64,000 nt of DNA. It comes from Prevotella falsenii DSM 22864 = JCM 15124. GTDB lineage: Bacteria > Bacteroidota > Bacteroidia > Bacteroidales > Bacteroidaceae. The notes beneath the pieces are model-generated. The model had not been told where the DNA came from. It saw only the letters and a program-made list of their open reading frames with translations, and did no database searches. Shown piece after piece: positions 1-64,000 of the stretch. Each line of letters starts with the position of its first letter. The first letter of the stretch is position 1. The translations under genes and the position numbers were made by a program. The stretch lies in NCBI RefSeq assembly GCF_000613945.1, contig NZ_BAJY01000004.1, positions 1 through 64,000 of the forward strand, written 5' to 3'.

Positions 1-7
1 TCTCTTA

Positions 8-207
8 TAAGTAGGTGTTCATAATTAATTGACATTGTATTTACGGCTATTTTCCAGTCAGTCTGCCGTCTTGAAGAAGGAGTGTAGCGGGCTACACGAC
101 TGATGAAAGGCGACAGACTGACGGAAAAGAGACGTGAAGACGATAGCAAAGTGAAAGCATAAAAGATAAAAGCAATATAGATACGTTTAATTTTGAACAC
201 CTACTTA
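8..207. mobile_element. MITE-like 200-bp element, copy 1
   Basis: A 200-bp element bounded by imperfect 21-bp terminal inverted repeats (left end TAAGTAGGTGTTCATAATTA, right end its complement with one mismatch). The interior has no convincing ORF but folds strongly: GTCAGTCTG near 58 pairs with CAGACTGAC near 114, and an inner TGTAGC/GCTACA hairpin lies between. The same sequence, also exactly 200 bp and differing at only a few bases, recurs at 16016 and 50047. No transposase is present in the window, so it would be moved in trans. A TA target duplication is possible. It lies 75 bp upstream of the RluA-type gene and could influence its expression. Confidence 0.8.
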
Positions 208-281
208 TTAATAGTAATTGATACCTTAAACAGGCTACTATTGATGGTTTAAGATTGGAAACATAATACCTTTACGGCAGA

Positions 282-1184
282 ATGAGGAAAGATAATTCAT
301 ATAAGAAAAAGGAAAAGTACGTTCAGATGAACGTGCAAGACGATGCTCCATTGTTGGAGTGGTTGCTGGAAAACGTAAAGCAAAGTAAGTCGAAAACGAA
401 GGCTACGCTTCAAAATCGTGGCATTAAAGTGAATAACAAAACCGTAACACAATTCGATTTTGCTTTGCATAAAGGCGATAAAGTATCTGTCAGTACGAGC
501 AAAAAGAACGACCAATTCCAAAGTAAGTACGTAAAATTGGTTTACGAAGACAGGTATTTAGTGGTGGTAGAGAAGAGCCACGGCATTCTTTCGATGGGCG
601 TCGGACAGTCTTCTTTGAATGTAAAGAAGATACTTGACGACTATTTCAAGCAGTCGCGACAAAAGTGTACCGCACATGTGGTTCACCGTCTCGACCGCGA
701 AACGTCGGGTTTGCTGATTTATGCCAAAGATATGGAGACCCGCCAACAGCTCGAACACGAATGGCATCGTATCGTTTACGACAGGCGTTACATCGCCGTA
801 CTTAGCGGACGAATAGAAGAGGAGGGCGGAACGGTAGCCAATTGGTTGAAGGAAAACAAATTGTATGTTACGTACAGCTCTCCCGTAGACAATGGTGGCA
901 AGTATGCTGTTACGCATTTCCACGTTCTAAAAACAACCGATTCGCATTCGTTGGTAGAGTTTAAACTGGAAACAGGACGCAAAAATCAGATACGTGTTCA
1001 TGCTGCTGACATTAATCACCCTGTATGTGGCGACTCGAAATATGGCAATGGCGACAACCCTTTAAAGCGTTTGTGCCTGCACGCTTATATTCTTTGCTTT
1101 TATCACCCCGTAACACATCAGCCTTTGGAGTTTAGTACACAAATCCCAACAGGCTTTAAACGTATTTTTGAAAAGGACAAGTAA
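282..1184 (+). CDS. RluA-family RNA pseudouridine synthase
   Basis: Converts uridine to pseudouridine in rRNA or tRNA. The N-terminal ~80 residues form an S4-like RNA-binding domain. The catalytic domain follows, with the RluA signature HRLDRETSGLL near residue 130 (catalytic Asp) and the RKNQIRVH motif near 235. The length of 300 aa is normal for RluA/RluC/RluD-type enzymes, and the exact target base cannot be told from sequence. The ATG at 282 precedes a Lys-rich stretch; a later start at the Met near residue 16 is possible. The stop codon abuts the ATG of the next small gene, suggesting translational coupling. Family assignment is firm. Confidence 0.93.
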   Translation: MRKDNSYKKKEKYVQMNVQDDAPLLEWLLENVKQSKSKTKATLQNRGIKVNNKTVTQFDFALHKGDKVSVSTSKKNDQFQSKYVKLVYEDRYLVVVEKSHGILSMGVGQSSLNVKKILDDYFKQSRQKCTAHVVHRLDRETSGLLIYAKDMETRQQLEHEWHRIVYDRRYIAVLSGRIEEEGGTVANWLKENKLYVTYSSPVDNGGKYAVTHFHVLKTTDSHSLVEFKLETGRKNQIRVHAADINHPVCGDSKYGNGDNPLKRLCLHAYILCFYHPVTHQPLEFSTQIPTGFKRIFEKDK

Positions 1185-1337
1185 ATGGAAAATATAGGTA
1201 ACTATTTAGGCGTAATTCTTCTTTTTATAATTGGCGTAATCGTTGTAAAGAAAGTTACGAGCTGTATTCTGAAGTTGATATTCGGTATCTTGATAGTGCT
1301 CATAGCACTTTGGCTTTTAAATGTTTTTGGTATATAA
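1185..1337 (+). CDS. small hydrophobic membrane protein (50 aa)
   Basis: A 50-codon ORF whose ATG follows the stop of the pseudouridine synthase gene without any gap (TAAATG). It encodes two hydrophobic stretches, about residues 8-21 and 31-49, separated by a short K-K-V-T-S-C turn, so it would form a two-helix hairpin in the inner membrane. I do not recognise a family. Tight spacing, continuous hydrophobicity and lack of an alternative gene on this strand support it being real; the short length keeps confidence moderate. Confidence 0.5.
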   Translation: MENIGNYLGVILLFIIGVIVVKKVTSCILKLIFGILIVLIALWLLNVFGI

Positions 1338-1460
1338 ACTGTTTTGAGAGCCTGCTTGCTGCGTGTCATTATGGTTGCACTTCCGTGCAATGATTATGCG
1401 GTCTCAATGCGACTTTAGTCTCTGCGTTCATCGTTTTATCGATAGAAAGCAGACAAAAGA

Positions 1461-1650
1461 AGTGTGAATATTTTTTAGAAGGGTGTCTTTTGATTAACTA
1501 ACTCTTTATCAACGTTTTATAAAACCTATTGTCTGGCATTTCAAAACAATAGGTTTTGAAAGGTAAAAGCGTAGGTTTCGCTGAGCAAAACCTACGCTTT
1601 TGGAATGTCAAACCGCAGTTGTTATATTTTGTCCGAATATTCTTTACAAT
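1461..1650 (-). repeat. 22-bp-box intergenic repeat, copy 1
   Basis: First of thirteen copies of a ~188-bp intergenic element. Read on the minus strand it starts GTAAAGAATATTC (left end), carries four 15-bp AAAA-N7-TTTT-like boxes 22 bp apart, and ends in AAAAAATATTCAC. Box 1 (heptamer GCGTAGG) and box 2 (CCTACGC) are exact complements and can form a hairpin; box 3 is CCTATTG in the opposite sense and box 4 is degenerate. It lies between convergent genes. Confidence 0.8.
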
Positions 1651-1755
1651 AGTAAAGCTGTTTCCCGGCACCTGTCTTCCGCAGCAAAAAGAAAATCGTT
1701 CTTCAATAAATGCCTGCCGAGCCTTTATTTATACTGACAGCATAAATAAGTTTTT

Positions 1756-2409
1756 TTATGTATCGTAGCGCATTTGACGAAGATGTTCCTTTTGCTTTTC
1801 GGTCAGGACAGTAGGAAGTTTTACGTTGTATTTCAGTATTGTATCGCCCGAATTGTCCTTACTTTTTATTCTGACCTTTGTACCGTTCTGCGTGTAAGGC
1901 TTTACTTTCAGTTTCACTTTTCTGCCTTGTGGAAGCATAACGACAATTTCACCGCCCAATAAGGCTGTGTATAAGTCGATGCTGACTTCCGCTTCTTGCG
2001 ATTGTGGTGCTGTCCTTTCATAGGTTGTCTGCTTTCTGAAACCACCTCTCACACCACCTCCGAACAAGTCTTGGAAGAAGCTGCTGAAGCCACTGCCCAT
2101 TCCGCTAAAGTCGAAACCCTCGAAGGCTGTATTGTAGTTGCCGCTACTTTGCCGCCCCCCACCAAAGCCTTCATAGGCTTCCGCATTGCGCCATTGTTCG
2201 CCGTATTTATCGTATTTGGCACGCTTTTCGGGGTCGCCGATTACTTCGTAAGCCTCCGACAATGCCTGAAACTTTGCTTTTGCCTTTGCATCGTTGGGGT
2301 GAAGGTCGGGGTGAAATTGCTTTGCCCGTTTCCGATAAGCAGCCCGGACATCTTTTTGCGGTATGTCTTTCTTTACACCTAATATTTTATAATAATCTAT
2401 AAATGCCAT
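1756..2409 (-). CDS. J-domain co-chaperone, CbpA/short DnaJ type
   Basis: Stimulates the ATPase of a DnaK-type Hsp70 and delivers substrate. Residues 4-70 are a J domain with the invariant HPD tripeptide near residue 33. A Gly/Phe-rich linker follows (about 80-130), and then a short C-terminal substrate-binding region (about 140-215). The zinc-finger CxxCxGxG repeats of true DnaJ are absent, and at 217 aa it is shorter than CbpA (~300 aa), so the C-terminal beta-sandwich domains appear reduced to about one. It stands alone, without dnaK or grpE nearby. The start ATG gives the typical D-Y-Y-K-I-L-G opening of the J domain. Confidence 0.9.
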   Translation of the reverse strand: MAFIDYYKILGVKKDIPQKDVRAAYRKRAKQFHPDLHPNDAKAKAKFQALSEAYEVIGDPEKRAKYDKYGEQWRNAEAYEGFGGGRQSSGNYNTAFEGFDFSGMGSGFSSFFQDLFGGGVRGGFRKQTTYERTAPQSQEAEVSIDLYTALLGGEIVVMLPQGRKVKLKVKPYTQNGTKVRIKSKDNSGDTILKYNVKLPTVLTEKQKEHLRQMRYDT

Positions 2410-2526
2410 TTTTAAGTTCCTTCTGCTTTATGTTTTCTTAACTTTATATAGGCAAAATATATGCCATAGCGTTTAAAATTCATCATTTTGGCAGATATTT
2501 TATAAGAAAATAGCATTTATTTCGTC

Positions 2527-3690
2527 TTAATCCATGCGTTGTTTATAGTCGTCGTAAGTAAATCTGCGCAATGTTTCCAACGTTCCGTTTTGTTTGAGTA
2601 GAGCAAAGTCGGGGTGGCTGATGCCGTTAAACATATTGGTTTTAACGGTTGTGTAGTGCAGCATATCTTCGAAAATGATGTTTTCTCCTATTTGTAATTC
2701 ATGGTCAAACTTCCAATATCCCAGCCAATCGCCGCTCAGACAGCTGTTCCCTCCCAAACGGTAAACGTGCTGTTCGTGCTGTTTGCTGTCTTCAACGTGC
2801 TTGGCTGTACGAACATCGGGGCAGTAGGGCATTTCCAAACAGTCGGGCATGTGGCAAGTAAAGCTGACGTTCAAGATGGCAGTACTTATGCCCTTGTCTT
2901 CCACAACATCTACAACTTGCGATACCAGAGGACCTGTTTGCCAAGCAAATGCACTTCCCGGCTCTAATATTATTTTAAGCCACGGATACCTTGCCTTGAA
3001 CTTTTGCAGTATGCTGATTAATCGTTTTATGTCGTAATCCTTACGCGTCATAAGGTGTCCGCCACCAAAATTAATCCATTTAACTTGCTTGAACCACGGC
3101 GAGAATTTGTCTTCGATGTGTTGCAAGGTACGTTCGAAGACATCGCTACCGTTTTCGCAATGGCAGTGAACATGGAAACCTTCAATGTCGTCGGGTAGCT
3201 GCCGGGGCAGTTTGTCGGCTGATACACCGAAGCGAGTGCCTGCTGCGCAGGGGTTATAAAGTAATGTTTCTATCTCAGAATATTCCGGATTGACACGCAA
3301 TCCGATACTTATGTTGCCGTTGGCTTGCTTTGCGCGCAAGTGAAACCGATTGAATTGGGAGAGCGAATTGAACACCAAATGCGATGAACATTGTGCTATT
3401 TCGTCTATTTCGTAATCGGTATAAGCAGGCGAAAAAGTATGTGTGGGTGCGCCAAATTCACAGTACCCCAACTTGGCTTCATAAAGCGAAGATGCTGTTG
3501 TGGCATTAATATATTCGCGAAAAATAGGGAATGTCTTCCAGAGCGCGTAGGCTTTGAATGCCAAGATTATTTCGATGTCAGCCTCTTTCGCTATCGACGA
3601 AATAAGCGACAGGTTGTTGCGCAACTTCGTTTCCTCTAATACATAGGCGGGACGGTGCAACTCTTCAAATGTTACAGTGTTTATTTTCAT
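2527..3690 (-). CDS. nspC: carboxynorspermidine/carboxyspermidine decarboxylase
   Basis: A PLP-dependent fold-III decarboxylase that makes norspermidine or spermidine from the carboxy precursor in the alternative (Vibrio-type) polyamine pathway. The PLP lysine lies in the segment LAFKAYALW near residue 46, and HVHCHCEN near 175, the WINFGGGH Gly loop near 205 and EPGSAF near 240 match the family. The length of 387 aa fits. The partner carboxynorspermidine dehydrogenase is not in the window. The start lies about 20 bp from the -33 element of the divergent ThiE-like gene, so the two share a promoter region. Confidence 0.92.
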   Translation of the reverse strand: MKINTVTFEELHRPAYVLEETKLRNNLSLISSIAKEADIEIILAFKAYALWKTFPIFREYINATTASSLYEAKLGYCEFGAPTHTFSPAYTDYEIDEIAQCSSHLVFNSLSQFNRFHLRAKQANGNISIGLRVNPEYSEIETLLYNPCAAGTRFGVSADKLPRQLPDDIEGFHVHCHCENGSDVFERTLQHIEDKFSPWFKQVKWINFGGGHLMTRKDYDIKRLISILQKFKARYPWLKIILEPGSAFAWQTGPLVSQVVDVVEDKGISTAILNVSFTCHMPDCLEMPYCPDVRTAKHVEDSKQHEQHVYRLGGNSCLSGDWLGYWKFDHELQIGENIIFEDMLHYTTVKTNMFNGISHPDFALLKQNGTLETLRRFTYDDYKQRMD

Positions 3691-3710
3691 TTTGCAAATA
3701 TACAGAAAAG

Positions 3711-3742
3711 TTTGTAAAACTCAGAAATAATATCTACCTTTG
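3711..3742 (+). promoter_or_regulatory. Bacteroidota sigma promoter (TTTG-N20-TACCTTTG)
   Basis: A -33 TTTG at 3711-3714, exactly 20 bp, then a -7 element TACCTTTG at 3735-3742. This matches the known Bacteroides primary promoter consensus TTTG/TAnnTTTG. Predicted transcription starts near 3749, about 10 nt before the ATG of the ThiE-like gene. Confidence 0.75.
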
Positions 3743-3758
3743 CAACAAATTATAGGGT

Positions 3759-4370
3759 ATGAAATTAGTCGTTATGACTAAATCCACATATTTTGTGGAA
3801 GAAGACAAGATATTGACTGCACTCTTCGAGGAAGGACTTGACAATCTCCATATCTCGAAGACCGAAAAGTCTGCCCTCTATTTAGAGCGGCTGCTGTCGC
3901 TCATTCCGAACACCTATCATAGGTATATCACTGTTCATCAGCATTATTACCTGAAAGCCGAAAAGTCGTTGGCAGGTATTCATCTTGATACCGAAAACGC
4001 CGTTCCGCCTATCGGATACAAAGGACAGATAGGAAGAACGTGCAGAAATTCCATGCTGCTGAAAGAAATGCGAAAGAGTTCCGACTACGTATTTTTAGGC
4101 AATGTGTATGGCAGCGAGCACGATAATTTCGACGAAGAACATACGTTTTCCGATTTTGAACTGAACGAACTGAACGACCAAGGACTGCTTGGGAAACGTG
4201 TTTATGCCATGGGAGGAATAACTTTGGAACGGATTTCAGACATAAAACAATATGGATTTGGAGGCGTCGTTGTAGGCGAGGAATTTTGGAATCAGTTCGA
4301 TTTGCATGCCGACACCGATTTTAAAGGTATCATAAAGTACTTTCGGAAACTTCAACAAGCAACAGAATAA
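3759..4370 (+). CDS. thiamine-phosphate synthase/TenI-like protein
   Basis: A TIM-barrel protein of the ThiE/TenI superfamily, 203 aa. ThiE couples the thiazole and pyrimidine moieties of thiamine. Visible landmarks are the barrel segments G-I-H-L near residue 72, the VFLGNVYGSEHDN loop near 108 (ThiE has a related GP-F-T-K loop) and the AMGGI turn near 147, followed by a GGVVVGEEFW strand like the family's GV-AVVSAI. Several ThiE catalytic loop residues are not conserved, so a TenI-like or otherwise diverged role is plausible. No thi genes neighbour it; prs follows 34 bp downstream on the same strand. Confidence 0.75.
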   Translation: MKLVVMTKSTYFVEEDKILTALFEEGLDNLHISKTEKSALYLERLLSLIPNTYHRYITVHQHYYLKAEKSLAGIHLDTENAVPPIGYKGQIGRTCRNSMLLKEMRKSSDYVFLGNVYGSEHDNFDEEHTFSDFELNELNDQGLLGKRVYAMGGITLERISDIKQYGFGGVVVGEEFWNQFDLHADTDFKGIIKYFRKLQQATE

Positions 4371-4404
4371 TCAACATAACACCTACATTTAACAACTAAT
4401 AGAA

Positions 4405-5343
4405 ATGAGTGAAGAAAACTCTTTTTTAGTATTCTCGGGAACAAAGACGAGATACTTGGCAGAAAAAATTTGTGCAAGTTTAGGCTGTCCTTTAGGCAAT
4501 TCGTTAATGACACGCTTCTCTGATGGAGAGTTTGTGGTTTCTTACGAGCAAAGTATCCGTGGAAAGGACATTTATTTGGTACAAAGTACCTTCCCCAACT
4601 CGGACAATCTAATGGAGCTGCTCTTGATGATTGATGCTGCAAAACGTGCATCTGCCCGCAACATCATTGCGGTTATTCCTTATTTTGGTTGGGCGCGTCA
4701 GGACAGAAAAGACAGACCACGCGTGAGCATTGGCGCGAAATTGGTTGCCGATTTGCTCAGTGTAGCAGGTATCGACCGTCTTATTACGATGGATTTACAC
4801 GCAGATCAGATACAAGGTTTCTTCGATGTGCCTGTCGATCACCTCTATGCAAGCGGTGTATTGCTGCCGTATTTGCAGAGCCTGCGCTTGAAAGACATGG
4901 TCATAGCCAGTCCTGACGTGGGTGGTTCCAAGCGTGCAAACACATACGCGAAGTACCTTGGCTGTCCGTTAGTGCTTTGCAACAAAACGCGTGCACGCGC
5001 CAACGAGGTTGCAACAATGCAGATTATCGGTGATGTAAAGGACAAGAACGTTATTATTGTAGACGATATGGTAGACACAGCGGGCACTATGACAAAGGCT
5101 GCCGATATTATGAAGGAAGCCGGAGCGAAGAGCGTGCGTGCCTGTGCATCGCATTGCGTAATGAGCGGACCTGCCAATGAACGTGTAGAAGCATCAGCAA
5201 TAGAAGAAATTGTATTTACCGATTCTATCCCATACACCGACAGATGCTCAAAGGTTAAGCAGATTTCGGTTGCCGATATGTTTGCAGAAACTATCCGTCG
5301 TGTTGTGAACAACGAAAGTATATCAAACCAATACCTTGTTTAA
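4405..5343 (+). CDS. prs: ribose-phosphate pyrophosphokinase (PRPP synthetase)
   Basis: Makes 5-phosphoribosyl-1-pyrophosphate from ribose-5-phosphate and ATP for nucleotide, His and Trp synthesis. The length (312 aa) and all family signatures are present: the ATP/Mg site DLHADQIQGFF near residue 130, the flexible loop region NKTRARANEV near 194, and the PRPP-binding loop VIIVDDMVDTAGT near 217. It lies 34 bp after the ThiE-like gene and is followed by a strong terminator at 5414, so the two probably form a short operon driven by the promoter at 3711. Confidence 0.97.
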   Translation: MSEENSFLVFSGTKTRYLAEKICASLGCPLGNSLMTRFSDGEFVVSYEQSIRGKDIYLVQSTFPNSDNLMELLLMIDAAKRASARNIIAVIPYFGWARQDRKDRPRVSIGAKLVADLLSVAGIDRLITMDLHADQIQGFFDVPVDHLYASGVLLPYLQSLRLKDMVIASPDVGGSKRANTYAKYLGCPLVLCNKTRARANEVATMQIIGDVKDKNVIIVDDMVDTAGTMTKAADIMKEAGAKSVRACASHCVMSGPANERVEASAIEEIVFTDSIPYTDRCSKVKQISVADMFAETIRRVVNNESISNQYLV

Positions 5344-5413
5344 CAGATAGTATTTAGCAAACAAAAAGCCGGCTGCAACCTTTTCGTAAGTAGCCGGATA
5401 TAACATAAAATAT

Positions 5414-5450
5414 AAGAGGATATGCCGTTTTAACGGCATATCCTCTTTTT
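5414..5450 (+). terminator. rho-independent terminator after prs
   Basis: A perfect 16-bp stem (AAGAGGATATGCCGTT and its complement) with a two-base loop, followed by a run of T. Ends the ThiE-like/prs transcript. Confidence 0.85.
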
Positions 5451-5500
5451 CTTTCTGTATGTTAAATAAAGTTATAACACTCTCATTGTTAGTTTGAATA

Positions 5501-5532
5501 TTTGGTTTATATTATAAACTACATTATTTTTG
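5501..5532 (+). promoter_or_regulatory. Bacteroidota sigma promoter (TTTG-N20-TATTTTTG)
   Basis: TTTG at 5501-5504 and TATTTTTG at 5525-5532 with a 20-bp spacer, 33 bp before the DUF2141 start codon. It probably drives the set of genes from 5565 to about 10340. Confidence 0.75.
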
Positions 5533-5564
5533 CAGTGTGATTAATAAATTAAAGGAGACTGATT

Positions 5565-5942
5565 ATGAAACGATTACTATTATCTATTATTACTTTTGCC
5601 GTATGCGCATTGTGTAGCGGTAAATCCGTAACGCTATCCATTAACGGAATAAGGGAAACAAAAGGGACGCTTTTAATAATGGTGGAGACTTTAGATGCAA
5701 CCGATAAAACCGCCAAGCCCGTAATGTTGATGCGAGAGGTGAGTGGGCATAAAATGGAAATAGCGTTTGAAATACCCGAATGGAGCAAGTTTAAAGTAAG
5801 TGCTTTTATTGATACCAACGACAACAAACAGTTGGATATGGACGAATACGGTCGCCCGACAGAAGGCTTTATACAGCAGGTTTTCACCGGAAAAGATTTG
5901 ACGAAAGGCTTGCTTACCGCAAAGGTTGTTTATCTTCAATAA
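5565..5942 (+). CDS. DUF2141 secreted protein
   Basis: A 125-aa protein with a Sec signal peptide (residues 1-19, K-R then hydrophobic core, ending ALCSGK). The mature part matches the DUF2141 pattern: V-T-L-S-I-N-G-I, then T-K-G-T-L-L-I-M-V-E, a F-K-V-S-A-F-I-D-T-N-D-N strand-turn resembling the family's A-x-x-x-x-D-x-N-x-N, and a P-x-E-G-F segment. The family's function is unknown; members are extracytoplasmic and often sit beside outer-membrane barrel genes, as here. Start chosen for the signal peptide and the promoter 33 bp upstream. Confidence 0.75.
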   Translation: MKRLLLSIITFAVCALCSGKSVTLSINGIRETKGTLLIMVETLDATDKTAKPVMLMREVSGHKMEIAFEIPEWSKFKVSAFIDTNDNKQLDMDEYGRPTEGFIQQVFTGKDLTKGLLTAKVVYLQ

Positions 5943-5984
5943 AACTTTTGAGGAACGAGAAAAGAACGAAAAGAAGAAAAAGTT

Positions 5985-8096
5985 ATGCTATTTTTGAATA
6001 TTCTGCTCTCAACGTTCGTGTCGTTTTCCGATACTGTCAATGTATCGAAAGAACATTTGCTGCAAGAGGTTACCGTTGTTGCAAACAGAACGATGAACAA
6101 AGGCAACAAAATAATTGTGCAAATGCGTGAAGACGAGAACAAAACGATGGACGAAGTGTTGGCATCTGTGCCTCACGTGGCAGTTACCGAGAGTGGCATT
6201 AGCATAGATGGCAGAGGGAAAGTAAAGGTGCTTTTCAATGGGCACGAGGTGCGAATGGAAGGTGCGGCATTGGTAAACTACTTGCAAAGTCTGCGTTCGT
6301 CCGATATTAGCAAGGTGGAAGTTCAGACTGTTCCCGATGCTTCGCAAGATGCCGACGTGCAGGGCGGAGTGATTAATATTGTTCTTCGGAAGAAGAAAGA
6401 CAACGGAACGAGTGGCTCGATAGACAACCGTTTGAATGCTGCCGACACATACTTCCGCAACACGGCAGCCGCTTCTGTATTCTCAAGATGGAATAAAATA
6501 AATCTGTATGCTTCGTTTTCCAATCCCATTACTGCCAAGAATGATGGGGAAGGACGCCTAAAACGAGTTTTCAATGTGCCTTTATACGATTATAATTCTG
6601 CGAGTAGCAACCGCATTCCGGCAAGAGACTATTATTGGCGAATAGGCGGATTTGCCGATTTAAGTACTCGTTGGAATGTCGGAGCAGAGTATGCTTTCAC
6701 GCTGAACCGTTTGAAACGAACAACCAACGACCGTACATCAATTCACACACCGGACATTAATATGCACGATGTATTAAGTACTTACACGCAAAAGCTACGA
6801 AATCATCTGCATTCGCTTCAGGCAGACGTACTATATAAGGTAGATAACGAAGGGTCAAGGGTAAAGTTTTCTACTTCGTACGATGTCAGACGGTTGCGTG
6901 GCGATAATGTTAATCTGTTTGAAAACAGGTGCGATTCGAGCAACACGGCATCATTATATAAGGTGCTGGCAATGGATTTATCGGTACTCAAGCAGTTTAC
7001 AAAGAACAGCAATCTATTGTTTGGAGCGAAGCACAGTGCCATATCGGCAGACAACAATACGTTGTATAGCGGTGTTTCGTCAGACCAAAACGGCAACAGC
7101 ACTGCCGCTTTTGAACAGAAAGAACGCATCTTTGCAGGGTATGCACAGTTTGCGGCTGCTTACAAGAAGCTGAATTACGAAGTGGGATTGCGGTACGAAT
7201 ATGTAGCCACCAAAGAGTTTCCGACGAACATAAAGAGACATTACAGCGACTTGTTCCCCTACGTTTCGGCAAGCTACGACATAGACGAGTACGGCAAATG
7301 GAAAGTTATCGCATCGTATTCTCGAAAGATAGCCCGCCCGTTGTTCAGTCAGCAGAACCCTACGAAAACGCAGACATCGTTGTTTACTTATACGATGGGC
7401 AATGTTGCGTTGCGTCCGGAATATGTGAACAGCATTCGTTCGACGTTTGTTTACAATTATATATACTCGCTGACGTTGGGCGTTGATATGCACAGCGACC
7501 TGATTAGAGAGTTTTCTCTTGAAACAACCGACAACCCTTTGGGCAGTTATGTTACTTTCATCAACCACCATCAGGAAAACCATTGGTACGCTTATCTTAG
7601 CCTGCCGCTCCAACCTTGCTATTGGTTCAATATAAGTTTGAATACGCTTCTCTGCCATCAAACTATTCAAATAGCCGCAGACGGGAATACAAAAGGGCAT
7701 TTCCTTTATATGAATAACACCAAGGCTACTTTCCGGTTGCCGCACGATTTCAATGTGGAAGTATCATTAGATGCCATTTCCCGACTGCATTCCGGCAACT
7801 CCATGATTAGGTCTTATCAGCGTGTAGACCTGCTGTTGTCGAAGAGTTTCAAACCAAGAGTAAACCTTTCGTTGGCTGTGAAGAATGTATTCAACAAGCA
7901 GTACGATTTCATTGAAACGCACAGCCGTTACTCCGGTTTCTACGATACGATACAAGGAGCCAACAGTAGGAACATTCAACTTACGCTTACTTACAACTTC
8001 GGCAAAGGAAAAGGCGGCAAAAAGCTGAAGCGCGACGACCACGGCGAGGCGGAACGATTGAACGATTTCAATAAAAACAACAATATAAAACTATGA
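5985..8096 (+). CDS. TonB-receptor-like outer-membrane beta-barrel protein
   Basis: A 703-aa outer-membrane protein of the 'outer membrane beta-barrel family' group. After a short N-terminal signal-like stretch it has a plug-like domain (about residues 25-130: LQEVTVVANRT, the M-D-E-V-L-A-S-V-P segment, D-I-S-K-V-E-V near 105 and GGVINIVLRKK near 125). The rest is a long barrel of alternating aromatic/hydrophobic strands ending in L-T-L-T-Y-N-F. A carboxypeptidase-regulatory N-terminal domain typical of SusC-like receptors is missing, and the C-terminus is extended by a charged tail. The substrate cannot be deduced. It overlaps the next gene by 4 bp (ATGA), implying coupled translation. Confidence 0.85.
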   Translation: MLFLNILLSTFVSFSDTVNVSKEHLLQEVTVVANRTMNKGNKIIVQMREDENKTMDEVLASVPHVAVTESGISIDGRGKVKVLFNGHEVRMEGAALVNYLQSLRSSDISKVEVQTVPDASQDADVQGGVINIVLRKKKDNGTSGSIDNRLNAADTYFRNTAAASVFSRWNKINLYASFSNPITAKNDGEGRLKRVFNVPLYDYNSASSNRIPARDYYWRIGGFADLSTRWNVGAEYAFTLNRLKRTTNDRTSIHTPDINMHDVLSTYTQKLRNHLHSLQADVLYKVDNEGSRVKFSTSYDVRRLRGDNVNLFENRCDSSNTASLYKVLAMDLSVLKQFTKNSNLLFGAKHSAISADNNTLYSGVSSDQNGNSTAAFEQKERIFAGYAQFAAAYKKLNYEVGLRYEYVATKEFPTNIKRHYSDLFPYVSASYDIDEYGKWKVIASYSRKIARPLFSQQNPTKTQTSLFTYTMGNVALRPEYVNSIRSTFVYNYIYSLTLGVDMHSDLIREFSLETTDNPLGSYVTFINHHQENHWYAYLSLPLQPCYWFNISLNTLLCHQTIQIAADGNTKGHFLYMNNTKATFRLPHDFNVEVSLDAISRLHSGNSMIRSYQRVDLLLSKSFKPRVNLSLAVKNVFNKQYDFIETHSRYSGFYDTIQGANSRNIQLTLTYNFGKGKGGKKLKRDDHGEAERLNDFNKNNNIKL

Positions 8097-8713
8097 TTAT
8101 GAAAGAAAAAGAATTAACAGCAGCAGAGAGTTTGAAACTCATCGAGAGTACGATAGAGCAGAGTAGGAGAGACGTTGCCAAGGCTTCGGCACAGCCGTTG
8201 CTTGTCTGGGGCGGATTGGTTTTAGCTACTGCGCTCATCATTTGGTTGCTCATAACGAACACACCAAAGGGCGAAGGCGGCGGCAGTTGGTATTTGCTTT
8301 GGATATTGATGTCGCTGATAGGTGGCATATACCAGTACTATTTTAACCGTTCTTGGTCTGTTCCCGACACCATCGTCAGCCGTACCATTGGCTATATGTG
8401 GGGTGTATTCGGAATATCGGTGTTTGTTTTGTGGGCTATCAATATATGTGCGATAACCTTTGGCGGCATCTCCGTAAGGCAAATCATACCGATGACGCCA
8501 ACCATCATTCTGCTCATGGGCTTGTCGGTCGCCGTTACAGGATTGATGATGAAACGCTTGTTCATCTCCATCATTGGTGCGGTGGCGTGTGCGGTATGCG
8601 CTTACCTTGCGCTTGTCTATCATGGTGTGGACGAATTGCTGTGCATAGCCGTTACAGCCGTGTTCACATTGATAGTTCCGGGTTTATATTTAAAGTTCAG
8701 CAATGGCAGATAA
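8093..8713 (+). CDS. polytopic membrane protein of unknown function
   Basis: 206 aa. A charged cytoplasmic N-terminus (about residues 1-33) precedes about six hydrophobic segments (roughly 37-54, 65-82, 97-118, 130-148, 152-172, 175-200). It contains no motif that I recognise. The context is informative: it overlaps the barrel gene by 4 bp upstream and the winged-helix regulator by 11 bp downstream, so the three are translationally linked. A small membrane protein paired with a HTH_27-type regulator is a recurring arrangement, often treated as sensor/regulator or permease/regulator, but that role is inference. Confidence 0.75.
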   Translation: MIMKEKELTAAESLKLIESTIEQSRRDVAKASAQPLLVWGGLVLATALIIWLLITNTPKGEGGGSWYLLWILMSLIGGIYQYYFNRSWSVPDTIVSRTIGYMWGVFGISVFVLWAINICAITFGGISVRQIIPMTPTIILLMGLSVAVTGLMMKRLFISIIGAVACAVCAYLALVYHGVDELLCIAVTAVFTLIVPGLYLKFSNGR

Positions 8714-9005
8714 CGATTTCCTCCCCCTCGACCCTTTGCTGAACAACGAGCTGCGTTTGGCAATTATGTCGATACTGATGAGTAGCGACAGTGCCGACTT
8801 CAACTACATAAAAAACACCACGAAGGCTACATCGGGCAACATAAGCGTGCAGATAGACAAGCTGGAAAAGGCGAAGTATATAAAGGTGAAGAAAGGCTAC
8901 AAGGGCAAAGTTCCGCAGACGGTTTGCCGCATAACGCCACAAGGAATACAGGCGTTGGCAGACCATGTACAGGCTTTAAAGTCGTACTTGAATTTAAATA
9001 TATAA
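8703..9005 (+). CDS. winged-helix DNA-binding regulator (HTH_27-like)
   Basis: 100 aa, essentially one winged helix-turn-helix domain. The N-terminus L-N-N-E-L-R-L-A-I-M-S-I-L and the recognition region TTKATSGNISVQIDKLEKA (about residues 39-57) match the small MarR/ArsR-like regulators of the PF13601 type; the wing includes I-K-V-K-K-G-Y-K-G-K. No metal or ligand domain is present. The start overlaps the preceding membrane-protein gene by 11 bp. It probably regulates its own cluster, but no operator can be assigned with confidence. Confidence 0.85.
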   Translation: MADNDFLPLDPLLNNELRLAIMSILMSSDSADFNYIKNTTKATSGNISVQIDKLEKAKYIKVKKGYKGKVPQTVCRITPQGIQALADHVQALKSYLNLNI

Positions 9006-9015
9006 TATTAATAAT

Positions 9016-10340
9016 ATGAAGCGATTAATATTTGTATCCGTATTGTTACTTCAAACAATTATCTGCACAATGTCTGCTGGCAATTTCAATGATGGAAAGT
9101 TGAGCAGACAGCAAGCCATTAACGATTTGGACAGCTTGGTTTATATGTTGTGCGAGGTGCACCCCAATATATTTTCGGTGTGTACACCCACCACTTTCCT
9201 TTCTCAAGCGAATGCCATTAAGCAGGCATTTCCGGACAGCTTGACCACGCTCGACTTCTATCGGAGCGTTGCACCCTTGGTGGTTGCCGTTGGCGATGGG
9301 CATACAGCACTTTCCTTTCCTTATGAAGATACTTTCGGAAAGGAAATGCCACGCTTTCCTTTAATGGTTTCAGTTGATGCCAACGACTCTACGATTACCA
9401 CGCGCGGAACTTTGTTTGGTGTTCCTGAAGGAGCGAAAATAGTTTCGATTAATGGTGTAAGCAGCAAGGAAATGATAGAAAAGATGTTACCTTATGCGTC
9501 GGGCGAGCGTACCTTCTTCAAGCTAACAAATGTGAGCAACGGGTTTCTTGCTTATTTCTATATGCTGTATAATGCTGATGAATACGACATACAATACATC
9601 AAAAACGGCAAAATTATAAGTCGAAAAATGCGTGGCGTTTCGTTGGAAGAAAAGCAAAAGGAGATGAAACGTGGCATGAAAGAAGTGCCACAGAACAAAT
9701 CTGCGAGTTACCGCATCATCAATAAGAAAGCAGCTTTGCTGACCGTGCCTCATTTTATGAATGTGCAGGAATTGGCAGACACGTGCTGCAAGATGGTAGC
9801 AGATTTGAATACGCGCCACATAAAGAACCTTATAATAGATGTCCGCGATAATGGTGGGGGTTCTTCAAAAGCGGTAGACAGCTTACTTTCGTATATTGCA
9901 AAGACACCATACATACAGTTTGAAAAAGTATGGACAAAGGTTACACCGATTACACAAAAGTTGATGCGCCGCCAATACGCCCAAGGCGTGAACTTTTATG
10001 TAAATGACAAGATGATGCAACCGAAGTCCAATGCTGCACAACGCTATAATGGAAAGGTATGGGTGCTTATGAACCATCATTCTTTTTCGGCGGCAGCAAG
10101 TTTCGTATGGACGGTTAAGGCTTTCAAAATCGGCACACTTGTGGTGAAGAAGCCGGCGGAATGAATGTTGCCTACGGCGATGTTGTTATGTATGCGTTGC
10201 CTCAATCCAAATTGCAAGTTGCTATATCGTTCAAGCGTTTTTGGCTTTTCGGTGCCGATGAGAACAATATACATGGTGCACTGCCTGATATAAAAGTGGA
10301 AAGTAGCAAGGCTTTGGAAACGGTATTGGAAAGAATTTAG
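9016..10340 (+). pseudogene. S41-family (C-terminal processing-type) peptidase, frameshifted
   Basis: A secreted serine peptidase of family S41. It has a signal peptide (residues 1-20), an N-terminal helical bundle, a PDZ-like region (G-V-P-E-G-A-K-I-V-S-I-N-G near residue 140), and a core with I-I-D-V-R-D-N-G-G-G-S near 275 and the nucleophile region HHSFSAAASF near 355. Frame 1 stops at 10164. Right after 10144 another frame continues with G-E-E-A-G-G-M-N-V-A-Y and runs to a stop at 10340, giving the expected family C-terminus. Restoring one G in the GG at 10143-10144 yields L-V-G-E-E, the family consensus. This is either a real pseudogene or a one-base sequencing error. Confidence 0.85.
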
Positions 10341-10416
10341 CATTAACACGCATTGTTTTTTCTTCGTTTCAAAATTGTTGGCACTTGCTTTTAGTGCTTA
10401 GATACATATTTCTTTT

Positions 10417-10459
10417 ACGCTCTCAAACCTTTCCGTTATATGGGTTTGAGAGCGTTTTT
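10417..10459 (+). terminator. rho-independent terminator after the S41 peptidase
   Basis: A 13-bp perfect stem (ACGCTCTCAAACC/GGTTTGAGAGCGT), 13-nt loop, then TTTTT. Ends the 5565-10340 gene set. Confidence 0.8.
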
Positions 10460-10520
10460 CTTATATTTCCTCTTTGCCCGTGCTAAGGCTTTATACTGCG
10501 TTTGCACTACTCGAAAGAAT

Positions 10521-10605
10521 TATTTACGTGTAAATAATTTCTTTTTTACACGTAAATAAATATTTCTTTACGTGTAAGTAAATATTTATTTACATGTAAA
10601 GAAAT
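10521..10605. repeat. four-unit 22-bp palindromic repeat array
   Basis: Four copies of a palindromic core, TTTACGTGTAAA, TTTACACGTAAA, TTTACGTGTAAG and TTTACATGTAAA. Their ACryGT centres start at 10526, 10548, 10570 and 10592, exactly 22 bp apart, with A/T-rich linkers. The spacing puts all four on one DNA face. It lies downstream of a terminator and about 430 bp upstream of the first HA2 gene. An operator array for a dimeric regulator, or iterons, would look like this. No known operator was recognised. Confidence 0.7.
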
Positions 10606-10840
10606 TAAATTAGGCTTACTAAAAGAACACAAAACAAATAAAAACAGAAAGTTAAATATGTTTCAGGAAGAAGAACCGATGGGGTAATGGTTATGAAAAA
10701 GCGGCATCTCACGTTTTTCATGGTGTTTTTCCCATAAAACCACCGTTCGGTCAAAGTTATTTAAACTGATACCTTATATTATTCTGTAATGGTAAAATTA
10801 AAAAATATTAGGAATATTTTAATGTTTAAAAAAAATATAT

Positions 10841-10848
10841 TATTTTTG
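10841..10848 (+). promoter_or_regulatory. candidate -7 promoter element for the first HA2 gene
   Basis: TATTTTTG matches TAnnTTTG. The expected -33 position (10817-10820) reads TTTT, not TTTG, so the promoter is imperfect. Transcription from about 10855 would give a leader of roughly 180 nt that includes the structured element at 10976. Confidence 0.45.
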
Positions 10849-10975
10849 CACAAAGTAGTACCGGCGAACGGCATAATTGCGTCTGTGCAAGCGTCGCCCC
10901 ATGCGCAGCAGCCCATGAAACCTAAAACAGCTACGACGAAAAAAGATATAAACGTAAAAACCTAATTCATCACAG

Positions 10976-11037
10976 AACGCCCAAACCTCCGTACGGCGTA
11001 GCTCTGAAAAGAGTTTTAACAGGGAGGCTTTACTATT
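10976..11037 (+). promoter_or_regulatory. structured mRNA leader with sequestered RBS, copy A
   Basis: A leader directly before the HA2 gene at 11038, shared with 13102-13163. Stem P1 pairs ACGCC (10977-10981) with GGCGT (10995-10999). A hairpin at 11000-11015 has a GAAA tetraloop. CCTCC (10986-10990), inside the P1 loop, is exactly complementary to GGAGG (11023-11027), which lies 10 nt before the ATG, so pairing would form a pseudoknot burying a Shine-Dalgarno-like sequence. Comparison with copy B shows a U-A to C-G compensatory change in the hairpin and a GAAA to GCAA loop change that keeps the GNRA class. This is a riboswitch-like layout; the ligand is unknown. Confidence 0.7.
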
Positions 11038-12885
11038 ATGGTCTATCAATTACTAAAGAACATGTATGCAGTAATTGCAGCAATGTTCGTGGCAATGTTC
11101 GCTTTGCCTGCCACGGCGCAGTCGCAAGGCAAGGCAAAAATCATTCTCGAAGCACACAATCTATGGGGCGATGGCAGCGGCTATCAGATGTTGCTCGATG
11201 CCGACCACAACCTTTACGGCAGCAAAATTCCTAAAACCGGTCCGTTGTGGAACGACGCCAATCCGCCTGCCGACCTGTACGATGGTTTCGAATACAAAAT
11301 TCCGGCAGACGCCGACCCTTCTACCGAGCCCAAGCACATGGTGGTTGATGGCGAAGACTTCGTGGAAATTCCTGCCGGAGTGTACGATTTCTGCATCGTT
11401 TCGCCACAGAAAGGCAAGAAAATATGGATTGCAAACAACGAACTTGACCCGACAAGAGCCGACGACTACACTTTCGAGGCAGGCAAGATATACCGCTTCA
11501 CCATCGTCTTCGTGGGCGGAAATAACAAGGACGGTGCGAAACTTACCATCATAGACTCGAACGAAAAGTACGACCTATCTATTGCGGGCACTACCGTAAA
11601 CGCTGTAAACTGCACCAATCTTGCTACCATTCCCGGCGTAAAAGGCAAGGTTAGTTACGATAAAACCTCGAAAACGCTCTTCCTCGAAAACGCTACCATC
11701 ACCACAACGGGCACCACGCTGCCTATCGAATCAAAGATAGACGGAATGAAGATAGACGTGAAAGGCAACAACACAATCACTTCCGGCGGTGTTGCAGCTA
11801 TCTCGATAGAAAATGCAAAATGCTTTGTCAAGGGTGGCGGAAGCCTTAAACTGAGCGCAAAAGACTATGGCATGTACGCCAAGGGCGATGCGTCGGTAAC
11901 CGTAGACGGGTGTATGATAGAGTCTGACGGAGCTTTCGGCAGCGACAGCAAGAATGCCGAAATGGCCATCAAGCGATGCGATGCAACCATAAAGGGGCGC
12001 GACTTCGGAACTATCAGCGGTATTAAGAATTTCGTTATCGAAGGTTGCAGAATCATAGAACCTGCAGGTGCGAAGTACGACAAGAACCTGAAGGCAGTTG
12101 CGCTCAATGGCGCAATGGTGAAAAGCGACATCGTTATCGAGACATCAGAATACGATTTGTCTGTCGCCGGCAGAATGGTAACAAAGGACAACTGCGACGA
12201 CCTCACCGTAATTCAAGGCGTTAAAGGAAAGGTTAGCTACGACCACAAGACGAAGACACTTACGTTGGAGGACGCCACCATCAAGGCTGCGTCCGGTGCA
12301 AAAGCCATCTACTCGTGGATTGATGGCTTGACAATCAAGGTTATCGGCAAGAACCAACTCACGTCAAATACCACAACGCTCACCTTCCTCAAGCCTATCA
12401 CCATTACAGGCGGTGGTGTGCTCGATGTGGAGAGTGCGCTCGACAATGCCATTTTCGCAACTCGCACCAACCTTACCATCGAAGAATGTACCGTAAATGC
12501 CACATCTCCGGGCTACGGCGTTACGGGTCTCGACGGCGAAAGCAACGAAACGCTGACCGTTCGTAATGCTACGCTGACCGCAAAAGGCACCGACGAGGCT
12601 TCCATCGGCAAGTTTACTTCGCTCATCATGGAGGGCTGTGCCATTACAAAACCGGAGGGAGCAACCTTCAATCCGGCACTCCACGGCGTGGTATTGGGCG
12701 GCATGCTGGTCAAGGAAAGGGTAGAAATAACCAAGGGCGCATCGGGTATTGCCACCCCAACAGCAAAGACCGTTACCGTAAAGCGTGGCACTTACACCCT
12801 CAGCGGCGTCCGCTTGTCTGACGATTTGAACAGTTTGCCAAAGGGAATCTATATCGTAGACGGTAAGAAAGTAGTGAAAAAGTAA
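11038..12885 (+). CDS. secreted HA2/DUF2436 protein with beta-helix-like repeats
   Basis: 615 aa. A Sec signal peptide (about 1-28, ending A-T-A-Q) is followed by a DUF2436 domain (about 33-178; ILEAHNLWGDGSGYQ, LLDADHNLYGSKIP, E-I-P-A-G-V-Y-D-F). This is the HA2 haemoglobin-binding module of Porphyromonas Kgp/RgpA/HagA, here without any protease domain. Two ~190-residue repeats follow, each opening Y-D-L-S-x-A-G and containing V-K-G-K-V-S-Y-D and short N/T/I-rich strands, suggesting parallel beta-helix rungs. The C-terminus L-P-K-G-I-Y-I-V-D-G-K-K-V-V is a common Prevotella surface-protein ending and may be a sorting signal. It is probably a surface or secreted haem/haemoglobin binder (inference). 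The next gene is a shorter paralogue with the same leader. Confidence 0.85.
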   Translation: MVYQLLKNMYAVIAAMFVAMFALPATAQSQGKAKIILEAHNLWGDGSGYQMLLDADHNLYGSKIPKTGPLWNDANPPADLYDGFEYKIPADADPSTEPKHMVVDGEDFVEIPAGVYDFCIVSPQKGKKIWIANNELDPTRADDYTFEAGKIYRFTIVFVGGNNKDGAKLTIIDSNEKYDLSIAGTTVNAVNCTNLATIPGVKGKVSYDKTSKTLFLENATITTTGTTLPIESKIDGMKIDVKGNNTITSGGVAAISIENAKCFVKGGGSLKLSAKDYGMYAKGDASVTVDGCMIESDGAFGSDSKNAEMAIKRCDATIKGRDFGTISGIKNFVIEGCRIIEPAGAKYDKNLKAVALNGAMVKSDIVIETSEYDLSVAGRMVTKDNCDDLTVIQGVKGKVSYDHKTKTLTLEDATIKAASGAKAIYSWIDGLTIKVIGKNQLTSNTTTLTFLKPITITGGGVLDVESALDNAIFATRTNLTIEECTVNATSPGYGVTGLDGESNETLTVRNATLTAKGTDEASIGKFTSLIMEGCAITKPEGATFNPALHGVVLGGMLVKERVEITKGASGIATPTAKTVTVKRGTYTLSGVRLSDDLNSLPKGIYIVDGKKVVKK

Positions 12886-12896
12886 AACCTATTTTG

Positions 12897-12923
12897 AAGG
12901 AGCGCGGCACGTTTGCGCTCCTT
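12897..12923 (+). terminator. hairpin after the first HA2 gene
   Basis: A 9-bp stem AAGGAGCGC/GCGCTCCTT with a 9-nt loop, 12 nt after the stop. The following T-run is poor, so it may be a weak terminator or an mRNA-protecting hairpin. The 12924-13100 stretch beyond it shows no gene or further motif. Confidence 0.45.
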
Positions 12924-13101
12924 ACGCTCTTTCGTAGCTTTATTTTGGTCTTCCGTTAAATGCGTAGACAACCGGCATTGAAATACATTGAGCCGCTCTG
13001 TGCCTCGGTCGGATAAAGTTGCAGCATCTTTCGTACCCGGCTTGTTTGCAGGCATTCATCACTTACAGAAGTTACATTACATTTAAAACCTATCATTTTT
13101 T

Positions 13102-13163
13102 AACGCCCAAACCTCCGATACGGCGTTACTCCGCAAGGAGTTTCAACAGGGAGGACAAATATT
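13102..13163 (+). promoter_or_regulatory. structured mRNA leader with sequestered RBS, copy B
   Basis: The second copy, directly before the HA2 gene at 13164. P1 is ACGCC (13103-13107) with GGCGT (13122-13126). The hairpin ACTCC-GCAA-GGAGT is at 13128-13141. CCTCC (13112-13116) can pair with GGAGG (13150-13154), 9 nt before the ATG. The stem differs from copy A at a paired position on both sides, which supports a real RNA fold. Confidence 0.7.
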
Positions 13164-13829
13164 ATGAAGAAACCATTACTTACTTTTTTCAACGCAGCAA
13201 TAGCTGCGCTCTTCGTCGCCATGCTTGCATTACCCACCACGGCATGCGCACAAGACAAGGCAAAAGTCATTCTCGAAGCACACAATCCGTGGCAGGACGG
13301 TAGCGGATTTCAGCTTTTGCTCGATGCCGACCACAACTTATATGGCAGTAAAATTCCAATTAACGGTCCTCTATGGAACGATGAGAACCCGCCGGCCGAC
13401 CTCTACGACGACTTTGAATTTAAGATTCCGGAAAATGCCGACCCTGTTCTGGATACCAAGAACATTCTTGTAGACGGCGAAATGGCTTTGGATATTCCCG
13501 CAGGCATCTACGACTACTGCGTCGCAGCCCCACAGAAAGGCTATAAAATATGGATTGTCGGCAAGAAATTAGACCCTTCGGCAGGCGACGACTACCACTT
13601 TGAAGCAGGCAAAACCTACCGTTTTTCGATAGAGATTGTAGGCACTTCTGTAGAAGATGCGGTAAGAATAACGGTTACAGAAACCTCTGCAGGCATCGAC
13701 ACGCTTATCGACCGCACTGCCAAAACCGACCACCGCATCTACAACCTTAACGGCACGCGCCTTTCAGGCAAGCTGCAAGACCTACCCAAAGGTATATATA
13801 TCGTAAACGGGAAGAAAGTTGTGTTGTAG
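13164..13829 (+). CDS. secreted HA2/DUF2436 domain protein (short paralogue)
   Basis: 221 aa. The signal peptide (about 1-31) ends T-A-C-A-Q-D; the Cys in it is not in a clear lipobox. A single DUF2436/HA2 domain (about 34-178) contains ILEAHNPWQDGSGFQ, LLDADHNLYGSKIP and DIPAGIYDYC. A linker then runs straight to a C-terminal L-P-K-G-I-Y-I-V-N-G-K-K-V-V-L tail like that of the paralogue at 11038. The beta-helix repeats of the larger protein are absent. The two genes and their leaders look like a tandem duplication followed by gain or loss of the repeat region. Likely role: secreted haemoglobin/haem capture (by homology to HA2). Confidence 0.85.
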   Translation: MKKPLLTFFNAAIAALFVAMLALPTTACAQDKAKVILEAHNPWQDGSGFQLLLDADHNLYGSKIPINGPLWNDENPPADLYDDFEFKIPENADPVLDTKNILVDGEMALDIPAGIYDYCVAAPQKGYKIWIVGKKLDPSAGDDYHFEAGKTYRFSIEIVGTSVEDAVRITVTETSAGIDTLIDRTAKTDHRIYNLNGTRLSGKLQDLPKGIYIVNGKKVVL

Positions 13830-13840
13830 CCGAACAGGTA

Positions 13841-13898
13841 TCTGGAATTCCTAGGAATACTAGGGATTCTAGTTTTTCTAAGCTCTATAGGAGTAGGG
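13841..13898. repeat. CTAG-rich short repeat tract
   Basis: A cluster of overlapping CCTAGGAAT, ACTAGGGATTCTAG and CTATAGGAG words. Similar CTAG/TATAGG-rich tracts occur at 45986-46042 and 62582-62636, with weaker versions near 30850 and 51800, all intergenic. CTAG is usually rare in bacterial DNA, so clustering is notable. Function unknown. Confidence 0.5.
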
Positions 13899-13908
13899 TA
13901 TAAACACC

Positions 13909-13940
13909 AAAAGTCCGCAAGCACATGCTTGCGGACTTTT
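13909..13940. terminator. bidirectional terminator between HA2 gene and tRNA genes
   Basis: A 15-bp perfect stem AAAAGTCCGCAAGCA with a CA loop. Poly-T/poly-A flanks allow termination on both strands, serving the HA2 gene (+) and the tRNA-Glu transcript (-). Confidence 0.75.
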
Positions 13941-13944
13941 GATG

Positions 13945-14016
13945 TAGTCGGTACGAGAATCGAACTCGTATGCCAAGATTGAGAATCTTGTATCCTAACC
14001 GTTAGATGAACCGACC
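13945..14016 (-). tRNA. tRNA-Glu (CTC)
   Basis: A 72-nt cloverleaf on the minus strand. The acceptor GGTCGGT pairs with ACCGACT (G1-U72 wobble, discriminator A). The anticodon stem-loop is CAAGA-TTCTCAA-TCTTG with anticodon CTC, and the T arm is ACGAG-TTCGATT-CTCGT. CCA is not encoded. Confidence 0.9.
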
Positions 14017-14047
14017 CTGTTATCGTTGATTTTCCCCCGAAGGGTGG

Positions 14048-14133
14048 CGGAAGGAGGGGATTCGAACCCCCGGTACGGTAACCCGCACGTCAGTTTAGCA
14101 AACTGGTGGTTTCAGCCACTCACCCATCCTTCC
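14048..14133 (-). tRNA. tRNA-Ser (GCT)
   Basis: An 86-nt class II tRNA. The acceptor GGAAGGA/TCCTTCC has discriminator G, the anticodon loop TTGCTAA gives GCT, there is a long variable arm, and the T arm is GGGGG-TTCGAAT-CCCCC. It lies 31 bp upstream of the tRNA-Glu on the same strand, so the two are probably co-transcribed. Confidence 0.9.
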
Positions 14134-14242
14134 TATTCAAAGCTTGGTAACCAAGTTGCCAAGTCTTTTTTCAAATGCTGTGCAAAGGTACTATATATTT
14201 TCTATTCTTACAAATTTTTTGGTAGCTTTTTTCGTATATTGT

Positions 14243-15028
14243 TTAAATATCTAATCGCCAAAGCAGTTCTGTAAGCCCTTTCGGAAGAGGTTTTAGCGAT
14301 GGGGTAGTAGGGTAGAACTTAAAGCCTTCATACTCAAAGTTCGGTAGTTCCTCCGGATTTGTTATTCTATTCCGGAGAACGTACCTCGTCATAGCTCCCC
14401 GACAGCTTTTTGCATACACGATTATATTTTTAAGTTTGTCGCCATCAAAAACCTTAAAATACGGTTGAACAACAGTAACCTCACTAAGAATCTTCTTCCA
14501 ATCGAATATGTGTTGGTATTCTTCGGTAGCCAAATGCAGCAAGATACCATCGTCAGCCTTGACCGATTTTATAAGAACATCGGTCAGCAAAGGCTTCCAA
14601 AAATCAAAAATACGTTCTCCATTACTTGCTTCCAGTGTTATTTTTCCTTCAAGACGATAGGGGTGTATTATATTGTTTGGACGCAACAAACCATACAAGA
14701 AACTTAGTATCCATAGATGATTATTGCCAAATTCCACATCGTCTGGCGTAAGCGTGTGTGCTTTTAAACACTTATAGGCTTGTCCGTTATAAGCCAAAAT
14801 AGCAGGTAGCTTATTTTCATCGTTAAAGAAATCAAGGTAATGCCGTTTAGCCGCTTGTGCCAAACTTATGCTGCACTTTAGTTCCGATTTAAGTTCTTCA
14901 ACAGAATGTTGCCCCAATTCGAGTGCAAATTTATCGGCTTCATTGCGGAACAGCGGTTCTGTAAGCCCGTCAAGGTGCACATCTGTTGCCGCATTCATTA
15001 GTTTTGCCGAGGAGAGTATTATCTGCAT
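14243..15028 (-). CDS. yaaA: YaaA-family peroxide-response protein (UPF0246)
   Basis: 261 aa, the normal length for YaaA/DUF328. In E. coli the protein limits intracellular iron and oxidative DNA damage under peroxide stress and binds DNA. Signature segments are M-Q-I-I-L-S-S-A-K at the N-terminus, A-I-L-A-Y-N-G-Q-A-Y-K near residue 76, L-S-F-L-Y-G-L-L-R-P near 110, the P-Y-R-L-E segment near 122, and a C-terminal Y-A-K-S-C-R-G-A-M-T-R-Y. It ends 12 bp after the LMW-PTP gene, so the two are probably co-transcribed from upstream of 15541. Confidence 0.93.
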   Translation of the reverse strand: MQIILSSAKLMNAATDVHLDGLTEPLFRNEADKFALELGQHSVEELKSELKCSISLAQAAKRHYLDFFNDENKLPAILAYNGQAYKCLKAHTLTPDDVEFGNNHLWILSFLYGLLRPNNIIHPYRLEGKITLEASNGERIFDFWKPLLTDVLIKSVKADDGILLHLATEEYQHIFDWKKILSEVTVVQPYFKVFDGDKLKNIIVYAKSCRGAMTRYVLRNRITNPEELPNFEYEGFKFYPTTPSLKPLPKGLTELLWRLDI

Positions 15029-15040
15029 ACTGCGTATCGT

Positions 15041-15541
15041 TTAAATTTTTATAATTGTTTCCAATAACCCTTTACACCCATCTTCTATTAAGTCTAAGGC
15101 ATATTCAAAATCTTTTGCACCGCCGTAATATGGGTCCGGCACAGATGTTTCTCCATTGTACCGGACGAAAAAGTCCTTCATCTTAACCACTTTCGCCCTT
15201 TGCTCTGCACTTTCGGCTTGATTGCAAATCTCAAAATAATTGTCATCGTCCATCACAACAATGTAGTCAAACGCATCAAAGTCTTTATTTCTGTCGAATT
15301 GTCGTGCTATATGGTTTATCTTGTAGCCTCGCTTTGCACCGTGTTCACGCATTCTCCGGTCGGGCAAATCGCCCACATGCCAGTTTCCGATTCCTGCAGA
15401 ATCGATGGTGAAATTATGCGAAAGTCCTTTGCCGGCGGTTAAATGGTGCATTACGGCATCTGCGGCAGGAGAACGACAGATATTTCCTAAACATATAAAA
15501 AGCAGGTTGTAATGACGTTCTTTATTTGTAAATGTATCCAT
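15041..15541 (-). CDS. low-molecular-weight protein-tyrosine phosphatase
   Basis: Dephosphorylates phosphotyrosine proteins; in bacteria it is often tied to tyrosine kinases of capsule export. The P-loop CLGNICRS (nucleophile Cys and catalytic Arg, near residue 17) and the general-acid loop V-P-D-P-Y-Y-G-G (near 133) are intact, and 166 aa is normal. No tyrosine kinase or polysaccharide locus is adjacent. The yaaA gene follows after 12 bp. Confidence 0.93.
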   Translation of the reverse strand: MDTFTNKERHYNLLFICLGNICRSPAADAVMHHLTAGKGLSHNFTIDSAGIGNWHVGDLPDRRMREHGAKRGYKINHIARQFDRNKDFDAFDYIVVMDDDNYFEICNQAESAEQRAKVVKMKDFFVRYNGETSVPDPYYGGAKDFEYALDLIEDGCKGLLETIIKI

Positions 15542-15647
15542 ATTCCAATATCTTTTTTATAATGAGCCTACAAATTTACTGAAAAATTATGGTTTTATGA
15601 CAGCATATTATTTATATTTCATCTTCGCATTCGTTATTATCTGATAT

Positions 15648-15834
15648 TGTAAAGATAATTCCCTTAAAAAGTGATAACTTCGTTTCGACGTTGCGAAAGC
15701 GTAGGTTTTACAACGCAAAACCTACGCTTTTACCGTGCAAAACCTACGGTTTTGGAATGCGAAACAATAGGTTTTTCAAAACGTTGATAACGAGATGGTT
15801 ATGCAATAGCTATCCTTGCGATAAATCTTTACAT
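15648..15834 (+). repeat. 22-bp-box intergenic repeat, copy 2
   Basis: Four boxes at 22-bp steps with heptamers GCGTAGG, CCTACGC, CCTACGG and CAATAGG. Boxes 1 and 2 are exact complements. Ends are TTGTAAAGATAATTC and AATCTTTAC. It lies in the long spacer between the LMW-PTP and dnaB genes. Confidence 0.85.
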
Positions 15835-15941
15835 ATTTCCTGTGTCTTAAAACCTATGCTTTTACTAACTAATGGCGATTATGATAAATAATAAAATCTA
15901 TTTCTGTCCTATCGGAATATTGCAGAAGTCGAAGTAAAAAC

Positions 15942-15986
15942 AAAAATCCACATTATGATAAAACCTTATCACGATATGGATTTTTT
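15942..15986. terminator. candidate bidirectional terminator
   Basis: AAAAATCCA and TGATAA segments pair with TTATCA and TGGATTTTT in a two-part stem, with T-runs on either strand. It probably ends transcription from dnaB (-). Confidence 0.5.
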
Positions 15987-16015
15987 AAACCTTTTGTCTT
16001 GTATTTTATTTATTA

Positions 16016-16215
16016 TAAGTAGGTGTTCATAATTAATTGACATTGTATTTACGGCTATTTCCCGGTCAGTCTGCCGTCTTGAAGAAGGAGTGTAGCGGGC
16101 TACACGACTGATGAAAGGCGACAGAATGACGGAAAAGAGACGTGAAGACGATGGCAAAGTGAAAGCATAAAAGATAAAAGCAATATAGATACGTTTAATT
16201 TTGAACACCTACTTA
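16016..16215. mobile_element. MITE-like 200-bp element, copy 2
   Basis: Exactly 200 bp with the same terminal inverted repeats as the copies at 8 and 50047. It ends 37 bp beyond the dnaB stop codon. A chance 79-codon reading frame through it is an artefact of the repeat, not a gene. Confidence 0.8.
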
Positions 16216-16252
16216 CCATTATCAATATAGAAGTTGCGTTTTTACAACAAAG

Positions 16253-17773
16253 CTAAAATGGCGGTCTGTCGTCGGGCGGTGGCAGCGGGTCGTCGTTCAT
16301 TTTGCTGCCAATAATTTCGCCGCCGAAATCGCTTGGTATGCCTGCGGGCATAAAACTATCCTCGTCGGGATTGGCAAAACGTGTGTATTCGCCGCGGAAC
16401 GATAGCAGAACGTCGTCGGTTGCGCCTTTACGGTGCTTGGCAATAATGATTTGTGCCTTGCCGTGGAGGTCGTTTCCCTTCTCGTCTTGGAAGATACGGT
16501 AGTATTCCGGGCGGTGTACGAAGAGCACCAAGTCGGCATCTTGCTCGATGGCACCCGACTCGCGCAAGTCGCTCAGCTGCGGTCGCTTACCCTCGATGCC
16601 GTCGCGCTGTTCCACGGTACGGTTGAGCTGAGAGAGTGCCAATACAGGTATGTTGAGCTCTTTTGCCAATCCTTTGAGCGAACGGCTGATGGTAGACACC
16701 TCTTCTTGGCGGCTGCTGAAGCGCATACCGTTGGCATTCATCAGCTGAAGGTAGTCCACCATGAGCACCTTTATATCGTGTTCGCGCACCAAGCGGCGGG
16801 CTTTTGTGCGGAGTTCGAACACCGACAGTCCCGGCGTATCGTCTACATAGATGGGTGCACCCTCCATTTTGCGAAGGTTGTTGTCGAACCGTTCCCAATC
16901 AGAAGGGTCTAACTGACCGCTCAAAATCTTGCTGCCCGAGATGGAACAAACGTTCGAAAGCAAGCGGTTTACCAACTGTACGTTGTTCATTTCGAGCGAG
17001 AAGAAAGCCACAGGCACACGGTTGTCGATGGCAATGTTCTTGGCAAGGCTGAGCGCAAACGAAGTTTTACCCATCGCAGGACGCCCCGCAATGATGACAA
17101 GGTCGGACGGTTGCCAGCCCGCTGTTATCTTATCCAGCTGTGTAAAGCCCGTTGAGATACCCGTCAAGCCGCCACTTTCTTGGTTGTTGGCGGCTTTCAG
17201 CAACAGTTCGTGCGCTTGTTTCACGATGGGGTCTATCTGCGTGTACTCCTGCGCCATGTTCTTTTGCGAAAGCTCGAACAGGTTTCCTTCGGCTCGTTGC
17301 ATCAGTTCGTCCACATCAACAGTCTCGTCGAATGCCGCCGTTTCTATCATCGAAGCAAACTGTATCAGCTGGCGTGCCAAGGATTTCTGCGCCAATATGC
17401 GCCCATGATATTCGATATGCGCCGACGATGCCACGTGCGAACTCAGCTCAACGATGTAGGCAGGACCGCCCACTTCTTCCAATTCGCCACTACGTTTCAG
17501 CTCTTCTGCCACCGTCATAATATCAACCGGCTTCTCGTGAAGGTTCAACGCCTGTATCGCACCATATATTTTCTGGTGTCGAGGGTCGTAAAACGTTTCC
17601 GGACGTATCATTTCCGACACTACCGTGAAGGCATCGCTGTCTATCATCAATGCACCGAGCACAACTTTTTCTATATCCAATGCTTGGGGCTGCAAGTGCC
17701 CAAACGAAGTATCGATAGGCGCGGCAGGGCGTCTATGGGTACTTTTGGTGCTGTTAGTTTTCTTTTCTGGCAT
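16253..17773 (-). CDS. dnaB: replicative DNA helicase
   Basis: Hexameric 5'-3' helicase of the replication fork, 506 aa. The N-terminal primase-interacting domain (about 25-130) and the RecA-like domain (about 190-470) are present with Walker A GRPAMGKTS near residue 227, Walker B V-L-M-V-D-Y-L-Q near 335, the S-Q-L-N-R motif near 380 and the arginine finger region H-R-P-E-Y-Y near 422. No intein interrupts it. The C-terminus carries a Pro/Asp-rich tail. No dnaC or loader gene is nearby. Confidence 0.97.
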   Translation of the reverse strand: MPEKKTNSTKSTHRRPAAPIDTSFGHLQPQALDIEKVVLGALMIDSDAFTVVSEMIRPETFYDPRHQKIYGAIQALNLHEKPVDIMTVAEELKRSGELEEVGGPAYIVELSSHVASSAHIEYHGRILAQKSLARQLIQFASMIETAAFDETVDVDELMQRAEGNLFELSQKNMAQEYTQIDPIVKQAHELLLKAANNQESGGLTGISTGFTQLDKITAGWQPSDLVIIAGRPAMGKTSFALSLAKNIAIDNRVPVAFFSLEMNNVQLVNRLLSNVCSISGSKILSGQLDPSDWERFDNNLRKMEGAPIYVDDTPGLSVFELRTKARRLVREHDIKVLMVDYLQLMNANGMRFSSRQEEVSTISRSLKGLAKELNIPVLALSQLNRTVEQRDGIEGKRPQLSDLRESGAIEQDADLVLFVHRPEYYRIFQDEKGNDLHGKAQIIIAKHRKGATDDVLLSFRGEYTRFANPDEDSFMPAGIPSDFGGEIIGSKMNDDPLPPPDDRPPF

Positions 17774-17906
17774 AACAGCTACAAAATTAATGAAAAATCT
17801 GCAAACTCTCGCAACTTATCCATAATGATTTTTTATCTTTGCAAAAGGTTATGGTTGAATGCCCCCGTCTATTAGCCTTCTGCCATAAAACATAAATGCA
17901 AGAAAA

Positions 17907-18737
17907 ATGATAGTATATCCGAACTGTAAAATAAACTTAGGTTTGAATGTGGTGCGCAAGCGTACTGACGGTTATCACGACCTTGAAACGGTGTTCTACC
18001 CCGTACCGCTCACCGACAAACTCGAAGCTACCGTTGGCAACGGAGCCGACGGCACGTGCTCGCTTTCGCTCAGTGGCAACCCCATAGAGGGGAACGCTGC
18101 CGACAATCTGATAGTGAAGGCGTACAATCTGTTGGCTGCCGACCATCGTTTGCCGCACGTAGACTTCGATTTGGAGAAGCATATACCATCGCAGGCAGGA
18201 CTTGGAGGCGGCTCGTCGGACGCTACTTACACGCTCCGACTGCTCAACGAATTGTGTCGGTTGCACCTCGACACCCCTACCCTGCAACGTTATGCCGCCC
18301 GATTGGGTGCCGACTGTGCCTTTTTCGTTACTGCCGAGCCATCGTTTGCTACGGGAATAGGCGACGTGCTCACGCCAATGACAGACGAATGTGCTCATCT
18401 GAAAGGCTTATACTTATTAATTGTGAAGCCGTCGGTAGCCATTTCCACCGCACAAGCCTTCTCGTTCGTGAAACCACAGCCCCCTATTATAAGATGTAAG
18501 GAGGTGGTAGCGCAACCCGTTGATGAGTGGCTCAGTCGTCTTGGCAACGATTTTGAAGTGTCAATCTTCAACATTCACCCCGAGATACGCAACGTAAAAC
18601 AGCAGCTTTACGGTATGGGGGCAACCTATGCACAGATGTCCGGCAGCGGCAGTGCCTTTTTCGGCATCTTCAACGAAGCCCCTACCCTGCTGCCCGCAGC
18701 CTTTAAAGGAATGTTCACCTACCTCTGCCAATTGTAG
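17907..18737 (+). CDS. ispE: 4-diphosphocytidyl-2-C-methyl-D-erythritol kinase
   Basis: GHMP kinase acting in the MEP isoprenoid pathway, phosphorylating CDP-methylerythritol. It opens I-V-Y-P-N-C-K-I-N-L-G-L-N (substrate Lys), has the ATP loop S-Q-A-G-L-G-G-G-S-S-D-A near residue 92 and the C-terminal M-S-G-S-G-S-A-F-F-G near 250. The length of 276 aa is normal. A candidate -7 element TATCTTTG lies at 17834-17841, about 66 bp upstream. A DXS-like gene for the same pathway occurs at 48281. Confidence 0.95.
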   Translation: MIVYPNCKINLGLNVVRKRTDGYHDLETVFYPVPLTDKLEATVGNGADGTCSLSLSGNPIEGNAADNLIVKAYNLLAADHRLPHVDFDLEKHIPSQAGLGGGSSDATYTLRLLNELCRLHLDTPTLQRYAARLGADCAFFVTAEPSFATGIGDVLTPMTDECAHLKGLYLLIVKPSVAISTAQAFSFVKPQPPIIRCKEVVAQPVDEWLSRLGNDFEVSIFNIHPEIRNVKQQLYGMGATYAQMSGSGSAFFGIFNEAPTLLPAAFKGMFTYLCQL

Positions 18738-18863
18738 AAAGGGTTTGTTTTTGTAACCGATAAGTACGTAAATTCGGCATAAGAAAACAGGTTTAAGCAA
18801 GCAATCTCGCAGGTATTTTTTAGCAAGTTCACTGATGCAATAGTGAGGGCTTTTCTGTTTAGC

Positions 18864-19050
18864 TTTGTAAAGATAATTCTCTTAAAAAATGATATAATCG
18901 CTTTGGCGTTGCGAAACCGTAGGTTTTACAACGCAAAACCTACGGTTTTACCGTGCAAAACAGCCGCTTTTGGAACGCAAAACAATAGGTTTTATAAGGC
19001 ATTGATGCAGAGATAGTTATGCAACAGCTATGCTTGTGAAAAATGTTTAC
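18864..19050 (+). repeat. 22-bp-box intergenic repeat, copy 3
   Basis: Box heptamers CCGTAGG, CCTACGG, CAGCCGC, CAATAGG. Boxes 1 and 2 are exact complements; box 3 has the alternative GC-rich heptamer. It follows ispE. Confidence 0.85.
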
Positions 19051-19297
19051 ACTTTTATAGCCTCCTTTTCGCTTATAAATAACGTGGGATTGGGGTAAGA
19101 TTTTAAGGGCGAAGATGCTTTACTTATTTTTGATTATAGGCACATTAAATCATAATAAATTCTTTCTTTCAGTATCTCAAAAAGTAATATACTGACATAA
19201 TTCTTATTCCGAATTTACATAATAAGTACATAAATAGCTCTAAAGTACTTGATTTATATCATTTAATTGCGTTATTTGAAAATTTTACAAACAATTA

Positions 19298-19329
19298 TTT
19301 GGAGGTTTCATAAATGTTATCTAACTTTG
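19298..19329 (+). promoter_or_regulatory. Bacteroidota sigma promoter of a candidate ncRNA
   Basis: TTTG at 19298-19301, 20 bp, TAACTTTG at 19322-19329. No start codon with a sizeable ORF follows before the terminator at 19538, so it seems to drive a non-coding RNA. Confidence 0.7.
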
Positions 19330-19335
19330 CAATAC

Positions 19336-19561
19336 AAAATAAAAATAGAATAGATTGTTTAGGTTATAAAAATAGTTGTTTAAGTTAAAGAAAAGTATTT
19401 AGGTATCAATAGGATTTTTAAGGTTAAAGATTAGTTGAATAAGGATAACAGATTTGATGCAAGATTTTGGTTCGACGCCGTGAGGCGGCAACCTTAATCA
19501 AGCTCAACTTAAATAGATTTTGATTTTAAATAGTTTGGCACGACTTCGGTCGTGCTTTTTT
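19336..19561 (+). ncRNA. candidate small RNA (~225 nt)
   Basis: Bounded by an exact promoter (19298) and a strong terminator (GCACGAC-TTCG-GTCGTGC then T-run at 19538-19561), with no ORF in between. A hairpin with a GTGA tetraloop (GCC-GTGA-GGC, near 19490) and flanking GGTT/AACC complementarity sit in the 3' half. A segment GGTTAAAGATTAGTTG (near 19430) resembles the short RNA at 26668. The architecture (own promoter and terminator) is like the 6S/Bacteroidales-1 type of RNA, but I cannot assign a family. Confidence 0.55.
19538..19561 (+). terminator. rho-independent terminator of the candidate small RNA
   Basis: A 7-bp GC-rich stem with UUCG tetraloop followed by TTTTTT. Confidence 0.85.
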
Positions 19562-19649
19562 ATTGTATCGCAGTTTCGGGCAAAATACACGATATTCTCG
19601 GCAATAACTCGAAAAAAAACTTAATTCCGCTGATTATCTTTGCGTTTTG

Positions 19650-19681
19650 TTTGTCAGTTTAGAATATTTTTTGTAATTTTG
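19650..19681 (+). promoter_or_regulatory. Bacteroidota sigma promoter for the L28-L33 operon
   Basis: TTTG at 19650-19653, 20-bp spacer, TAATTTTG at 19674-19681, about 53 bp before the rpmB start. Confidence 0.75.
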
Positions 19682-19733
19682 CACCCTGTTTGGAATAGGT
19701 ATCAATTAACGAATTACAAAACTACAGATAGAG

Positions 19734-19997
19734 ATGTCTAAGATTTGTCAAATCACAGGAAAGAAGGCACAGATAGGTTGCAATGTGTCTCACTCAAAGC
19801 ATCGCACAAAGCGCAGTTTTGACGTAAACCTCTTCAGCAAGAAGTTCTACTATGTAGAAGAAGCTTGCTGGATTTCATTGAAGATTAGCGCGGCCGGTCT
19901 TCGTACAATTAATAAATTAGGCTTAGACCGTGCGTTGAAGCAAGCCGTATCCAAAGGTTATGTAGACTGGAAGGATATTAAAGTTATAGGAGACTAA
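19734..19997 (+). CDS. rpmB: 50S ribosomal protein L28
   Basis: An 87-aa ribosomal protein of the large subunit. The sequence [10 protein letters not shown], then [13 protein letters not shown] near residue 20 and W-I-S-L-K-I-S-A-x-G-L-R-T-I near 48 is diagnostic. First gene of a three-gene operon with rpmG (4-bp gap) and a DUF4295 gene. Confidence 0.97.
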
Positions 19998-20001
19998 TAT
20001 C

Positions 20002-20190
20002 GTGGCAAAGAAAGCTAAAGGAAACAGAGTACAGGTCATTCTCGAATGCACTGAAATGAAGAGCAGTGGTATGCCCGGAACAAGCCGTTATATCACTACA
20101 AAGAATCGTAAGAACACTCCTGAACGTATGGAACTCAAGAAGTACAACCCGATTCTGAAGAAGATGACTCTTCACAAGGAGATTAAGTAA
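20002..20190 (+). CDS. rpmG: 50S ribosomal protein L33
   Basis: 62 aa, starting at GTG ([17 protein letters not shown]). The [14 protein letters not shown] and K-K-Y-N-P segments identify L33. It is the Bacteroidota form, with a single Cys rather than the zinc CxxC pairs of C+ L33. It follows rpmB by 4 bp. Confidence 0.95.
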
Positions 20191-20226
20191 GCACACGTTT
20201 ATTAAATAGTTAAAGTACATTAGACT

Positions 20227-20385
20227 ATGGCAAAGAAAGCGGTCGCTACCCTCCACGAAGGTTCAACGGATGGTCGCGCATACACAAAAGTTATCAAGAT
20301 GGTAAAGAGCCCCAAGACCGGTGCTTACATCTTCGACGAAAAAATGGTTCCTAACGAAGCCGTTAAAGACTTCTTCAAGAACTAA
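20227..20385 (+). CDS. DUF4295 small basic protein
   Basis: 52 aa, too short for standard ORF cut-offs. It starts M-A-K-K-A-V-A-T-L and contains K-M-V-K-S-P-K-T-G-A-Y-I-F-D-E-K and a terminal V-K-D-F-F-K-N. This Bacteroidota-specific family is always found directly after rpmB and rpmG, as here, and is probably a ribosome-associated protein (inference from context). The terminator at 20412 closes the operon. Confidence 0.9.
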   Translation: MAKKAVATLHEGSTDGRAYTKVIKMVKSPKTGAYIFDEKMVPNEAVKDFFKN

Positions 20386-20411
20386 TTTCTCAAATTTTAA
20401 AGGTTTAACGG

Positions 20412-20441
20412 GGGAATGCAAACTACTTGCATTCCCTTTTT
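20412..20441 (+). terminator. terminator of the rpmB-rpmG-DUF4295 operon
   Basis: A 10-bp perfect stem GGGAATGCAA/TTGCATTCCC, 5-nt loop, then TTTTT. Confidence 0.85.
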
Positions 20442-20599
20442 CGTATGCACTTAACTGCAATTCTGTTTTTTCCTGATTATGCCTTATCAGTTTTATTGTT
20501 GCCCTTTCACACCTCCACAAACAGCCAAGAGAAAAATCAAAATCCCACAAAAATATTGATTGCTCCCTGATGAAATAGTGAGAGCTTCTCTGTTTAACC

Positions 20600-20786
20600 T
20601 TGTAAAGATAATTCCGTTAAAAAGCGGCAACTGCATTTTGACATTGCGAAAGCATAGGTTTTGCGATGCAAAACAGCCGCTTTTACCGTGCAAAACCTAC
20701 GCTTTTGGAACGCCAAACAATAGGTTTTGTAATGCTCTGACGGATAGATGGTTAAGCGATAGTTACGCTTGCGAAAAATATTTACG
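20600..20786 (+). repeat. 22-bp-box intergenic repeat, copy 4
   Basis: Heptamers GCATAGG, CAGCCGC, CCTACGC, CAATAGG. Here box 1 does not pair with box 2 but nearly pairs with box 3, as if a GC-type box had been inserted between them. It abuts the 3' end of the helicase gene, with an inverted copy at 23711 on the other side. Confidence 0.85.
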
Positions 20787-23568
20787 TATTTATTATCTGC
20801 TTTTCTATATGAAGTTTACATTCCAACATGGCTTTCATTGTTTCCAAGGTAACGATGTCGGTTGTAAGAATGCGATGCGGAGTAAGTTCATACTTAGCAA
20901 GAATTTCGTCTTTGAGGTTATCTCGAAACGCCTGTACCTCGTTATTCCTATGGAAATGCCAACCGTCTACCTCGATTGGAAGTATCGGACGCTTCGTAAG
21001 TGAATTATAAATAAGAAGGTCTACATGCGCCAATGGACTTTCGGCAAATGCACGTTGCTGTTCATTCAAAGGCGTCCGGTCTGCTATCAGTTTAGACAAT
21101 GGATAATGACATAGAACAGACAGGTTGCTCTGTTCCAATTCTTTAAGTGCTTCGATTATAATATCATAGACAAGATTTTCGGATAAATACTCCGAAACAG
21201 GCGGGTTGTTTCTCTGATATTCTAAACGTTCTGCCGTGTATTGCTTATAGAGCAAGTCGAAAACAGAACGCAAACTGCTCTTCTCTACTTCAAAGTTGTT
21301 ATGCCGAACGTAGGCTATCAGCTGTGCCAAATTTGTGTCCTGTGCTATCTCGTTACCGGTTGTTACGATGCAAAGATGGCTCTTGGCGCGCGAAATTGCA
21401 ACGTTGAGGAGATGCGCATCATCAGAGAAAGGCGTCGGCGTGTTATCCACCGTACTCATGATAATGGTGTCGCACTCTCGCCCTTGGTATTTATGAACCG
21501 TGCTGGCAATATCTTTATTCAAAGCTTTGTTTATTCTTTCCGCCTGTTCCTTGTACGGTGTGATGATACCTACACTGCCTTTATGTGCATATTCAGGCAT
21601 TATCTCTTTAACAATAACATCTATCTCTCGCTGGTTGAAATGCTTTTTGGCAAGTTTTCCGGTATTATCTCGCTCTACTTCTTCCTTGCCATGATTTCCT
21701 TCTACCGTTTGCATCACTTGCAAAACCTTCTCTTCGCCCGAGTCTTTGGTCATTGCTATAAGTTCGCCATCATAGAATTTCCGATTGCAAAACTCTATAA
21801 TCTTGGGGTGGCAGCGGTAGTGTTCCCGCAAGAGCGTGGTAGGAGCATCTTTGAAAACTTCCGTACACGACTGCAAGAAATTATGCGTTATGCCATTATA
21901 ACAATCGTCTACAGCGTATAACGATTGAATAACATTAAGTGCTTTCTCCTCTTCTTGAGATACCACATTGGGCAATTGCTTGTCATCGCCCACAATAACA
22001 ATATTCATAGCACACGACAATGCCAGCACTCCGGTCTTGATGTCTACTTGCGATGCCTCGTCCATAATGACATAATCAAAGACCATATTCTTGTCTATGC
22101 AGTTGTTTGCTGAATACGCTGTGCTTAGAACAACAGGATATTCTGCCAAAAATGATTTTGTTCTTGTTTTAATATCCATAGCATCAAAGGTTTCTCTTGC
22201 AGTGTTTAAATATTTTCGAGCAATCTTACTCTTCAATATTTGGAGAGACGTTTCCGTAAGTTCCTTGGTGCTTTGTTTCATGTCTGTTGTCTCCAAATGC
22301 GTGCTAATGTCTTCCAGCTTCTGCTCTATTTCCGACAAACGCACATTGTAAAAAACACTTTCCAAACATTCAATAACCTGCGAAAGGTTACCTTTAAGGA
22401 AAGAAAAGGTAGGCAATCCAAGAGTAAACGACCACTTTAAACGAAACCATAAGTTGGGCTTTTGCCCGCGTTCTGCCATTATCTGACATAGATTTAATAG
22501 CATCATCAGCTTGTCAGAGTGCTTGTTTTTCAACCATTCACAGTCCTTTTGGGTTGCTCCTTCAAGCATATCTATGTGCTGTTTCTCCGTTATTAAGGCA
22601 TCTTGTTCCGCTTTTAGTTCTGCCGAATTTGTTTGTCCTTCAAACCCCATAGATACAGCATTGAGCGATTTCTCAACTTGTTCCCTTGCACTGTTTTCCT
22701 CTATTACCCAATCCGCCATACCATCGGGATAATGTATATTCTGCTGTTCGACGAATGCCGCTTTATTTTCCGAATTGCCCAACTTGGCAACAAGAAATCC
22801 CAAGTCTTCACGTTCAAGTTTCTCTGCTACATTTTCCACGGCAGAATTATTGTTGGAAACAACAAGCACAGTTTTATTCGACATCAACAAATTGGCTATG
22901 ATATTAAGAATAGTCTGTGTCTTTCCTGTTCCCGGAGGACCTTGTATAATGCTTACCTGATGCGTTAAGGCTGCCTCTACTGCTGCTTTCTGACTGGCAT
23001 TACAGCCAAAAGGATAATATATATAGTTAGGTTGGCGATAGGTTCGCAGTTTTGTTTCATCACCAAGATATTGTGCCAAAGGTACATTATCTCTATTTAA
23101 ATCTATTAAGTCATAACGTTTGGAAAGAATGTTTTCTCCTGTATTCTTTTCTACCAATCCCGTTTCGTCGGCAAGTTTTCGTAGATAATCCCATGTCGAA
23201 CCTCCGGTTTTGTCTATCGGCGTGCGGGTGATATACACGTTTTTTCCTTCAAAACACCGCGAGCTTTCATTTGTATAAGTAACTCTATAAAAGGTGTATC
23301 GGCCATCAGAGAAACGAAGTAGCTCTTCGATATTAGTGATATGCTGATTATCAATATAGAGTCCTTTCTCTTCAATCTCAATCGTTTCCGGATTTGTAAG
23401 ATAAAGCAAACGGGCAAGATTGTATTTATAGGGGCGAGGAGAAGATTGGAAAGACACCAACCAATAGCCTTTACGATTCTTTTCAATAGATGTAACTTGC
23501 TCGGTTTTAAACTTGTCTTTATATTCTTTCTCACTCAAGTCTACTATCATATACTTCTTTCCGTCCAT
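20782..23568 (-). CDS. SF1 (UPF1-like) helicase with C-terminal nuclease-like domain
   Basis: 928 aa. An uncharacterised ~170-residue N-terminus precedes a UPF1/Dna2-like helicase core: Walker A QGPPGTGKTQT near residue 208, Walker B V-I-M-D-E-A-S near 505, motif III G-D-D-K-Q-L-P, motif IV R-E-H-Y-R-C-H-P near 585, motif V V-H-K-Y-Q-G-R-E and motif VI N-V-A-I-S-R-A-K near 730. A ~200-aa insertion lies between motifs I and II. The C-terminal ~130 residues (H-V-D-L-L-I-Y-N then L-P-I-E-V-D-G-W-H-F) resemble DUF2726/PD-(D/E)xK folds with a D...E-x-D-G pattern. It could act in DNA repair, RNA metabolism or phage defence. It stands alone, flanked by inverted intergenic repeats. Confidence 0.85.
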   Translation of the reverse strand: MDGKKYMIVDLSEKEYKDKFKTEQVTSIEKNRKGYWLVSFQSSPRPYKYNLARLLYLTNPETIEIEEKGLYIDNQHITNIEELLRFSDGRYTFYRVTYTNESSRCFEGKNVYITRTPIDKTGGSTWDYLRKLADETGLVEKNTGENILSKRYDLIDLNRDNVPLAQYLGDETKLRTYRQPNYIYYPFGCNASQKAAVEAALTHQVSIIQGPPGTGKTQTILNIIANLLMSNKTVLVVSNNNSAVENVAEKLEREDLGFLVAKLGNSENKAAFVEQQNIHYPDGMADWVIEENSAREQVEKSLNAVSMGFEGQTNSAELKAEQDALITEKQHIDMLEGATQKDCEWLKNKHSDKLMMLLNLCQIMAERGQKPNLWFRLKWSFTLGLPTFSFLKGNLSQVIECLESVFYNVRLSEIEQKLEDISTHLETTDMKQSTKELTETSLQILKSKIARKYLNTARETFDAMDIKTRTKSFLAEYPVVLSTAYSANNCIDKNMVFDYVIMDEASQVDIKTGVLALSCAMNIVIVGDDKQLPNVVSQEEEKALNVIQSLYAVDDCYNGITHNFLQSCTEVFKDAPTTLLREHYRCHPKIIEFCNRKFYDGELIAMTKDSGEEKVLQVMQTVEGNHGKEEVERDNTGKLAKKHFNQREIDVIVKEIMPEYAHKGSVGIITPYKEQAERINKALNKDIASTVHKYQGRECDTIIMSTVDNTPTPFSDDAHLLNVAISRAKSHLCIVTTGNEIAQDTNLAQLIAYVRHNNFEVEKSSLRSVFDLLYKQYTAERLEYQRNNPPVSEYLSENLVYDIIIEALKELEQSNLSVLCHYPLSKLIADRTPLNEQQRAFAESPLAHVDLLIYNSLTKRPILPIEVDGWHFHRNNEVQAFRDNLKDEILAKYELTPHRILTTDIVTLETMKAMLECKLHIEKQIINT

Positions 23569-23710
23569 GGCTTATACGTGTTATTATAAATTATTCGCAT
23601 CGATTTGACACTACAAAAATAATCAATATTTAATAAAGAACCGTCTTTTTAACGTGAATTCGATATAAGAATTACGCAGGTACATTATTTATTAAGATAC
23701 TGATAAAGGC

Positions 23711-23896
23711 GTAAATATTTTTCGCAAGTGTAGCTATTGCTTAACCATCTATTCGTCAGCGCATTACAAAACCTATTGTTTTACATTCCAAAACCGTAGG
23801 TTTTGCACGGTAAAAGCGTAGGTTTTACGTTGCAAAACAGCCGTTTTCGCAACGTCAAAACGCAATTGCCGCTTTTTAAGAGAATTATCTTTACAA
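23711..23896 (-). repeat. 22-bp-box intergenic repeat, copy 5
   Basis: In element orientation the heptamers are ACGGCTG-like (box 1), CCTACGC, CCTACGG and CAATAGG. Boxes 1 and 2 are not complementary, as in copy 4 on the opposite side of the helicase gene. The remainder of the 23569-24067 spacer shows nothing else. Confidence 0.85.
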
Positions 23897-24067
23897 GATT
23901 GAACAGAAAGTTTCTCACTGCTCTATCAGGGAATTTGCTTCAAAAAACATCTGCGAGATTACTTGCTTAACTGCTTTCTTATGCCGGACTCACGCTCTTT
24001 TTGTGTAAGAAATGAGTTATTCCAAAAGAAAAACAACAAGGATAAAAGAAGTAAAGATACAATAAAA

Positions 24068-24101
24068 CGATAACCCGAAGACGCATATCTTCGGGTTATC
24101 G
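24068..24101 (-). terminator. terminator downstream of smpB
   Basis: A 14-bp perfect stem CGATAACCCGAAGA/TCTTCGGGTTATCG; on the minus strand it is followed by TTTTATT. Between it and the smpB stop lies a perfect 18-bp palindrome, CTTTCAGTGCACTGAAAG (24119-24136). Confidence 0.8.
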
Positions 24102-24167
24102 CTTTATGTTTTACAGGACTTTCAGTGCACTGAAAGCCCCAAATACAATGTATTTTGCCTTGGGAAA

Positions 24168-24647
24168 TCAATACCGCTTCAGTGCTCTGTCCATTTCGCG
24201 ACGGTCTTCCTTCTCCTTCAATGTCTGTCGTTTGTCGTATTCCTTCTTACCGCGGCACAGCGCAATGTCTACCTTTGCCCTGCCATGTTGGTCGATAAAC
24301 ACAAGTGTGGGCACGATGGTGTAGCCCGGCGAGTTCGCGTCTTCTTCCAATCGGCGTATCTCGCGCTTATTCAGCAGCAGCTTGCGCTTGCGGCGTGCTT
24401 CGTGATTGGCAAACGAACCGTAGAAGTAAGGCGATATATTCATACCTTCCAACCACATTTCGCCCTTGTTGATGAAGCAGAACGAATCTACCAACGAAGC
24501 TTTGCCTGCACGGATTGACTTTATTTCGGTGCCCGTAAGCACGATGCCTGCCGTGTAGGTGTCTATAAAATAATATTCGAAAGAAGCCTTCTTGTTGCGT
24601 ATCTGCACCGGCGACTTCTTGCGTATTTCTTGTTCTTCCTTATTCAT
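24168..24647 (-). CDS. smpB: SsrA-binding protein
   Basis: Binds tmRNA and brings it to stalled ribosomes for trans-translation. 159 aa with the SmpB OB-fold signatures: R-N-K-K-A-S-F-E-Y near residue 17, the [19 protein letters not shown] stretch near 39, and [12 protein letters not shown] near 130, with a basic C-terminal tail. Its start overlaps the end of the DMP19-like gene by 8 bp. Confidence 0.97.
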
Positions 24648-25149
24648 TTTCTATCACAACAAAATCGTTGATGTGGTCGTCGATGTATGCAGCCACCATC
24701 TTCGTCCACTCTTCTTCGTTCACTATGAAGTCGTCGTCGGCATCGTCGAACTCCGGCATCTGCTCGTAGAGTGCCATAAAGTCGTCGTCCGACAGGTCTT
24801 TTTCTATCTGCTCACGATACTTATCGTATGCCTTTTGGGTGCGGCGGAGGTGCGAATACAGTTCGGTAAGCCCCCAATTGCGCATCGCAACCTTAAAGGG
24901 ATTCTTGAAAATGAACGCACCGTAGCCGTTGTGAATGAGCTGTACGTAACCTCCGTCCATCACTTCTTCGTGCAAATAGCCCCACCCCAACAGCGTAATC
25001 TGGTCGGGTGTAAGTTCTTGCATATTATCTTGTGTAAGCCTTCCTCCTATGGCGGTGCTTATGGCATCGATGAATGCCTGCACGAAAGCGTCTTCGCCTT
25101 CAGCCGCTGCCGCACGGAGTGCTGCGTCTTTTATCTTTACTTCTATCAT
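24640..25149 (-). CDS. DMP19-like (DUF4375) acidic protein
   Basis: 169 aa, strongly acidic (runs of D/E from about residue 120). The [21 protein letters not shown] core near 53-73 matches the DMP19/DUF4375 family. The Neisseria member is a DNA mimic that titrates a transcription factor; whether this one is a mimic is inference, supported by its acidity. It overlaps smpB by 8 bp and follows the Rep initiator gene by 40 bp, so the three are probably co-transcribed. Confidence 0.75.
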
Positions 25150-25189
25150 TGTTCTTTCTTTTTCCTGTTACATTTCCGCTTCAACGCCC

Positions 25190-26350
25190 TTACACTTCCT
25201 CCACCACGGTGTTGGGAACTTCGTGTTCCTTTATCATCTGGTCGAGGCTCTTGAACGTGTAGGCAGCCTTGTCTTTCACGTAAGTGGTGTTGAAACGCTG
25301 GCGCAAATCCATAAGTTTCTGCATCGCAAGCGGATAAAGCTCTGCCGTTATGCGCTCTGCCATCTCCTTGGCGTTGGGCTGTGTAAAGTCGAAATACTGT
25401 ATAAGCATTTGTTGGAACTGCCTGCGCTGCATCTCGTTCATCTGTTCCAACTGGGCGTCCATCTTGTTCTTGGCACGGTAAATCTGGAAGATGAGTTCGT
25501 CGGGTTCGCCCCCTCGCTGTCCGTGGTCGTACTTTTTCTCGTAGTCGAAGTAGCAATCGCAGAACCCTTTGTCCGCCAATTCTTGCAATTCCTGCTTCGC
25601 CGGGTCGAGCACACGACGGCAGAAGTCGGAGAATTTCTTATAGTTGCTCTCCAAACGGAGCATCTTTCTGAACTCCAAAGTCTTGATGACAGTGCGCCCT
25701 TTGTCCACCCACGACTCGATAAACATATAAATGCGTTGCGTGTAACGGTTCTTGCAGGCAAACACTATCTGCTTGCCAAGCCGGTGATAGCCAAAGTCTA
25801 ACGACACAAGGCGTTCGGCAACGCTCCTGTCGAGCTTCAATATAGCATACTTATTGTACGAGCGGTCTTCCGGGATATAAACGTCGCAGAGATTCGTTGC
25901 CTTCGTGTATTTGCGCCCTTCGCTCGTTTTGTAGGGTATCTCGACGGGGATAGCAGCCAGCATTTTCAGCGATGTGCGCAACTGCGGATAGTGGTTCGGG
26001 TCTACGCCAAGCTCCTTGAAAGGCAGCTTTATAGGCATTCTGCCGTCCTCGTCCAGCTCGTTGGTCTTGAAAAGGTCTAACTGCGGACTGCGCTTATTGT
26101 TCAGAATGCCGTGCAAAATAGATTGCAGGCTTTCCACGATTGACACAAGAATGCGCACCTGAATGAGCGAATAGTCGTGTCGCATCATCGTTACCGCAAT
26201 GGGTTGCAGCAGCCACGTTTCCTCTTCGATGGGAATGAGTTCGTCCGATATACCGCGCTTAACGGGTGCTTTCTGCGCTTTAGCCCCCTTTTTAGGCTTT
26301 GAAGTCGCAGTCATCGTCTTTTTCGTTACAGTCTTCTTGGTCGTTACCAT
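25190..26350 (-). CDS. RepB/Rep_3-type replication initiator protein
   Basis: 386 aa. A Lys/Thr-rich N-terminal tail (1-35) precedes a tandem winged-helix initiator of the plasmid Rep_3 family: A-V-T-M-M-R-H-D-Y-S-L-I-Q near residue 52, the first winged helix to about 190, Y-T-Q-R-I-Y-M-F-I-E-S-W near 205 and E-F-R-K-M-L-R-L-E-S-N-Y-K-K-F-S-D-F near 227. Plasmid initiators bind iterons; none is obvious in the flanks here, and the gene sits among housekeeping genes, so it is likely a chromosomally fixed member rather than an integrated plasmid. Its actual function is unknown. Confidence 0.8.
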   Translation of the reverse strand: MVTTKKTVTKKTMTATSKPKKGAKAQKAPVKRGISDELIPIEEETWLLQPIAVTMMRHDYSLIQVRILVSIVESLQSILHGILNNKRSPQLDLFKTNELDEDGRMPIKLPFKELGVDPNHYPQLRTSLKMLAAIPVEIPYKTSEGRKYTKATNLCDVYIPEDRSYNKYAILKLDRSVAERLVSLDFGYHRLGKQIVFACKNRYTQRIYMFIESWVDKGRTVIKTLEFRKMLRLESNYKKFSDFCRRVLDPAKQELQELADKGFCDCYFDYEKKYDHGQRGGEPDELIFQIYRAKNKMDAQLEQMNEMQRRQFQQMLIQYFDFTQPNAKEMAERITAELYPLAMQKLMDLRQRFNTTYVKDKAAYTFKSLDQMIKEHEVPNTVVEEV

Positions 26351-26629
26351 ACATTATATATAATATGTGGGGGAATTTCAACAGCACATTTGCCAAGTGT
26401 GCAACTAATATTTAGATGCAAAGATAACAAAAGTTTTTGATACAAAAGACTATTGGCGACAAAATCTACAAAAACTTTCGCACTTACGGAAAACAAGGAA
26501 AGCAAATCGGCAAATCCACGAAAAGCAAGCAGAAGCGATGGGCAATCGGGCACATTATGACAGAATAAATGCGATTAGCCTACATAATTATAGCATTACG
26601 AACGTATTAACATTATTTATATCTATATA

Positions 26630-26661
26630 TTTGCAATATTAAGAATGATTGAATAATTTTG
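26630..26661 (+). promoter_or_regulatory. Bacteroidota sigma promoter of a short RNA
   Basis: TTTG at 26630-26633, 20 bp, TAATTTTG at 26654-26661. It is followed about 40 nt later by an intrinsic terminator, with no ORF between. Confidence 0.7.
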
Positions 26662-26667
26662 CAATGT

Positions 26668-26735
26668 GTTTTTCATGGTATTAGATTATTAAGGTTTTGA
26701 AGATTGGTTGTCGTGAGACAGTCAATCTTTTTTTT
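26668..26735 (+). ncRNA. candidate short RNA or orphan leader (~68 nt)
   Basis: Runs from the promoter at 26630 to a 12-bp stem (AGATTGGTTGTC/GACAGTCAATCT) capped by a GUGA tetraloop and followed by eight T at 26701-26735. The 5' part ATTAAGGTTTTGAAGATTGG resembles a stretch of the RNA at 19336, and both carry a GUGA-capped hairpin. It could be an independent sRNA or the attenuated leader of a lost gene. The spacer 26351-27437 contains this RNA, a box repeat and the pheT promoter, with no coding region. Confidence 0.5.
26701..26735 (+). terminator. terminator of the short RNA
   Basis: 12-bp stem (two G-U pairs), GUGA loop, then a run of eight T. Confidence 0.8.
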
Positions 26736-26965
26736 ATGCTTTCTCCATCTCTTTCGTGCTGTTTTCAGAGGGAGTTATAAAAGATTTATTGCCGGCACAC
26801 ATATTTTTGCACATACAATCTCTCCGCTGCACACAACCGATACAAATATAGCAAAGATATTCTACATACCTCAAAAATCTGCAAAAATTTTATGCTCAAC
26901 CCGAAAAACATACGCCTTGCACAAGTCTGCACAGCACTTTGCAGTGCAGCAAATCCTGACAGTAC

Positions 26966-27153
26966 TTTGTAAAGATAATTCTGTTAAAAAGTGATATAAT
27001 CGCTTTGGCATTGCGAAACCGTAGGTTTTGCGATGTAAAACATACGGTTTTACCGTGCAAAACCTACGGTTTTGGAACGCAAAACAATAGGTTTTGTAAT
27101 GCACTGATAAATAAATAGTTACGCAACAGCTGCGCTTGCGAAAAATATTTACG
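26966..27153 (+). repeat. 22-bp-box intergenic repeat, copy 6
   Basis: Heptamers CCGTAGG, CATACGG, CCTACGG, CAATAGG; box 1/box 2 pairing has one mismatch. It lies between the divergent Rep-initiator and pheT genes. Confidence 0.85.
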
Positions 27154-27349
27154 TTTTTATAGCCTTCTTTTTGCAGATAAACAGCGTGATTTCGGTGTAG
27201 GAATTTGAGAGCGAAGATACTTCGCCTCTTTCTGATTATAAGCATATTAAACTGCAACCGGTTCTTTCTTTAAGTACCTTATAAATAGTATATTGGCGTA
27301 GTTCTTATAGCAAGCCCACGTACTTATAACGAAAATGCTTGTTATAGGA

Positions 27350-27381
27350 TTTGTGTATATAGATGAAAATTAGTACTTTTG
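27350..27381 (+). promoter_or_regulatory. Bacteroidota sigma promoter for pheT
   Basis: TTTG at 27350-27353, 20-bp spacer, TACTTTTG at 27374-27381. Predicted leader of about 50 nt before the pheT ATG. Confidence 0.75.
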
Positions 27382-27437
27382 CACTTAACTTAATACAGCA
27401 TTGGAATTACATAGATAAATAAAAAACAACAAAATAA

Positions 27438-29906
27438 ATGAATATTTCATACAAATGGCTAAAGGAATACGTTGATTTCGACCTTGAACCACAGGATTTA
27501 GCGGCTGCGCTGACTTCAACAGGACTGGAGGTTGGAAGCGTAGAAGAGGTTGAAACTATCCGCGGCGGACTGAAAGGACTCTTTGTAGGCAAGGTGCTTA
27601 CCTGCGAAGAACACCCCAATTCCGACCACTTACACGTTACAACGGTAGACCTTGGCAAAGGCGAACCACAGCAAATAGTATGCGGTGCTGCCAATGTAGC
27701 AGCAGGACAGAAGGTTATTGTAGCAGATTTAGGCTGTGTATTGTACGATGGCGACGACTCTTTCACCATCAAAAAGAGTAAGCTGAGAGGCGTTGAGAGC
27801 TTGGGAATGATTTGTGCCGAAGACGAAATAGGCGTAGGAACAAGCCACGACGGCATTATTGTGCTGCCCGAAGATGCACAAGTGGGTATGCCTGCAGCAG
27901 AATACTACCGGCTCGACAGCGACTGGCTGATTGAAATAGACATTACTGCCAACCGTGCCGATGCGTTGAGCCACTACGGCGTGGCACGCGACCTTTACGC
28001 ATGGTTGAAGCAAAACGGTTACGAAACATCGTTGCACCGCCCCGGCTGCGACAAGTTTACGGTAGACAACAACGACCTCCCTATCGAAGTAAAGATAGAG
28101 AACCCGGACGCATGCCGCCGCTATGCGTGCCTTAGCATCACCGATTGCGAAGTAAAAGAAAGCCCACAATGGCTGAAAGACAAGCTGAATGTAATTGGCG
28201 TTCGCCCAATCAACAATATTGTAGACATTACCAATTACATTATGATGGCTTACGGACAACCTATGCACTGCTTCGATGCAGACATGGTAACGGGTAGGCA
28301 AATCATAGTGAAAGACAAGAACGAAGGCAAGAAGTTCATCACACTCGACGGAGAGGAACACACGCTTGGCGAGCACGACCTTGCTATTTGCAACGCCGAA
28401 GAGCCGATGTGCATAGCCGGAGTGTTTGGTGGAAAGGGCAGCGGAACATACGAAAACACACGCAACGTTGTATTGGAGAGTGCTTATTTCCACCCTACTT
28501 GGATTCGCAAGAGCGCACGCCGACACGGTCTTTCTACCGATTCGAGCTTCCGTTTCGAGCGTGGAATCGACCCCAATGGAACGATTTATGCCCTCAAGCA
28601 AGCTGCTATTCTCTGCAAAGAGCTTGCAGGCGGCAAGGTAAGTATGGAGATTTGCGACGTATATCCTACGAAAATGGAGGGCTTCCCTGTTCGTTTGAAC
28701 TACGAATATGCCGACCGTCTTATCGGAAAACAACTCGGTGCAGACACCATTAAGAGCATTGCGACAAGTCTGGAAATGGAAATCGTGAAGGAAGATGCCC
28801 AAGGGCTCGACCTCATCGTGCCTCCCTACCGTGTAGACGTAAAGCGGCCGTGCGACGTTATCGAGGATATTCTTCGTATTTACGGCTACAACAACGTTGA
28901 AATTCCAACCGAACTGAAGTCTTCTCTCACCATTGCCGAAGAGGCGGACAAGAACTTTCATAGGGAAGACATCGTGAGCGAGCAGCTTGTCGGTGCCGGT
29001 TTCAACGAGATTTTGAACAATTCGCTTACCGCACAGGCGTATTACGAGGGTGCAGAACTGAATGCCTATCCGTGGGAACAGACCGTTAAGATAATGAATC
29101 CGCTATCGAGCGACTTGGGCGTAATGCGCCAAACATTGCTCTTTGGCGGCTTGGAAAGCATTCGCCGCAACGTGAACCGAAAGGCGCAAAACCTGAAATT
29201 CTTTGAAGTAGGCAACACTTACAGATACGAAAAAGACAAGTGGAGCGAGGAGAGTCCTATCAAGGCATATCGCCAAGAATACCATTTAGCACTTTGGATA
29301 ACGGGCAAACGCGTGCAGGGGTCGTGGGCACATGCCGACGAGGAAAGCACTTTCTACGAACTGAAAGCCAATGTTGAGAACATTCTCCGACGTGTCGGAA
29401 TGGCACAAAACGCCCTTGTTGCCGAAACATCGCAGAACAACATCTTCGACAAAGGTATGGAACTGAAGACCCGCGGCGGTAAAACCATCGTAGAAATGGG
29501 TATCTTGAGCCATAAGCTACTGAAGAAAATGGACATTGCACAGGCAGTTTTCTATGCCGATGTGAACTGGACAGACTTAATGAAAGCTATTCGCAAGAAC
29601 AAGCTGCAGTTCGAAGAAATATCAAAATACCCAAGCGTCAGCCGCGACTTGGCACTCTTGTTGGACTCCAACATCGAGTTTGCAGAGATAGAAGAGATTG
29701 CCCGTCAAACCGAAAAGAAACTTCTGAAGAAAGTCGAACTCTTCGATGTTTACGAGGGAAAGAACCTCCCCGAAGGCAAGAAAAGCTACGCTGTGAACTT
29801 CATACTCCAAGATGAAACGAAAACTTTGAACGACAAAGCGATTGACGCCATTATGCAGAAATTAATTAAAAACATAACAACAAAACTCGGAGCAGAACTC
29901 CGATAA
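27438..29906 (+). CDS. pheT: phenylalanine--tRNA ligase beta subunit
   Basis: 822 aa, full length for bacterial PheT. It has an N-terminal OB-fold tRNA-binding (EMAP-like) domain (about 40-150, L-T-C-E-E-H-P-N-S-D-H-L), the B3/B4 editing domain (about 210-390, with T-L-D-G-E-E-H near 300 and the R-R-H-G-L-S-T-D-S-S-F-R-F-E-R-G segment near 360), the B5 domain (about 400-480), the catalytic-like core, and a C-terminal ferredoxin-fold anticodon domain (P-S-V-S-R-D-L-A near 733). The partner pheS is not in this window. yebC follows 12 bp downstream. Confidence 0.97.
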   Translation: MNISYKWLKEYVDFDLEPQDLAAALTSTGLEVGSVEEVETIRGGLKGLFVGKVLTCEEHPNSDHLHVTTVDLGKGEPQQIVCGAANVAAGQKVIVADLGCVLYDGDDSFTIKKSKLRGVESLGMICAEDEIGVGTSHDGIIVLPEDAQVGMPAAEYYRLDSDWLIEIDITANRADALSHYGVARDLYAWLKQNGYETSLHRPGCDKFTVDNNDLPIEVKIENPDACRRYACLSITDCEVKESPQWLKDKLNVIGVRPINNIVDITNYIMMAYGQPMHCFDADMVTGRQIIVKDKNEGKKFITLDGEEHTLGEHDLAICNAEEPMCIAGVFGGKGSGTYENTRNVVLESAYFHPTWIRKSARRHGLSTDSSFRFERGIDPNGTIYALKQAAILCKELAGGKVSMEICDVYPTKMEGFPVRLNYEYADRLIGKQLGADTIKSIATSLEMEIVKEDAQGLDLIVPPYRVDVKRPCDVIEDILRIYGYNNVEIPTELKSSLTIAEEADKNFHREDIVSEQLVGAGFNEILNNSLTAQAYYEGAELNAYPWEQTVKIMNPLSSDLGVMRQTLLFGGLESIRRNVNRKAQNLKFFEVGNTYRYEKDKWSEESPIKAYRQEYHLALWITGKRVQGSWAHADEESTFYELKANVENILRRVGMAQNALVAETSQNNIFDKGMELKTRGGKTIVEMGILSHKLLKKMDIAQAVFYADVNWTDLMKAIRKNKLQFEEISKYPSVSRDLALLLDSNIEFAEIEEIARQTEKKLLKKVELFDVYEGKNLPEGKKSYAVNFILQDETKTLNDKAIDAIMQKLIKNITTKLGAELR

Positions 29907-29918
29907 AACACAATTCCA

Positions 29919-30647
29919 ATGGGAAGAGCATTTGAATATCGCAAGGCTGCAAAGCTAAAGAGATGGGGCCACATGGCTCGCACGTTTACAAAATTAGGTA
30001 AAGAAATTGCCATTGCCGTAAAGGCAGGCGGTCCCGAACCTGAAACCAACCCGCGCTTGCGTGCTATCATCGCAACCTGCAAACGCGAAAATATGCCAAA
30101 AGACAATATCCAGCGCGCCATAAAGAACGCAATGGGCAAGGATACGAGCGACTATAAAGAAGTGCCATACGAAGGATACGGCCCTCACGGAATAGCCATC
30201 TTCGTGGATACACTGACCGACAATACCACCCGCACCGTGGGCGATGTTCGTTCCGTCTTCAACAAATTCAACGGAACACTCGGCACACAAGGCTCGTTGG
30301 CATTCCTTTTCGACCACAAAGCCGTGTTCACCTTCAAGATTAAGGAAGGCGTAGATATGGAAGAACTCATTCTCGACCTCATCGACTACGGCGTAGAAGA
30401 CGAGTTCGACCAAGACGATGAAGAAGGCGAAATCACCATTTACGGCGAGCCTACCGGCTTTGGAGAAATACAAAAGCACTTGGAAGATAACGGTTTTGAA
30501 ATCACTTCTGCCGAATTTACCCGCATTCCGAACGACTTGAAGGACGTTACCGACGAAGAACGGGAAACCATCGACAAGATGATTGAGAAGCTCGAAGACT
30601 TCGACGACGTACAGAATGTTTATACAAACATGAAGCCGGCAGAGTAA
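29919..30647 (+). CDS. YebC/PmpR-family protein
   Basis: 242 aa three-domain protein of the YebC/TACO1 family. These bind DNA as regulators and/or help ribosomes translate proline stretches. Family marks include M-G-R-A-F-E-Y-R-K (this phylum's variant of M-A-G-H-S-K-W), A-G-G-P-E-P-E-T-N-P-R-L-R near residue 35, and the G-Y-G-P-H-G-I-A-I-F-V-D-T-L-T-D-N segment near 85. It is downstream of pheT in the same apparent operon and is closed by the terminator at 30675. Confidence 0.95.
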   Translation: MGRAFEYRKAAKLKRWGHMARTFTKLGKEIAIAVKAGGPEPETNPRLRAIIATCKRENMPKDNIQRAIKNAMGKDTSDYKEVPYEGYGPHGIAIFVDTLTDNTTRTVGDVRSVFNKFNGTLGTQGSLAFLFDHKAVFTFKIKEGVDMEELILDLIDYGVEDEFDQDDEEGEITIYGEPTGFGEIQKHLEDNGFEITSAEFTRIPNDLKDVTDEERETIDKMIEKLEDFDDVQNVYTNMKPAE

Positions 30648-30674
30648 AACGCTCCGCAACATCATAGAAAATGC

Positions 30675-30712
30675 AAAAGCCAACCTCACTGATAATGGGG
30701 TTGGCTTTTTCT
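30675..30712 (+). terminator. terminator of the pheT-yebC operon
   Basis: An 11-bp stem AAAAGCCAACC/GGTTGGCTTTT with a 13-nt loop, then T-run. Beyond it, 30713-30914 shows no gene; a short TATAGGAG-type tract lies near 30850. Confidence 0.8.
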
Positions 30713-30914
30713 TTACGCTACTCCGCTGCCCTCCTTCTTAGGCTCAATAAAGTAACTTTAGAAACAACGTATTACTGTTGAACGCCATCAAACAAATACA
30801 GATGGAGCAGAACAATCTATATTTTAAGAAGAAGTATCACGCTGCAGGAATCTATAGGAGTTCTGGAAATTATAGGAAAAGCCCCCACTTCTTCTTTTCT
30901 ATCAAATATGCTTC

Positions 30915-31718
30915 TTATTTCAATTCATATATTCCGCTGGGCGTTTTCCGCCGCAACACCTCTACCATAAAGTCCACGTCAGCCACTAATCCGTGGCTTG
31001 CCATCTCGCTCGCTACAGCCTTTCGCGCCAATTCGGGGTGGTTGTTTTCGTCGCTTAGGTGGCAAAGCCAAACGTGGCGCAACCCCAATGTGGCATTCTC
31101 GACGATGGTTTGGGCACACTCGGCATTGCTCAAGTGCCCTGTTTTGCTCGTTATGCGGATCTTCAGATACTGCGGATAAGGTCCTGCAGCGAGCTTTTCG
31201 GGTTCGTGGTTCGCCTCAATGACCAGATAATTCGCCCGCGACACGAACGAGCGGATTTCGTCTGTAATGTGTCCGCAGTCGGTTACGAGTGTAAAAATCA
31301 GCCCTTGGCATTCTATACAGTAGCCTACGCAGTCGGTACTGTCGTGCGGAACATCGAACGGAGTTACAGTAAACTCGCCTATTTGCTCGGTTCTCCCCTT
31401 CTCCACGTATCGCACTTGCTCGGCAACAATCTTCTTTCTGACACACCAGTTGTTTACTATGCCCTCGTGCACCTTTTTCGTTGCATACACAGGAATGGCG
31501 TGGTTGTCGCTCATAGAGCCTACCGCTTTCACGTGGTCGGCGTGGTCGTGCGTAATAAGTATATTGTGTACCATCGACAGATTCAGCCCATAGCTGTGCA
31601 TATACTTCTTTATCGTCCGAAGACTGATACCGCAATCGATAAAAATTCCATCGGTTTCGGTGTAAAGAAAGTAGGCATTGCCACTGCTGCCACTGCCAAA
31701 AGATATGAATTTAAGCAT
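30915..31718 (-). CDS. metallo-beta-lactamase-fold hydrolase (YycJ/VicX-like)
   Basis: 267 aa from the chosen ATG at 31718, which gives M-L-K-F-I-S-F-G-S-G-S-S-G-N-A-Y, the canonical YycJ-type beginning; the 15 extra upstream codons are not family-like. Metal ligands are seen in T-H-D-H-A-D-H near residue 58 and P-H-D-S near 125, and in a terminal L-C-H-L-S-D-E-N-N motif near 222. YycJ-type enzymes are proposed DNA exo/endonucleases linked to cell-wall or repair functions. It stands alone, convergent with yebC. Confidence 0.88.
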   Translation of the reverse strand: MLKFISFGSGSSGNAYFLYTETDGIFIDCGISLRTIKKYMHSYGLNLSMVHNILITHDHADHVKAVGSMSDNHAIPVYATKKVHEGIVNNWCVRKKIVAEQVRYVEKGRTEQIGEFTVTPFDVPHDSTDCVGYCIECQGLIFTLVTDCGHITDEIRSFVSRANYLVIEANHEPEKLAAGPYPQYLKIRITSKTGHLSNAECAQTIVENATLGLRHVWLCHLSDENNHPELARKAVASEMASHGLVADVDFMVEVLRRKTPSGIYELK

Positions 31719-31840
31719 TATATTGTAATTTGTTGCAAAAGTAATAAAACTATTTAACAACACAAAGTGTTGTGGCTTCGACTTTCTTTGACAATGTTGT
31801 TTTTTAGTTTCGTTAAACTCTCAAGTGTGCTTTGGCGTTT

Positions 31841-34114
31841 TCAGAAAGGCAATCCGACGGCAAAATGGAAGGTGAAATCACGACCGAACTTAGGGTGCAA
31901 GATGGGATAATGCTCTCTCGACGATGTGTAAGCCGGGTCTATCGCCTTCATACCGGCATCGAAACGCAGTATGAAATAGTCGAAGTTAAGGCGCAACCCC
32001 AATCCGTAGGCTGCAGCAATCTGCCGCCAGAACTTATCGAAACGAAATTGTCCGCCGGGCTGTTCGGCATATTCGCGCAGTGTCCAGATGTTGCCTGCAT
32101 CGATGAAAGCCGCTCCGTCGAACTTCCAAAACAAACGCGTGCGATACTCGGCATTCAGGTTCAGCTTCAAATCACCGGTCTGATTGATGAAGTCGATGCG
32201 CCCATCGGTTCCGCGAAAGCTGCCCGGTCCCAATTCCCTGACGCTCCAACCGCGCACCGAATTGGGTCCTCCTGCAATGTAACGCTTCTCGAAAGGCAGC
32301 ACTTTGCTGTTGCCGTAGGGATAGGCAATGCCGAAATCGGCGTGCAGCGCAAGCGAGTTGCGGGGGTCGAAACGCAATACACGGGTGAAAGCGAAGTCGA
32401 ATTTAAGATACTGCGCATAGGCAATGTTGAATATTTTCGACTGTCCCTGTTCGTTTTTCTTAAAGTTCGACACGTTATCGGCAAGCGAAAGGAGGTTTCC
32501 TGCCGATTCTATCTTCGCCCTGATGGCTACATCGTCGTTGCGATTATAGCTTAAACTGAAACCTGCGCGCATTATGAAAAGGTCTTCATAGTTGTATCGC
32601 AGTATGGCGTTTCGGTTATTTACGTTGTCGAGATAGTCTTTCTTGAAGCGTTCGCTAATCCACGGCATATAGACGTAGCTTAGGTCGGGTACTTCCAACT
32701 CGTAGCGTATGTGGCGGCGGGCGTTGCTCCAATTGTATTTCCACGCTGCCGAGAAGACACGGCGGTGAAACTCCGGGCGGTCTTGCAAGTCCCAACTGAC
32801 CGACAATTCGGACATTGCGTTGCTGCGACGGCGAAACTCTCGTGTAGAGAAAGGTGAAAGAAAGCGTGGGAATTGTAGGCGAGCCTGCACTCCATACTCC
32901 TCGTAATTGTGGTTATTGTAGCCTTCCAGTCCCTTTATGGCTTCGAAGGCGGCACGCAATTCTATACTGAACAACTCGCTTCCGTGGAAGAAATTGCGGT
33001 TCTGATAGGTGAGAACAGCAGCCGCACCAAGGTCGCCTGCGGTGTTAGTGCCCTCGGGTTGGAACGAAATGGTGTTGGGCTTGTTGCTCGACAGTTTAAT
33101 ATTCGCCTCCAAATATCGCTTCTCCGACTGCTGGTAGCCCAGCGTTTTGCCCACAATAATAGAGTCGATGCGCTGCATTTCCTTAAATTCGATGTCGGTA
33201 TAGCGTATTGCTCCCAAGCGAGCCAAGTTGTTGTAGGTATTCTGAAGATTGGTTGCCGAGAAGTATTTACCGGGCTCTATAAGCGTGTTATCGACGATAA
33301 TCTCACGTCGGACATGCAATCCTGTCGAGTCGCCGGGCAGAATATTTACCCTCCCGATAATGTATCGAGGGTGCAAAGTAGGCTCTGACGCAGACGATGG
33401 TTGATATTTCGTAAGGTGGAGCGTAATGTCTATCGCCCGCGAACCGCGCACCGTGTCGGCAGTATAGTATATATAGTCTTTGTTGAAACGGTAATAGCCT
33501 TGGTCGTTCAGTATTTTCGTGATGCGTTTGCGCTCGTTATCGAGTGCCGGAACAGTGAATTGGCGTGGGTGGGCGGCATCGAAGCCTTGCAGAAGATTGG
33601 GTTTTAGAATGTCGGCAATTATCGAATCCTGAATGTCGTAGCTGAAACGGTCTATCATAAACGGCTCTCCGGGAATGAGTGTATATATGGCTTTCAGCTT
33701 TTTGCCCCTCACTTTCGTGTTGAAAACTACACGTGCGTTCATGTAACCCATATTGTTCATCGCCACACGAAGGTCTTCGCACGACAGACGAGCCTGCAAC
33801 GTATCGTAGTAAACGGGCTTTTCGCCAATGCGTTGCAGCGTTCGGTTAATCCATTTTGTGGTGTCTCGCCCTGCCAAAGAATAAGTTCCGAGCGGTATTT
33901 TAAAGAACGAGAACCACCGTGAATTTTCTTTCTGCCGGACATACTGTGCCAGCTGCGACGCATTAAAGTCGGCAGCATCGGAGCGCAGCTCCACTTTGTC
34001 GAGCAAATAACTACCGTCTGCCACAAACTTATCGGTCGAACACGACGATAAAAGCAACGCTAAAATGGCAAAAAACAGTAGAAAATATGTATGGAAACCT
34101 TTTATCCTAAACAT
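31841..34114 (-). CDS. tamL: TamL-type outer-membrane assembly lipoprotein (BamA/Omp85 family)
   Basis: 757 aa. A lipoprotein signal with lipobox L-L-S-S-C occurs about residue 25, followed by POTRA-like domains (about 40-340, with E-P-F-M-I-D-R-F-S-Y-D-I), and a C-terminal 16-strand Omp85 barrel that includes the G-G-P-N-S-V-R-G-W loop near 620 (the conserved RGF/RGW motif). A lipidated BamA homologue is the Bacteroidota TamA counterpart TamL, assumed to work with TamB in outer-membrane protein or lipid export. The ATG at 34114 is preferred over the GTG three codons upstream because of a -7-like TATCTTTG just before. tamB is not in the window. Confidence 0.88.
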   Translation of the reverse strand: MFRIKGFHTYFLLFFAILALLLSSCSTDKFVADGSYLLDKVELRSDAADFNASQLAQYVRQKENSRWFSFFKIPLGTYSLAGRDTTKWINRTLQRIGEKPVYYDTLQARLSCEDLRVAMNNMGYMNARVVFNTKVRGKKLKAIYTLIPGEPFMIDRFSYDIQDSIIADILKPNLLQGFDAAHPRQFTVPALDNERKRITKILNDQGYYRFNKDYIYYTADTVRGSRAIDITLHLTKYQPSSASEPTLHPRYIIGRVNILPGDSTGLHVRREIIVDNTLIEPGKYFSATNLQNTYNNLARLGAIRYTDIEFKEMQRIDSIIVGKTLGYQQSEKRYLEANIKLSSNKPNTISFQPEGTNTAGDLGAAAVLTYQNRNFFHGSELFSIELRAAFEAIKGLEGYNNHNYEEYGVQARLQFPRFLSPFSTREFRRRSNAMSELSVSWDLQDRPEFHRRVFSAAWKYNWSNARRHIRYELEVPDLSYVYMPWISERFKKDYLDNVNNRNAILRYNYEDLFIMRAGFSLSYNRNDDVAIRAKIESAGNLLSLADNVSNFKKNEQGQSKIFNIAYAQYLKFDFAFTRVLRFDPRNSLALHADFGIAYPYGNSKVLPFEKRYIAGGPNSVRGWSVRELGPGSFRGTDGRIDFINQTGDLKLNLNAEYRTRLFWKFDGAAFIDAGNIWTLREYAEQPGGQFRFDKFWRQIAAAYGLGLRLNFDYFILRFDAGMKAIDPAYTSSREHYPILHPKFGRDFTFHFAVGLPF

Positions 34115-34198
34115 TAATACCACTAATTTGGCGGCAAAGATACTAAAAAGTTGGCAGTAAAAGAGCGCAGACAGATAGTTTTTTTGTATTTTTGTAGG

Positions 34199-34936
34199 GT
34201 GATTTCAAAGAATAAAATAAAACTCGTTCGGGCACTCGAAACGAAGAAAGGGAGAGCGAAACAGGGTCTCTTCGTGGCTGAAGGACCTAAGGTGGTGGGC
34301 GATTTGCTTGCTGCCGGGTTCGAATTGGTGGAGCTTTTCGAGGAGGAAGAAGACATTAAAAAGGTGTCGTTCCTGCAACACCCACAAGGAAAGCTGGGCA
34401 TATTCAAACTGCCCGAGCAGACGAAAACGGAGAGTGGCGAGTGCGAAACGACAGTCGGTGGAGGACAGAAAGTGCTCCTTGGCGAGCACGAACTGGCACT
34501 TGCGCTCGATGGCGTACAAGACCCCGGCAACCTCGGAACGATTATCCGTGTGGCTGACTGGTTTGGAATTAAGCGCATTTTCTGCTCGACAGACACGGCA
34601 GACTGCTGGAATCCGAAGGTGGTGCAAGCCACGATGGGCAGCATTGCAAGGGTAAAGATGTATTACTTGAAACTAAACGAGTTAATCGACTCGTTGCCAA
34701 CAGACTACCCTGTCTACGGAACACTGCTCGATGGTGAGGATATTTACGAAGAGAAACTCTCTGCAAACGGGCTCATCGTGATGGGAAACGAGGGCAACGG
34801 AATATCGGCAGACATACGACAACGGGTAAACAGAAAGTTGCTGATACCGAATTTCTCGGTCGGAACAACACATGCCGAATCGCTGAACGTTGCCATTGCG
34901 ACAGCCGTAGTATGCTCGGAGTTCAAGCGAAGATAG
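34199..34936 (+). CDS. SpoU/TrmH-family RNA 2'-O-methyltransferase
   Basis: 245 aa. An N-terminal substrate-binding part (K-L-V-R-A-L-E-T-K-K-G-R, F-V-A-E-G-P-K) leads to a SPOUT knot with L-D-G-V-Q-D-P-G-N-L-G-T-I-I-R near residue 108 (motif 1), V-M-G-N-E-G-N-G-I near 195 (motif 2) and A-E-S-L-N-V-A-I-A near 225 (motif 3), binding SAM. Similar to rRNA guanosine 2'-O-methyltransferases; the target is not known. The GTG start at 34199 is chosen because a TATTTTTG promoter element ends just 5 bp before it, and the family sequence begins there. Divergent from tamL. Confidence 0.9.
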   Translation: MISKNKIKLVRALETKKGRAKQGLFVAEGPKVVGDLLAAGFELVELFEEEEDIKKVSFLQHPQGKLGIFKLPEQTKTESGECETTVGGGQKVLLGEHELALALDGVQDPGNLGTIIRVADWFGIKRIFCSTDTADCWNPKVVQATMGSIARVKMYYLKLNELIDSLPTDYPVYGTLLDGEDIYEEKLSANGLIVMGNEGNGISADIRQRVNRKLLIPNFSVGTTHAESLNVAIATAVVCSEFKRR

Positions 34937-34987
34937 CAGAAAAGAGTGTAACAACCGAAGTATAAGGGTTTTAAAACAATATAAGAA

Positions 34988-35572
34988 ATGGACGATTTGA
35001 TAAAAGAACGCAGCATAAAAAGCTGCATTGCCTTGGGTTATAAAGATTGGCAACAACATTTGGGCGAAACTTTCAGTCGCACACGTTGGCGCATTCTTCT
35101 TAGTGCGGTTATGTTTACAGCATTTCTCATTTCTGCTTTAATGGGTACTCCTAAATGGCTTTGCATCTTGCTTTTAGCTTTTTCGTTGAACAGTGTAGCC
35201 GTAAAGGTGCGCAGCTTAATGGGCGAAATGGAAACAGCACTAAAAGGAAAGAAGCTGATTAAGAAAAATATAGGCTACTACGTCTATTTCTTTTGTCTGT
35301 CGTCGATAGTAGAATTGTGCACCATGCTTGTGGTGGGCGCACCGCTGTTGCTGCTCCTTTATATGTATTGGCTTGACTGTAAAACGGTGAAAATGGGCGA
35401 TTTCTCTACCCTTTCCACCACTTTTTGGGTGCTGACAGGGCTTACAGCCTTTGCCACTACCATTGCCGTAAGGTTCATAAACACGTGGGAAGACTACGCC
35501 GAACTTTATATTTTCGGCACAATAATAGCCCGAAACCGTGCGAAAAGGCAAGGCAGAACCAAGCGCATTTAA
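34988..35572 (+). CDS. membrane protein of unknown function
   Basis: 194 aa. A ~35-residue cytoplasmic N-terminus is followed by about four transmembrane segments (roughly 37-52, 57-72, 95-125 in two parts, 142-162) and a basic C-terminal tail (R-N-R-A-K-R-Q-G-R-T-K-R). I do not recognise a family. It is 51 bp downstream of the SpoU methyltransferase on the same strand and may be co-transcribed. Confidence 0.7.
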   Translation: MDDLIKERSIKSCIALGYKDWQQHLGETFSRTRWRILLSAVMFTAFLISALMGTPKWLCILLLAFSLNSVAVKVRSLMGEMETALKGKKLIKKNIGYYVYFFCLSSIVELCTMLVVGAPLLLLLYMYWLDCKTVKMGDFSTLSTTFWVLTGLTAFATTIAVRFINTWEDYAELYIFGTIIARNRAKRQGRTKRI

Positions 35573-35856
35573 CGGTCAGACAAGGTATTGAGGTGGAGAT
35601 GAGAAACGTAATGAACAAGTGCGGATTATACATATAGCTTTGAAATCCTAAACAGAAACCGCTTCTTGTCAGCCACTCCGCCCTTAGATTAGCCTTGAAA
35701 AGTTTTATTTCCGCGCTTGAACAACTCTGCTGCAACCTTATTCTTATTTGCAGAACAAGATTGCAGCCTTCTTTTTATCATTGCTCACCTATCGTTCGGC
35801 ACAGCCAATATTTATTGCCGAAAACTTGTTTTATGCATGGAAATAAAGCCTTAAAA

Positions 35857-36046
35857 ACGTAAATATTTTTCGCAAGAGATTGTCTCGCATAACTCACTCG
35901 CTATCAACGCTTTGCAAAACCTATTGTTTTGCATTGTAAAACCGTAGGTTTTGCACGGTAAAAGCGTAGGTTTTACAACGCAAAACCTACGGTTTCGCAA
36001 CGTCAAAGCGATTATATCACTTTTTAACAGAATTATATTTACAAAA
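35857..36046 (-). repeat. 22-bp-box intergenic repeat, copy 7
   Basis: In element orientation the heptamers are CCGTAGG, CCTACGC, CCTACGG, CAATAGG; boxes 1 and 2 pair with one mismatch. It sits between convergent genes; the rest of 35573-36208 shows no gene. Confidence 0.85.
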
Positions 36047-36199
36047 TAAAGGATGTTGTATGTGCTTTCGATAATTGAATTGCAGGGGTGTGATTTATCA
36101 CGTTCCGCTGTTCAAACTACCCTTTCGTGGGTGCTGAGTATGATGGGGAGGTTGGTGTCGGGCGTGCGATAAATGGGCTATAACCGGTGTGCAGGTTAT

Positions 36200-36236
36200 A
36201 AAAAAGAACCGCCATTGCAAGCAAATGCAATGGCGG
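36200..36236 (-). terminator. terminator downstream of the M3 peptidase gene
   Basis: An 11-bp perfect stem CCGCCATTGCA/TGCAATGGCGG (36209-36236); on the minus strand followed by TTCTTTTTT. Confidence 0.8.
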
Positions 36237-36265
36237 AAAATTAACAATCAATTATTATAAGGAGA

Positions 36266-38413
36266 TTACAAACCCCTTGCTTTCAATAGTCCTGAAGCGT
36301 CAGGAGCTTTCAAACCTGTGAAGTCGGAGAATATTTCCAATAAGTCTTTCGTGTTGCCACGGCTAAGAATCTTGTTGCGGAAATCGGTTCCAACCTTGCG
36401 TGTCAATGCTCCGTTCTTTGCGAAATAGTCGGCAATGTTCACTGCGAGCACTTCCGACCACAGATAACTGTAATATCCTGCTGCGTAGCCACCGCCCCAA
36501 ACATGGTTGAAATAAGAGGTTGAGTAGCGTGGAGGTATTTGGTTGTTCAGCAAACCGACCTCCTTCAGTGCTGTTGTTTCAAAGTCTTTTGCTGCTTCGG
36601 CAGTAGGAATGGTGTTTGAATTGAGCATGTGCCAAGCCATGTCCACGCAGGTTGCAGCAAGGTTTTCGCCCATTGCGTAGGCTGCTTGGAAGTTGATAGA
36701 CGACAGCATCTTATCGCGCAGCTTGGCAGGCATTGGCTTATTGGTTTTATAATGCTTTGCGTAGTTGTTGAAAACTTCGGGTATGCCGGCAAAGCTTTCG
36801 TTGAATTGCGACGGCATTTCCACGAAATCGCGCGCTACGGCTGTACCACTCAACGTGTTGTAGTAGCAGTTTGAGAGCATTCCGTGCAGTGCATGACCAA
36901 ACTCGTGGAACATTGTTGTAACTTCGTCCCACGTTACAAGCGTCGGCTGACCTTCGGGTGCTTTGGCATAATTGCACACATTATATATAATAGGTATTTG
37001 CTGTCGCAAGCCGCTTTGCTTTGCAAATGCGCTCATCCATGCACCTCCACGCTTTGAAGGGCGGCGGAAATAGTCGCAATAGAAGAGGGCGAGCTGCTTT
37101 CCGTTGTTGTCTATCACGTCGAAGACCTTCATGTCGGGGTGATAGGTGGGCAGGTCTTTACGCTCTTTGAAGGTTAAGCCATACACCTTGTTGGCTGCAT
37201 AGAAGATGCCGTTGATGAGTACAGAGTCGATGTTGAAGTAAGGTTTCACCTCGTCGTCAGAGAAGTTGAACTGCTCTTTCTTCATTTTAGCAGAGTAGTA
37301 GAAGCGGTCGTAAGGCTGCAAGTTGAAGTTTGCGCCCTGTGTTTTGCGTGCATACTTCTCGATAGCTTTCGTTTCTGCCTCTGCCTTGGGTTGGTATTCC
37401 TTGATAAGTTGCTTCAAGAAGGCATATACATTGTCGGGGTTCTTTGCCATAACATTGGCTAAACCGTAAGACGCAAAGTTATTATAGCCCATCAGTTCCG
37501 CCTTTTCGGCACGCAGCTTTGCAATTTCCACAATCAGCGGGAAGGCGTTGAACTCGCCTGTGCCGTCGATGCGGTGGATAGAAGCATTGTAAACACGTTC
37601 GCGAAGTTGGCGGTTGTCGAGAGTGGCAAGTATGGGTTGCTGTGTGGTATTGGTGATGACGATGCAGTAAGGAGCCTTTCCACCACGGCTTTCGGCGTCT
37701 TTCTTGCACTGTGCGATGGCACTTTCGCTAAGTCCGGCAAGTTCTTTCACGTCGTCCACCCATACGGTTGATGCCGCAGAAGCCTTTGGCAGCATATTGC
37801 CGAAGTCTTGTTGCAACTGCGCAAGACGGTTGTTTATCTCCTCCATACGTTCCATTTTGTCCTCCGGCAGCAATGCCCCGGAACGCACAAAGTTCTTGTA
37901 TATTTCCTCGAGCAGTACCTTGTCTTCGCCCTTCAGGCTGTTTCGCTCGTGGTCGTACACGTATTTCACACGCTCAAAGAAGTCCTGATTGAAGTTGATT
38001 TCGTTTTCAAAGTTCGAGAACATCGGTGATACTGTTTTTTCAACAGCCTCTAATTCGGGTGTCTTGTCAGCTTGTAAAATGGCGTAGAAGATGTTTTTAA
38101 CCCTGTCGAGCAGTTCTCCACTCTTTTCAAATGCCAAGATTGTGTTCTGGAATGTAGGCTTTTGCTTGTTCGCTACAATCTGTTTTATCTCTGCACGCTG
38201 TTCCTCTATACCTGCTTGAATGGCAGGAAGATAGTGTTCGCTCTTTATTTTACTGAAGTCGGGCGCACCAAACGGCAACGGACTTTTCTGCATTAATGGG
38301 TTCGTGTACATAGATTGTCCCCTCTTAATCTTTTGTCCTGAAGCCGGCGTTGCTACGAGTGCGGCGCAAGCAAGTCCTGCAACGAGGAAAGTTTTCTTTA
38401 AGTTGTTCTTCAT
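36266..38413 (-). CDS. dcp: M3-family peptidyl-dipeptidase (Dcp-like)
   Basis: 715 aa from the ATG at 38413, which starts a good signal peptide (M-K-N-N-L-K-K-T, hydrophobic core, ending T-P-A-S-G-Q); 23 additional upstream codons are excluded. A zinc metallopeptidase of the thimet-oligopeptidase/Dcp group: HEXXH motif M-F-H-E-F-G-H-A-L-H-G near residue 500, with the downstream E-x-P-S-Q-F near 525 carrying the third ligand region. Dcp cleaves dipeptides from peptide C-termini; the signal peptide implies a periplasmic role in peptide use. It has its own terminator and no operon partner. Confidence 0.93.
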   Translation of the reverse strand: MKNNLKKTFLVAGLACAALVATPASGQKIKRGQSMYTNPLMQKSPLPFGAPDFSKIKSEHYLPAIQAGIEEQRAEIKQIVANKQKPTFQNTILAFEKSGELLDRVKNIFYAILQADKTPELEAVEKTVSPMFSNFENEINFNQDFFERVKYVYDHERNSLKGEDKVLLEEIYKNFVRSGALLPEDKMERMEEINNRLAQLQQDFGNMLPKASAASTVWVDDVKELAGLSESAIAQCKKDAESRGGKAPYCIVITNTTQQPILATLDNRQLRERVYNASIHRIDGTGEFNAFPLIVEIAKLRAEKAELMGYNNFASYGLANVMAKNPDNVYAFLKQLIKEYQPKAEAETKAIEKYARKTQGANFNLQPYDRFYYSAKMKKEQFNFSDDEVKPYFNIDSVLINGIFYAANKVYGLTFKERKDLPTYHPDMKVFDVIDNNGKQLALFYCDYFRRPSKRGGAWMSAFAKQSGLRQQIPIIYNVCNYAKAPEGQPTLVTWDEVTTMFHEFGHALHGMLSNCYYNTLSGTAVARDFVEMPSQFNESFAGIPEVFNNYAKHYKTNKPMPAKLRDKMLSSINFQAAYAMGENLAATCVDMAWHMLNSNTIPTAEAAKDFETTALKEVGLLNNQIPPRYSTSYFNHVWGGGYAAGYYSYLWSEVLAVNIADYFAKNGALTRKVGTDFRNKILSRGNTKDLLEIFSDFTGLKAPDASGLLKARGL

Positions 38414-38557
38414 AAATTTATATTTTTTCTTTTCTATTAGTATGCTTGTTGTTTTGTAATGTCGATGCTTTGACGGCAGCAAAAATAAGCAATATCTTCG
38501 GAACAGCAGCTGTTTTCCGATTTTTTAATACTTTATCAGCCTATCTCATATAAGGAT

Positions 38558-39052
38558 TTATCGTGCTGATTGCGGCACTTTCTTCTGCTTTCCGCTGAAC
38601 TCCGTAAAGTCGATGCGTATGATTTCGACACGGTGGAAGCTCTTTTGGGCATACTTGTCGCCTATGTCCTTGAAATCGGCAGATAGCTTGTCGATGAGCA
38701 GATGCAGGGCTTTCATCTTCTCGTCGTCGCTAAGTTGGATATGCGCCGTACCGAAAAAGAGGGCACTTTCATATTCGGTGGTAAACTTGCTTGGCAGCAA
38801 ATTCACTTCACCGACGATGCAGAGCGACACCTTATTATTATCTTTCAGTGCTTCCAACTTACGTCCTGCAGGTGCGCAATGTATATAAACGCTGTTTTTA
38901 CCGTCCCAGACGTAGTTCACAGGAATGCCATAGCCCCCTCCGTCAGATACCATTGAGAGCACGCCGTACTCTCCGTTTTCCAGCAGTTTCAATGCCTTTT
39001 CCTCGTCCATAAGGCGGTCTTGTCGGCGCACGGTTTCGTTTACATATTTCAT
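38558..39052 (-). CDS. NimA-like pyridoxamine 5'-phosphate oxidase-fold flavoprotein
   Basis: 164 aa from the ATG at 39052 (M-K-Y-V-N-E-T-V-R-R-Q-D-R-L-M). The split-barrel FMN fold of the NimA/PNPOx-like group is seen in A-L-K-L-L-E-N-G-E-Y-G-V-L-S-M near residue 20, G-I-P-V-N-Y-V-W near 42, Y-I-H-C-A-P-A-G-R-K near 57 (the conserved H) and the E-Y-E-S-A-L-F-F-G strand near 92. Members include 5-nitroimidazole-resistance reductases and other oxidoreductases; resistance cannot be inferred. A 44-codon upstream extension lacks family character and is left out. Confidence 0.85.
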   Translation of the reverse strand: MKYVNETVRRQDRLMDEEKALKLLENGEYGVLSMVSDGGGYGIPVNYVWDGKNSVYIHCAPAGRKLEALKDNNKVSLCIVGEVNLLPSKFTTEYESALFFGTAHIQLSDDEKMKALHLLIDKLSADFKDIGDKYAQKSFHRVEIIRIDFTEFSGKQKKVPQSAR

Positions 39053-39221
39053 TTGTGTAATTTTTATTTTTCGGCAAATATAAAATAAAAGTTTGGTATT
39101 ACCAAGATTACACATTATAAAATAAGATGAGTGCAGCATAAGAAAGCAGTTTAAACAGGCAATATGGCAGATGTTTTTAAGCAAGCCGGTTAATGAAACA
39201 GTGAGGTATTTTCTGTTTCAT

Positions 39222-39410
39222 CTTGTAAAGATAATTCCGTTAAAAAGTGATATAATCGCTTTGACGTTGCGAAACCGTAGGTTTTACAACGCAAAACCTA
39301 CGGTTTTACCGTGCAAAACAGCCGCTTTTGGAACGCAAAACAATAGGTTTTGTAATGCGCTGATGGGCAGATAGTTATGCGATAGATACGTTTGCGAAAA
39401 ATGTTTACGT
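39222..39410 (+). repeat. 22-bp-box intergenic repeat, copy 8
   Basis: Heptamers CCGTAGG, CCTACGG, CAGCCGC, CAATAGG, identical in box order to copy 3 at 18864. Boxes 1 and 2 are exact complements. The rest of the divergent spacer 39053-39733 holds only a possible -7 element TATCTTTG at 39650-39657. Confidence 0.85.
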
Positions 39411-39733
39411 TTTTATCGATTTTTTTTCGCTCACGAATGACGTGAGTTCGGTGTAAGAATTTAAGGAAAAAGATGCTGCACCGCTTTTCTGATTATAAGC
39501 ACATTAAATCATAACCGGTTATTTCTTGAAGTATTTTATGAATAATATGCCGGCACAATTCTTATTATCGAACTCACCTTAAAATAATGAAAATGCAGGG
39601 CAACGGAAAATACTTGCAGGTTTGTTACCCTTGTTTCATAATTAAATTGTATCTTTGCAAGAGTAAAATAACTACAGTTTGCCCTTACAATGGTAGAGCA
39701 AAAGTTCAATTAAAACTGTTCAAATAGCTGAAA

Positions 39734-41200
39734 ATGAAGAAACTATCAGTCGTTGCGCTAACGCTGTTTATGGCGATAACAGTGCAAGCTCAGGTGGCAA
39801 GACCTAAACTTATCGTTGGTCTTGTGGTAGACCAGATGCGTTGGGATTACCTCTATTTCTATCAAAACGAATACGGAAAAGGTGGTTTGCGCCGCCTTCT
39901 TGACGAGGGATTTTCCTTTGAAAACACACAAATAAACTATGCTCCTACGGTTACAGCCATAGGACACTCGTCTGTTTACACAGGTTCGGTGCCTGCCATT
40001 CACGGTATTTGTGGCAACAACTTCTGGCAAAACGACGAATATGTGTACTGTTGCACCGACACAACCGTGCGCAGCGTAGGTTCAAACAGCAAGGAAGGGC
40101 AGATGAGTCCGCACCGCTTGCTCACCACAACCATTGGCGACCAACTGAAACTGGCTACCGATTTCCGCTCAAAAGTAATAGGCGTGTCTCTGAAAGACCG
40201 CGCTGCCATTCTGCCTGCGGGGCACTCTGCCGACGCAGCATATTGGTGGGACACCTCTGCAGGGCACTTCGTTACCTCCACTTATTATATGGACAAGTTG
40301 CCGGAATGGGTGGAAAAGTTCAATAAAGCCAACCGTACAGCACCGAATTACAACATTAAGACATCGAACGAAGGTGTAACAATGACCTTCAAGATGGCTA
40401 TTGCTGCGTTGGAGAACGAGCGTTTGGGACAGGGCAACGAAACGGATATGCTCGCTGTCAGCATTTCTTCTACCGATGCTATCGGGCACAAATACGGCAC
40501 AAGAGGCAAGGAAAACCACGATGTGTATATGCAGTTGGACAAGGATTTAACCCTGTTCCTCAATGCCTTGGACGCGAAAGTAGGACGCGGAAACTATCTG
40601 CTTTTCCTCACAGCCGACCACGGAGCAGCCCACAACTATAACTTCTTGAAGAAGCATCGCATACCCGGTGGAGCTTTCGAATACAAGAAAGCAGTGGAAG
40701 ACCTTAACAATCACTTGCAAAAGAAGTTTGGTATAAAACCCGTTATGGGCGAAGACAACTACCAATTCGCATTCAACGACAAGATGATAGCGCAAGCCGG
40801 AAAGGATAAGGAAGACGTTATAGAAGAGGCTGTTGAGTTCTTGAAGAAAGACCCGCAATACATTTTCGTGTTCGATGAAGAACGTATTGCCACCGAAACG
40901 ATGCCCGATTTTATTAAGACACGTATGATGAACGGCTACATGCGCCACCGTTCGGGCGAGATAGGAGTAGTTACTCGTGCGCAATACTTCGGTGCAAAGA
41001 ACTCTCCCGACTACATCGGCACACAGCACGGACAGCCTTATCCCTACGACAGCCATATACCTTGGGTGATGTTCGGCTGGCATGTGAACCACGGAGAAAC
41101 CACCCAAGAAGTTACAATAAACGATATTGCAGCCACCGTTTGTGCAATGCTGAAAATACAAATGCCTAACGGTTGCATCGGCAAGGCTGTGTTACGATAA
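39734..41200 (+). CDS. PafA-like alkaline phosphatase family protein
   Basis: 488 aa with a signal peptide (1-19, ending V-Q-A-Q). Alkaline-phosphatase/nucleotide-pyrophosphatase superfamily: V-D-Q-M-R-W-D-Y-L near residue 33 (metal Asp), the nucleophile region Y-A-P-T-V-T-A-I-G-H-S near 80, the S-L-K-D-R segment near 155 corresponding to the Lys/Arg substrate pair of PafA, L-T-A-D-H-G-A near 295 (metal ligands) and G-T-Q-H-G-Q near 433. It likely cleaves phosphate esters in the periplasm. Deoxynucleoside-kinase genes follow after 14 bp. Confidence 0.88.
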   Translation: MKKLSVVALTLFMAITVQAQVARPKLIVGLVVDQMRWDYLYFYQNEYGKGGLRRLLDEGFSFENTQINYAPTVTAIGHSSVYTGSVPAIHGICGNNFWQNDEYVYCCTDTTVRSVGSNSKEGQMSPHRLLTTTIGDQLKLATDFRSKVIGVSLKDRAAILPAGHSADAAYWWDTSAGHFVTSTYYMDKLPEWVEKFNKANRTAPNYNIKTSNEGVTMTFKMAIAALENERLGQGNETDMLAVSISSTDAIGHKYGTRGKENHDVYMQLDKDLTLFLNALDAKVGRGNYLLFLTADHGAAHNYNFLKKHRIPGGAFEYKKAVEDLNNHLQKKFGIKPVMGEDNYQFAFNDKMIAQAGKDKEDVIEEAVEFLKKDPQYIFVFDEERIATETMPDFIKTRMMNGYMRHRSGEIGVVTRAQYFGAKNSPDYIGTQHGQPYPYDSHIPWVMFGWHVNHGETTQEVTINDIAATVCAMLKIQMPNGCIGKAVLR

Positions 41201-41214
41201 AACTAAAACAACCC

Positions 41215-41829
41215 ATGCACATAGCAATAGCAGGAAACATTGGCAGCGGAAAGACGACACTGACCTCCATGCTTGCAAAGCGTTACGGCTGGCAGCCACG
41301 CTACGAGTCGGTGGAATATAATCCGTACCTTGACGATTACTACAAAAACATAAAGCGTTGGTCGTTCGCCATGGAGGTGTTCTTCCTGAAAGAACGCTTC
41401 AAAGACTTGTTGGAAATCAGTCAGTCGGACGCCGACGTCATTCAAGACCGCAGCATTTACGAGGGAGTCTACGTGTTCACGGCGAACAACTACGCCATGG
41501 GCAACCTTGACGACCGCGACTACGAAACCTATATGGAGCTTTTTGAGGATATGACCGACGCAGTTCGCTATCCCGACCTCATGCTCTATCTGCGGGCATC
41601 TGTAAGCCATTTGGTGGAGAACATAGAGAAACGAGGTCGCGATTACGAGCAGCGCATGCCGTTAGACTACCTCGAAAACATCAACAAACGCTACGACGAG
41701 TTTATACAAACGCAATACAAAGGACGTGTGCTGACCATCGATGTCGATGAACTCGACTATCAGCACAATCCCAAAGACTTCGGTTTCATTACCGATAAGA
41801 TAGATCGCGAACTCTTTGGGCTATTTTAA
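41215..41829 (+). CDS. deoxynucleoside kinase (first of tandem pair)
   Basis: 204 aa. Phosphorylates deoxynucleosides for salvage. P-loop G-N-I-G-S-G-K-T-T near residue 7, the Q-D-R-S-I-Y-E motif near 75 (base/sugar binding, catalytic ERS-like region), Y-L-R-A-S near 122 and the lid E-K-R-G-R-D-Y-E-Q-R near 135. The start at 41215 matches exactly the M-H-I-A-I-A-G-N-I-G opening of the paralogue at 41869; the 14 codons upstream belong to the overlap with the phosphatase gene. The two kinases are clearly paralogues and may specialise for different bases, such as dGuo and dAdo. Confidence 0.92.
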   Translation: MHIAIAGNIGSGKTTLTSMLAKRYGWQPRYESVEYNPYLDDYYKNIKRWSFAMEVFFLKERFKDLLEISQSDADVIQDRSIYEGVYVFTANNYAMGNLDDRDYETYMELFEDMTDAVRYPDLMLYLRASVSHLVENIEKRGRDYEQRMPLDYLENINKRYDEFIQTQYKGRVLTIDVDELDYQHNPKDFGFITDKIDRELFGLF

Positions 41830-41868
41830 TTTTGATTTAAACTTACACACACATCAGAACAAAATACT

Positions 41869-42489
41869 ATGCACATAGCAATTGCAGGAAACATTGGAGC
41901 AGGCAAAACTACACTGACAACCATGCTTGCCAAAAGATACGGCTGGAAAGCGCAATTCGAACCCGTAGACAACAACCCTTATCTCGCCGATTATTATGAG
42001 GACATGAACCGCTGGGCGTTCAATCTTCAGATATATTTCTTGAACAAACGCTTTCGCGACGTGGTGGAAATATCGCGTTCAAGCGACACCGTTATCCAAG
42101 ACCGCACCATCTTTGAAGACGCACGCATATTTGCTCCCAACCTCCACGATATGGGTTTGATGAGCGACCGCGACTTCGACAACTACACACACCTGTTCGA
42201 CCTTATGTTGAGTTTGGTGAAACTGCCCGACCTTCTTATATATATAAGGAGCAGCGTGCCGCATCTTATCGACCACATTCAGCAACGTGGGCGCGACTAC
42301 GAGCAGACAATGCGCATCGATTACCTGAAAGGACTGAACGAACGCTACGAGAATTGGATTAAAAACTACGAGGGCGAACTCATGATAGTGGACGGCGACA
42401 GCACCGATTTTGCCGGAAATCCGCAAGATTTCAAGCGCATCGAGGACATGATAGATGCCCGCTTGTTCGGTCTTTTCCCACCGAAATAG
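41869..42489 (+). CDS. deoxynucleoside kinase (second of tandem pair)
   Basis: 206 aa, similar along its whole length to the gene 39 bp upstream. P-loop G-N-I-G-A-G-K-T-T, Q-D-R-T-I-F-E near residue 75, Y-I-R-S-S near 122 and lid Q-Q-R-G-R-D-Y-E-Q-T near 136. Differences in the substrate region (Y-E-G versus F-E-D-A after the Q-D-R motif, and A-M-E-V-F-F versus N-L-Q-I-Y-F) suggest different nucleoside preference, resembling the dAK/dGK heterodimer pairs of lactobacilli; heterodimer formation is inference. Confidence 0.92.
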   Translation: MHIAIAGNIGAGKTTLTTMLAKRYGWKAQFEPVDNNPYLADYYEDMNRWAFNLQIYFLNKRFRDVVEISRSSDTVIQDRTIFEDARIFAPNLHDMGLMSDRDFDNYTHLFDLMLSLVKLPDLLIYIRSSVPHLIDHIQQRGRDYEQTMRIDYLKGLNERYENWIKNYEGELMIVDGDSTDFAGNPQDFKRIEDMIDARLFGLFPPK

Positions 42490-42580
42490 GCACACGCCCT
42501 ACCCTTTCAGAAACAATGCTTTACGGTATTGACAAATAGGAACAACTAAAAAATGGCATAAAATTTGTAAAATAGAAACT

Positions 42581-43522
42581 ATGGAAAAAGTAAAAACATT
42601 AATCATAGGTAGCGGTCCCGCAGGCTACACTGCAGCTATCTACGCAAGCCGCTCAAACTTGAAGCCTGTGTTATATGCAGGTTTGCAACCCGGTGGACAA
42701 CTTACAACAACCACCATCATAGAGAACTTCCCCGGTTTTAAGGACGGCATCGACGCCAATCAGCTGATGCTGGAGATGAAATCGCAAGCCATAAATGTCG
42801 GTGCCGACGTGCGCGACGGCTCAATCGTCAAGGCTGACCTCAGTAAACGCCCATTCATCGTCGAAGACGAGCGTGGAAACGTAATCGAAGCCAATACGCT
42901 TATCATCGCAACAGGTGCGAGTGCAAAATATCTTGGCTTGGCAGACGAAGAGAAATATCGCGGACAAGGTGTCAGCGCATGTGCCACTTGCGACGGTTTC
43001 TTCTATCGCAAACGCACCGTAGCCGTAGTAGGCGGTGGCGACACAGCCTGCGAAGAAGCCATGTATCTTTCAAGTTTGGCAAAGAAGGTCTACATGATAG
43101 TGCGCAAACCCTACCTCCGCGCAGCCGAAATAATGCGCAAGCGAGTAGAGGAAAAAGAAAATATTGAAATCCTTTACAATACCAATACGCTCGGACTTTA
43201 TGGCGAAAACGGCGTAGAAGGCGCACATTTGGTACGCTTCATGGGCGAAGAAAACGAAGAGAAATACGACATTCAGATTGACGGTTTCTTCCTCGCCATC
43301 GGGCATCTCCCCAACACCGGTCTCTTTAAAGGTCAGTTGGAACTCGACCCACAAGGCTTCATCGTTACCAAAGGCACGTCTACTGCCACAAGCGTAGAAG
43401 GCGTTTATGCCGCCGGCGACGTTGCCGACCCAACCTACCGTCAGGGCGTTGTGGCAGCAGGTAGCGGTGCAAAGGCAGCCATAGAGGCTGAACGCTTCTT
43501 GCAAGACAAGGGCGAAAAGTAA
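42581..43522 (+). CDS. trxB: thioredoxin reductase
   Basis: 313 aa FAD/NADPH enzyme that reduces thioredoxin. FAD motif G-S-G-P-A-G-Y-T-A near residue 10, redox-active C-A-T-C-D-G-F-F near 135, NADPH motif V-G-G-G-D-T-A-C-E-E-A near 152 and the C-terminal G-D-V-A-D-P-T-Y-R-Q FAD motif near 280 (family: ...D...YRQ). Full length. Monocistronic in appearance, followed by an intergenic box repeat. Confidence 0.95.
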   Translation: MEKVKTLIIGSGPAGYTAAIYASRSNLKPVLYAGLQPGGQLTTTTIIENFPGFKDGIDANQLMLEMKSQAINVGADVRDGSIVKADLSKRPFIVEDERGNVIEANTLIIATGASAKYLGLADEEKYRGQGVSACATCDGFFYRKRTVAVVGGGDTACEEAMYLSSLAKKVYMIVRKPYLRAAEIMRKRVEEKENIEILYNTNTLGLYGENGVEGAHLVRFMGEENEEKYDIQIDGFFLAIGHLPNTGLFKGQLELDPQGFIVTKGTSTATSVEGVYAAGDVADPTYRQGVVAAGSGAKAAIEAERFLQDKGEK

Positions 43523-43564
43523 ACCGTCGTTATGGGCAGGCTGTCCCATAATTGCAGAATGGTT

Positions 43565-43750
43565 TTGTTAAAATACTTCTAACGAAAACTATAATTTCGA
43601 TTTAGCATTGCGAAAGCGGCTGTTTTGCATTCCAAAACAGCCGCTTTTACCATGCAAAACCTACACTTCTGCAACGCCAAACAATAGATTTTGCAAAGCA
43701 TTGATAACGAACAGGTTGCACAATAACTGCGCTTGCGAAACATCTTTACA
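43565..43750 (+). repeat. 22-bp-box intergenic repeat, copy 9
   Basis: Heptamers GCGGCTG, CAGCCGC, CCTACAC-like and CAATAGA. Here both arms of the box 1/2 hairpin have switched to the GC-rich type and remain exact complements, the clearest covariation among the copies. No gene in 43751-44055; TAATTTTG at 43974-43981 is a candidate -7 element for the next gene. Confidence 0.85.
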
Positions 43751-44055
43751 GCTTTATCTCCATCTTTTCGTCCCTAAAGCAAGTTATTTCATTAATTCTC
43801 TACTGTCTGATTTTAAACACTTATCCAATACCAAATAAAATCTCATTGCCAAACCAACCTATTCAATAAGAAATACAGAAGTTTATACTTACAAGGTGAA
43901 CACATTGAGCGACCTTTTTTATATCTATGTTAAAAAAAAGCACAATATATTTCAATATATGCGAGAAATTCAGTAATTTTGCCACGTTATATAAACTTGC
44001 CGCAAACAGCAGCATAGCAGAACAAAAGCGAAAATAATAAAAAAGATAAACAAAA

Positions 44056-44730
44056 ATGGTAAACAAAAAAGCAGAGGGTACTTACGAAGAAACCCTCAAC
44101 AAATCGGAAGCCTTCTTCGTGAAGCACGGAAAGACCGCAATCATTGCTATCGTAGCAGTACTTGTAGTAGTTGCAGCTTTCTTCCTTTACAGAACCTACA
44201 TCTCTGAACCTCGCGAAGCAGAAGCAAGCACAGAGTTGGCAAAAGCACAAAAGCTGTTCCAAACACAGCAGTTCGACCAAGCTCTCAAGGGTTTCCAAAA
44301 AGTTCAAAGCGATTACAGCAGCACCGATGCGGGCAACCTCGCTAACCTTTATGTTGGTCTTTGCTATGCACACCAAGAAAAACCGGACTGGACAAAGGCA
44401 TTGGAAAACGTTCAGAAGTTCTCTACTTCAAACGACCAAATCATCAGTCCTGCGTCGCAAATGGCTCTTGGCGACATCTATGCCAACAACAACCAAAACG
44501 ACAAGGCGGTGGAAAGTTTTAAAAAGGCTGCCGATATGGCAAATGCAAAAGGCTTCGAGGGCGTAAACCTCAGCATTGCACCATTGGCATTGAGAAAAGC
44601 AGGTATCATTCTTGAAAGCCAAGGCAAGAAGGCTGACGCACTGAAGATTTATCAGGAGATTAAGTCTAAGTATGTTAATTCTCCTATGAACCAAGACATC
44701 GATAAATATATCGAGCGCGCAAGCAACTAA
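44056..44730 (+). CDS. TPR-repeat protein anchored in the inner membrane
   Basis: 224 aa. A short cytoplasmic N-terminus (1-28) and one transmembrane helix (about 30-47, A-I-I-A-I-V-A-V-L-V-V-V) are followed by tetratricopeptide repeats (about 60-215, including Q-F-D-Q-A-L-K-G-F, G-D-I-Y-A-N-N-N-Q-N-D-K-A-V-E-S-F and K-K-A-D-A-L-K-I-Y). The layout is like YfgM/DUF2133-type periplasmic TPR chaperone partners of the Sec machinery, but identity with YfgM is not certain. ribH follows 13 bp downstream. Confidence 0.85.
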   Translation: MVNKKAEGTYEETLNKSEAFFVKHGKTAIIAIVAVLVVVAAFFLYRTYISEPREAEASTELAKAQKLFQTQQFDQALKGFQKVQSDYSSTDAGNLANLYVGLCYAHQEKPDWTKALENVQKFSTSNDQIISPASQMALGDIYANNNQNDKAVESFKKAADMANAKGFEGVNLSIAPLALRKAGIILESQGKKADALKIYQEIKSKYVNSPMNQDIDKYIERASN

Positions 44731-44743
44731 TCTGATATAAGAA

Positions 44744-45220
44744 ATGTCCACAGCATTACACAATTTATCAGATTACGACCTCACTTCCGTACCCGATGCC
44801 AGCAACATGTGCTTCGGCATCGTGGTATCTGAATGGAATCCGGAGATAACCGGCGCACTCCTCGACGGTGCAGTGAAGACGCTTGAGAAGCACGGAGCTA
44901 TTCCCGAAAACATTCACGTGAAAACCGTGCCGGGCAGTTTTGAACTCGTTTACGGTGCGCATCAAATGACGCTCAACGGCGGATACGATGCCATTATCGT
45001 GCTCGGAAGTGTCATTCGTGGCGAAACTCCCCACTTCGACTATATCTGTCAAGGCGTAACTTATGGTATTTCGCGTCTCAATGCAAGCTGCGAAATACCT
45101 GTAATATACGGACTTCTTACCACCAACGACCTGCAACAGGCAAAGGACAGAAGTGGCGGTAAGCACGGAAACAAAGGTGACGAATGCGCAATAGTAGCCA
45201 TAAAGATGGCTAAATTCTAA
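44744..45220 (+). CDS. ribH: 6,7-dimethyl-8-ribityllumazine synthase
   Basis: Penultimate riboflavin enzyme, 158 aa. Recognisable by V-S-E-W-N near residue 28, V-P-G-S-F-E-L near 65, [12 protein letters not shown] near 88 (catalytic His) and [11 protein letters not shown] near 125. Between the TPR gene (13 bp) and a conserved unknown gene (22 bp), so probably in one operon; other rib genes are absent here. Confidence 0.96.
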
Positions 45221-45242
45221 AGTAAAAGTCAGCAACGACACA

Positions 45243-45623
45243 ATGAAACTAAAAGAATACTTCCAAGCATACGAATTTGAAGAAATCTTTCCGCACATCG
45301 GACTGATGTATCCGAAGGCACGCCACCAACGCAATGCCTTCCGGCATGCTTACGATTTGCTGTTGGAAATCAAACCTGTGGCATCGAAAAAGTATATTCA
45401 CTACCAACTTATGGAAGACCCCGATACGGACGAAATGTTCTTCGGTGCTGACGACAGCAACTTCAACGGTCCTTGGGAGGTGCTACTGGGGAAAGATGTA
45501 CGCATCGACCCGAAAGTCGATTTATCGAAAGAAGAGATTGTAGCCAACTGCTTATTGAACACCATTCTTATAGGGCGGCCGCCCAAGCAGTTCGAGTCTG
45601 ACTACAACTTTATACGCCGATAA
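45243..45623 (+). CDS. conserved protein of unknown function (126 aa)
   Basis: A soluble 126-aa protein with no signal peptide or membrane segment. Visible features are a charged N-terminus, M-Y-P-K-A-R-H-Q-R-N-A-F near residue 23, a D-S-N-F-N-G-P-W-E-V-L-L-G-K-D-V segment near 70, and a C-terminal N-C-L-L-N-T-I-L-I-G. I believe similar proteins occur downstream of ribH in related genomes but cannot name a family. Third gene of the TPR-ribH operon, closed by the terminator at 45654. Confidence 0.8.
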   Translation: MKLKEYFQAYEFEEIFPHIGLMYPKARHQRNAFRHAYDLLLEIKPVASKKYIHYQLMEDPDTDEMFFGADDSNFNGPWEVLLGKDVRIDPKVDLSKEEIVANCLLNTILIGRPPKQFESDYNFIRR

Positions 45624-45653
45624 GCAAACGAAACAAAAGAATAGTATATGTAA

Positions 45654-45689
45654 AAAAGGCATTCCAACACCCATCGGAATGCCTTTTTT
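45654..45689 (+). terminator. terminator of the TPR-ribH operon
   Basis: A 12-bp stem AAAAGGCATTCC/GGAATGCCTTTT, 10-nt loop, T-run. Confidence 0.85.
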
Positions 45690-45769
45690 CGTTGCCCTGA
45701 TTTCTGTTCTGCACCAAAACACTAAGGCTTGCGCACCGTGCAGTATAAGCGAAAAACAGACAATAAAAG

Positions 45770-45959
45770 TGTAAATATTTATCATAAGAGTATCTGTTGT
45801 GTAACTCGTTCGGTATCAACGCATTGCAAAACCTATTGTTTGGCGTTGCGAAAGCGTAGGTTTTGTACGGTAAAAGCGGCGGTTTTGGAAAGCAAAACCG
45901 CCACTTTTCGCAACGCCAAATCGAAATTATGGCTTTTCGTTAGAAGTATCTTTACAAAA
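45770..45959 (-). repeat. 22-bp-box intergenic repeat, copy 10
   Basis: In element orientation boxes 1 and 2 are GTGGCGG and CCGCCGC (complementary with one G-U), box 3 CCTACGC and box 4 CAATAGG. A third version of the paired heptamer. Confidence 0.85.
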
Positions 45960-45985
45960 GCAAAGTGTTTTTTAAGCTCTGTGTT

Positions 45986-46042
45986 AGGGTTTCTAGGGAG
46001 TTCTAGTTTTCCTAGAGAGTTCTAGTTTCCCTAGAGCTTTTA
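45986..46042. repeat. CTAG-rich short repeat tract
   Basis: Three near-identical 18-19 bp units of the form TTTCTAGGGAGTTCTAG / TTCCTAGAGAGTTCTAG in tandem, then CCCTAGAGC. Similar to the tracts at 13841 and 62582. Confidence 0.6.
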
Positions 46043-46123
46043 GATGCTCTTGCTTTTTCTTCGATGCCGGAAACGTGGATAAGCCACGCCCCTATACATA
46101 CAAAAAACGGCTTTCTTTCCGCT

Positions 46124-47945
46124 TACACCGTTTCTGCCGCATGGTACGAACTGCGCACCAACGGACCACTCACCACGTGCTTAAAGCCTTTTTCCAATCC
46201 TATTTTCTTGTATTCTGCAAACTGCTGTGGGGTGATGTAGGCAGCTACGGCAGGTGTTTCGATGTCGGTTGAAGGTATTGCCCAAGTGTCAGACGCTTGC
46301 AACCCGTGGCGAGAATATCGTCCATCGTTTCCAAAATCTCCTCGTGCGTTTCGCCCAAACCCAACATAAAGCCTGTTTTTGCCTGCACACCGTTGCGCGC
46401 AATCTCTGCCAACACCTCTAAACTGCGGTCGTATTGTGCCACACTACGCACCGAAGGAGTAAGCCGGCGAACAGTCTCCATGTTGTGCCCACACACGTGC
46501 GGCTTTGTTGCCAACACCTTTTGTATCAGCTCTTTCTTGCCCATGAAGTCGGGAATAAGCAGTTCTATCTTTGTGTCGGGGTTCAGTTGTTGCACGGCTT
46601 CCACGGTTTTCACCCAGTGGTCGGCACCATAGTCGGGCAGGTCGTCGCGGTCTACCGATGTTATCACGGCATAACGCAAGTTCAAAGCCTTTATCGACTC
46701 TGCCACGTGCTGCGGTTCGTTCGGGTTCAAAGCGTTGGGGCGACCGCTCAATGTGTTGCAGAACCGACACTTGCGGGTGCATATTTCGCCCCCTATCATG
46801 AGCGTTGCGGTGCGTGCCGCCCAACATTCGGTGCGGTTGGGACACAGTCCGCTGGTGCAGATAGTGTTCATGTGGTGGCGTGCGAGAATGCCCGCCGTTT
46901 CTCCGGACGACTTTTTTGATGTAAGGTTTATCTTCAACCAGTCGGGCTTCATCACATGGGGCGGACGCCCAAAGAGCAGGCGCAAGAACTGTTCCGTTGT
47001 GAAATTGCGAATTACGTTGCCCATTTCCACGTCTTCTATTGCCGCTGATACGGCTTCGCGAGTGAAGTCCACACCGTGCAAAAGGTCGAGCAACTCACGG
47101 TCAAGGTCGCCCGAAAGGAAGTAATCACCCATCAAATTGATGTTCGCTATCTTCCGGTTCTTCAACTCTATGTGCGCCTGAATGGTGCCCACATCGGCAA
47201 AACGCTTCTTGCGAACCTCGCTGTATTTAGGGTTTTTGCCGTATGTAAAGTCGTCAGAAGCCAGTTCCTTTTCCAACTCTTCAATATGTTTCATGTCGTC
47301 GGCAGTAAGTTCCAGCACCTCGTCGCCGCACATATACTTGCGCACATAGTCCATAAACGCCTCGATGCTGAGGTCGGTGTGGTTGCCCACATTGCCTACA
47401 CGCTGGCGCACCGAAGCCACCCCTTTGCTCTGCAACTTCTCTTTTGAGGGTGTCAGTGCTTGCGAAAGATGTTCCAATTGTGTGCTGAACAAAAGCGAAT
47501 TGTGCAACACGCTGCGCCCTTTCAGGCGGTAGAAGGCACTGCCTGCCACTTTTTTCCCCTCCACGAGAATATCGTTTCTGCCCGATAGTTCGGTGTTTAT
47601 GCCCAGACTTTTTATCATGTCGGCAATGCCTTGCATGTATTCCAAAAAGGCGCGGTTCACGTTCTCGGCAAACGAAATATAAGAAAACTGCATACACCCC
47701 TTATCGGCATAGATGCAGCCTCCCCCACTCTTGCGGCGGAAAATGTGTATGCCGTTGCGCTTGCAGTAGTCTGTGTTTACCTCGTTTTCGATAAGCTGGT
47801 TGCGTCCGAGCATCACCGTAGGTTCTACGCGCCACGCCATAAAGTAGTCGTCGTCGGTGTAAGTGCGTGCCACGTATTCCTCCACTGCAAAGTAGAAAGG
47901 CAATTGTTTGCTTGTTTCTCGTTCAGGAATGATGATATATTTCAT
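46124..47945 (-). pseudogene. lipoate-protein ligase A / lipoyl synthase fusion, frameshifted near 3' end
   Basis: One reading frame joins an N-terminal LplA-type ligase (about 1-335: R-R-K-S-G-G-G-C near residue 70, V-E-G-K-K-V-A-G-S-A near 127) to a radical-SAM lipoyl synthase LipA (about 345 onward: auxiliary cluster C-T-S-G-L-C-P-N-R-T-E-C near 370, C-T-R-K-C-R-F-C near 395). The frame ends at 46245 after K-H-L-P. The next frame continues V-A-A-Y-I-T-P to R-S-S-Y-H-A and a stop at 46124. The R-S-S-Y-H serine ligates the auxiliary cluster, so the truncated form should be inactive. One extra base in the GG at 46249-46250 (CC on the coding strand) restores H-L-P-V. Real mutation or sequencing error. 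Confidence 0.85.
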
Positions 47946-48280
47946 TGTTTAGACCTGTATTTTTAATATTTGGCGGCGGGCTTTCCCCACCTTATTATAT
48001 ATATGTACCCACTCGATTATATATCTGTATCCACTCTCTTAGCGGCGAAAGCCGATGCCCTGCACCATAATCGAGGGCTTGCAAATTTACGAAAAAATAT
48101 TGGTTCGGGCGAGAAAGGCTGTATTTTTATTGCCAACGAGGGCGTTCCTCCCTATTAAAAAACTAAAAAAGTTTCAATAAAAGAAATATTTTTGCTACCT
48201 TTGTTGAACGGTTTGTAGTTGGCACCGAGCAAAGGTTACAACCACAAACACAATAAAAGATGAATTTAAACAGGACAACA
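47946..48280. other. spacer without recognised gene
   Basis: Divergent spacer between the LplA-LipA and DXS-like genes. It contains TA-rich stretches (near 47994-48026) and a candidate -7 element TACCTTTG at 48197-48204 (with TTTC rather than TTTG at about -33) for the DXS-like gene. Nothing else seen. Confidence 0.5.
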
Positions 48281-50041
48281 ATGATTATTGAAAAGATTAA
48301 TTCGCCTGCCGACATGAAAGAACTCACGTTGGAAGAACTTACTGCATTGGCAACAGAAGTGCGCAAAGGCGTGTTGAACCGTGTAATGCTGCACGGCGGA
48401 CATGTAGGTCCAAACCTTGGTTTCACGGAAGCAACAGTGGCTTTGCATTACGTTTTCGATGCGCCAACCGACAAGATTGTTTACGATGTATCGCATCAGA
48501 GCTATCCCCACAAGATACTAACAGGGCGCAAAGACGGTTTCTTCGATAAGAGCAAAATGGACGCAATTTCGGGTTATTCATCGCCATTGGAGAGTCCTGA
48601 ATACGATAACTTCGAGATTGGACATACCTCTACATCGGTTGCTTTGGCAGCCGGGCTCGTGAAAGGGCGCGATATTCTGGGCGGAACAGAGAACGTTATT
48701 GCCGTCATTGGCGACGGTTCGCTGTCTGGCGGCGAGGCTTTTGAAGGGTTGGATATATTGGGAGAACTCGGCACAAATGCCATTGTCGTGGTAAACGACA
48801 ACGAAATGAGCATTGCCGAAAACCACGGCGGTCTTTACAAACACCTGCGCGAACTACGCGAAAGTAACGGAAAAAGCCCACAAAACTATTTTCGTGCGCT
48901 CGGGCTTGACTACATCTACCTTGACGAAGGCAACAATGTGGCAAGGCTTGTCGAAACTTTCCAACGTGTAAAAGGCATCGACCACCCCATCGTGGTGCAC
49001 ATTCACACCGAAAAGGGGCATGGTTTCCAGCCGGCAATCGACGACAAAGAACGTTGGCATTGGAACTTTCCGTTCAACGAAGACGGCTCGCCACGCAATC
49101 CGCACCAACGAGGCGAATACATGCCGGCAATGCTCGGACAATGGCTGCGCGAAGAAATGAAGTCCAATCCTAAGTTGGTTTGTCTCTCTGCGGGTGTGCC
49201 CGTCATTCTCGGTTTCGATGCCGAGACACGCAAAAAGGTGGGTGCGCAGCACTTTGATGTAGGCATTGCGGAAGAAGCAGCCGTAGCAATGGCATCGGCA
49301 ATGGCTAAACGTGGCGCACACGCGGTATTCACTACCCACGCCACCTTTATGCAACGCACCTACGACCAGCTTTGTCAGGACTTGGCTGTAAACGGCAATC
49401 CTGCCGTCATCAATGTTACGGGAGCTTCTGTTTTCGGCATGAACGACTTCACGCACATCTGCTTTTTCGATATTCCGATGCTTTCGCACATTCCCAATTT
49501 GGTTTATCTTGCTCCTACCAACTACGAAGAAATGATTGCCATGGAGCGTTGGGCAATCTATCAAAACCGCCATTCGGTAGCCATTCGTGTGCCGGAATAC
49601 GGTGCATACCACGCAACAGAGCCTGTTGATACCGACTATTCGGAACTCAACAAGTACAAGGTGATGCACCAAGGCAATACTGTTGCCATTATCGCAGCGG
49701 GCGATTTCTATGCCAAAGGCGAGAATGTGGCAAAGGCATTGCAGGCTGAAGGCATCGACGCAACGCTGATAAACCCACGCTATTTATCGGGAATTGACGA
49801 GGAACTGCTCGATTCGCTCACGCCCAACCATCAACTTGTGGTAACGATTGAGGACGGTTCGCTCGACGGAGGCTTTGGCGAACGCGTAGCACGCTTCTAC
49901 GGTCCGTCGGCAATGCGTACGCTTTGTTTCGGTGTAAAGAAGCAACTCTACGACCGTTACGACGTGAACGAGTTGCTGCGAGAGAACCGTTTGTTAGACG
50001 AACAGATAGTGGAAGACATTAAAAACATCATCGCACAATAG
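48281..50041 (+). CDS. 1-deoxy-D-xylulose-5-phosphate synthase-like protein
   Basis: 586 aa from the ATG at 48281 (M-I-I-E-K-I-N-S-P-A-D-M; the upstream ATG adds seven atypical residues). A ThDP enzyme with DXS-like architecture: G-G-H-V-G-P-N-L-G near residue 40, V-S-H-Q-S-Y-P-H-K-I-L-T-G-R near 74, the ThDP/Mg motif G-D-G-S-L-S...N-D-N near 145, E-E-A-A-V-A-M-A near 328 and H-A-T-F-M-Q-R-T-Y-D-Q near 355. The DXS D-R-A-G and Y-P-R-G motifs that bind the substrate are replaced (V-T-G-A-S, R-V-P-E-Y), so it may be a paralogue with a different acceptor rather than the true DXS. A MITE copy begins 6 bp after its stop. Confidence 0.8.
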   Translation: MIIEKINSPADMKELTLEELTALATEVRKGVLNRVMLHGGHVGPNLGFTEATVALHYVFDAPTDKIVYDVSHQSYPHKILTGRKDGFFDKSKMDAISGYSSPLESPEYDNFEIGHTSTSVALAAGLVKGRDILGGTENVIAVIGDGSLSGGEAFEGLDILGELGTNAIVVVNDNEMSIAENHGGLYKHLRELRESNGKSPQNYFRALGLDYIYLDEGNNVARLVETFQRVKGIDHPIVVHIHTEKGHGFQPAIDDKERWHWNFPFNEDGSPRNPHQRGEYMPAMLGQWLREEMKSNPKLVCLSAGVPVILGFDAETRKKVGAQHFDVGIAEEAAVAMASAMAKRGAHAVFTTHATFMQRTYDQLCQDLAVNGNPAVINVTGASVFGMNDFTHICFFDIPMLSHIPNLVYLAPTNYEEMIAMERWAIYQNRHSVAIRVPEYGAYHATEPVDTDYSELNKYKVMHQGNTVAIIAAGDFYAKGENVAKALQAEGIDATLINPRYLSGIDEELLDSLTPNHQLVVTIEDGSLDGGFGERVARFYGPSAMRTLCFGVKKQLYDRYDVNELLRENRLLDEQIVEDIKNIIAQ

Positions 50042-50046
50042 TATTA

Positions 50047-50246
50047 TAAGTAGGTGTTCATAATTAATTGACATTGTATTTATGGCTATTTTCCGGTCAG
50101 TCTGCCGTCTTGAAGAAGGAGTGTAGCGGGCTACACGACTGATGAAAGGCGACAGAATGACGGAAAAGAGACGTGAAGACGATGGCAAAGTGAAAGCATA
50201 AAAGATAAAAGCAATATAGATACGTTTAATTTTGAACACCTACTTA
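50047..50246. mobile_element. MITE-like 200-bp element, copy 3
   Basis: Exactly 200 bp, nearly identical to copies 1 and 2, lying between the stop of the DXS-like gene and the start of the FMN-binding gene (30 bp away). It therefore occupies the position where the promoter of the latter would be, or supplies one. Confidence 0.8.
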
Positions 50247-50275
50247 ACACACAAGAACATTATAGAACATCGACA

Positions 50276-51349
50276 ATGAAGAAACTACAACAGGTTTTAA
50301 TGCTTGCCACATGTATGCTCATACTTATGGTGGCAGCTATTCAGCGTGATGGAAAAGTATGGGGACATAGCCTGAAAACGATGTTTTCCGATAGCGTGCA
50401 AACTGCAAAAACAGAAACAATGCGCACGCTCGACGACGGTACGAAGGTGATAAACACCACCTTACTGGGCAAAGACATTGTGGGATATGGCGGTGCTGTG
50501 CCATTGGATATATATATAAAAGATGGCAAAATCGTTCAGGTAAAAGCCTTGAAGAACAGCGAAACCCCCGAATTTTTCGAGGAAGTGAAGCCGTTGCTTA
50601 CAAAATGGAACGGCAAAACCATCGAACAGGCGCAGGCACTGAAGGTAGACGGCATAAGCGGTGCAACCTTTTCGTCGCGTGGTGTCATAGGTAACATGCA
50701 TCGCGGATTGGCTTATGCAGCGCAAAAAGCCGTAGAACCCACCATCTGGGAGAAGATGAACCTCGATGCAAAGGCTGTTGCAGGACTCTTGGTGGTGCTC
50801 TTGGCTGCCATCGTTCCGTTGTTTTATCGCAACAAACACTATCGCACAGTGCAGCTTTTACTCAATGTGGTAGTGTTGGGATTCCTTTGTGGCACCTTTC
50901 TTTCGTGGTCGTTGTTTGTCAATTTCATGTCGAGCGGCATCAATTTCTGGGCTTCGCTCGTACCGATTATTATGCTCATAACGGCTTTTGTCTATCCGCT
51001 TTTCGGCAAAAAGAACTACTATTGCACAAATATCTGTCCGTGTGGAGCTTTCCAAGACTTAGCGGCAAAAACGAAAAACCGCAAGTGGCGCATGAGTGCA
51101 AATACGGTGAAGCGTCTTAATGCCTTCCGAAAAGTCTTGTTTGCAGTACTGTTGGTGCTGACGCTTACCGGGATTTGGCTTGAATGGATAGACTACGAAG
51201 TATTCTCGGCATTTATTTTCCAAACCGCCTCCGTGTTCGTTTTGGTGCTCGGCGGTGTGGTGGCAGCCCTCTCGTTCTTTGTGCCGCGCCCCTATTGTCG
51301 CTTTGTTTGTCCGACGGGCACACTGTTCAAGATAGCCGAACGTCGATGA
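50276..51349 (+). CDS. FMN-binding, 4Fe-4S membrane protein (NosR/NapH-like)
   Basis: 357 aa. A signal-anchor (1-22) and an extracytoplasmic FMN-bind domain (about 60-165) carrying the flavinylation motif D-G-I-S-G-A-T-F-S near residue 125, where an ApbE-type transferase would attach FMN to Thr. Five or so membrane helices follow (about 165-355) with two cysteine clusters, C-T-N-I-C-P-C-G-A near 247 and C-R-F-V-C-P-T-G near 340, like the CxxxCP motifs of NosR/NapH. It probably moves electrons across the membrane between a quinone/Fe-S pool and an external flavin. apbE is not in the window. The last residues overlap a 66-bp direct repeat. Confidence 0.85.
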   Translation: MKKLQQVLMLATCMLILMVAAIQRDGKVWGHSLKTMFSDSVQTAKTETMRTLDDGTKVINTTLLGKDIVGYGGAVPLDIYIKDGKIVQVKALKNSETPEFFEEVKPLLTKWNGKTIEQAQALKVDGISGATFSSRGVIGNMHRGLAYAAQKAVEPTIWEKMNLDAKAVAGLLVVLLAAIVPLFYRNKHYRTVQLLLNVVVLGFLCGTFLSWSLFVNFMSSGINFWASLVPIIMLITAFVYPLFGKKNYYCTNICPCGAFQDLAAKTKNRKWRMSANTVKRLNAFRKVLFAVLLVLTLTGIWLEWIDYEVFSAFIFQTASVFVLVLGGVVAALSFFVPRPYCRFVCPTGTLFKIAERR

Positions 51350-51422
51350 ACGACAGCTGGCACAAGCATGCCACGACGATAGATGGCACTGCCCAAGATA
51401 GCCGAAGGTCGATGAACGACAG
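51329..51422. repeat. 66-bp-spaced direct repeat at the end of the FMN-binding gene
   Basis: CAAGATAGCCGAAxGTCGAT and the following GAACGACAG occur at 51329 and again exactly 66 bp later at 51395, in the same codon phase. The first copy includes the stop codon of the gene; the second lies in the 3' untranslated region. It looks like a partial tandem duplication. Confidence 0.7.
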
Positions 51423-51448
51423 TAGAAAATAAATAGAAAACAAACCAT

Positions 51449-51487
51449 AAAGGTAGGGCGAAACATCGTTTCGCCCTACCTTTTGTT
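51449..51487. terminator. terminator after the FMN-binding gene
   Basis: A 16-bp perfect stem AAAGGTAGGGCGAAAC with a 4-nt loop; T-rich flank on the plus strand. Confidence 0.85.
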
Positions 51488-51542
51488 TTATGTCTACTGC
51501 TCCTTTGCACCCTTTAATAGATGTGGAAAGAAGGGTATAAAA

Positions 51543-51732
51543 GTGTAAATATTTTTCACAAGAATAACTATTGTGTAACTATCTCGCTATCAACGCATTG
51601 CAAAACCTATTGTTTCGCATTCCAAAACCGTAGGTTTTGCACGGTAAAAGCGTAGGTTTTGCGTTGTAAAACCTACGGTTTCGCAACGCCAAACCGATTA
51701 TATCACTTTTTAACAGAATTATCTTTACAAAA
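51543..51732 (-). repeat. 22-bp-box intergenic repeat, copy 11
   Basis: In element orientation heptamers are CCGTAGG, CCTACGC, CCTACGG, CAATAGG, almost the same as copy 7. Between convergent genes; a weak CTATGATTTC/TATAATC tract follows near 51800. Confidence 0.85.
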
Positions 51733-51849
51733 TAACAGTGATTTTCTATGCTTCAGCTAATACTTGCAAACAGTATAAACAGCCATAAGGTCTATTCATC
51801 ATAGGAGTCCCTATGATTTCTAAAAAAATCTATAATCACCTGCTTTTCC

Positions 51850-52668
51850 TTAATACGATTCCCCCTCGTTAGGGAACGTCTGCTCCTTCACACACCTCAT
51901 ATAGTCGGCAATTCCGTCGGTCATACACTTCCTTACATCAGCAAAAACGCGCAGAAACTTGGGTTTAAACCCGGCTGTCATGCCCATTGCATCGGCATAA
52001 ACCAGCACTTGTCCGTCGGTTCCGTTGCCTGCTCCGATGCCTATGGTGGGGGCTTTTATCTGTTTCGACACTTCGGCTGCCAACGTGCGAGGCACTTTCT
52101 CCAATACCAAGGCGCACACTCCCGCTTCGTCTAATAACTTTGCGTCAATCAACAGTTTATCCGCTTCTGATTCGTCCTTTGCTCTAACACCGTAACCGCC
52201 AAACTTATGCACGCTTTGGGGGGTCAGTCCGAGATGTCCCACCACCGGAATGCCGGCGGCAAGAATGCCCTTTACGGTGTCGATAATCTCGATGCCACCT
52301 TCCAACTTTACAGCGTCGGCACCACTTTCTTTCATTATGCGAATGGCATTGCGCACACCTTCGTCGCGATTTACCTGATAACTGCCAAACGGCATATCGC
52401 ATACTACAAAGGCATGGCTGCACGCTTTTGCCACCGATTTGGCATGGTAAATCATCTCGTCCACAGTGATGGGCAAAGTGTTGTCGTTTCCGCACATTAC
52501 GTTCGATGCCGAATCGCCAATCAAAATGCTGTCGATACCGGCTTCATCGAAAATCTTTGCCGTCGTGTAATCGTAGGCTGTAATCTGCGCAATCTTCTCT
52601 CCGGCAGCCTTCATCTCAAGCAGTGTGTTTGCCGTTATCTTCTTTTTGTCTGTCGATAAATAACCCAT
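51850..52668 (-). CDS. panB: 3-methyl-2-oxobutanoate hydroxymethyltransferase
   Basis: First enzyme of pantothenate synthesis, 272 aa. Marks: T-A-Y-D-Y-T-T-A near residue 27, the metal site L-I-G-D-S-A-S-N-V near 47, D-M-P-F-G-S-Y near 92, E-G-G near 124, G-H-L-G-L-T-P-Q near 142 and G-I-G-A-G near 200. Full length. The HAD phosphatase gene ends 18 bp upstream of it on the same strand; panC is not here. Confidence 0.96.
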   Translation of the reverse strand: MGYLSTDKKKITANTLLEMKAAGEKIAQITAYDYTTAKIFDEAGIDSILIGDSASNVMCGNDNTLPITVDEMIYHAKSVAKACSHAFVVCDMPFGSYQVNRDEGVRNAIRIMKESGADAVKLEGGIEIIDTVKGILAAGIPVVGHLGLTPQSVHKFGGYGVRAKDESEADKLLIDAKLLDEAGVCALVLEKVPRTLAAEVSKQIKAPTIGIGAGNGTDGQVLVYADAMGMTAGFKPKFLRVFADVRKCMTDGIADYMRCVKEQTFPNEGESY

Positions 52669-52686
52669 TATGGTTTCTATGTTTTG

Positions 52687-53310
52687 TTATCGCTCTGTCA
52701 GCTCGTAGCCAACAAAGTTTGGTATTACCTCTTTTGTAAACTCCTTGATACTTTCTTCCAAGTTCGTAGTTGATAGTCCGACCACTCGTGCCTTAGCAGC
52801 AAGCCCCGAACGCAATCCGTTAAAGCTATCCTCGAATACGATACAGTCGGTTGGCTGTACACCCAATGCTCGTGCAGCAGTAAGGTATCCATCGGGCGAA
52901 GGCTTGCTTTCGTGGAAGTCTTCCGCTGTAAAAACAGCATCGAAAAGTTGCTTGAACGATGCGTGCCGACGGTAAACGTTTTCCATCTTCGCTTTATTGG
53001 AACTCGTTACTATTGCGGTTTTTACACCGTTTTGCTTCAACCGTTTCACGAAGTCGGTAAAACCGTCTACATACGTGTACGGCATTTGGCGTTCATATTC
53101 GTCCAATCGGCGTGTTATCTCTGCCTGCCGGTCGGGCTGTTCCGCAAAGTAGCGGTCGTAAATCTGTGTGAGCGTCTGCCCTTTTATCTTTAGTTCCAAA
53201 CCTTGTTCTGCCGGGTAGAACTCTTTAAAAATACCGCCCCAAAACGCGGTATAAAGCGGTTCGGTATTGAATACCACTCCGTCTAAATCGAAAAGACACG
53301 CTTTTATCAT
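52687..53310 (-). CDS. HAD-superfamily hydrolase, beta-phosphoglucomutase-like
   Basis: 207 aa. HAD motifs: I, F-D-L-D-G-V-V-F near residue 6 (nucleophile Asp and general acid Asp); II, V-T-S-S-N near 101; III/IV, K-P-S-P-D-G-Y near 135 and F-E-D-S-F-N-G near 158. The helical cap after motif I is of the C1 PGMB/phosphatase type. It probably removes phosphate from, or isomerises, a small sugar phosphate; the exact substrate is not visible. Upstream of panB by 18 bp and possibly co-transcribed. Confidence 0.9.
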   Translation of the reverse strand: MIKACLFDLDGVVFNTEPLYTAFWGGIFKEFYPAEQGLELKIKGQTLTQIYDRYFAEQPDRQAEITRRLDEYERQMPYTYVDGFTDFVKRLKQNGVKTAIVTSSNKAKMENVYRRHASFKQLFDAVFTAEDFHESKPSPDGYLTAARALGVQPTDCIVFEDSFNGLRSGLAAKARVVGLSTTNLEESIKEFTKEVIPNFVGYELTER

Positions 53311-53374
53311 TTCTTTATTTGTTTTAATCGTTGTGCAAAGTTACGAAAGTTTTTTGTAACTTTGTCCCATTAAT

Positions 53375-54142
53375 ATGGCAAAGAAGAGTTTTATATGCCT
53401 TTCGGCACTTGCTTTCGTTTGTTTTGTCGTCGTTACAAGCTGCACAAACAAGAAAGGTAAGCCACGGTTGGCGGTGCCTGTGGATAAGGTAACAATAGAT
53501 ACAACCGTCAGTTTCAGCAAAGATGCGGCATGCAAGATACACATTAGCTATGCCTTTCTGAAAGGTAATGAGTATGCCGCAACGAACGATTCGTTGTTGC
53601 GTATGGGCACTTTGCAGCCCAATTACTTTGCTGCAAGCTACGAACGGCTGACGCCCCAACGTGTCATTCCGGAATTAGCACGCCGTTACGGCAAGGAGTA
53701 TATAGAGCTGGCACGCTGGTTAAAAGACCGTGAACATGAGGCGAGCCGGCTCGACTGGGCACTGAACATAGACACGCGAATACTTCCCAGCAAGGGCGAC
53801 AACGTGGTTTACATCTCGGATATTACGATAAAAACGGGCGAAACTGCCACAAGCTATTCGCTATGCTTCAATATCGACCCCAAAACAGGCAAGCGTTTGA
53901 CGCTGAAAGATGCCTTTGGCGACGATTATAACGAAACGCTGACGAAGAAAATCATCGCACAGATGGCGAAAAACCACGATTGGGACGACGACGATGCGGC
54001 ACAAGCGCAAAGCAAAGGCTACTTTGTGGGCATCGAGCCTTATCCTTCTGCCAACTTCATACTTCACGAAGACTCCGTAACCTTTGTGTATTCGGCAGGC
54101 GAAATCAATCCAAAAGAAGTGCGTGTAACAATAGATAACTAA
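53375..54142 (+). CDS. DUF3298/RsiV-like lipoprotein
   Basis: 255 aa with a lipoprotein signal: hydrophobic stretch, then V-V-T-S-C-T-N near residue 23. The body matches the DUF3298/DUF4163 (RsiV-like) layout: I-H-I-S-Y-A-F-L near 52, a central S-R-L-D-W-A-L-N segment, Y-S-L-C-F-N-I-D-P-K-T-G-K-R-L-T-L-K-D-A-F near 165, and F-I-L-H-E-D-S-V-T-F-V-Y near 230. The Bacillus relative senses lysozyme; the role here is unknown. rsmG follows after 13 bp. TAACTTTG at 53357-53364 may be its -7 element, leaving almost no leader. Confidence 0.85.
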   Translation: MAKKSFICLSALAFVCFVVVTSCTNKKGKPRLAVPVDKVTIDTTVSFSKDAACKIHISYAFLKGNEYAATNDSLLRMGTLQPNYFAASYERLTPQRVIPELARRYGKEYIELARWLKDREHEASRLDWALNIDTRILPSKGDNVVYISDITIKTGETATSYSLCFNIDPKTGKRLTLKDAFGDDYNETLTKKIIAQMAKNHDWDDDDAAQAQSKGYFVGIEPYPSANFILHEDSVTFVYSAGEINPKEVRVTIDN

Positions 54143-54155
54143 TTAATAAACAGAC

Positions 54156-54782
54156 ATGATAGACGTTATAACTAAATATTTCCCTGAGATAACAGCACGA
54201 CAACGGGAGCAATTCGCAGCTTTGTACGACTTGTATGTAGATTGGAATGCGAAGATAAATGTTGTTTCGCGTAAGGATATTACCAATTTGTACGAACATC
54301 ACGTGCTCCATTCGCTTGCCATTGCAAAGTTTATACATTTCAAAACCGACACTAACGTGCTCGATTTCGGCACCGGCGGCGGCTTTCCGGGCATTCCTTT
54401 GGCGATAATGTTCCCCAATGCGAACTTCAAAATGATTGACGGCACGGGCAAAAAGATTAAGGTGGCAACGGAAGTGGCGAATGCTATCGGCTTGGAAAAC
54501 GTGCTTCTGCAACACAAACGCGGCGAGGAAGAAAAAGGAAAGTTTGACTTTATCGTGTCGAGAGCAGTGATGCCGTTGCCCGATTTGATGAAAATCGTGC
54601 GCAAGAACATCGCAAAAGACAGCCACAACGCATTCGAAAACGGTGTCATCGTACTGAAAGGAGGTAGCCTTGACGAAGAATTGCAACCCTTTAGAAAGGT
54701 TGCCATCGTGGAAAACCTATCGCAATGGTTCACGGAAGCGTGGTTTGAGGAAAAGAATTTAATATATGTTCCTCGTATTTAA
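54156..54782 (+). CDS. rsmG: 16S rRNA (guanine527-N7)-methyltransferase
   Basis: 208 aa. Methylates G527 of 16S rRNA with SAM. Markers: N-V-V-S-R-K-D near residue 34, L-H-S-L-A-I near 50, the SAM motif D-F-G-T-G-G-G-F-P-G-I-P near 70 and S-R-A-V-M near 130. Full length. Second gene of a short operon with the DUF3298 lipoprotein and probably the downstream MBL gene. Confidence 0.95.
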   Translation: MIDVITKYFPEITARQREQFAALYDLYVDWNAKINVVSRKDITNLYEHHVLHSLAIAKFIHFKTDTNVLDFGTGGGFPGIPLAIMFPNANFKMIDGTGKKIKVATEVANAIGLENVLLQHKRGEEEKGKFDFIVSRAVMPLPDLMKIVRKNIAKDSHNAFENGVIVLKGGSLDEELQPFRKVAIVENLSQWFTEAWFEEKNLIYVPRI

Positions 54783-54836
54783 CACATTAACAGGTATTCA
54801 TTAAAGTAAATAAGAGGACTTAATAAATTAAGAAAT

Positions 54837-55481
54837 ATGGTACAGATAAAGCGATTTGTGTTCAACATGATAGAAGAAAACACCTACATTATATGGGACG
54901 ACAGCTTGGAATGCGTTATCATCGACTGCGGTGCTTTCTATGAAGAGGAACGCCAAACAATTGTAAACTTCATCAAAGAGAACTATCTGAAACCTGTACA
55001 CTTGTTGGCAACTCATGCCCATCTCGACCATAATTTCGGCATAAACACCATAAACGAGGTTTTCGGCTTGCTGCCCGAAGTGTCTGAAAAAGACGCTGCA
55101 GCCTTGCGTTCGCTCAAGGAACAGGCGCAAAACATGTTCGGAATGCACCTGAACTATGATTTTCCACCCGTCGGGCACACTTTCAAAGCAGGCGAAACGA
55201 TAAAGTTCGGGCAACACGAACTTACGATTATCAACACTCCCGGGCACACTCCCGGCGGTGTAACGTTCTACTGTAAAGAAGAGAACATAGCCTTTACGGG
55301 CGATACACTCTTCCGTGGCGGCGTGGGACGAACCGACTTTGAGGGTGGCAGTATGTTTCAATTAATCGGCAGCTTGAGGGAATTGTCGCAACTGCCTGAT
55401 AATACAGTGGTTTATTCGGGGCACGGTGAACAGACAACAATAGGCTACGAGTTGGCACACAACCCTTATATGGACCGATAA
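54837..55481 (+). CDS. MBL-fold hydrolase (glyoxalase II-like)
   Basis: 214 aa. A metallo-beta-lactamase fold with metal motif T-H-A-H-L-D-H-N-F-G near residue 59, N-T-P-G-H-T-P-G-G near 135, F-T-G-D-T-L-F near 157 and S-G-H-G near 195. It is closer to the YcbL/GloB-type thioesterases than to beta-lactamases; the substrate is likely a thioester such as S-lactoylglutathione or similar. The ruvC gene begins 5 bp downstream, so the two are co-transcribed. Confidence 0.92.
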   Translation: MVQIKRFVFNMIEENTYIIWDDSLECVIIDCGAFYEEERQTIVNFIKENYLKPVHLLATHAHLDHNFGINTINEVFGLLPEVSEKDAAALRSLKEQAQNMFGMHLNYDFPPVGHTFKAGETIKFGQHELTIINTPGHTPGGVTFYCKEENIAFTGDTLFRGGVGRTDFEGGSMFQLIGSLRELSQLPDNTVVYSGHGEQTTIGYELAHNPYMDR

Positions 55482-55486
55482 AAAGT

Positions 55487-56068
55487 ATGGCAACGGTGCA
55501 GCAACAACCATCGAAAATAATCCTTGGAATAGACCCCGGCACCAACGTTATGGGCTATGGCGTTATCCGTACGCAAGGTAATAAAGCCGAAATGGTGGTG
55601 ATGGGCGTTATCGATATGCGCAAGGAGAAAGACGTCTACCTTCGATTGGGCAAGATTTTCGAGCGTGTTACAGGCATCATCGAAGCGTATTTGCCCGATG
55701 AAATGGCGATAGAAGCCCCTTTCTTCGGCAAGAATATCCAGTCGATGTTGAAGTTAGGACGTGCGCAAGGGGTAGCCATTGCAGCGGCTATACAGCGCGA
55801 CATTCCCATTCACGAGTATGCACCGCTGAAGATAAAGATGGCTATAACCGGCAACGGTGCAGCGTCGAAAGACCAAGTTGCAGGAATGCTCCGGCGTTTG
55901 TTGCATTTAAAGGAATCCGAAATGCCGCATTTTATGGACGCTACCGATGCTCTTGGAGCTGCCTACTGCCATTTCCTGCAATCGAATCGCCCCGAAACCG
56001 ATGCCAAACACTATGGTTCGTGGAAAGATTTCGCAATAAAGAACAAGTCGAGGATTAGTAATAAGTAA
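55487..56068 (+). CDS. ruvC: crossover junction endodeoxyribonuclease RuvC
   Basis: Resolves Holliday junctions with RuvAB; 193 aa. The four acidic active-site residues are visible: Asp in G-I-D-P-G-T near residue 15, Glu in A-I-E-A-P near 77, and the two in H-F-M-D-A-T-D-A near 150. The first eight residues (M-A-T-V-Q-Q-Q-P) precede the family start at I-I-L-G-I-D. ruvA and ruvB are elsewhere. Confidence 0.96.
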   Translation: MATVQQQPSKIILGIDPGTNVMGYGVIRTQGNKAEMVVMGVIDMRKEKDVYLRLGKIFERVTGIIEAYLPDEMAIEAPFFGKNIQSMLKLGRAQGVAIAAAIQRDIPIHEYAPLKIKMAITGNGAASKDQVAGMLRRLLHLKESEMPHFMDATDALGAAYCHFLQSNRPETDAKHYGSWKDFAIKNKSRISNK

Positions 56069-56190
56069 GTCATTAATTAGTAATAAATAACATACAACTT
56101 CGCAACTATTAAACGTTTCGTTCGTTTTTACGTAAAAAGATATGTATTTTTGCATTCAAAGAAATACGATAACAACAAAACTCAAGTATA

Positions 56191-56712
56191 ATGATAAGAT
56201 TTAAAAAAACAGCTTTGGCACTCGCTGCCTTGGCATTCACAGCCACTACTTATGCGCAAACGCCACAGCGTGTATATGAACAGATTTACAGAAGTTCATA
56301 TAAAGTAGCTGCCGACAAGAAAGAAGACACCGAAGTTCGTAAGATAGCATCGTTCAAGGTAGACGCCATAGCCTATCTGAAAACCAAAACCTTGGAGGCA
56401 CTTTCTGCTCCCAAAGCAGAGCTAACGGCTAAAGAAATAGCGCATTTGAACAGCCGATTGGACTCAATGGCTTACTATATGTACGACTATGTGAACCTTT
56501 ATTTGAAGAGTTATGCAAAGGCAACAACAGAAAGAGAGCAGAACCGCGTGAAGAAGATATTTCGTGAAGCCAGCATAAACAACCCTTTGTATGGCGACAA
56601 GGACGACGATATAATCTTGGCGTACTACAATCGCGAGGACTACCCTACCCAATTCTCGCTCGATACCAACTGGGTTGCCGCACTTGCAGAAGTGAAGAAG
56701 CAGCTGAAATAA
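56191..56712 (+). CDS. secreted protein of unknown function (173 aa)
   Basis: A signal peptide (residues 1-22, R-F-K-K-T-A, hydrophobic core, ending T-Y-A-Q) and a mostly helical, charged mature part with K-V-D-A-I-A-Y-L-K-T-K-T-L near 57 and a C-terminal D-T-N-W-V-A-A-L-A-E-V-K-K-Q. I do not recognise a family. TATTTTTG at 56145-56152 looks like its -7 element (the -33 region reads TTCG). Monocistronic. Confidence 0.75.
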   Translation: MIRFKKTALALAALAFTATTYAQTPQRVYEQIYRSSYKVAADKKEDTEVRKIASFKVDAIAYLKTKTLEALSAPKAELTAKEIAHLNSRLDSMAYYMYDYVNLYLKSYAKATTEREQNRVKKIFREASINNPLYGDKDDDIILAYYNREDYPTQFSLDTNWVAALAEVKKQLK

Positions 56713-56790
56713 GGGTTCGGCGACCATCTGTCATAGGCGTTGATGTTCTTTTTGCTATCGAATAAAGATAGCAGAAAACAACTTCGCTCC

Positions 56791-57000
56791 TGTAAATATT
56801 ATTCCCTTACAAAGTGATAACTGCGCTTTTACACTTCAAAAGCGGCTGTTTTACTCATCAAAACCTATTGTTTCGCGTTCCAAAACCGCAGGTTTTGCAC
56901 GGTAAAAGCGGTTGTTTTACAACGCAAAACCTACGCTTTCGCAACACTAAAGCGTAGTTATCACTTTTTAAGAGAATTATCTTTATAAAAACTTTGCTTT
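56791..57000. repeat. 22-bp-box intergenic repeat, symmetric five-box copy (copy 12)
   Basis: Unlike the others, both ends are 'left' ends: GTAAATATTATTCCCTTA at one side and TTAAGAGAATTATCTTTA, its inverse, at the other. Between them are five boxes at 22-bp steps (GCGGCTG, CCTATTG, CCGCAGG, GCGGTTG, CCTACGC). It appears to be two half-elements joined head to head. Confidence 0.8.
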
Positions 57001-57036
57001 TGTCTGCAATTGGCTAACAACTTTTTAAACAAAAGA

Positions 57037-57070
57037 AAACGACGGGCTTCTCAGTCCGTCGTTTCTATTT
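57037..57070 (+). terminator. terminator after the 56191 gene
   Basis: A 9-bp perfect stem AAACGACGG/CCGTCGTTT with a 10-nt loop, then CTATTTTTT. It lies after the five-box repeat. No gene is seen in 57071-57369. Confidence 0.6.
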
Positions 57071-57369
57071 TTTGTTAGGCATTAGTTAGTAAGGCGTATA
57101 AGATTGTTTCAGGATAACGTGTGTAAATTTATACTTTTTTTATTTATTAGCAAAACTTTTCAATCTGTTTTCCTGTTTTATTAAACAATTTTAAACACGT
57201 GTGCGATAACACTTCCTGCTATTATGAAATATTTACGCTTATGCTACGAGGCAGATATAATGGTGCAGCAAAGCGCAAACTGTGTGCGAATGCAAATGAA
57301 AGAGCAGAGAACGAGGAATGTACGGAACTCTGTTTTGCGAGAAAGCTGTTGCTTATTTGAGAATGAAAA

Positions 57370-57401
57370 AAGGTGTGGCAAAAACCTATTTGCCACACCT
57401 T
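57370..57401 (-). terminator. terminator of the S46 peptidase gene
   Basis: A 13-bp perfect stem AAGGTGTGGCAAA/TTTGCCACACCTT; on the minus strand followed by TTTTTTC. Confidence 0.85.
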
Positions 57402-57432
57402 ATATTATATGTATATGTCTTTTCTGACTCGC

Positions 57433-59555
57433 TTACTTTGCGTTGATTTCCTTAATCAAGCGGTCGGCATGTCCCCATTTGTCCATCATATAGAGCACGA
57501 AACGAATGTCTACACCGATGCAACGCGCAAGATTGCGGTCGAAGTTGATGTCTGAACTGAGGCTGTCCCAGTTGCCATCGAATGCAAGACCGATGAGTTC
57601 GCCCTTCCCGTTGAACATCGGCGAGCCGGAATTACCGCCGGTAATGTCGTTGTTTGTAAGGAAGCAGAGCTGCATCTTGCCCGATGTCTTGTCGGCATAC
57701 TTGCCGAAATTGTTAGAAGAAAGCAGACTTATCATGATTGGTTCTGCCTTGTAGTCGGCTATTTTGTCGGCTTGTTTGAACTTCTCTACGATGCTTTCGG
57801 CTGTTGTATAGTAGCCGCTGTTGAAACCGCCAATCATATAACCGCCCACCTGACCGTAGCTTAGGCGCATTGTAAAGTTGGCATCGCTATAGTGCGGGAG
57901 GTCCATTTCCATTTGCAGTTTGGCTTCGGTGAGTTTCTTTTCCTGCGCTTGATGGCTTCTGTTACTTGCATTGACTTCTGTCCGACTTGCTGATAAACTT
58001 CCAAGAGGTCTTTTCCTACCTGAACGGCAGGGTCTTTCATGAACTTCTTGGTGTCGTTCGGATAGAACTTTTCGCCCTTCTTCAGTATCTTGCTCGTCTT
58101 GTAAAGCCAGTCGGTGTACTTGTAGAAGTCGCCTCCAAACTTCTTGTTTACGGTTTGGAAGAATGCCGGGTGATATTCAGCAGGCATCATCTTGGCATAG
58201 TTCTGCATCATTGCGGCTGTCAATTCCTTATCAAGCTCGTAGTTCCATTCGCTGCTATTATCCTTAAACTCGAAGTATTGTGCCTTCGGATTGGCTGCCG
58301 AGCCTTTCAACGGCATCTTCATATTCATGTTCATGGCACGTGTAAAGAACTCTGTTGTGCGTCTGAACGATTCCGACCAATAGCTCAAAGCCTGTACCAA
58401 CGGGCGGTTTTGCGCGTAGAGCTGTTCCAGTTCGTTGAAGTTCACATCTATTGCAGGGTTCTTTGTAGGCTGCTTGCTCAACCAGTTCTTAATCTTTCCT
58501 TCGTATTCAGCCTTCTGTCTGATGAGTCCGATAGAGTCGATACACTTGTTCATACCCATTGAATTTTTCCAGTAATTGGCAGAACTTGCATACTTAGACT
58601 CGTACTGAATGCGCACGTTTTGGTAAGCGTCCATGTACTTCTTCATAATTGCGAGCTTTATGTCGCGGCTCTGCACACGTGTGGTATTTTCAATATCGCG
58701 ACGCTGCTGAATGCCGTACGAAGAGAGGTAGCGGTTGGTGCTGCCCGGATAACCAATAGTCATGGCGAAGTCTTTGTCCTTATAGCCTTGCAAACTCACC
58801 GGTGCGTAGTGTTCAGGGTGATAAGGTACGTTGTCCTTTGAGTAGGCAGCAGGTCCGTTCGTCTTAGGATCGGCATATATACGGAACACCGAGAAGTCGC
58901 AAGTTTGGCGCGGCCACATCCAGTTATCGGTATCGCCACCGAACTTACCCATACTTTTCGGCACGGTAAACACAAGGCGCACGTCGGTGAAATCTTGGTA
59001 AGTGGTAGCGTAATATTTGTTTCCTTCGTAGAACGGAGCCACTTCAATGTGCAAAGTCTTGTCGATTTTCTTGATTGAATCGTTCAGAACGTTCTCCACA
59101 GAGTCGATAACCGCACCTTGTTCCTTCAACGATTTGTTCGCAATAAGCGGTGCAATGCGGTTGGTAATGTCCTGCTGACCGCGCATAAACGAAACAAAGG
59201 TGTTTTCGTTTGGCAGTTCTTCGGCAAAGCTCTTGGCATAGAAGCCGTCGCGCATGTAGTCGTGCTCAACCGTTGAATGGGCGTTGATGGCACCGAAGCC
59301 ACAGTGGTGGTTGGTGAAAACCAAGCCATCGGGCGATACGACAACCCCCGAACAGAAGCCTGAGAAGTTTACAACGTAGTTGCTGATAGCGTCCGGATTG
59401 TTGTAAAGCATGTCGCAAGGCAACGAAAAACCATAATCTACCATCTGCGTATAAACCGCTTCAGGCAAGTTGTAAAGTGTCCACATACCTTCATCTGCCT
59501 TAGAAGCCGTGTTCACAGCGAGCAGTCCGGCAAGGAGCAATGTTGATTTTTTCAT
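57433..59555 (-). pseudogene. S46-family dipeptidyl-peptidase (DPP7-like), frameshifted
   Basis: A periplasmic exopeptidase releasing dipeptides, important for amino-acid use in Bacteroidales. It has a signal peptide (1-20) and D-E-G-M-W-T-L-Y-N-L near residue 21, catalytic His in T-N-H-H-C-G near 85, the G-G-D-T-D-N-W segment near 205, and Ser in T-G-G-N-S-G-S-P on the C-terminal piece. After the Ser, F-D-G-N-W has Gly where acidic-specific DPP11 has Arg, pointing to DPP7 specificity. The first frame ends at 57861; the second runs from around 57945 to 57433. Adding one base at about 57945 restores the normal ~700-aa protein. Confidence 0.88.
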
Positions 59556-59594
59556 AATTAATTATATAATTGATAAATAAATTTTAGTGTTTTC

Positions 59595-61086
59595 TTATTT
59601 CTTAAACCGTTTTCCGATGACGGGAAGTTTGCTTAACGGGAAATCGCGCTTGACGATAATAGCAAGGAAAACAAGTATCAAAGCCGTGTTGGCAGCGAGT
59701 GCGAACAACGTAGGCAAGTACTTGTTGGAAGCCGTAATGGCTGCAAACAGCACCAAAGCCACCGCTATATAGAACAGAATTTCCTTCATCGGATAGGCAA
59801 TAGGGTAATACTTCTGTCCGAAATAGTAGCTTACGACCATGCTCACGGCGTAGGAAACGAAGCCTGCCCACGCACAAGCCCAATAGCTGAAATGCGGTAT
59901 GAGCAGAATATTCATGACGATGAGCACCACAGCACCGATGCCGGAGAAGTACGCACCCCATATTGTGCGGTCGGTAAGTTTGTACCAGAAGCTGAGGTTA
60001 AAGAAAATTCCGAACATTATTTCGGCTGCCATGACAATCGGTACTATCTCCAAGCCTTCCCAATAGCTGCGCCCCACCACATAGCGAAGCACGTCCATAT
60101 AGCCCACAACGGCAAGGAAAGCCAGCAGAGTGAAGATAATATAGAACTTCATAGCCTTTGCATAGGTGTCCTTATTGTCCTTGTCTTTCGACTTTCCGAA
60201 CACAAACGGCTCGTAGGCGTAGCGGAAAGCCTGCGTTATCATAACCATTATCATGGCTATTTTTATACATGCGCCGTAGATGCCGAGCTGAGTTCGTGCC
60301 TCTTCGGCTGTGCCATCGAAAGCGTAAGGGAAGATTATTTGCGATGCACACTGGTTCAGCTGTCCTGCCAAACCCATTATCAGAAGCGGGAAAGTGTAGC
60401 CCAGCATACGCCTGCACGTGCCCATATCGAAGCTGTGGCGTATGCCTGACAGTTCTTTCCAAAGCAAAAGCAAGGTGGCAACGGTGCAGAAGAAGTTTAT
60501 ATAGAACACCCACACCACGTCGAGCGTGAAGTTTGCATCGTATATACCGAACGGATTGAGCTTGAAGTAAGGCAATACCACCAAGTAAAGCAAGTTCAAC
60601 ACGATGTTGAAAGTGATGTTGAGCATCTTCAGCACCGCAAACTTTATGGGTCGGTGCTTGCACCGCAGATAGGCAAAAGGTATGGCTGCAAAGGCATCTA
60701 TCGCCACCGTAACATACATTATCATAATGTATTCGGGGTGGTCGGCATAGCCAAGAGTGCCGCAAGGGCTGATTGAAAAGTATCACTACCGCCATGAACA
60801 GCAGCGAAGTAGCTCCCACCATCTTCAACGTGGTGGCATACACCTTGTCGGGGTTCTCTCCCTCCTTGCTCATGAACCGAAAAAAGGTGGTTTCCATGCC
60901 GTAGGTAAGCAACACTATCAGCAGTGCCACGTAGGCATATACGTTTGTTATGATGCCGTACTGTCCGCCGGCAGCATTGAATTTGGCTGTTTGTATCGGC
61001 ACTAAAAGATAGTTTATGAAGCGTGCAGCAATGCTGCTGAGTCCATAAATAGCCGTGTCTTTTGCCAATGATTTTAAGTTTGCCAT
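59595..61086 (-). pseudogene. polysaccharide/oligosaccharide flippase (MATE/MOP superfamily), frameshifted
   Basis: A lipid-linked sugar flippase-like protein of about 495 aa with 12-14 membrane segments. The N-terminal part starts M-A-N-L-K-S-L-A-K-D-T-A-I-Y-G-L-S-S at 61086 and is normal up to F-N-Q-P-L. The frame then shifts at about 60753 to one reading G-Y-A-D-H-P-E-Y-I-M, continuing I-P-F-A-Y-L-R...R-P-I-K-F to a stop at 59595. Removing one T of the TT (AA at 60753-60754) joins both. No glycosyltransferase or O-antigen genes are adjacent, unlike most flippases. The 59556-59594 gap separates it from the S46 gene on the same strand. Confidence 0.82.
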
Positions 61087-61102
61087 TTTGTTTCGTTTCT
61101 GT

Positions 61103-62329
61103 TTAGAAGAAAATATAGCATATTCCGATTGCCGCAATCACGCCGGCAAGGTCTGCAAGCAAGCCGCAAACAACGGCATGGCGTGTATATCGTATGCTGA
61201 CGCTGCCGAAATAAACAGCAAGTATATAGAATGTGGTGTCCGTAGAACCTTGGAAGATGCAACTCAACCTGCCCACAAACGAGTCGGCACCATAGTTTTG
61301 CATCGCCTCGAGCATCAGTCCGCGTGCACCGCTGCCCGACAATGGTTTCATCAGCGCAGTTGGCAGAGCACCCACAAAGTCGGTATTCACGTGGCATTGT
61401 TCCAACGCCCACTGTATGCCGCCTATGCACATATCCATCGCACCCGAAGCACGGAACACGCCTACGCCTACGAGTATGGCAACAAGATAAGGGATAATGC
61501 GCACGGCAGTGGCGAAACCGTCTTTCGCTCCTTCGATGAAAGCATCGTAAACATTGATTTTCCGAAGCAGTCCGGCACCGATAAAAATAACGATTATCGA
61601 CATCAATATAAGGTTGGAAGCCACCGATGTTACCGTGTTCATGGTGCTTTCGTCCATCTGACCGAAGCCCCAAATCACCAATCCCACCGAACCGACAAGT
61701 CCGAAAATAGTGGCAAGCAACACAGGATGCAACAGATTGATGCGCTGCCAAAGCGAGGTAACGATGATTCCGGTAATCGTAGCAACCGACGTGGCAAGCA
61801 AAATAGGAATGAAAACATCGGTGGGCTGTGCTGCACCGTTCGCACTTCGGAACGCCAAAATGCTAGTTGGAATTATGGTAAGTCCACTTGTGTTCAGCAC
61901 AAGAAACATTATCATGGGGTTGGTAGCGGTGTCTTTCTTCGTGTTTAGTTCTTGCATCTGCGCCATTGCCTTCAGTCCTGTCGGCGTAGCGGCATTGTCA
62001 AGCCCAAGCATATTGGAAGCTATGTTCATGAAGATAGAACCCATAACGGGGTGGTTCTTAGGAATATCGGGGAACAGCTTAGTGAAAATAGGACTCAACA
62101 GTCGCGCCAACAGGTTCACGATGCCTGCCTTTTCGCCAATCTTCATGATGCCGAGCCACAGCGCAAGCACCCCCGTCAGTCCGAGCGATACCTCGAACGC
62201 CGTCTTCGACGAGTCGAAAGTGGCGTCCACCATCTTCTGAAACAGCGTGGTGTCGCCCATCATCAAGCCTACAATTCCGAAGGCAAAAGCAATCAGAAAG
62301 AACGCTATCCAAATATAATTTAATACCAT
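61103..62329 (-). CDS. SpmA/SpmB-like nucleoside-recognition membrane protein
   Basis: 408 aa from the ATG at 62329 (M-V-L-N-Y-I-W-I-A-F-F). It fuses two Gate/nucleoside-recognition domains: the N-terminal half like SpmA (K-N-H-P-V-M-G-S near residue 105, N-I-A-S-N-M-L-G-L-D-N-A-A-T-P near 113) and the C-terminal half like SpmB (Y-L-V-A-I-L-V-G-V-G-V-F near 290, G-S-G-A-R-G near 345, G-S-T-D-T-T-F-Y near 372). Named from Bacillus spore maturation, but common in non-sporulating Bacteroidota, where its substrate is unknown. It ends 16 bp upstream of the flippase start. Confidence 0.9.
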   Translation of the reverse strand: MVLNYIWIAFFLIAFAFGIVGLMMGDTTLFQKMVDATFDSSKTAFEVSLGLTGVLALWLGIMKIGEKAGIVNLLARLLSPIFTKLFPDIPKNHPVMGSIFMNIASNMLGLDNAATPTGLKAMAQMQELNTKKDTATNPMIMFLVLNTSGLTIIPTSILAFRSANGAAQPTDVFIPILLATSVATITGIIVTSLWQRINLLHPVLLATIFGLVGSVGLVIWGFGQMDESTMNTVTSVASNLILMSIIVIFIGAGLLRKINVYDAFIEGAKDGFATAVRIIPYLVAILVGVGVFRASGAMDMCIGGIQWALEQCHVNTDFVGALPTALMKPLSGSGARGLMLEAMQNYGADSFVGRLSCIFQGSTDTTFYILAVYFGSVSIRYTRHAVVCGLLADLAGVIAAIGICYIFF

Positions 62330-62489
62330 ACGTTTGTTGTCTGCACAGAATTGATATTCAAGATACAAAAGTACGACAATTTAACGATACACCCAAAAGA
62401 AGCGATTAATTATGCCCCTCTTTTGCAAATTTTTGTGTTTTACAAGCCGAGCCTCCCCTACTCTGCTGCCTTACTGCACACATGCGCAT

Positions 62490-62557
62490 CGCAAAACAGC
62501 CGCTTTCGCAACGCCAAAGCGAAATTGTCGTTTTTTAAAGGAAGTTATTTTTACAAA
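62490..62557 (-). repeat. 22-bp-box intergenic repeat, truncated copy 13
   Basis: Only the left end and one box (heptamer CAGCCGC on the plus strand) remain. It lies 160 bp upstream of the SpmA/B-like gene. Confidence 0.7.
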
Positions 62558-62581
62558 ATCAAGGATAGTGTTTAATCTTAT

Positions 62582-62636
62582 AATAGAAATCCTAGAAATC
62601 TCTAGGAACTCTAGAATATCTAGAAAAGCCTATAAT
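62582..62636. repeat. CTAG-rich short repeat tract
   Basis: AATCCTAGAAATCTCTAGGA, then ACTCTAGAATATCTAGAA and CCTATAATTTC in close series; resembles the tracts at 13841 and 45986. No gene in 62637-62726. Confidence 0.55.
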
Positions 62637-62726
62637 TTCTATACGCGAAAACCACACCTCTGCAACGGCAGAGCGAAAAAACGTGGTATCGGGAAGGCTG
62701 TTTTGTGCCATAAACACGGCTGCGCC

Positions 62727-63661
62727 TTATCGAAGAAGATAAGGAAAGAGGTTGTAAAGCGTGATGACAAGGGTGCCAAAGGTAAGAAACTTGAAAGTAA
62801 AATTGGTGAATTTGGTGTGGGTCAGCGCAAAGAAGTGCCCTATCAGAGGCGAAGTTGATGCGATAACCATGCCGAGGAGGGCATCGAAATGCTGCGGTTG
62901 CAGGCATAGAAAAACAATGGAAACGGTGTTCAGGTTGATGAAAAAGCTGTAAAGCATGCGATTACGAATGCTGTCGGAACGCTTTTTGCGCAGATAGTGC
63001 ACCGTGCCGATGATGGCACAGAGTATTACCCACGATGCTGTTACTATCTGATTGACCGATAGCAACAAATAGTTGGCAATGCTGCCGAAATTGGTGAGTT
63101 CGACAAAATGCTGCACTGCCATTTGCCATTCGCCACGATAAAGCAAGATGCCGAATGCCACAAGATTGGGCAAAAGTAGTCCGAAAAGCGATGAAACATA
63201 GTTGCGGACACCGGGAGCTAACAGCTTTGTGGTAAGCAACACCCACACAATGGGCACAAAATAAAGGGTTTGCACCCACACAATGCTGCTGAAACCCATA
63301 CAGAGAAAGGCGTAGAATACCCACCCCGGCGAGCGTTTGTCTTGATAGCAACGGAAAATGCAAGTGTAGAAACCTACCATGCAGAGCACCACACTGGCAG
63401 CACGCATCGACACAAACTGGAAAGTAGCATCGTGGTAAGCACCATATAGCAACACGACACCATACGGCTGTAGATGCGTATGAGGGCGTTGGCGTTGTTC
63501 AGTTCCATCATTAGAAAGGTGGAAAAGAGCATGCAGAGGAAGGGCGCAATAACCGACAAGTTGTTAAAACACACTACTGCCCACACAGCAGTCGTAAGGA
63601 CAGACACTACGGTGAGTGTCCATCGGCTTTCAGCAATTGTGTTTTGTAGTCGTTTGCGCAC
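62727..63661 (-). pseudogene. polytopic membrane protein of unknown function, frameshifted
   Basis: About 310 aa in two frames. The N-terminal ~66 residues start at 63661 (M-R-K-R-L-Q-N-T) with two membrane segments and N-A-L-I-R-I-Y-S-R-M. The other frame, in register from about 63460, continues V-V-L-L-Y-G-A-Y-H-D-A-T-F-Q-F and has about eight more helices to 62727. One extra base in the CC at 63460-63461 (GG on the coding strand) gives R-M-G-V-V-L-L-Y and a single protein. It resembles the DUF6427-type membrane proteins of Bacteroidota, but I am not certain. No catalytic motif seen. Confidence 0.7.
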
Positions 63662-63675
63662 CGCTTTTCTGTTTT

Positions 63676-63771
63676 AAGTAGGTATTCTAAATTAAACCCC
63701 AATCAGTCATTAGGACGCATTTGCTTATATTTGTTATTACCGTTATGCTTCTTTGGGGTAAACACCTACGC
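63676..63771. repeat. imperfect inverted repeat related to the MITE ends
   Basis: The left side TAAGTAGGTATTCTAAATTA matches the 200-bp element's terminus at about 17 of 20 positions, followed by AACCCCAA; 90 bp on is TTGGGGT-AAACACCTACG, its inverse. The 30-odd bases after TTAAACCCC differ from the MITE interior, so it is a different or decayed element. Confidence 0.5.
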
Positions 63772-63929
63772 ATTATCCTATTGCCTCATTCTTGTTTTTA
63801 CCACTATATTTACGCCGCTTTCTTGTTGTTTCGGCATCTTTCATCATTTCCCAAAGCCGGCATACTGACTGAAAAACAGACTCAAATATTGTGGCAATTG
63901 AGTATAAACACTACTTGCCAATGTAGTTT

Positions 63930-64000
63930 TTATAAATCCTGACCGATGTCCCTACGGAAGTTTTTGCCTATAAACTTTATCTTTTTAGCATCGGTGAAAC
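63930..64000 (-). CDS. partial CDS, C-terminal end only (runs off the window)
   Basis: The last 22 codons of a minus-strand reading frame reach the stop at 63930, with a basic, protein-like composition (D-A-K-K-I-K-F-I-G-K-N-F-R-R-D). I cannot identify the family from so short a piece; it may also be chance. Between 63772 and 63929 no gene is seen. Confidence 0.3.
   Translation of the reverse strand, partial: FTDAKKIKFIGKNFRRDIGQDL

Follow-up and report, generated by a model that had tools for sequence, protein, structure and literature searches.

Little is known of translational control in Prevotella, a genus of major importance in the mouth, the gut and the rumen. The sections of PMC9976891 and PMC6847099 that deal with initiation in Bacteroidia describe Shine-Dalgarno (SD) sites as unused despite the presence of the anti-SD, and name upstream adenines and the absence of structure as what matters. 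In the P. bryantii reporter experiments described in PMC3155529, adding, omitting or lengthening an SD had no clear effect and a hairpin at -21 had none, whereas structure that included the SD brought protein down to 0.12 at -5.2 kcal/mol and to 0.007 (0.7%) at -11.1 kcal/mol. Pseudoknots placed before genes include the translational preQ1-II riboswitches, in which the SD is masked by the pseudoknot helix that a hairpin loop forms (PMC11625349), and SAM-V, which controls translation (PMC6061858).

The stretch of DNA analyzed here (64,000 nt, hereafter the window) contains two leaders of 62 nt each on the forward strand, W1 (10976..11037) and W2 (13102..13163), which abut the ATGs at 11038 and 13164. 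A sequence-only reading of the window had drawn attention to them and to the order of elements that they share, ACGCC...CCTCC...GGCGT, a GNRA hairpin and GGGAGG, and both the leaders and this order are confirmed in the sequence. In W1, the 5' strand of a first helix, P1 (ACGCC, 10977..10981), is followed inside the P1 loop by the 5' strand of the putative pseudoknot helix, S2 (CCTCC, 10986..10990), then by the P1 3' strand (GGCGT, 10995..10999), the hairpin P2 (CTCT, GAAA loop, AGAG; 4 bp; 11002..11013) and the S2 3' strand (GGAGG, 11023..11027), 10 nt 5' of the ATG. The same elements of W2 are P1 AACGCC (13102..13107), S2 CCTCC (13112..13116), P1 GGCGTT (13122..13127), P2 (CTCC, GCAA loop, GGAG; 4 bp; 13129..13140) and S2 GGAGG (13150..13154), 9 nt 5' of the ATG. 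All the differences between the two copies that had been listed are present, namely, U-A to C-G, G-U to A-U and the loop change from GAAA to GCAA. Both downstream genes encode DUF2436 proteins (Pfam) with, by eye, a signal-peptide-like N terminus, of 615 amino acids and with beta-helix-like repeats after W1 (11038..12885, forward strand) and of 221 amino acids after W2 (13164..13829, forward strand). What we take to be the -7 region of a candidate promoter for W1, TTATTTTTGC, lies at 10840..10849 on the forward strand. Folded as single sequences (71 nt), W1 and W2 were unremarkable (z = -0.72 and -1.83; equaled by 43/200 and 8/200 shuffles), and the case for the leader therefore rests on comparison.

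A pattern of the motif had four matches in the genome of the window, none on the reverse strand and none with the reversed control. From six copies of this genome found by pattern, we built a covariance model containing only P1 and P2 (R1), which gave 13 matches in the same genome at E < 1e-4. At E ≤ 0.1, it matched 25 of 149 relatives, with strong matches confined to the genus; matches in 8 genomes outside the genus (E = 0.018 to 0.069) were judged to be chance, and one further match (L072, genome G039) was discarded as lying, by eye, inside an open coding stretch. A second model (R2, 35 members) matched 99 of the 398 sampled genomes of the genus at E ≤ 0.02, with 8 to 11 copies in each of G083, G395 and G442 and 10 in G060. 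A third (R3, 106 rows) found 15 matches in the genome of the window at E ≤ 0.01, of which 14 are firm and the 15th is marginal (E = 5.5e-4); W1 was matched at 10976-11028 (63.8 bits), and W2, at 13102-13155, was the top match of the genome (70.6 bits). Across 393 genomes of the order, R3 at E ≤ 0.001 matched two, this genome and G608, whose site has a long insert, palindromes on its flanks and no ATG frame within 40 nt and was not counted. A DNA pattern run on named genomes returned 11 stretches, and R3 confirmed 7 of them at E ≤ 7e-12, in Prevotella micans, P. pallens, P. multiformis, Hoylesella pleuritidis, H. enoeca, Alloprevotella rava and A. tannerae; the other four, from phyla other than Bacteroidota, had no R3 match at E ≤ 0.5. 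Viral contigs contained no match to the exact pattern of the A-type described below. Among the 14 firm copies of the genome of the window, the leader was the best conserved of seven stretches (mean pairwise identity of 0.765; 0.484 when shuffled); identity was 0.558 (0.517 shuffled) in the 60 nt adjoining it upstream and 0.48 (0.47 shuffled) in the two stretches 60 to 180 nt upstream.

The scan of the window with Rfam 15 at the gathering score gave three matches, none of them at the leaders; pushing W1 and W2 to E ≤ 10 yielded only chance matches (E ≥ 1.3), and leader loci matched no family at E ≤ 1 (9 loci) or at E ≤ 0.5 (14 loci). A known family with a different fold, which would have spoken against the sequence-only reading, was thus not found by Rfam. 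The motifs of a 2017 survey of 224 motifs are reportedly included in Rfam, and a search of the open-licence PMC text returned no paper on such a leader. W1 and W2 are thus members of a large, apparently undescribed RNA family of Prevotella-type bacteria.

We aligned 115 members from 57 genomes (35 in set A3 and 80 in set A4), most of which were among the highest-scoring matches, and afterwards added a further 30 (set A6). When assigned by P1 together with the downstream gene, they fall into an A-type (65/115), with P1 AACGCC/GGCGUU before genes for secreted proteins, lipoproteins and OmpA-like proteins, and a B-type (50/115), with P1 AAGRCC/GGYCUU, a C5-G5 hairpin and AUAAGAGGGGGGC. W1 and W2 are of the A-type, and G060 harbors both, A-type copies before lipoprotein genes and a B-type copy before a zinc-ribbon gene. 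Named from N-terminal sequence and families, the B-type genes are araA (13), a C4 zinc-ribbon protein (10), GH57 (7), frdB and an acyl-CoA dehydrogenase (4 each), lpxA (3), icd, a sodium:solute symporter and AcrB (2 each), and amtB and a prephenate dehydrogenase-like gene (1 each), with one contig end; the later 30 members add rhaT and gcvH, and no ribosomal protein gene was recognized among the N termini of downstream genes. Neither in the genome of the window nor in other species do these genes share a pathway. DUF2436-type proteins follow only 4 of the 14 firm copies of the genome of the window, the two genes of the window (Pfam) and those behind L019 and L020 (N-terminal sequence), so the proposed link to HA2/DUF2436 genes does not hold for the family. 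The suggested link to heme or iron finds no support in a list that runs from surface proteins and lipoproteins to araA, frdB, icd, amtB and lpxA; control tied to heme, iron or HA2 was rejected on this ground.

What the copies do have in common is their position. Requiring a frame of at least 40 codons starting within 40 nt, an ATG frame follows 112 of the 115 members, and it follows 28 of the later 30 (140/145 full copies), which places the knot strand in the initiation region of a same-strand gene. The copies lacking such a frame are L059, L150 and L172 (at a contig end) and, in the later set, L252 and L255. In 108 of the 112, the ATG begins 6 to 13 nt after the last model position, and 79 of the 112 have an A at -3.

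The pairing of CCTCC with GGAGG had been proposed to make an H-type pseudoknot. S2 was absent as a pairing from all the models, which held its letters as sequence only. In A3 (33 distinct rows, 16 pairs), 93.8% of the cells were paired, compared to 89.5% in shuffled alignments (reached by 0/500) and 43 to 52% when the strands were slid; of the other measures, one was reached by 4/500 shuffles and one by 19/500. In A4 (77 distinct rows), the figures were 95.5% and 85.0% (0/500), with 47 to 63% for slid strands; double changes occurred in 14 of the 16 pairs (8.1 shuffled), including all six of S2, and the covariation score was 0.381 (0.188 shuffled). These comparisons are to be read with members picked by score and alignments fitted to P1 and P2, and P2 also covaries in the aligned sets. 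Splitting 104 distinct rows by subtype, S2 of the A-type had 38 double-change cells compared to 12.1 shuffled (0/500), spread over all six pairs (2/500). S2 of the B-type is nearly fixed, with 4 such cells compared to 0.73 shuffled (1/500) and a paired percentage reached by 12/500; taken alone, the B-type thus offers weak evidence of S2 covariation. P1 had 8 double-change cells in the A-type (1.0 shuffled) and 22 in the B-type (7.5 shuffled). The hold-out set A6, mostly B-type and with little change in S2, is not a strong independent test.

Variants of S2 that stay paired include AUCUCC/GGAGAU, GUCUCC/GGAGAC, GCCUCU/AGAGGC, GCUUUC/GAAAGC and, in copy L115, CCACC/GGUGG. Across 87 nearest-neighbor contrasts, S2 pairs underwent 23 double compensated changes and 52 single changes that left them paired, while 65 went from paired to unpaired and 7 were unpaired in both; slid controls gave 6, 1, 0 and 2 double compensated changes. 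The 23 compensated and 65 lost pairings together indicate a real helix that frays, and the per-pair counts identify the outermost pair, 13-87, as the weakest. Of the 104 distinct copies, 46 have GGGGG as the S2 3' strand, 24 have GGAGG and the remaining 34 have neither. GGAGG, which had been taken for a fixed sequence, is therefore not fixed; 26 of these 34 copies still keep at least five of the six S2 pairs (six pairs in 16, five in 10, four in 4 and three in 4, an alignment gap being present in three of the last four). Judged from the aligned copies, it is the S2 pairing rather than the GGAGG letters that is conserved. Because a nested fold of S2 and P2 without P1 is predicted to be equal to or better than P1 and P2, the knot cannot be demonstrated from folding energies by themselves. 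The covariation of both crossing helices, for S2 mainly in A-type copies, nevertheless bears out the proposed pairing and supports an H-type pseudoknot that many leaders share next to the start codon; the sets aligned contained no relative in which P1 and S2 are both disrupted, a finding that would have told against it.

Comparison of the copies thus establishes the fold, its place 6 to 13 nt before ATGs and its use before many unrelated genes, and the family probably works as a lid on their translation. In the mechanism that we propose, the loop of P1 (AACGCC/GGCGUU) carries the C-rich strand, which pairs with the G-rich strand just 5' of the start codon to form S2, with the small hairpin P2 sitting in the third loop of the knot. 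So folded, the leader would cover the region where the ribosome lands and shut off translation by its bulk, and a signal would open or close it. Predicted energies of S2 and P2 alone, -11.2 and -12.6 kcal/mol, fall in the range that represses strongly in the P. bryantii reporters, which argues for a lid that is off by default and acts by bulk. Because Prevotella ignores SD sites yet is very sensitive to structure at that place, a steric block is more likely than hiding of an SD. The view that the pseudoknot hides a ribosome-binding site can accordingly be kept as regards structure at the start, but judging from the results given in PMC3155529 and PMC9976891, GGAGG probably does not function as an SD in Prevotella. 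A signal is proposed because enzymes such as FrdB or Icd would hardly be expected to carry a constant 100-fold block. With no pathway common to the target genes, it would probably be a general one, an RNA-binding protein or a signaling metabolite rather than a pathway substrate such as heme. Many B-type loci have an upstream stop codon 28 to 99 nt before the motif, for example, before frdB; B-type leaders thus often lie inside operons, an arrangement in keeping with translational control. On balance, we consider it rather likely that the leader is a cis-acting H-type pseudoknot imposing a steric, default-off block of translation that is gated by a general signal.

What sets the lid could be a small molecule, perhaps a general signaling metabolite, bound at the junction of P1 and S2. 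A true riboswitch of this kind is one form of the lid explanation and not its opposite. Its topology would be that of the translational preQ1-II riboswitches, and it draws on the unpaired letters of the junction, among which C7 (103/104) and G80 (102/104) are near-invariant and A76 (95), A77 (90), A79 (90), G19 (90) and A24 (88) are kept in 85 to 91% of the copies. C7 and G80 flank both helices and hardly vary, and they might pair there. However, these letters can also be read as pseudoknot packing, the second loop and the part of the loop from C7 to S2 vary in sequence, above all in the B-type, and the downstream genes have no common pathway, although a second-messenger class would not need one. 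We regard a riboswitch as a possibility deserving attention, if short of an even chance. Alternatively, a Prevotella protein or small RNA could bind the pseudoknot and repress or free the translation of a regulon. The many unrelated genes per genome (14 firm copies in that of the window) are what regulons of trans-acting factors look like, and we give this possibility tentative credit.

The lid might also have no trigger, the knot simply setting a low rate of translation. In P. bryantii, structure alone represses (PMC3155529, reporter results), and the araA genes speak for such a damper as well. Among the 30 best loci, taken from 74 genomes with araA among 100, the leader was present at 9, and many others had a short, A-rich, unstructured upstream region, so that the gene works both ways. 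Where present, the leader sits, by eye, behind an upstream gene or with a promoter-like TTTGC of its own; with and without it across loci, araA indicates that the leader is portable but kept. Nevertheless, the predicted repression of about 100-fold would be odd for frdB, icd, araA and lpxA, and the kept P1 and conserved unpaired letters exceed what a damper needs, which makes a fixed damper unlikely.

We find it very hard to credit that the G-rich strand is a real SD for special ribosomes whose anti-SD is free because they lack bS21 or bS18, the C-rich strand serving as a decoy. The leader CCUCC does resemble the anti-SD, and the passages of PMC9976891 on these proteins report that F. johnsoniae ribosomes without bS21 gain SD use and that strong SDs precede rpsU or rpsR in Bacteroidia. 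However, according to the same paper no Bacteroidales qualify for rpsU autoregulation by its criteria, SD changes had no clear effect in P. bryantii (PMC3155529, reporter results), and pairing mostly persists in the 34/104 copies that have neither GGAGG nor GGGGG.

At the DNA level, P1 is an inverted repeat, a GC-rich palindrome often precedes B-type copies (about 16/25 loci, by eye) and is dispersed (47 matches in 8/12 genomes), and 3' halves without P1 lie away from genes at 4/20 places. The palindrome has no match in the A-type genomes G000, G060, G083 and G266 and is absent from the 150 nt shown at the araA leaders L218, L219, L221 and L238; B-type leaders may have arisen from, or supplied, dispersed palindromic repeats, while the A-type is without such a link. 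That the leader acts as an operator or as a mobile REP/MITE-like repeat is nonetheless highly improbable, given two interleaved complementarities with compensatory changes, a fixed strand and distance to the ATG, RNA-type loops (GNRA or UNCG in 15 of 51 four-letter P2 loops, 3.1 expected), and 140/145 full copies before an ATG frame where such repeats would scatter blindly to genes.

Returning to the gated lid, a covarying pseudoknot before many genes, in organisms whose ribosomes disregard SD sites, offers a concrete, testable case of how start sites may be gated when SD pairing plays no part. A single possible signal would connect surface proteins with central metabolism, and the ligand or factor can be sought directly in vitro. 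More speculatively, and with some doubt, it could be a new riboswitch or protein-gated class for SD-independent initiation, a genus-wide Prevotella regulon in which one portable pseudoknot places genes for surface proteins, in oral species, or for central metabolism and transport, in other species, under one general signal.

Among known systems, SAM-II and SAM-V share with the leader a compact H-type pseudoknot just 5' of the gene, but Rfam matched neither at the leaders, and we know of no embedded hairpin like P2 in them. The preQ1-II riboswitch (RF01054) does contain an extra hairpin, P4, in its third loop. As proposed for the leader, a helix between its hairpin loop and the 3' tail upstream of the start codon masks the initiation region, and it acts on translation (PMC11625349). 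Unlike it, the leader precedes genes that are not queuosine genes and belongs to Bacteroidota, whereas those passages place preQ1-II in Bacillota; W1 and W2 gave no RF01054 match at E ≤ 10, and there was none at leader loci at E ≤ 1 (9 loci) or E ≤ 0.5 (14 loci). The candidate RNAs of the human microbiome (PMC8040213) are likewise computational motifs, some from Prevotella and Bacteroidetes; its passages on these motifs name no pseudoknot leader and put Prevotella-only motifs near uvrC, and the supplementary tables may hold a fragment of the family. Closest in setting are the SD-sequestering structures of P. bryantii, which at the same position strongly lower translation in a Prevotella; those described in PMC3155529 are designed simple hairpins, whereas the leader is a natural, conserved pseudoknot.

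Among the A-type genes of the P. falsenii genome, those whose leaders carry the AACGCC/GGCGUU P1 helix, identity was 0.659 over the initial 60 nt of coding sequence and fell to 0.526 further in. Because conservation thus continues into the beginning of the coding region, the leader and the signal peptide look like a single shared 5' module. Upstream of the leader in locus L002, positions 200 to 360 hold a repeated stretch (GATAAG..GCACTCGGACATTTGAGAATAA..), which also precedes the leader copy in L006.

Leaders were also found clustered and duplicated. Within 4 kb, locus L062 harbors a tandem array of five copies, and no fewer than four of these precede lipoprotein genes that are nearly identical to each other. 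In P. micans, a leader pair (L208, 781 to 1045) is separated by 211 nt, and the gene start following the first leader breaks off; this first leader with its broken gene start is a duplicated remnant.

Four loci (L178, L179, L189, and L203) carried, away from genes, the 3' half of a B-type leader (C-run hairpin, GGGGNATAAGAGGGGG) without P1, preceded in all but L179 by a GC-rich palindrome. These halves represent either truncated leaders or a related repeat. A palindrome of the form GCCCCCTCC-N-CCTCCCC-N-GGGGAGG is dispersed: 8 of 12 genomes contained it (sites L248 to L251; G254, G230, and others), and of the 47 matches, 21 were in G254. A leader-like site in a genome from another family of the order (L206, 1501 to 1584; 30.1 bits) contains a long insert and palindromes, and no gene start adjoining it was found.

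Two known RNA families were matched as well. A cobalamin riboswitch match (44.1 bits) lies downstream of a leader gene in P. falsenii (L022, 2945 to 3054), and the Rfam scan of the window placed BTncRNA_FopS (RF04319), an sRNA family of Bacteroidetes, at 26666 to 26735 on the plus strand (61 bits; gathering threshold, 56).
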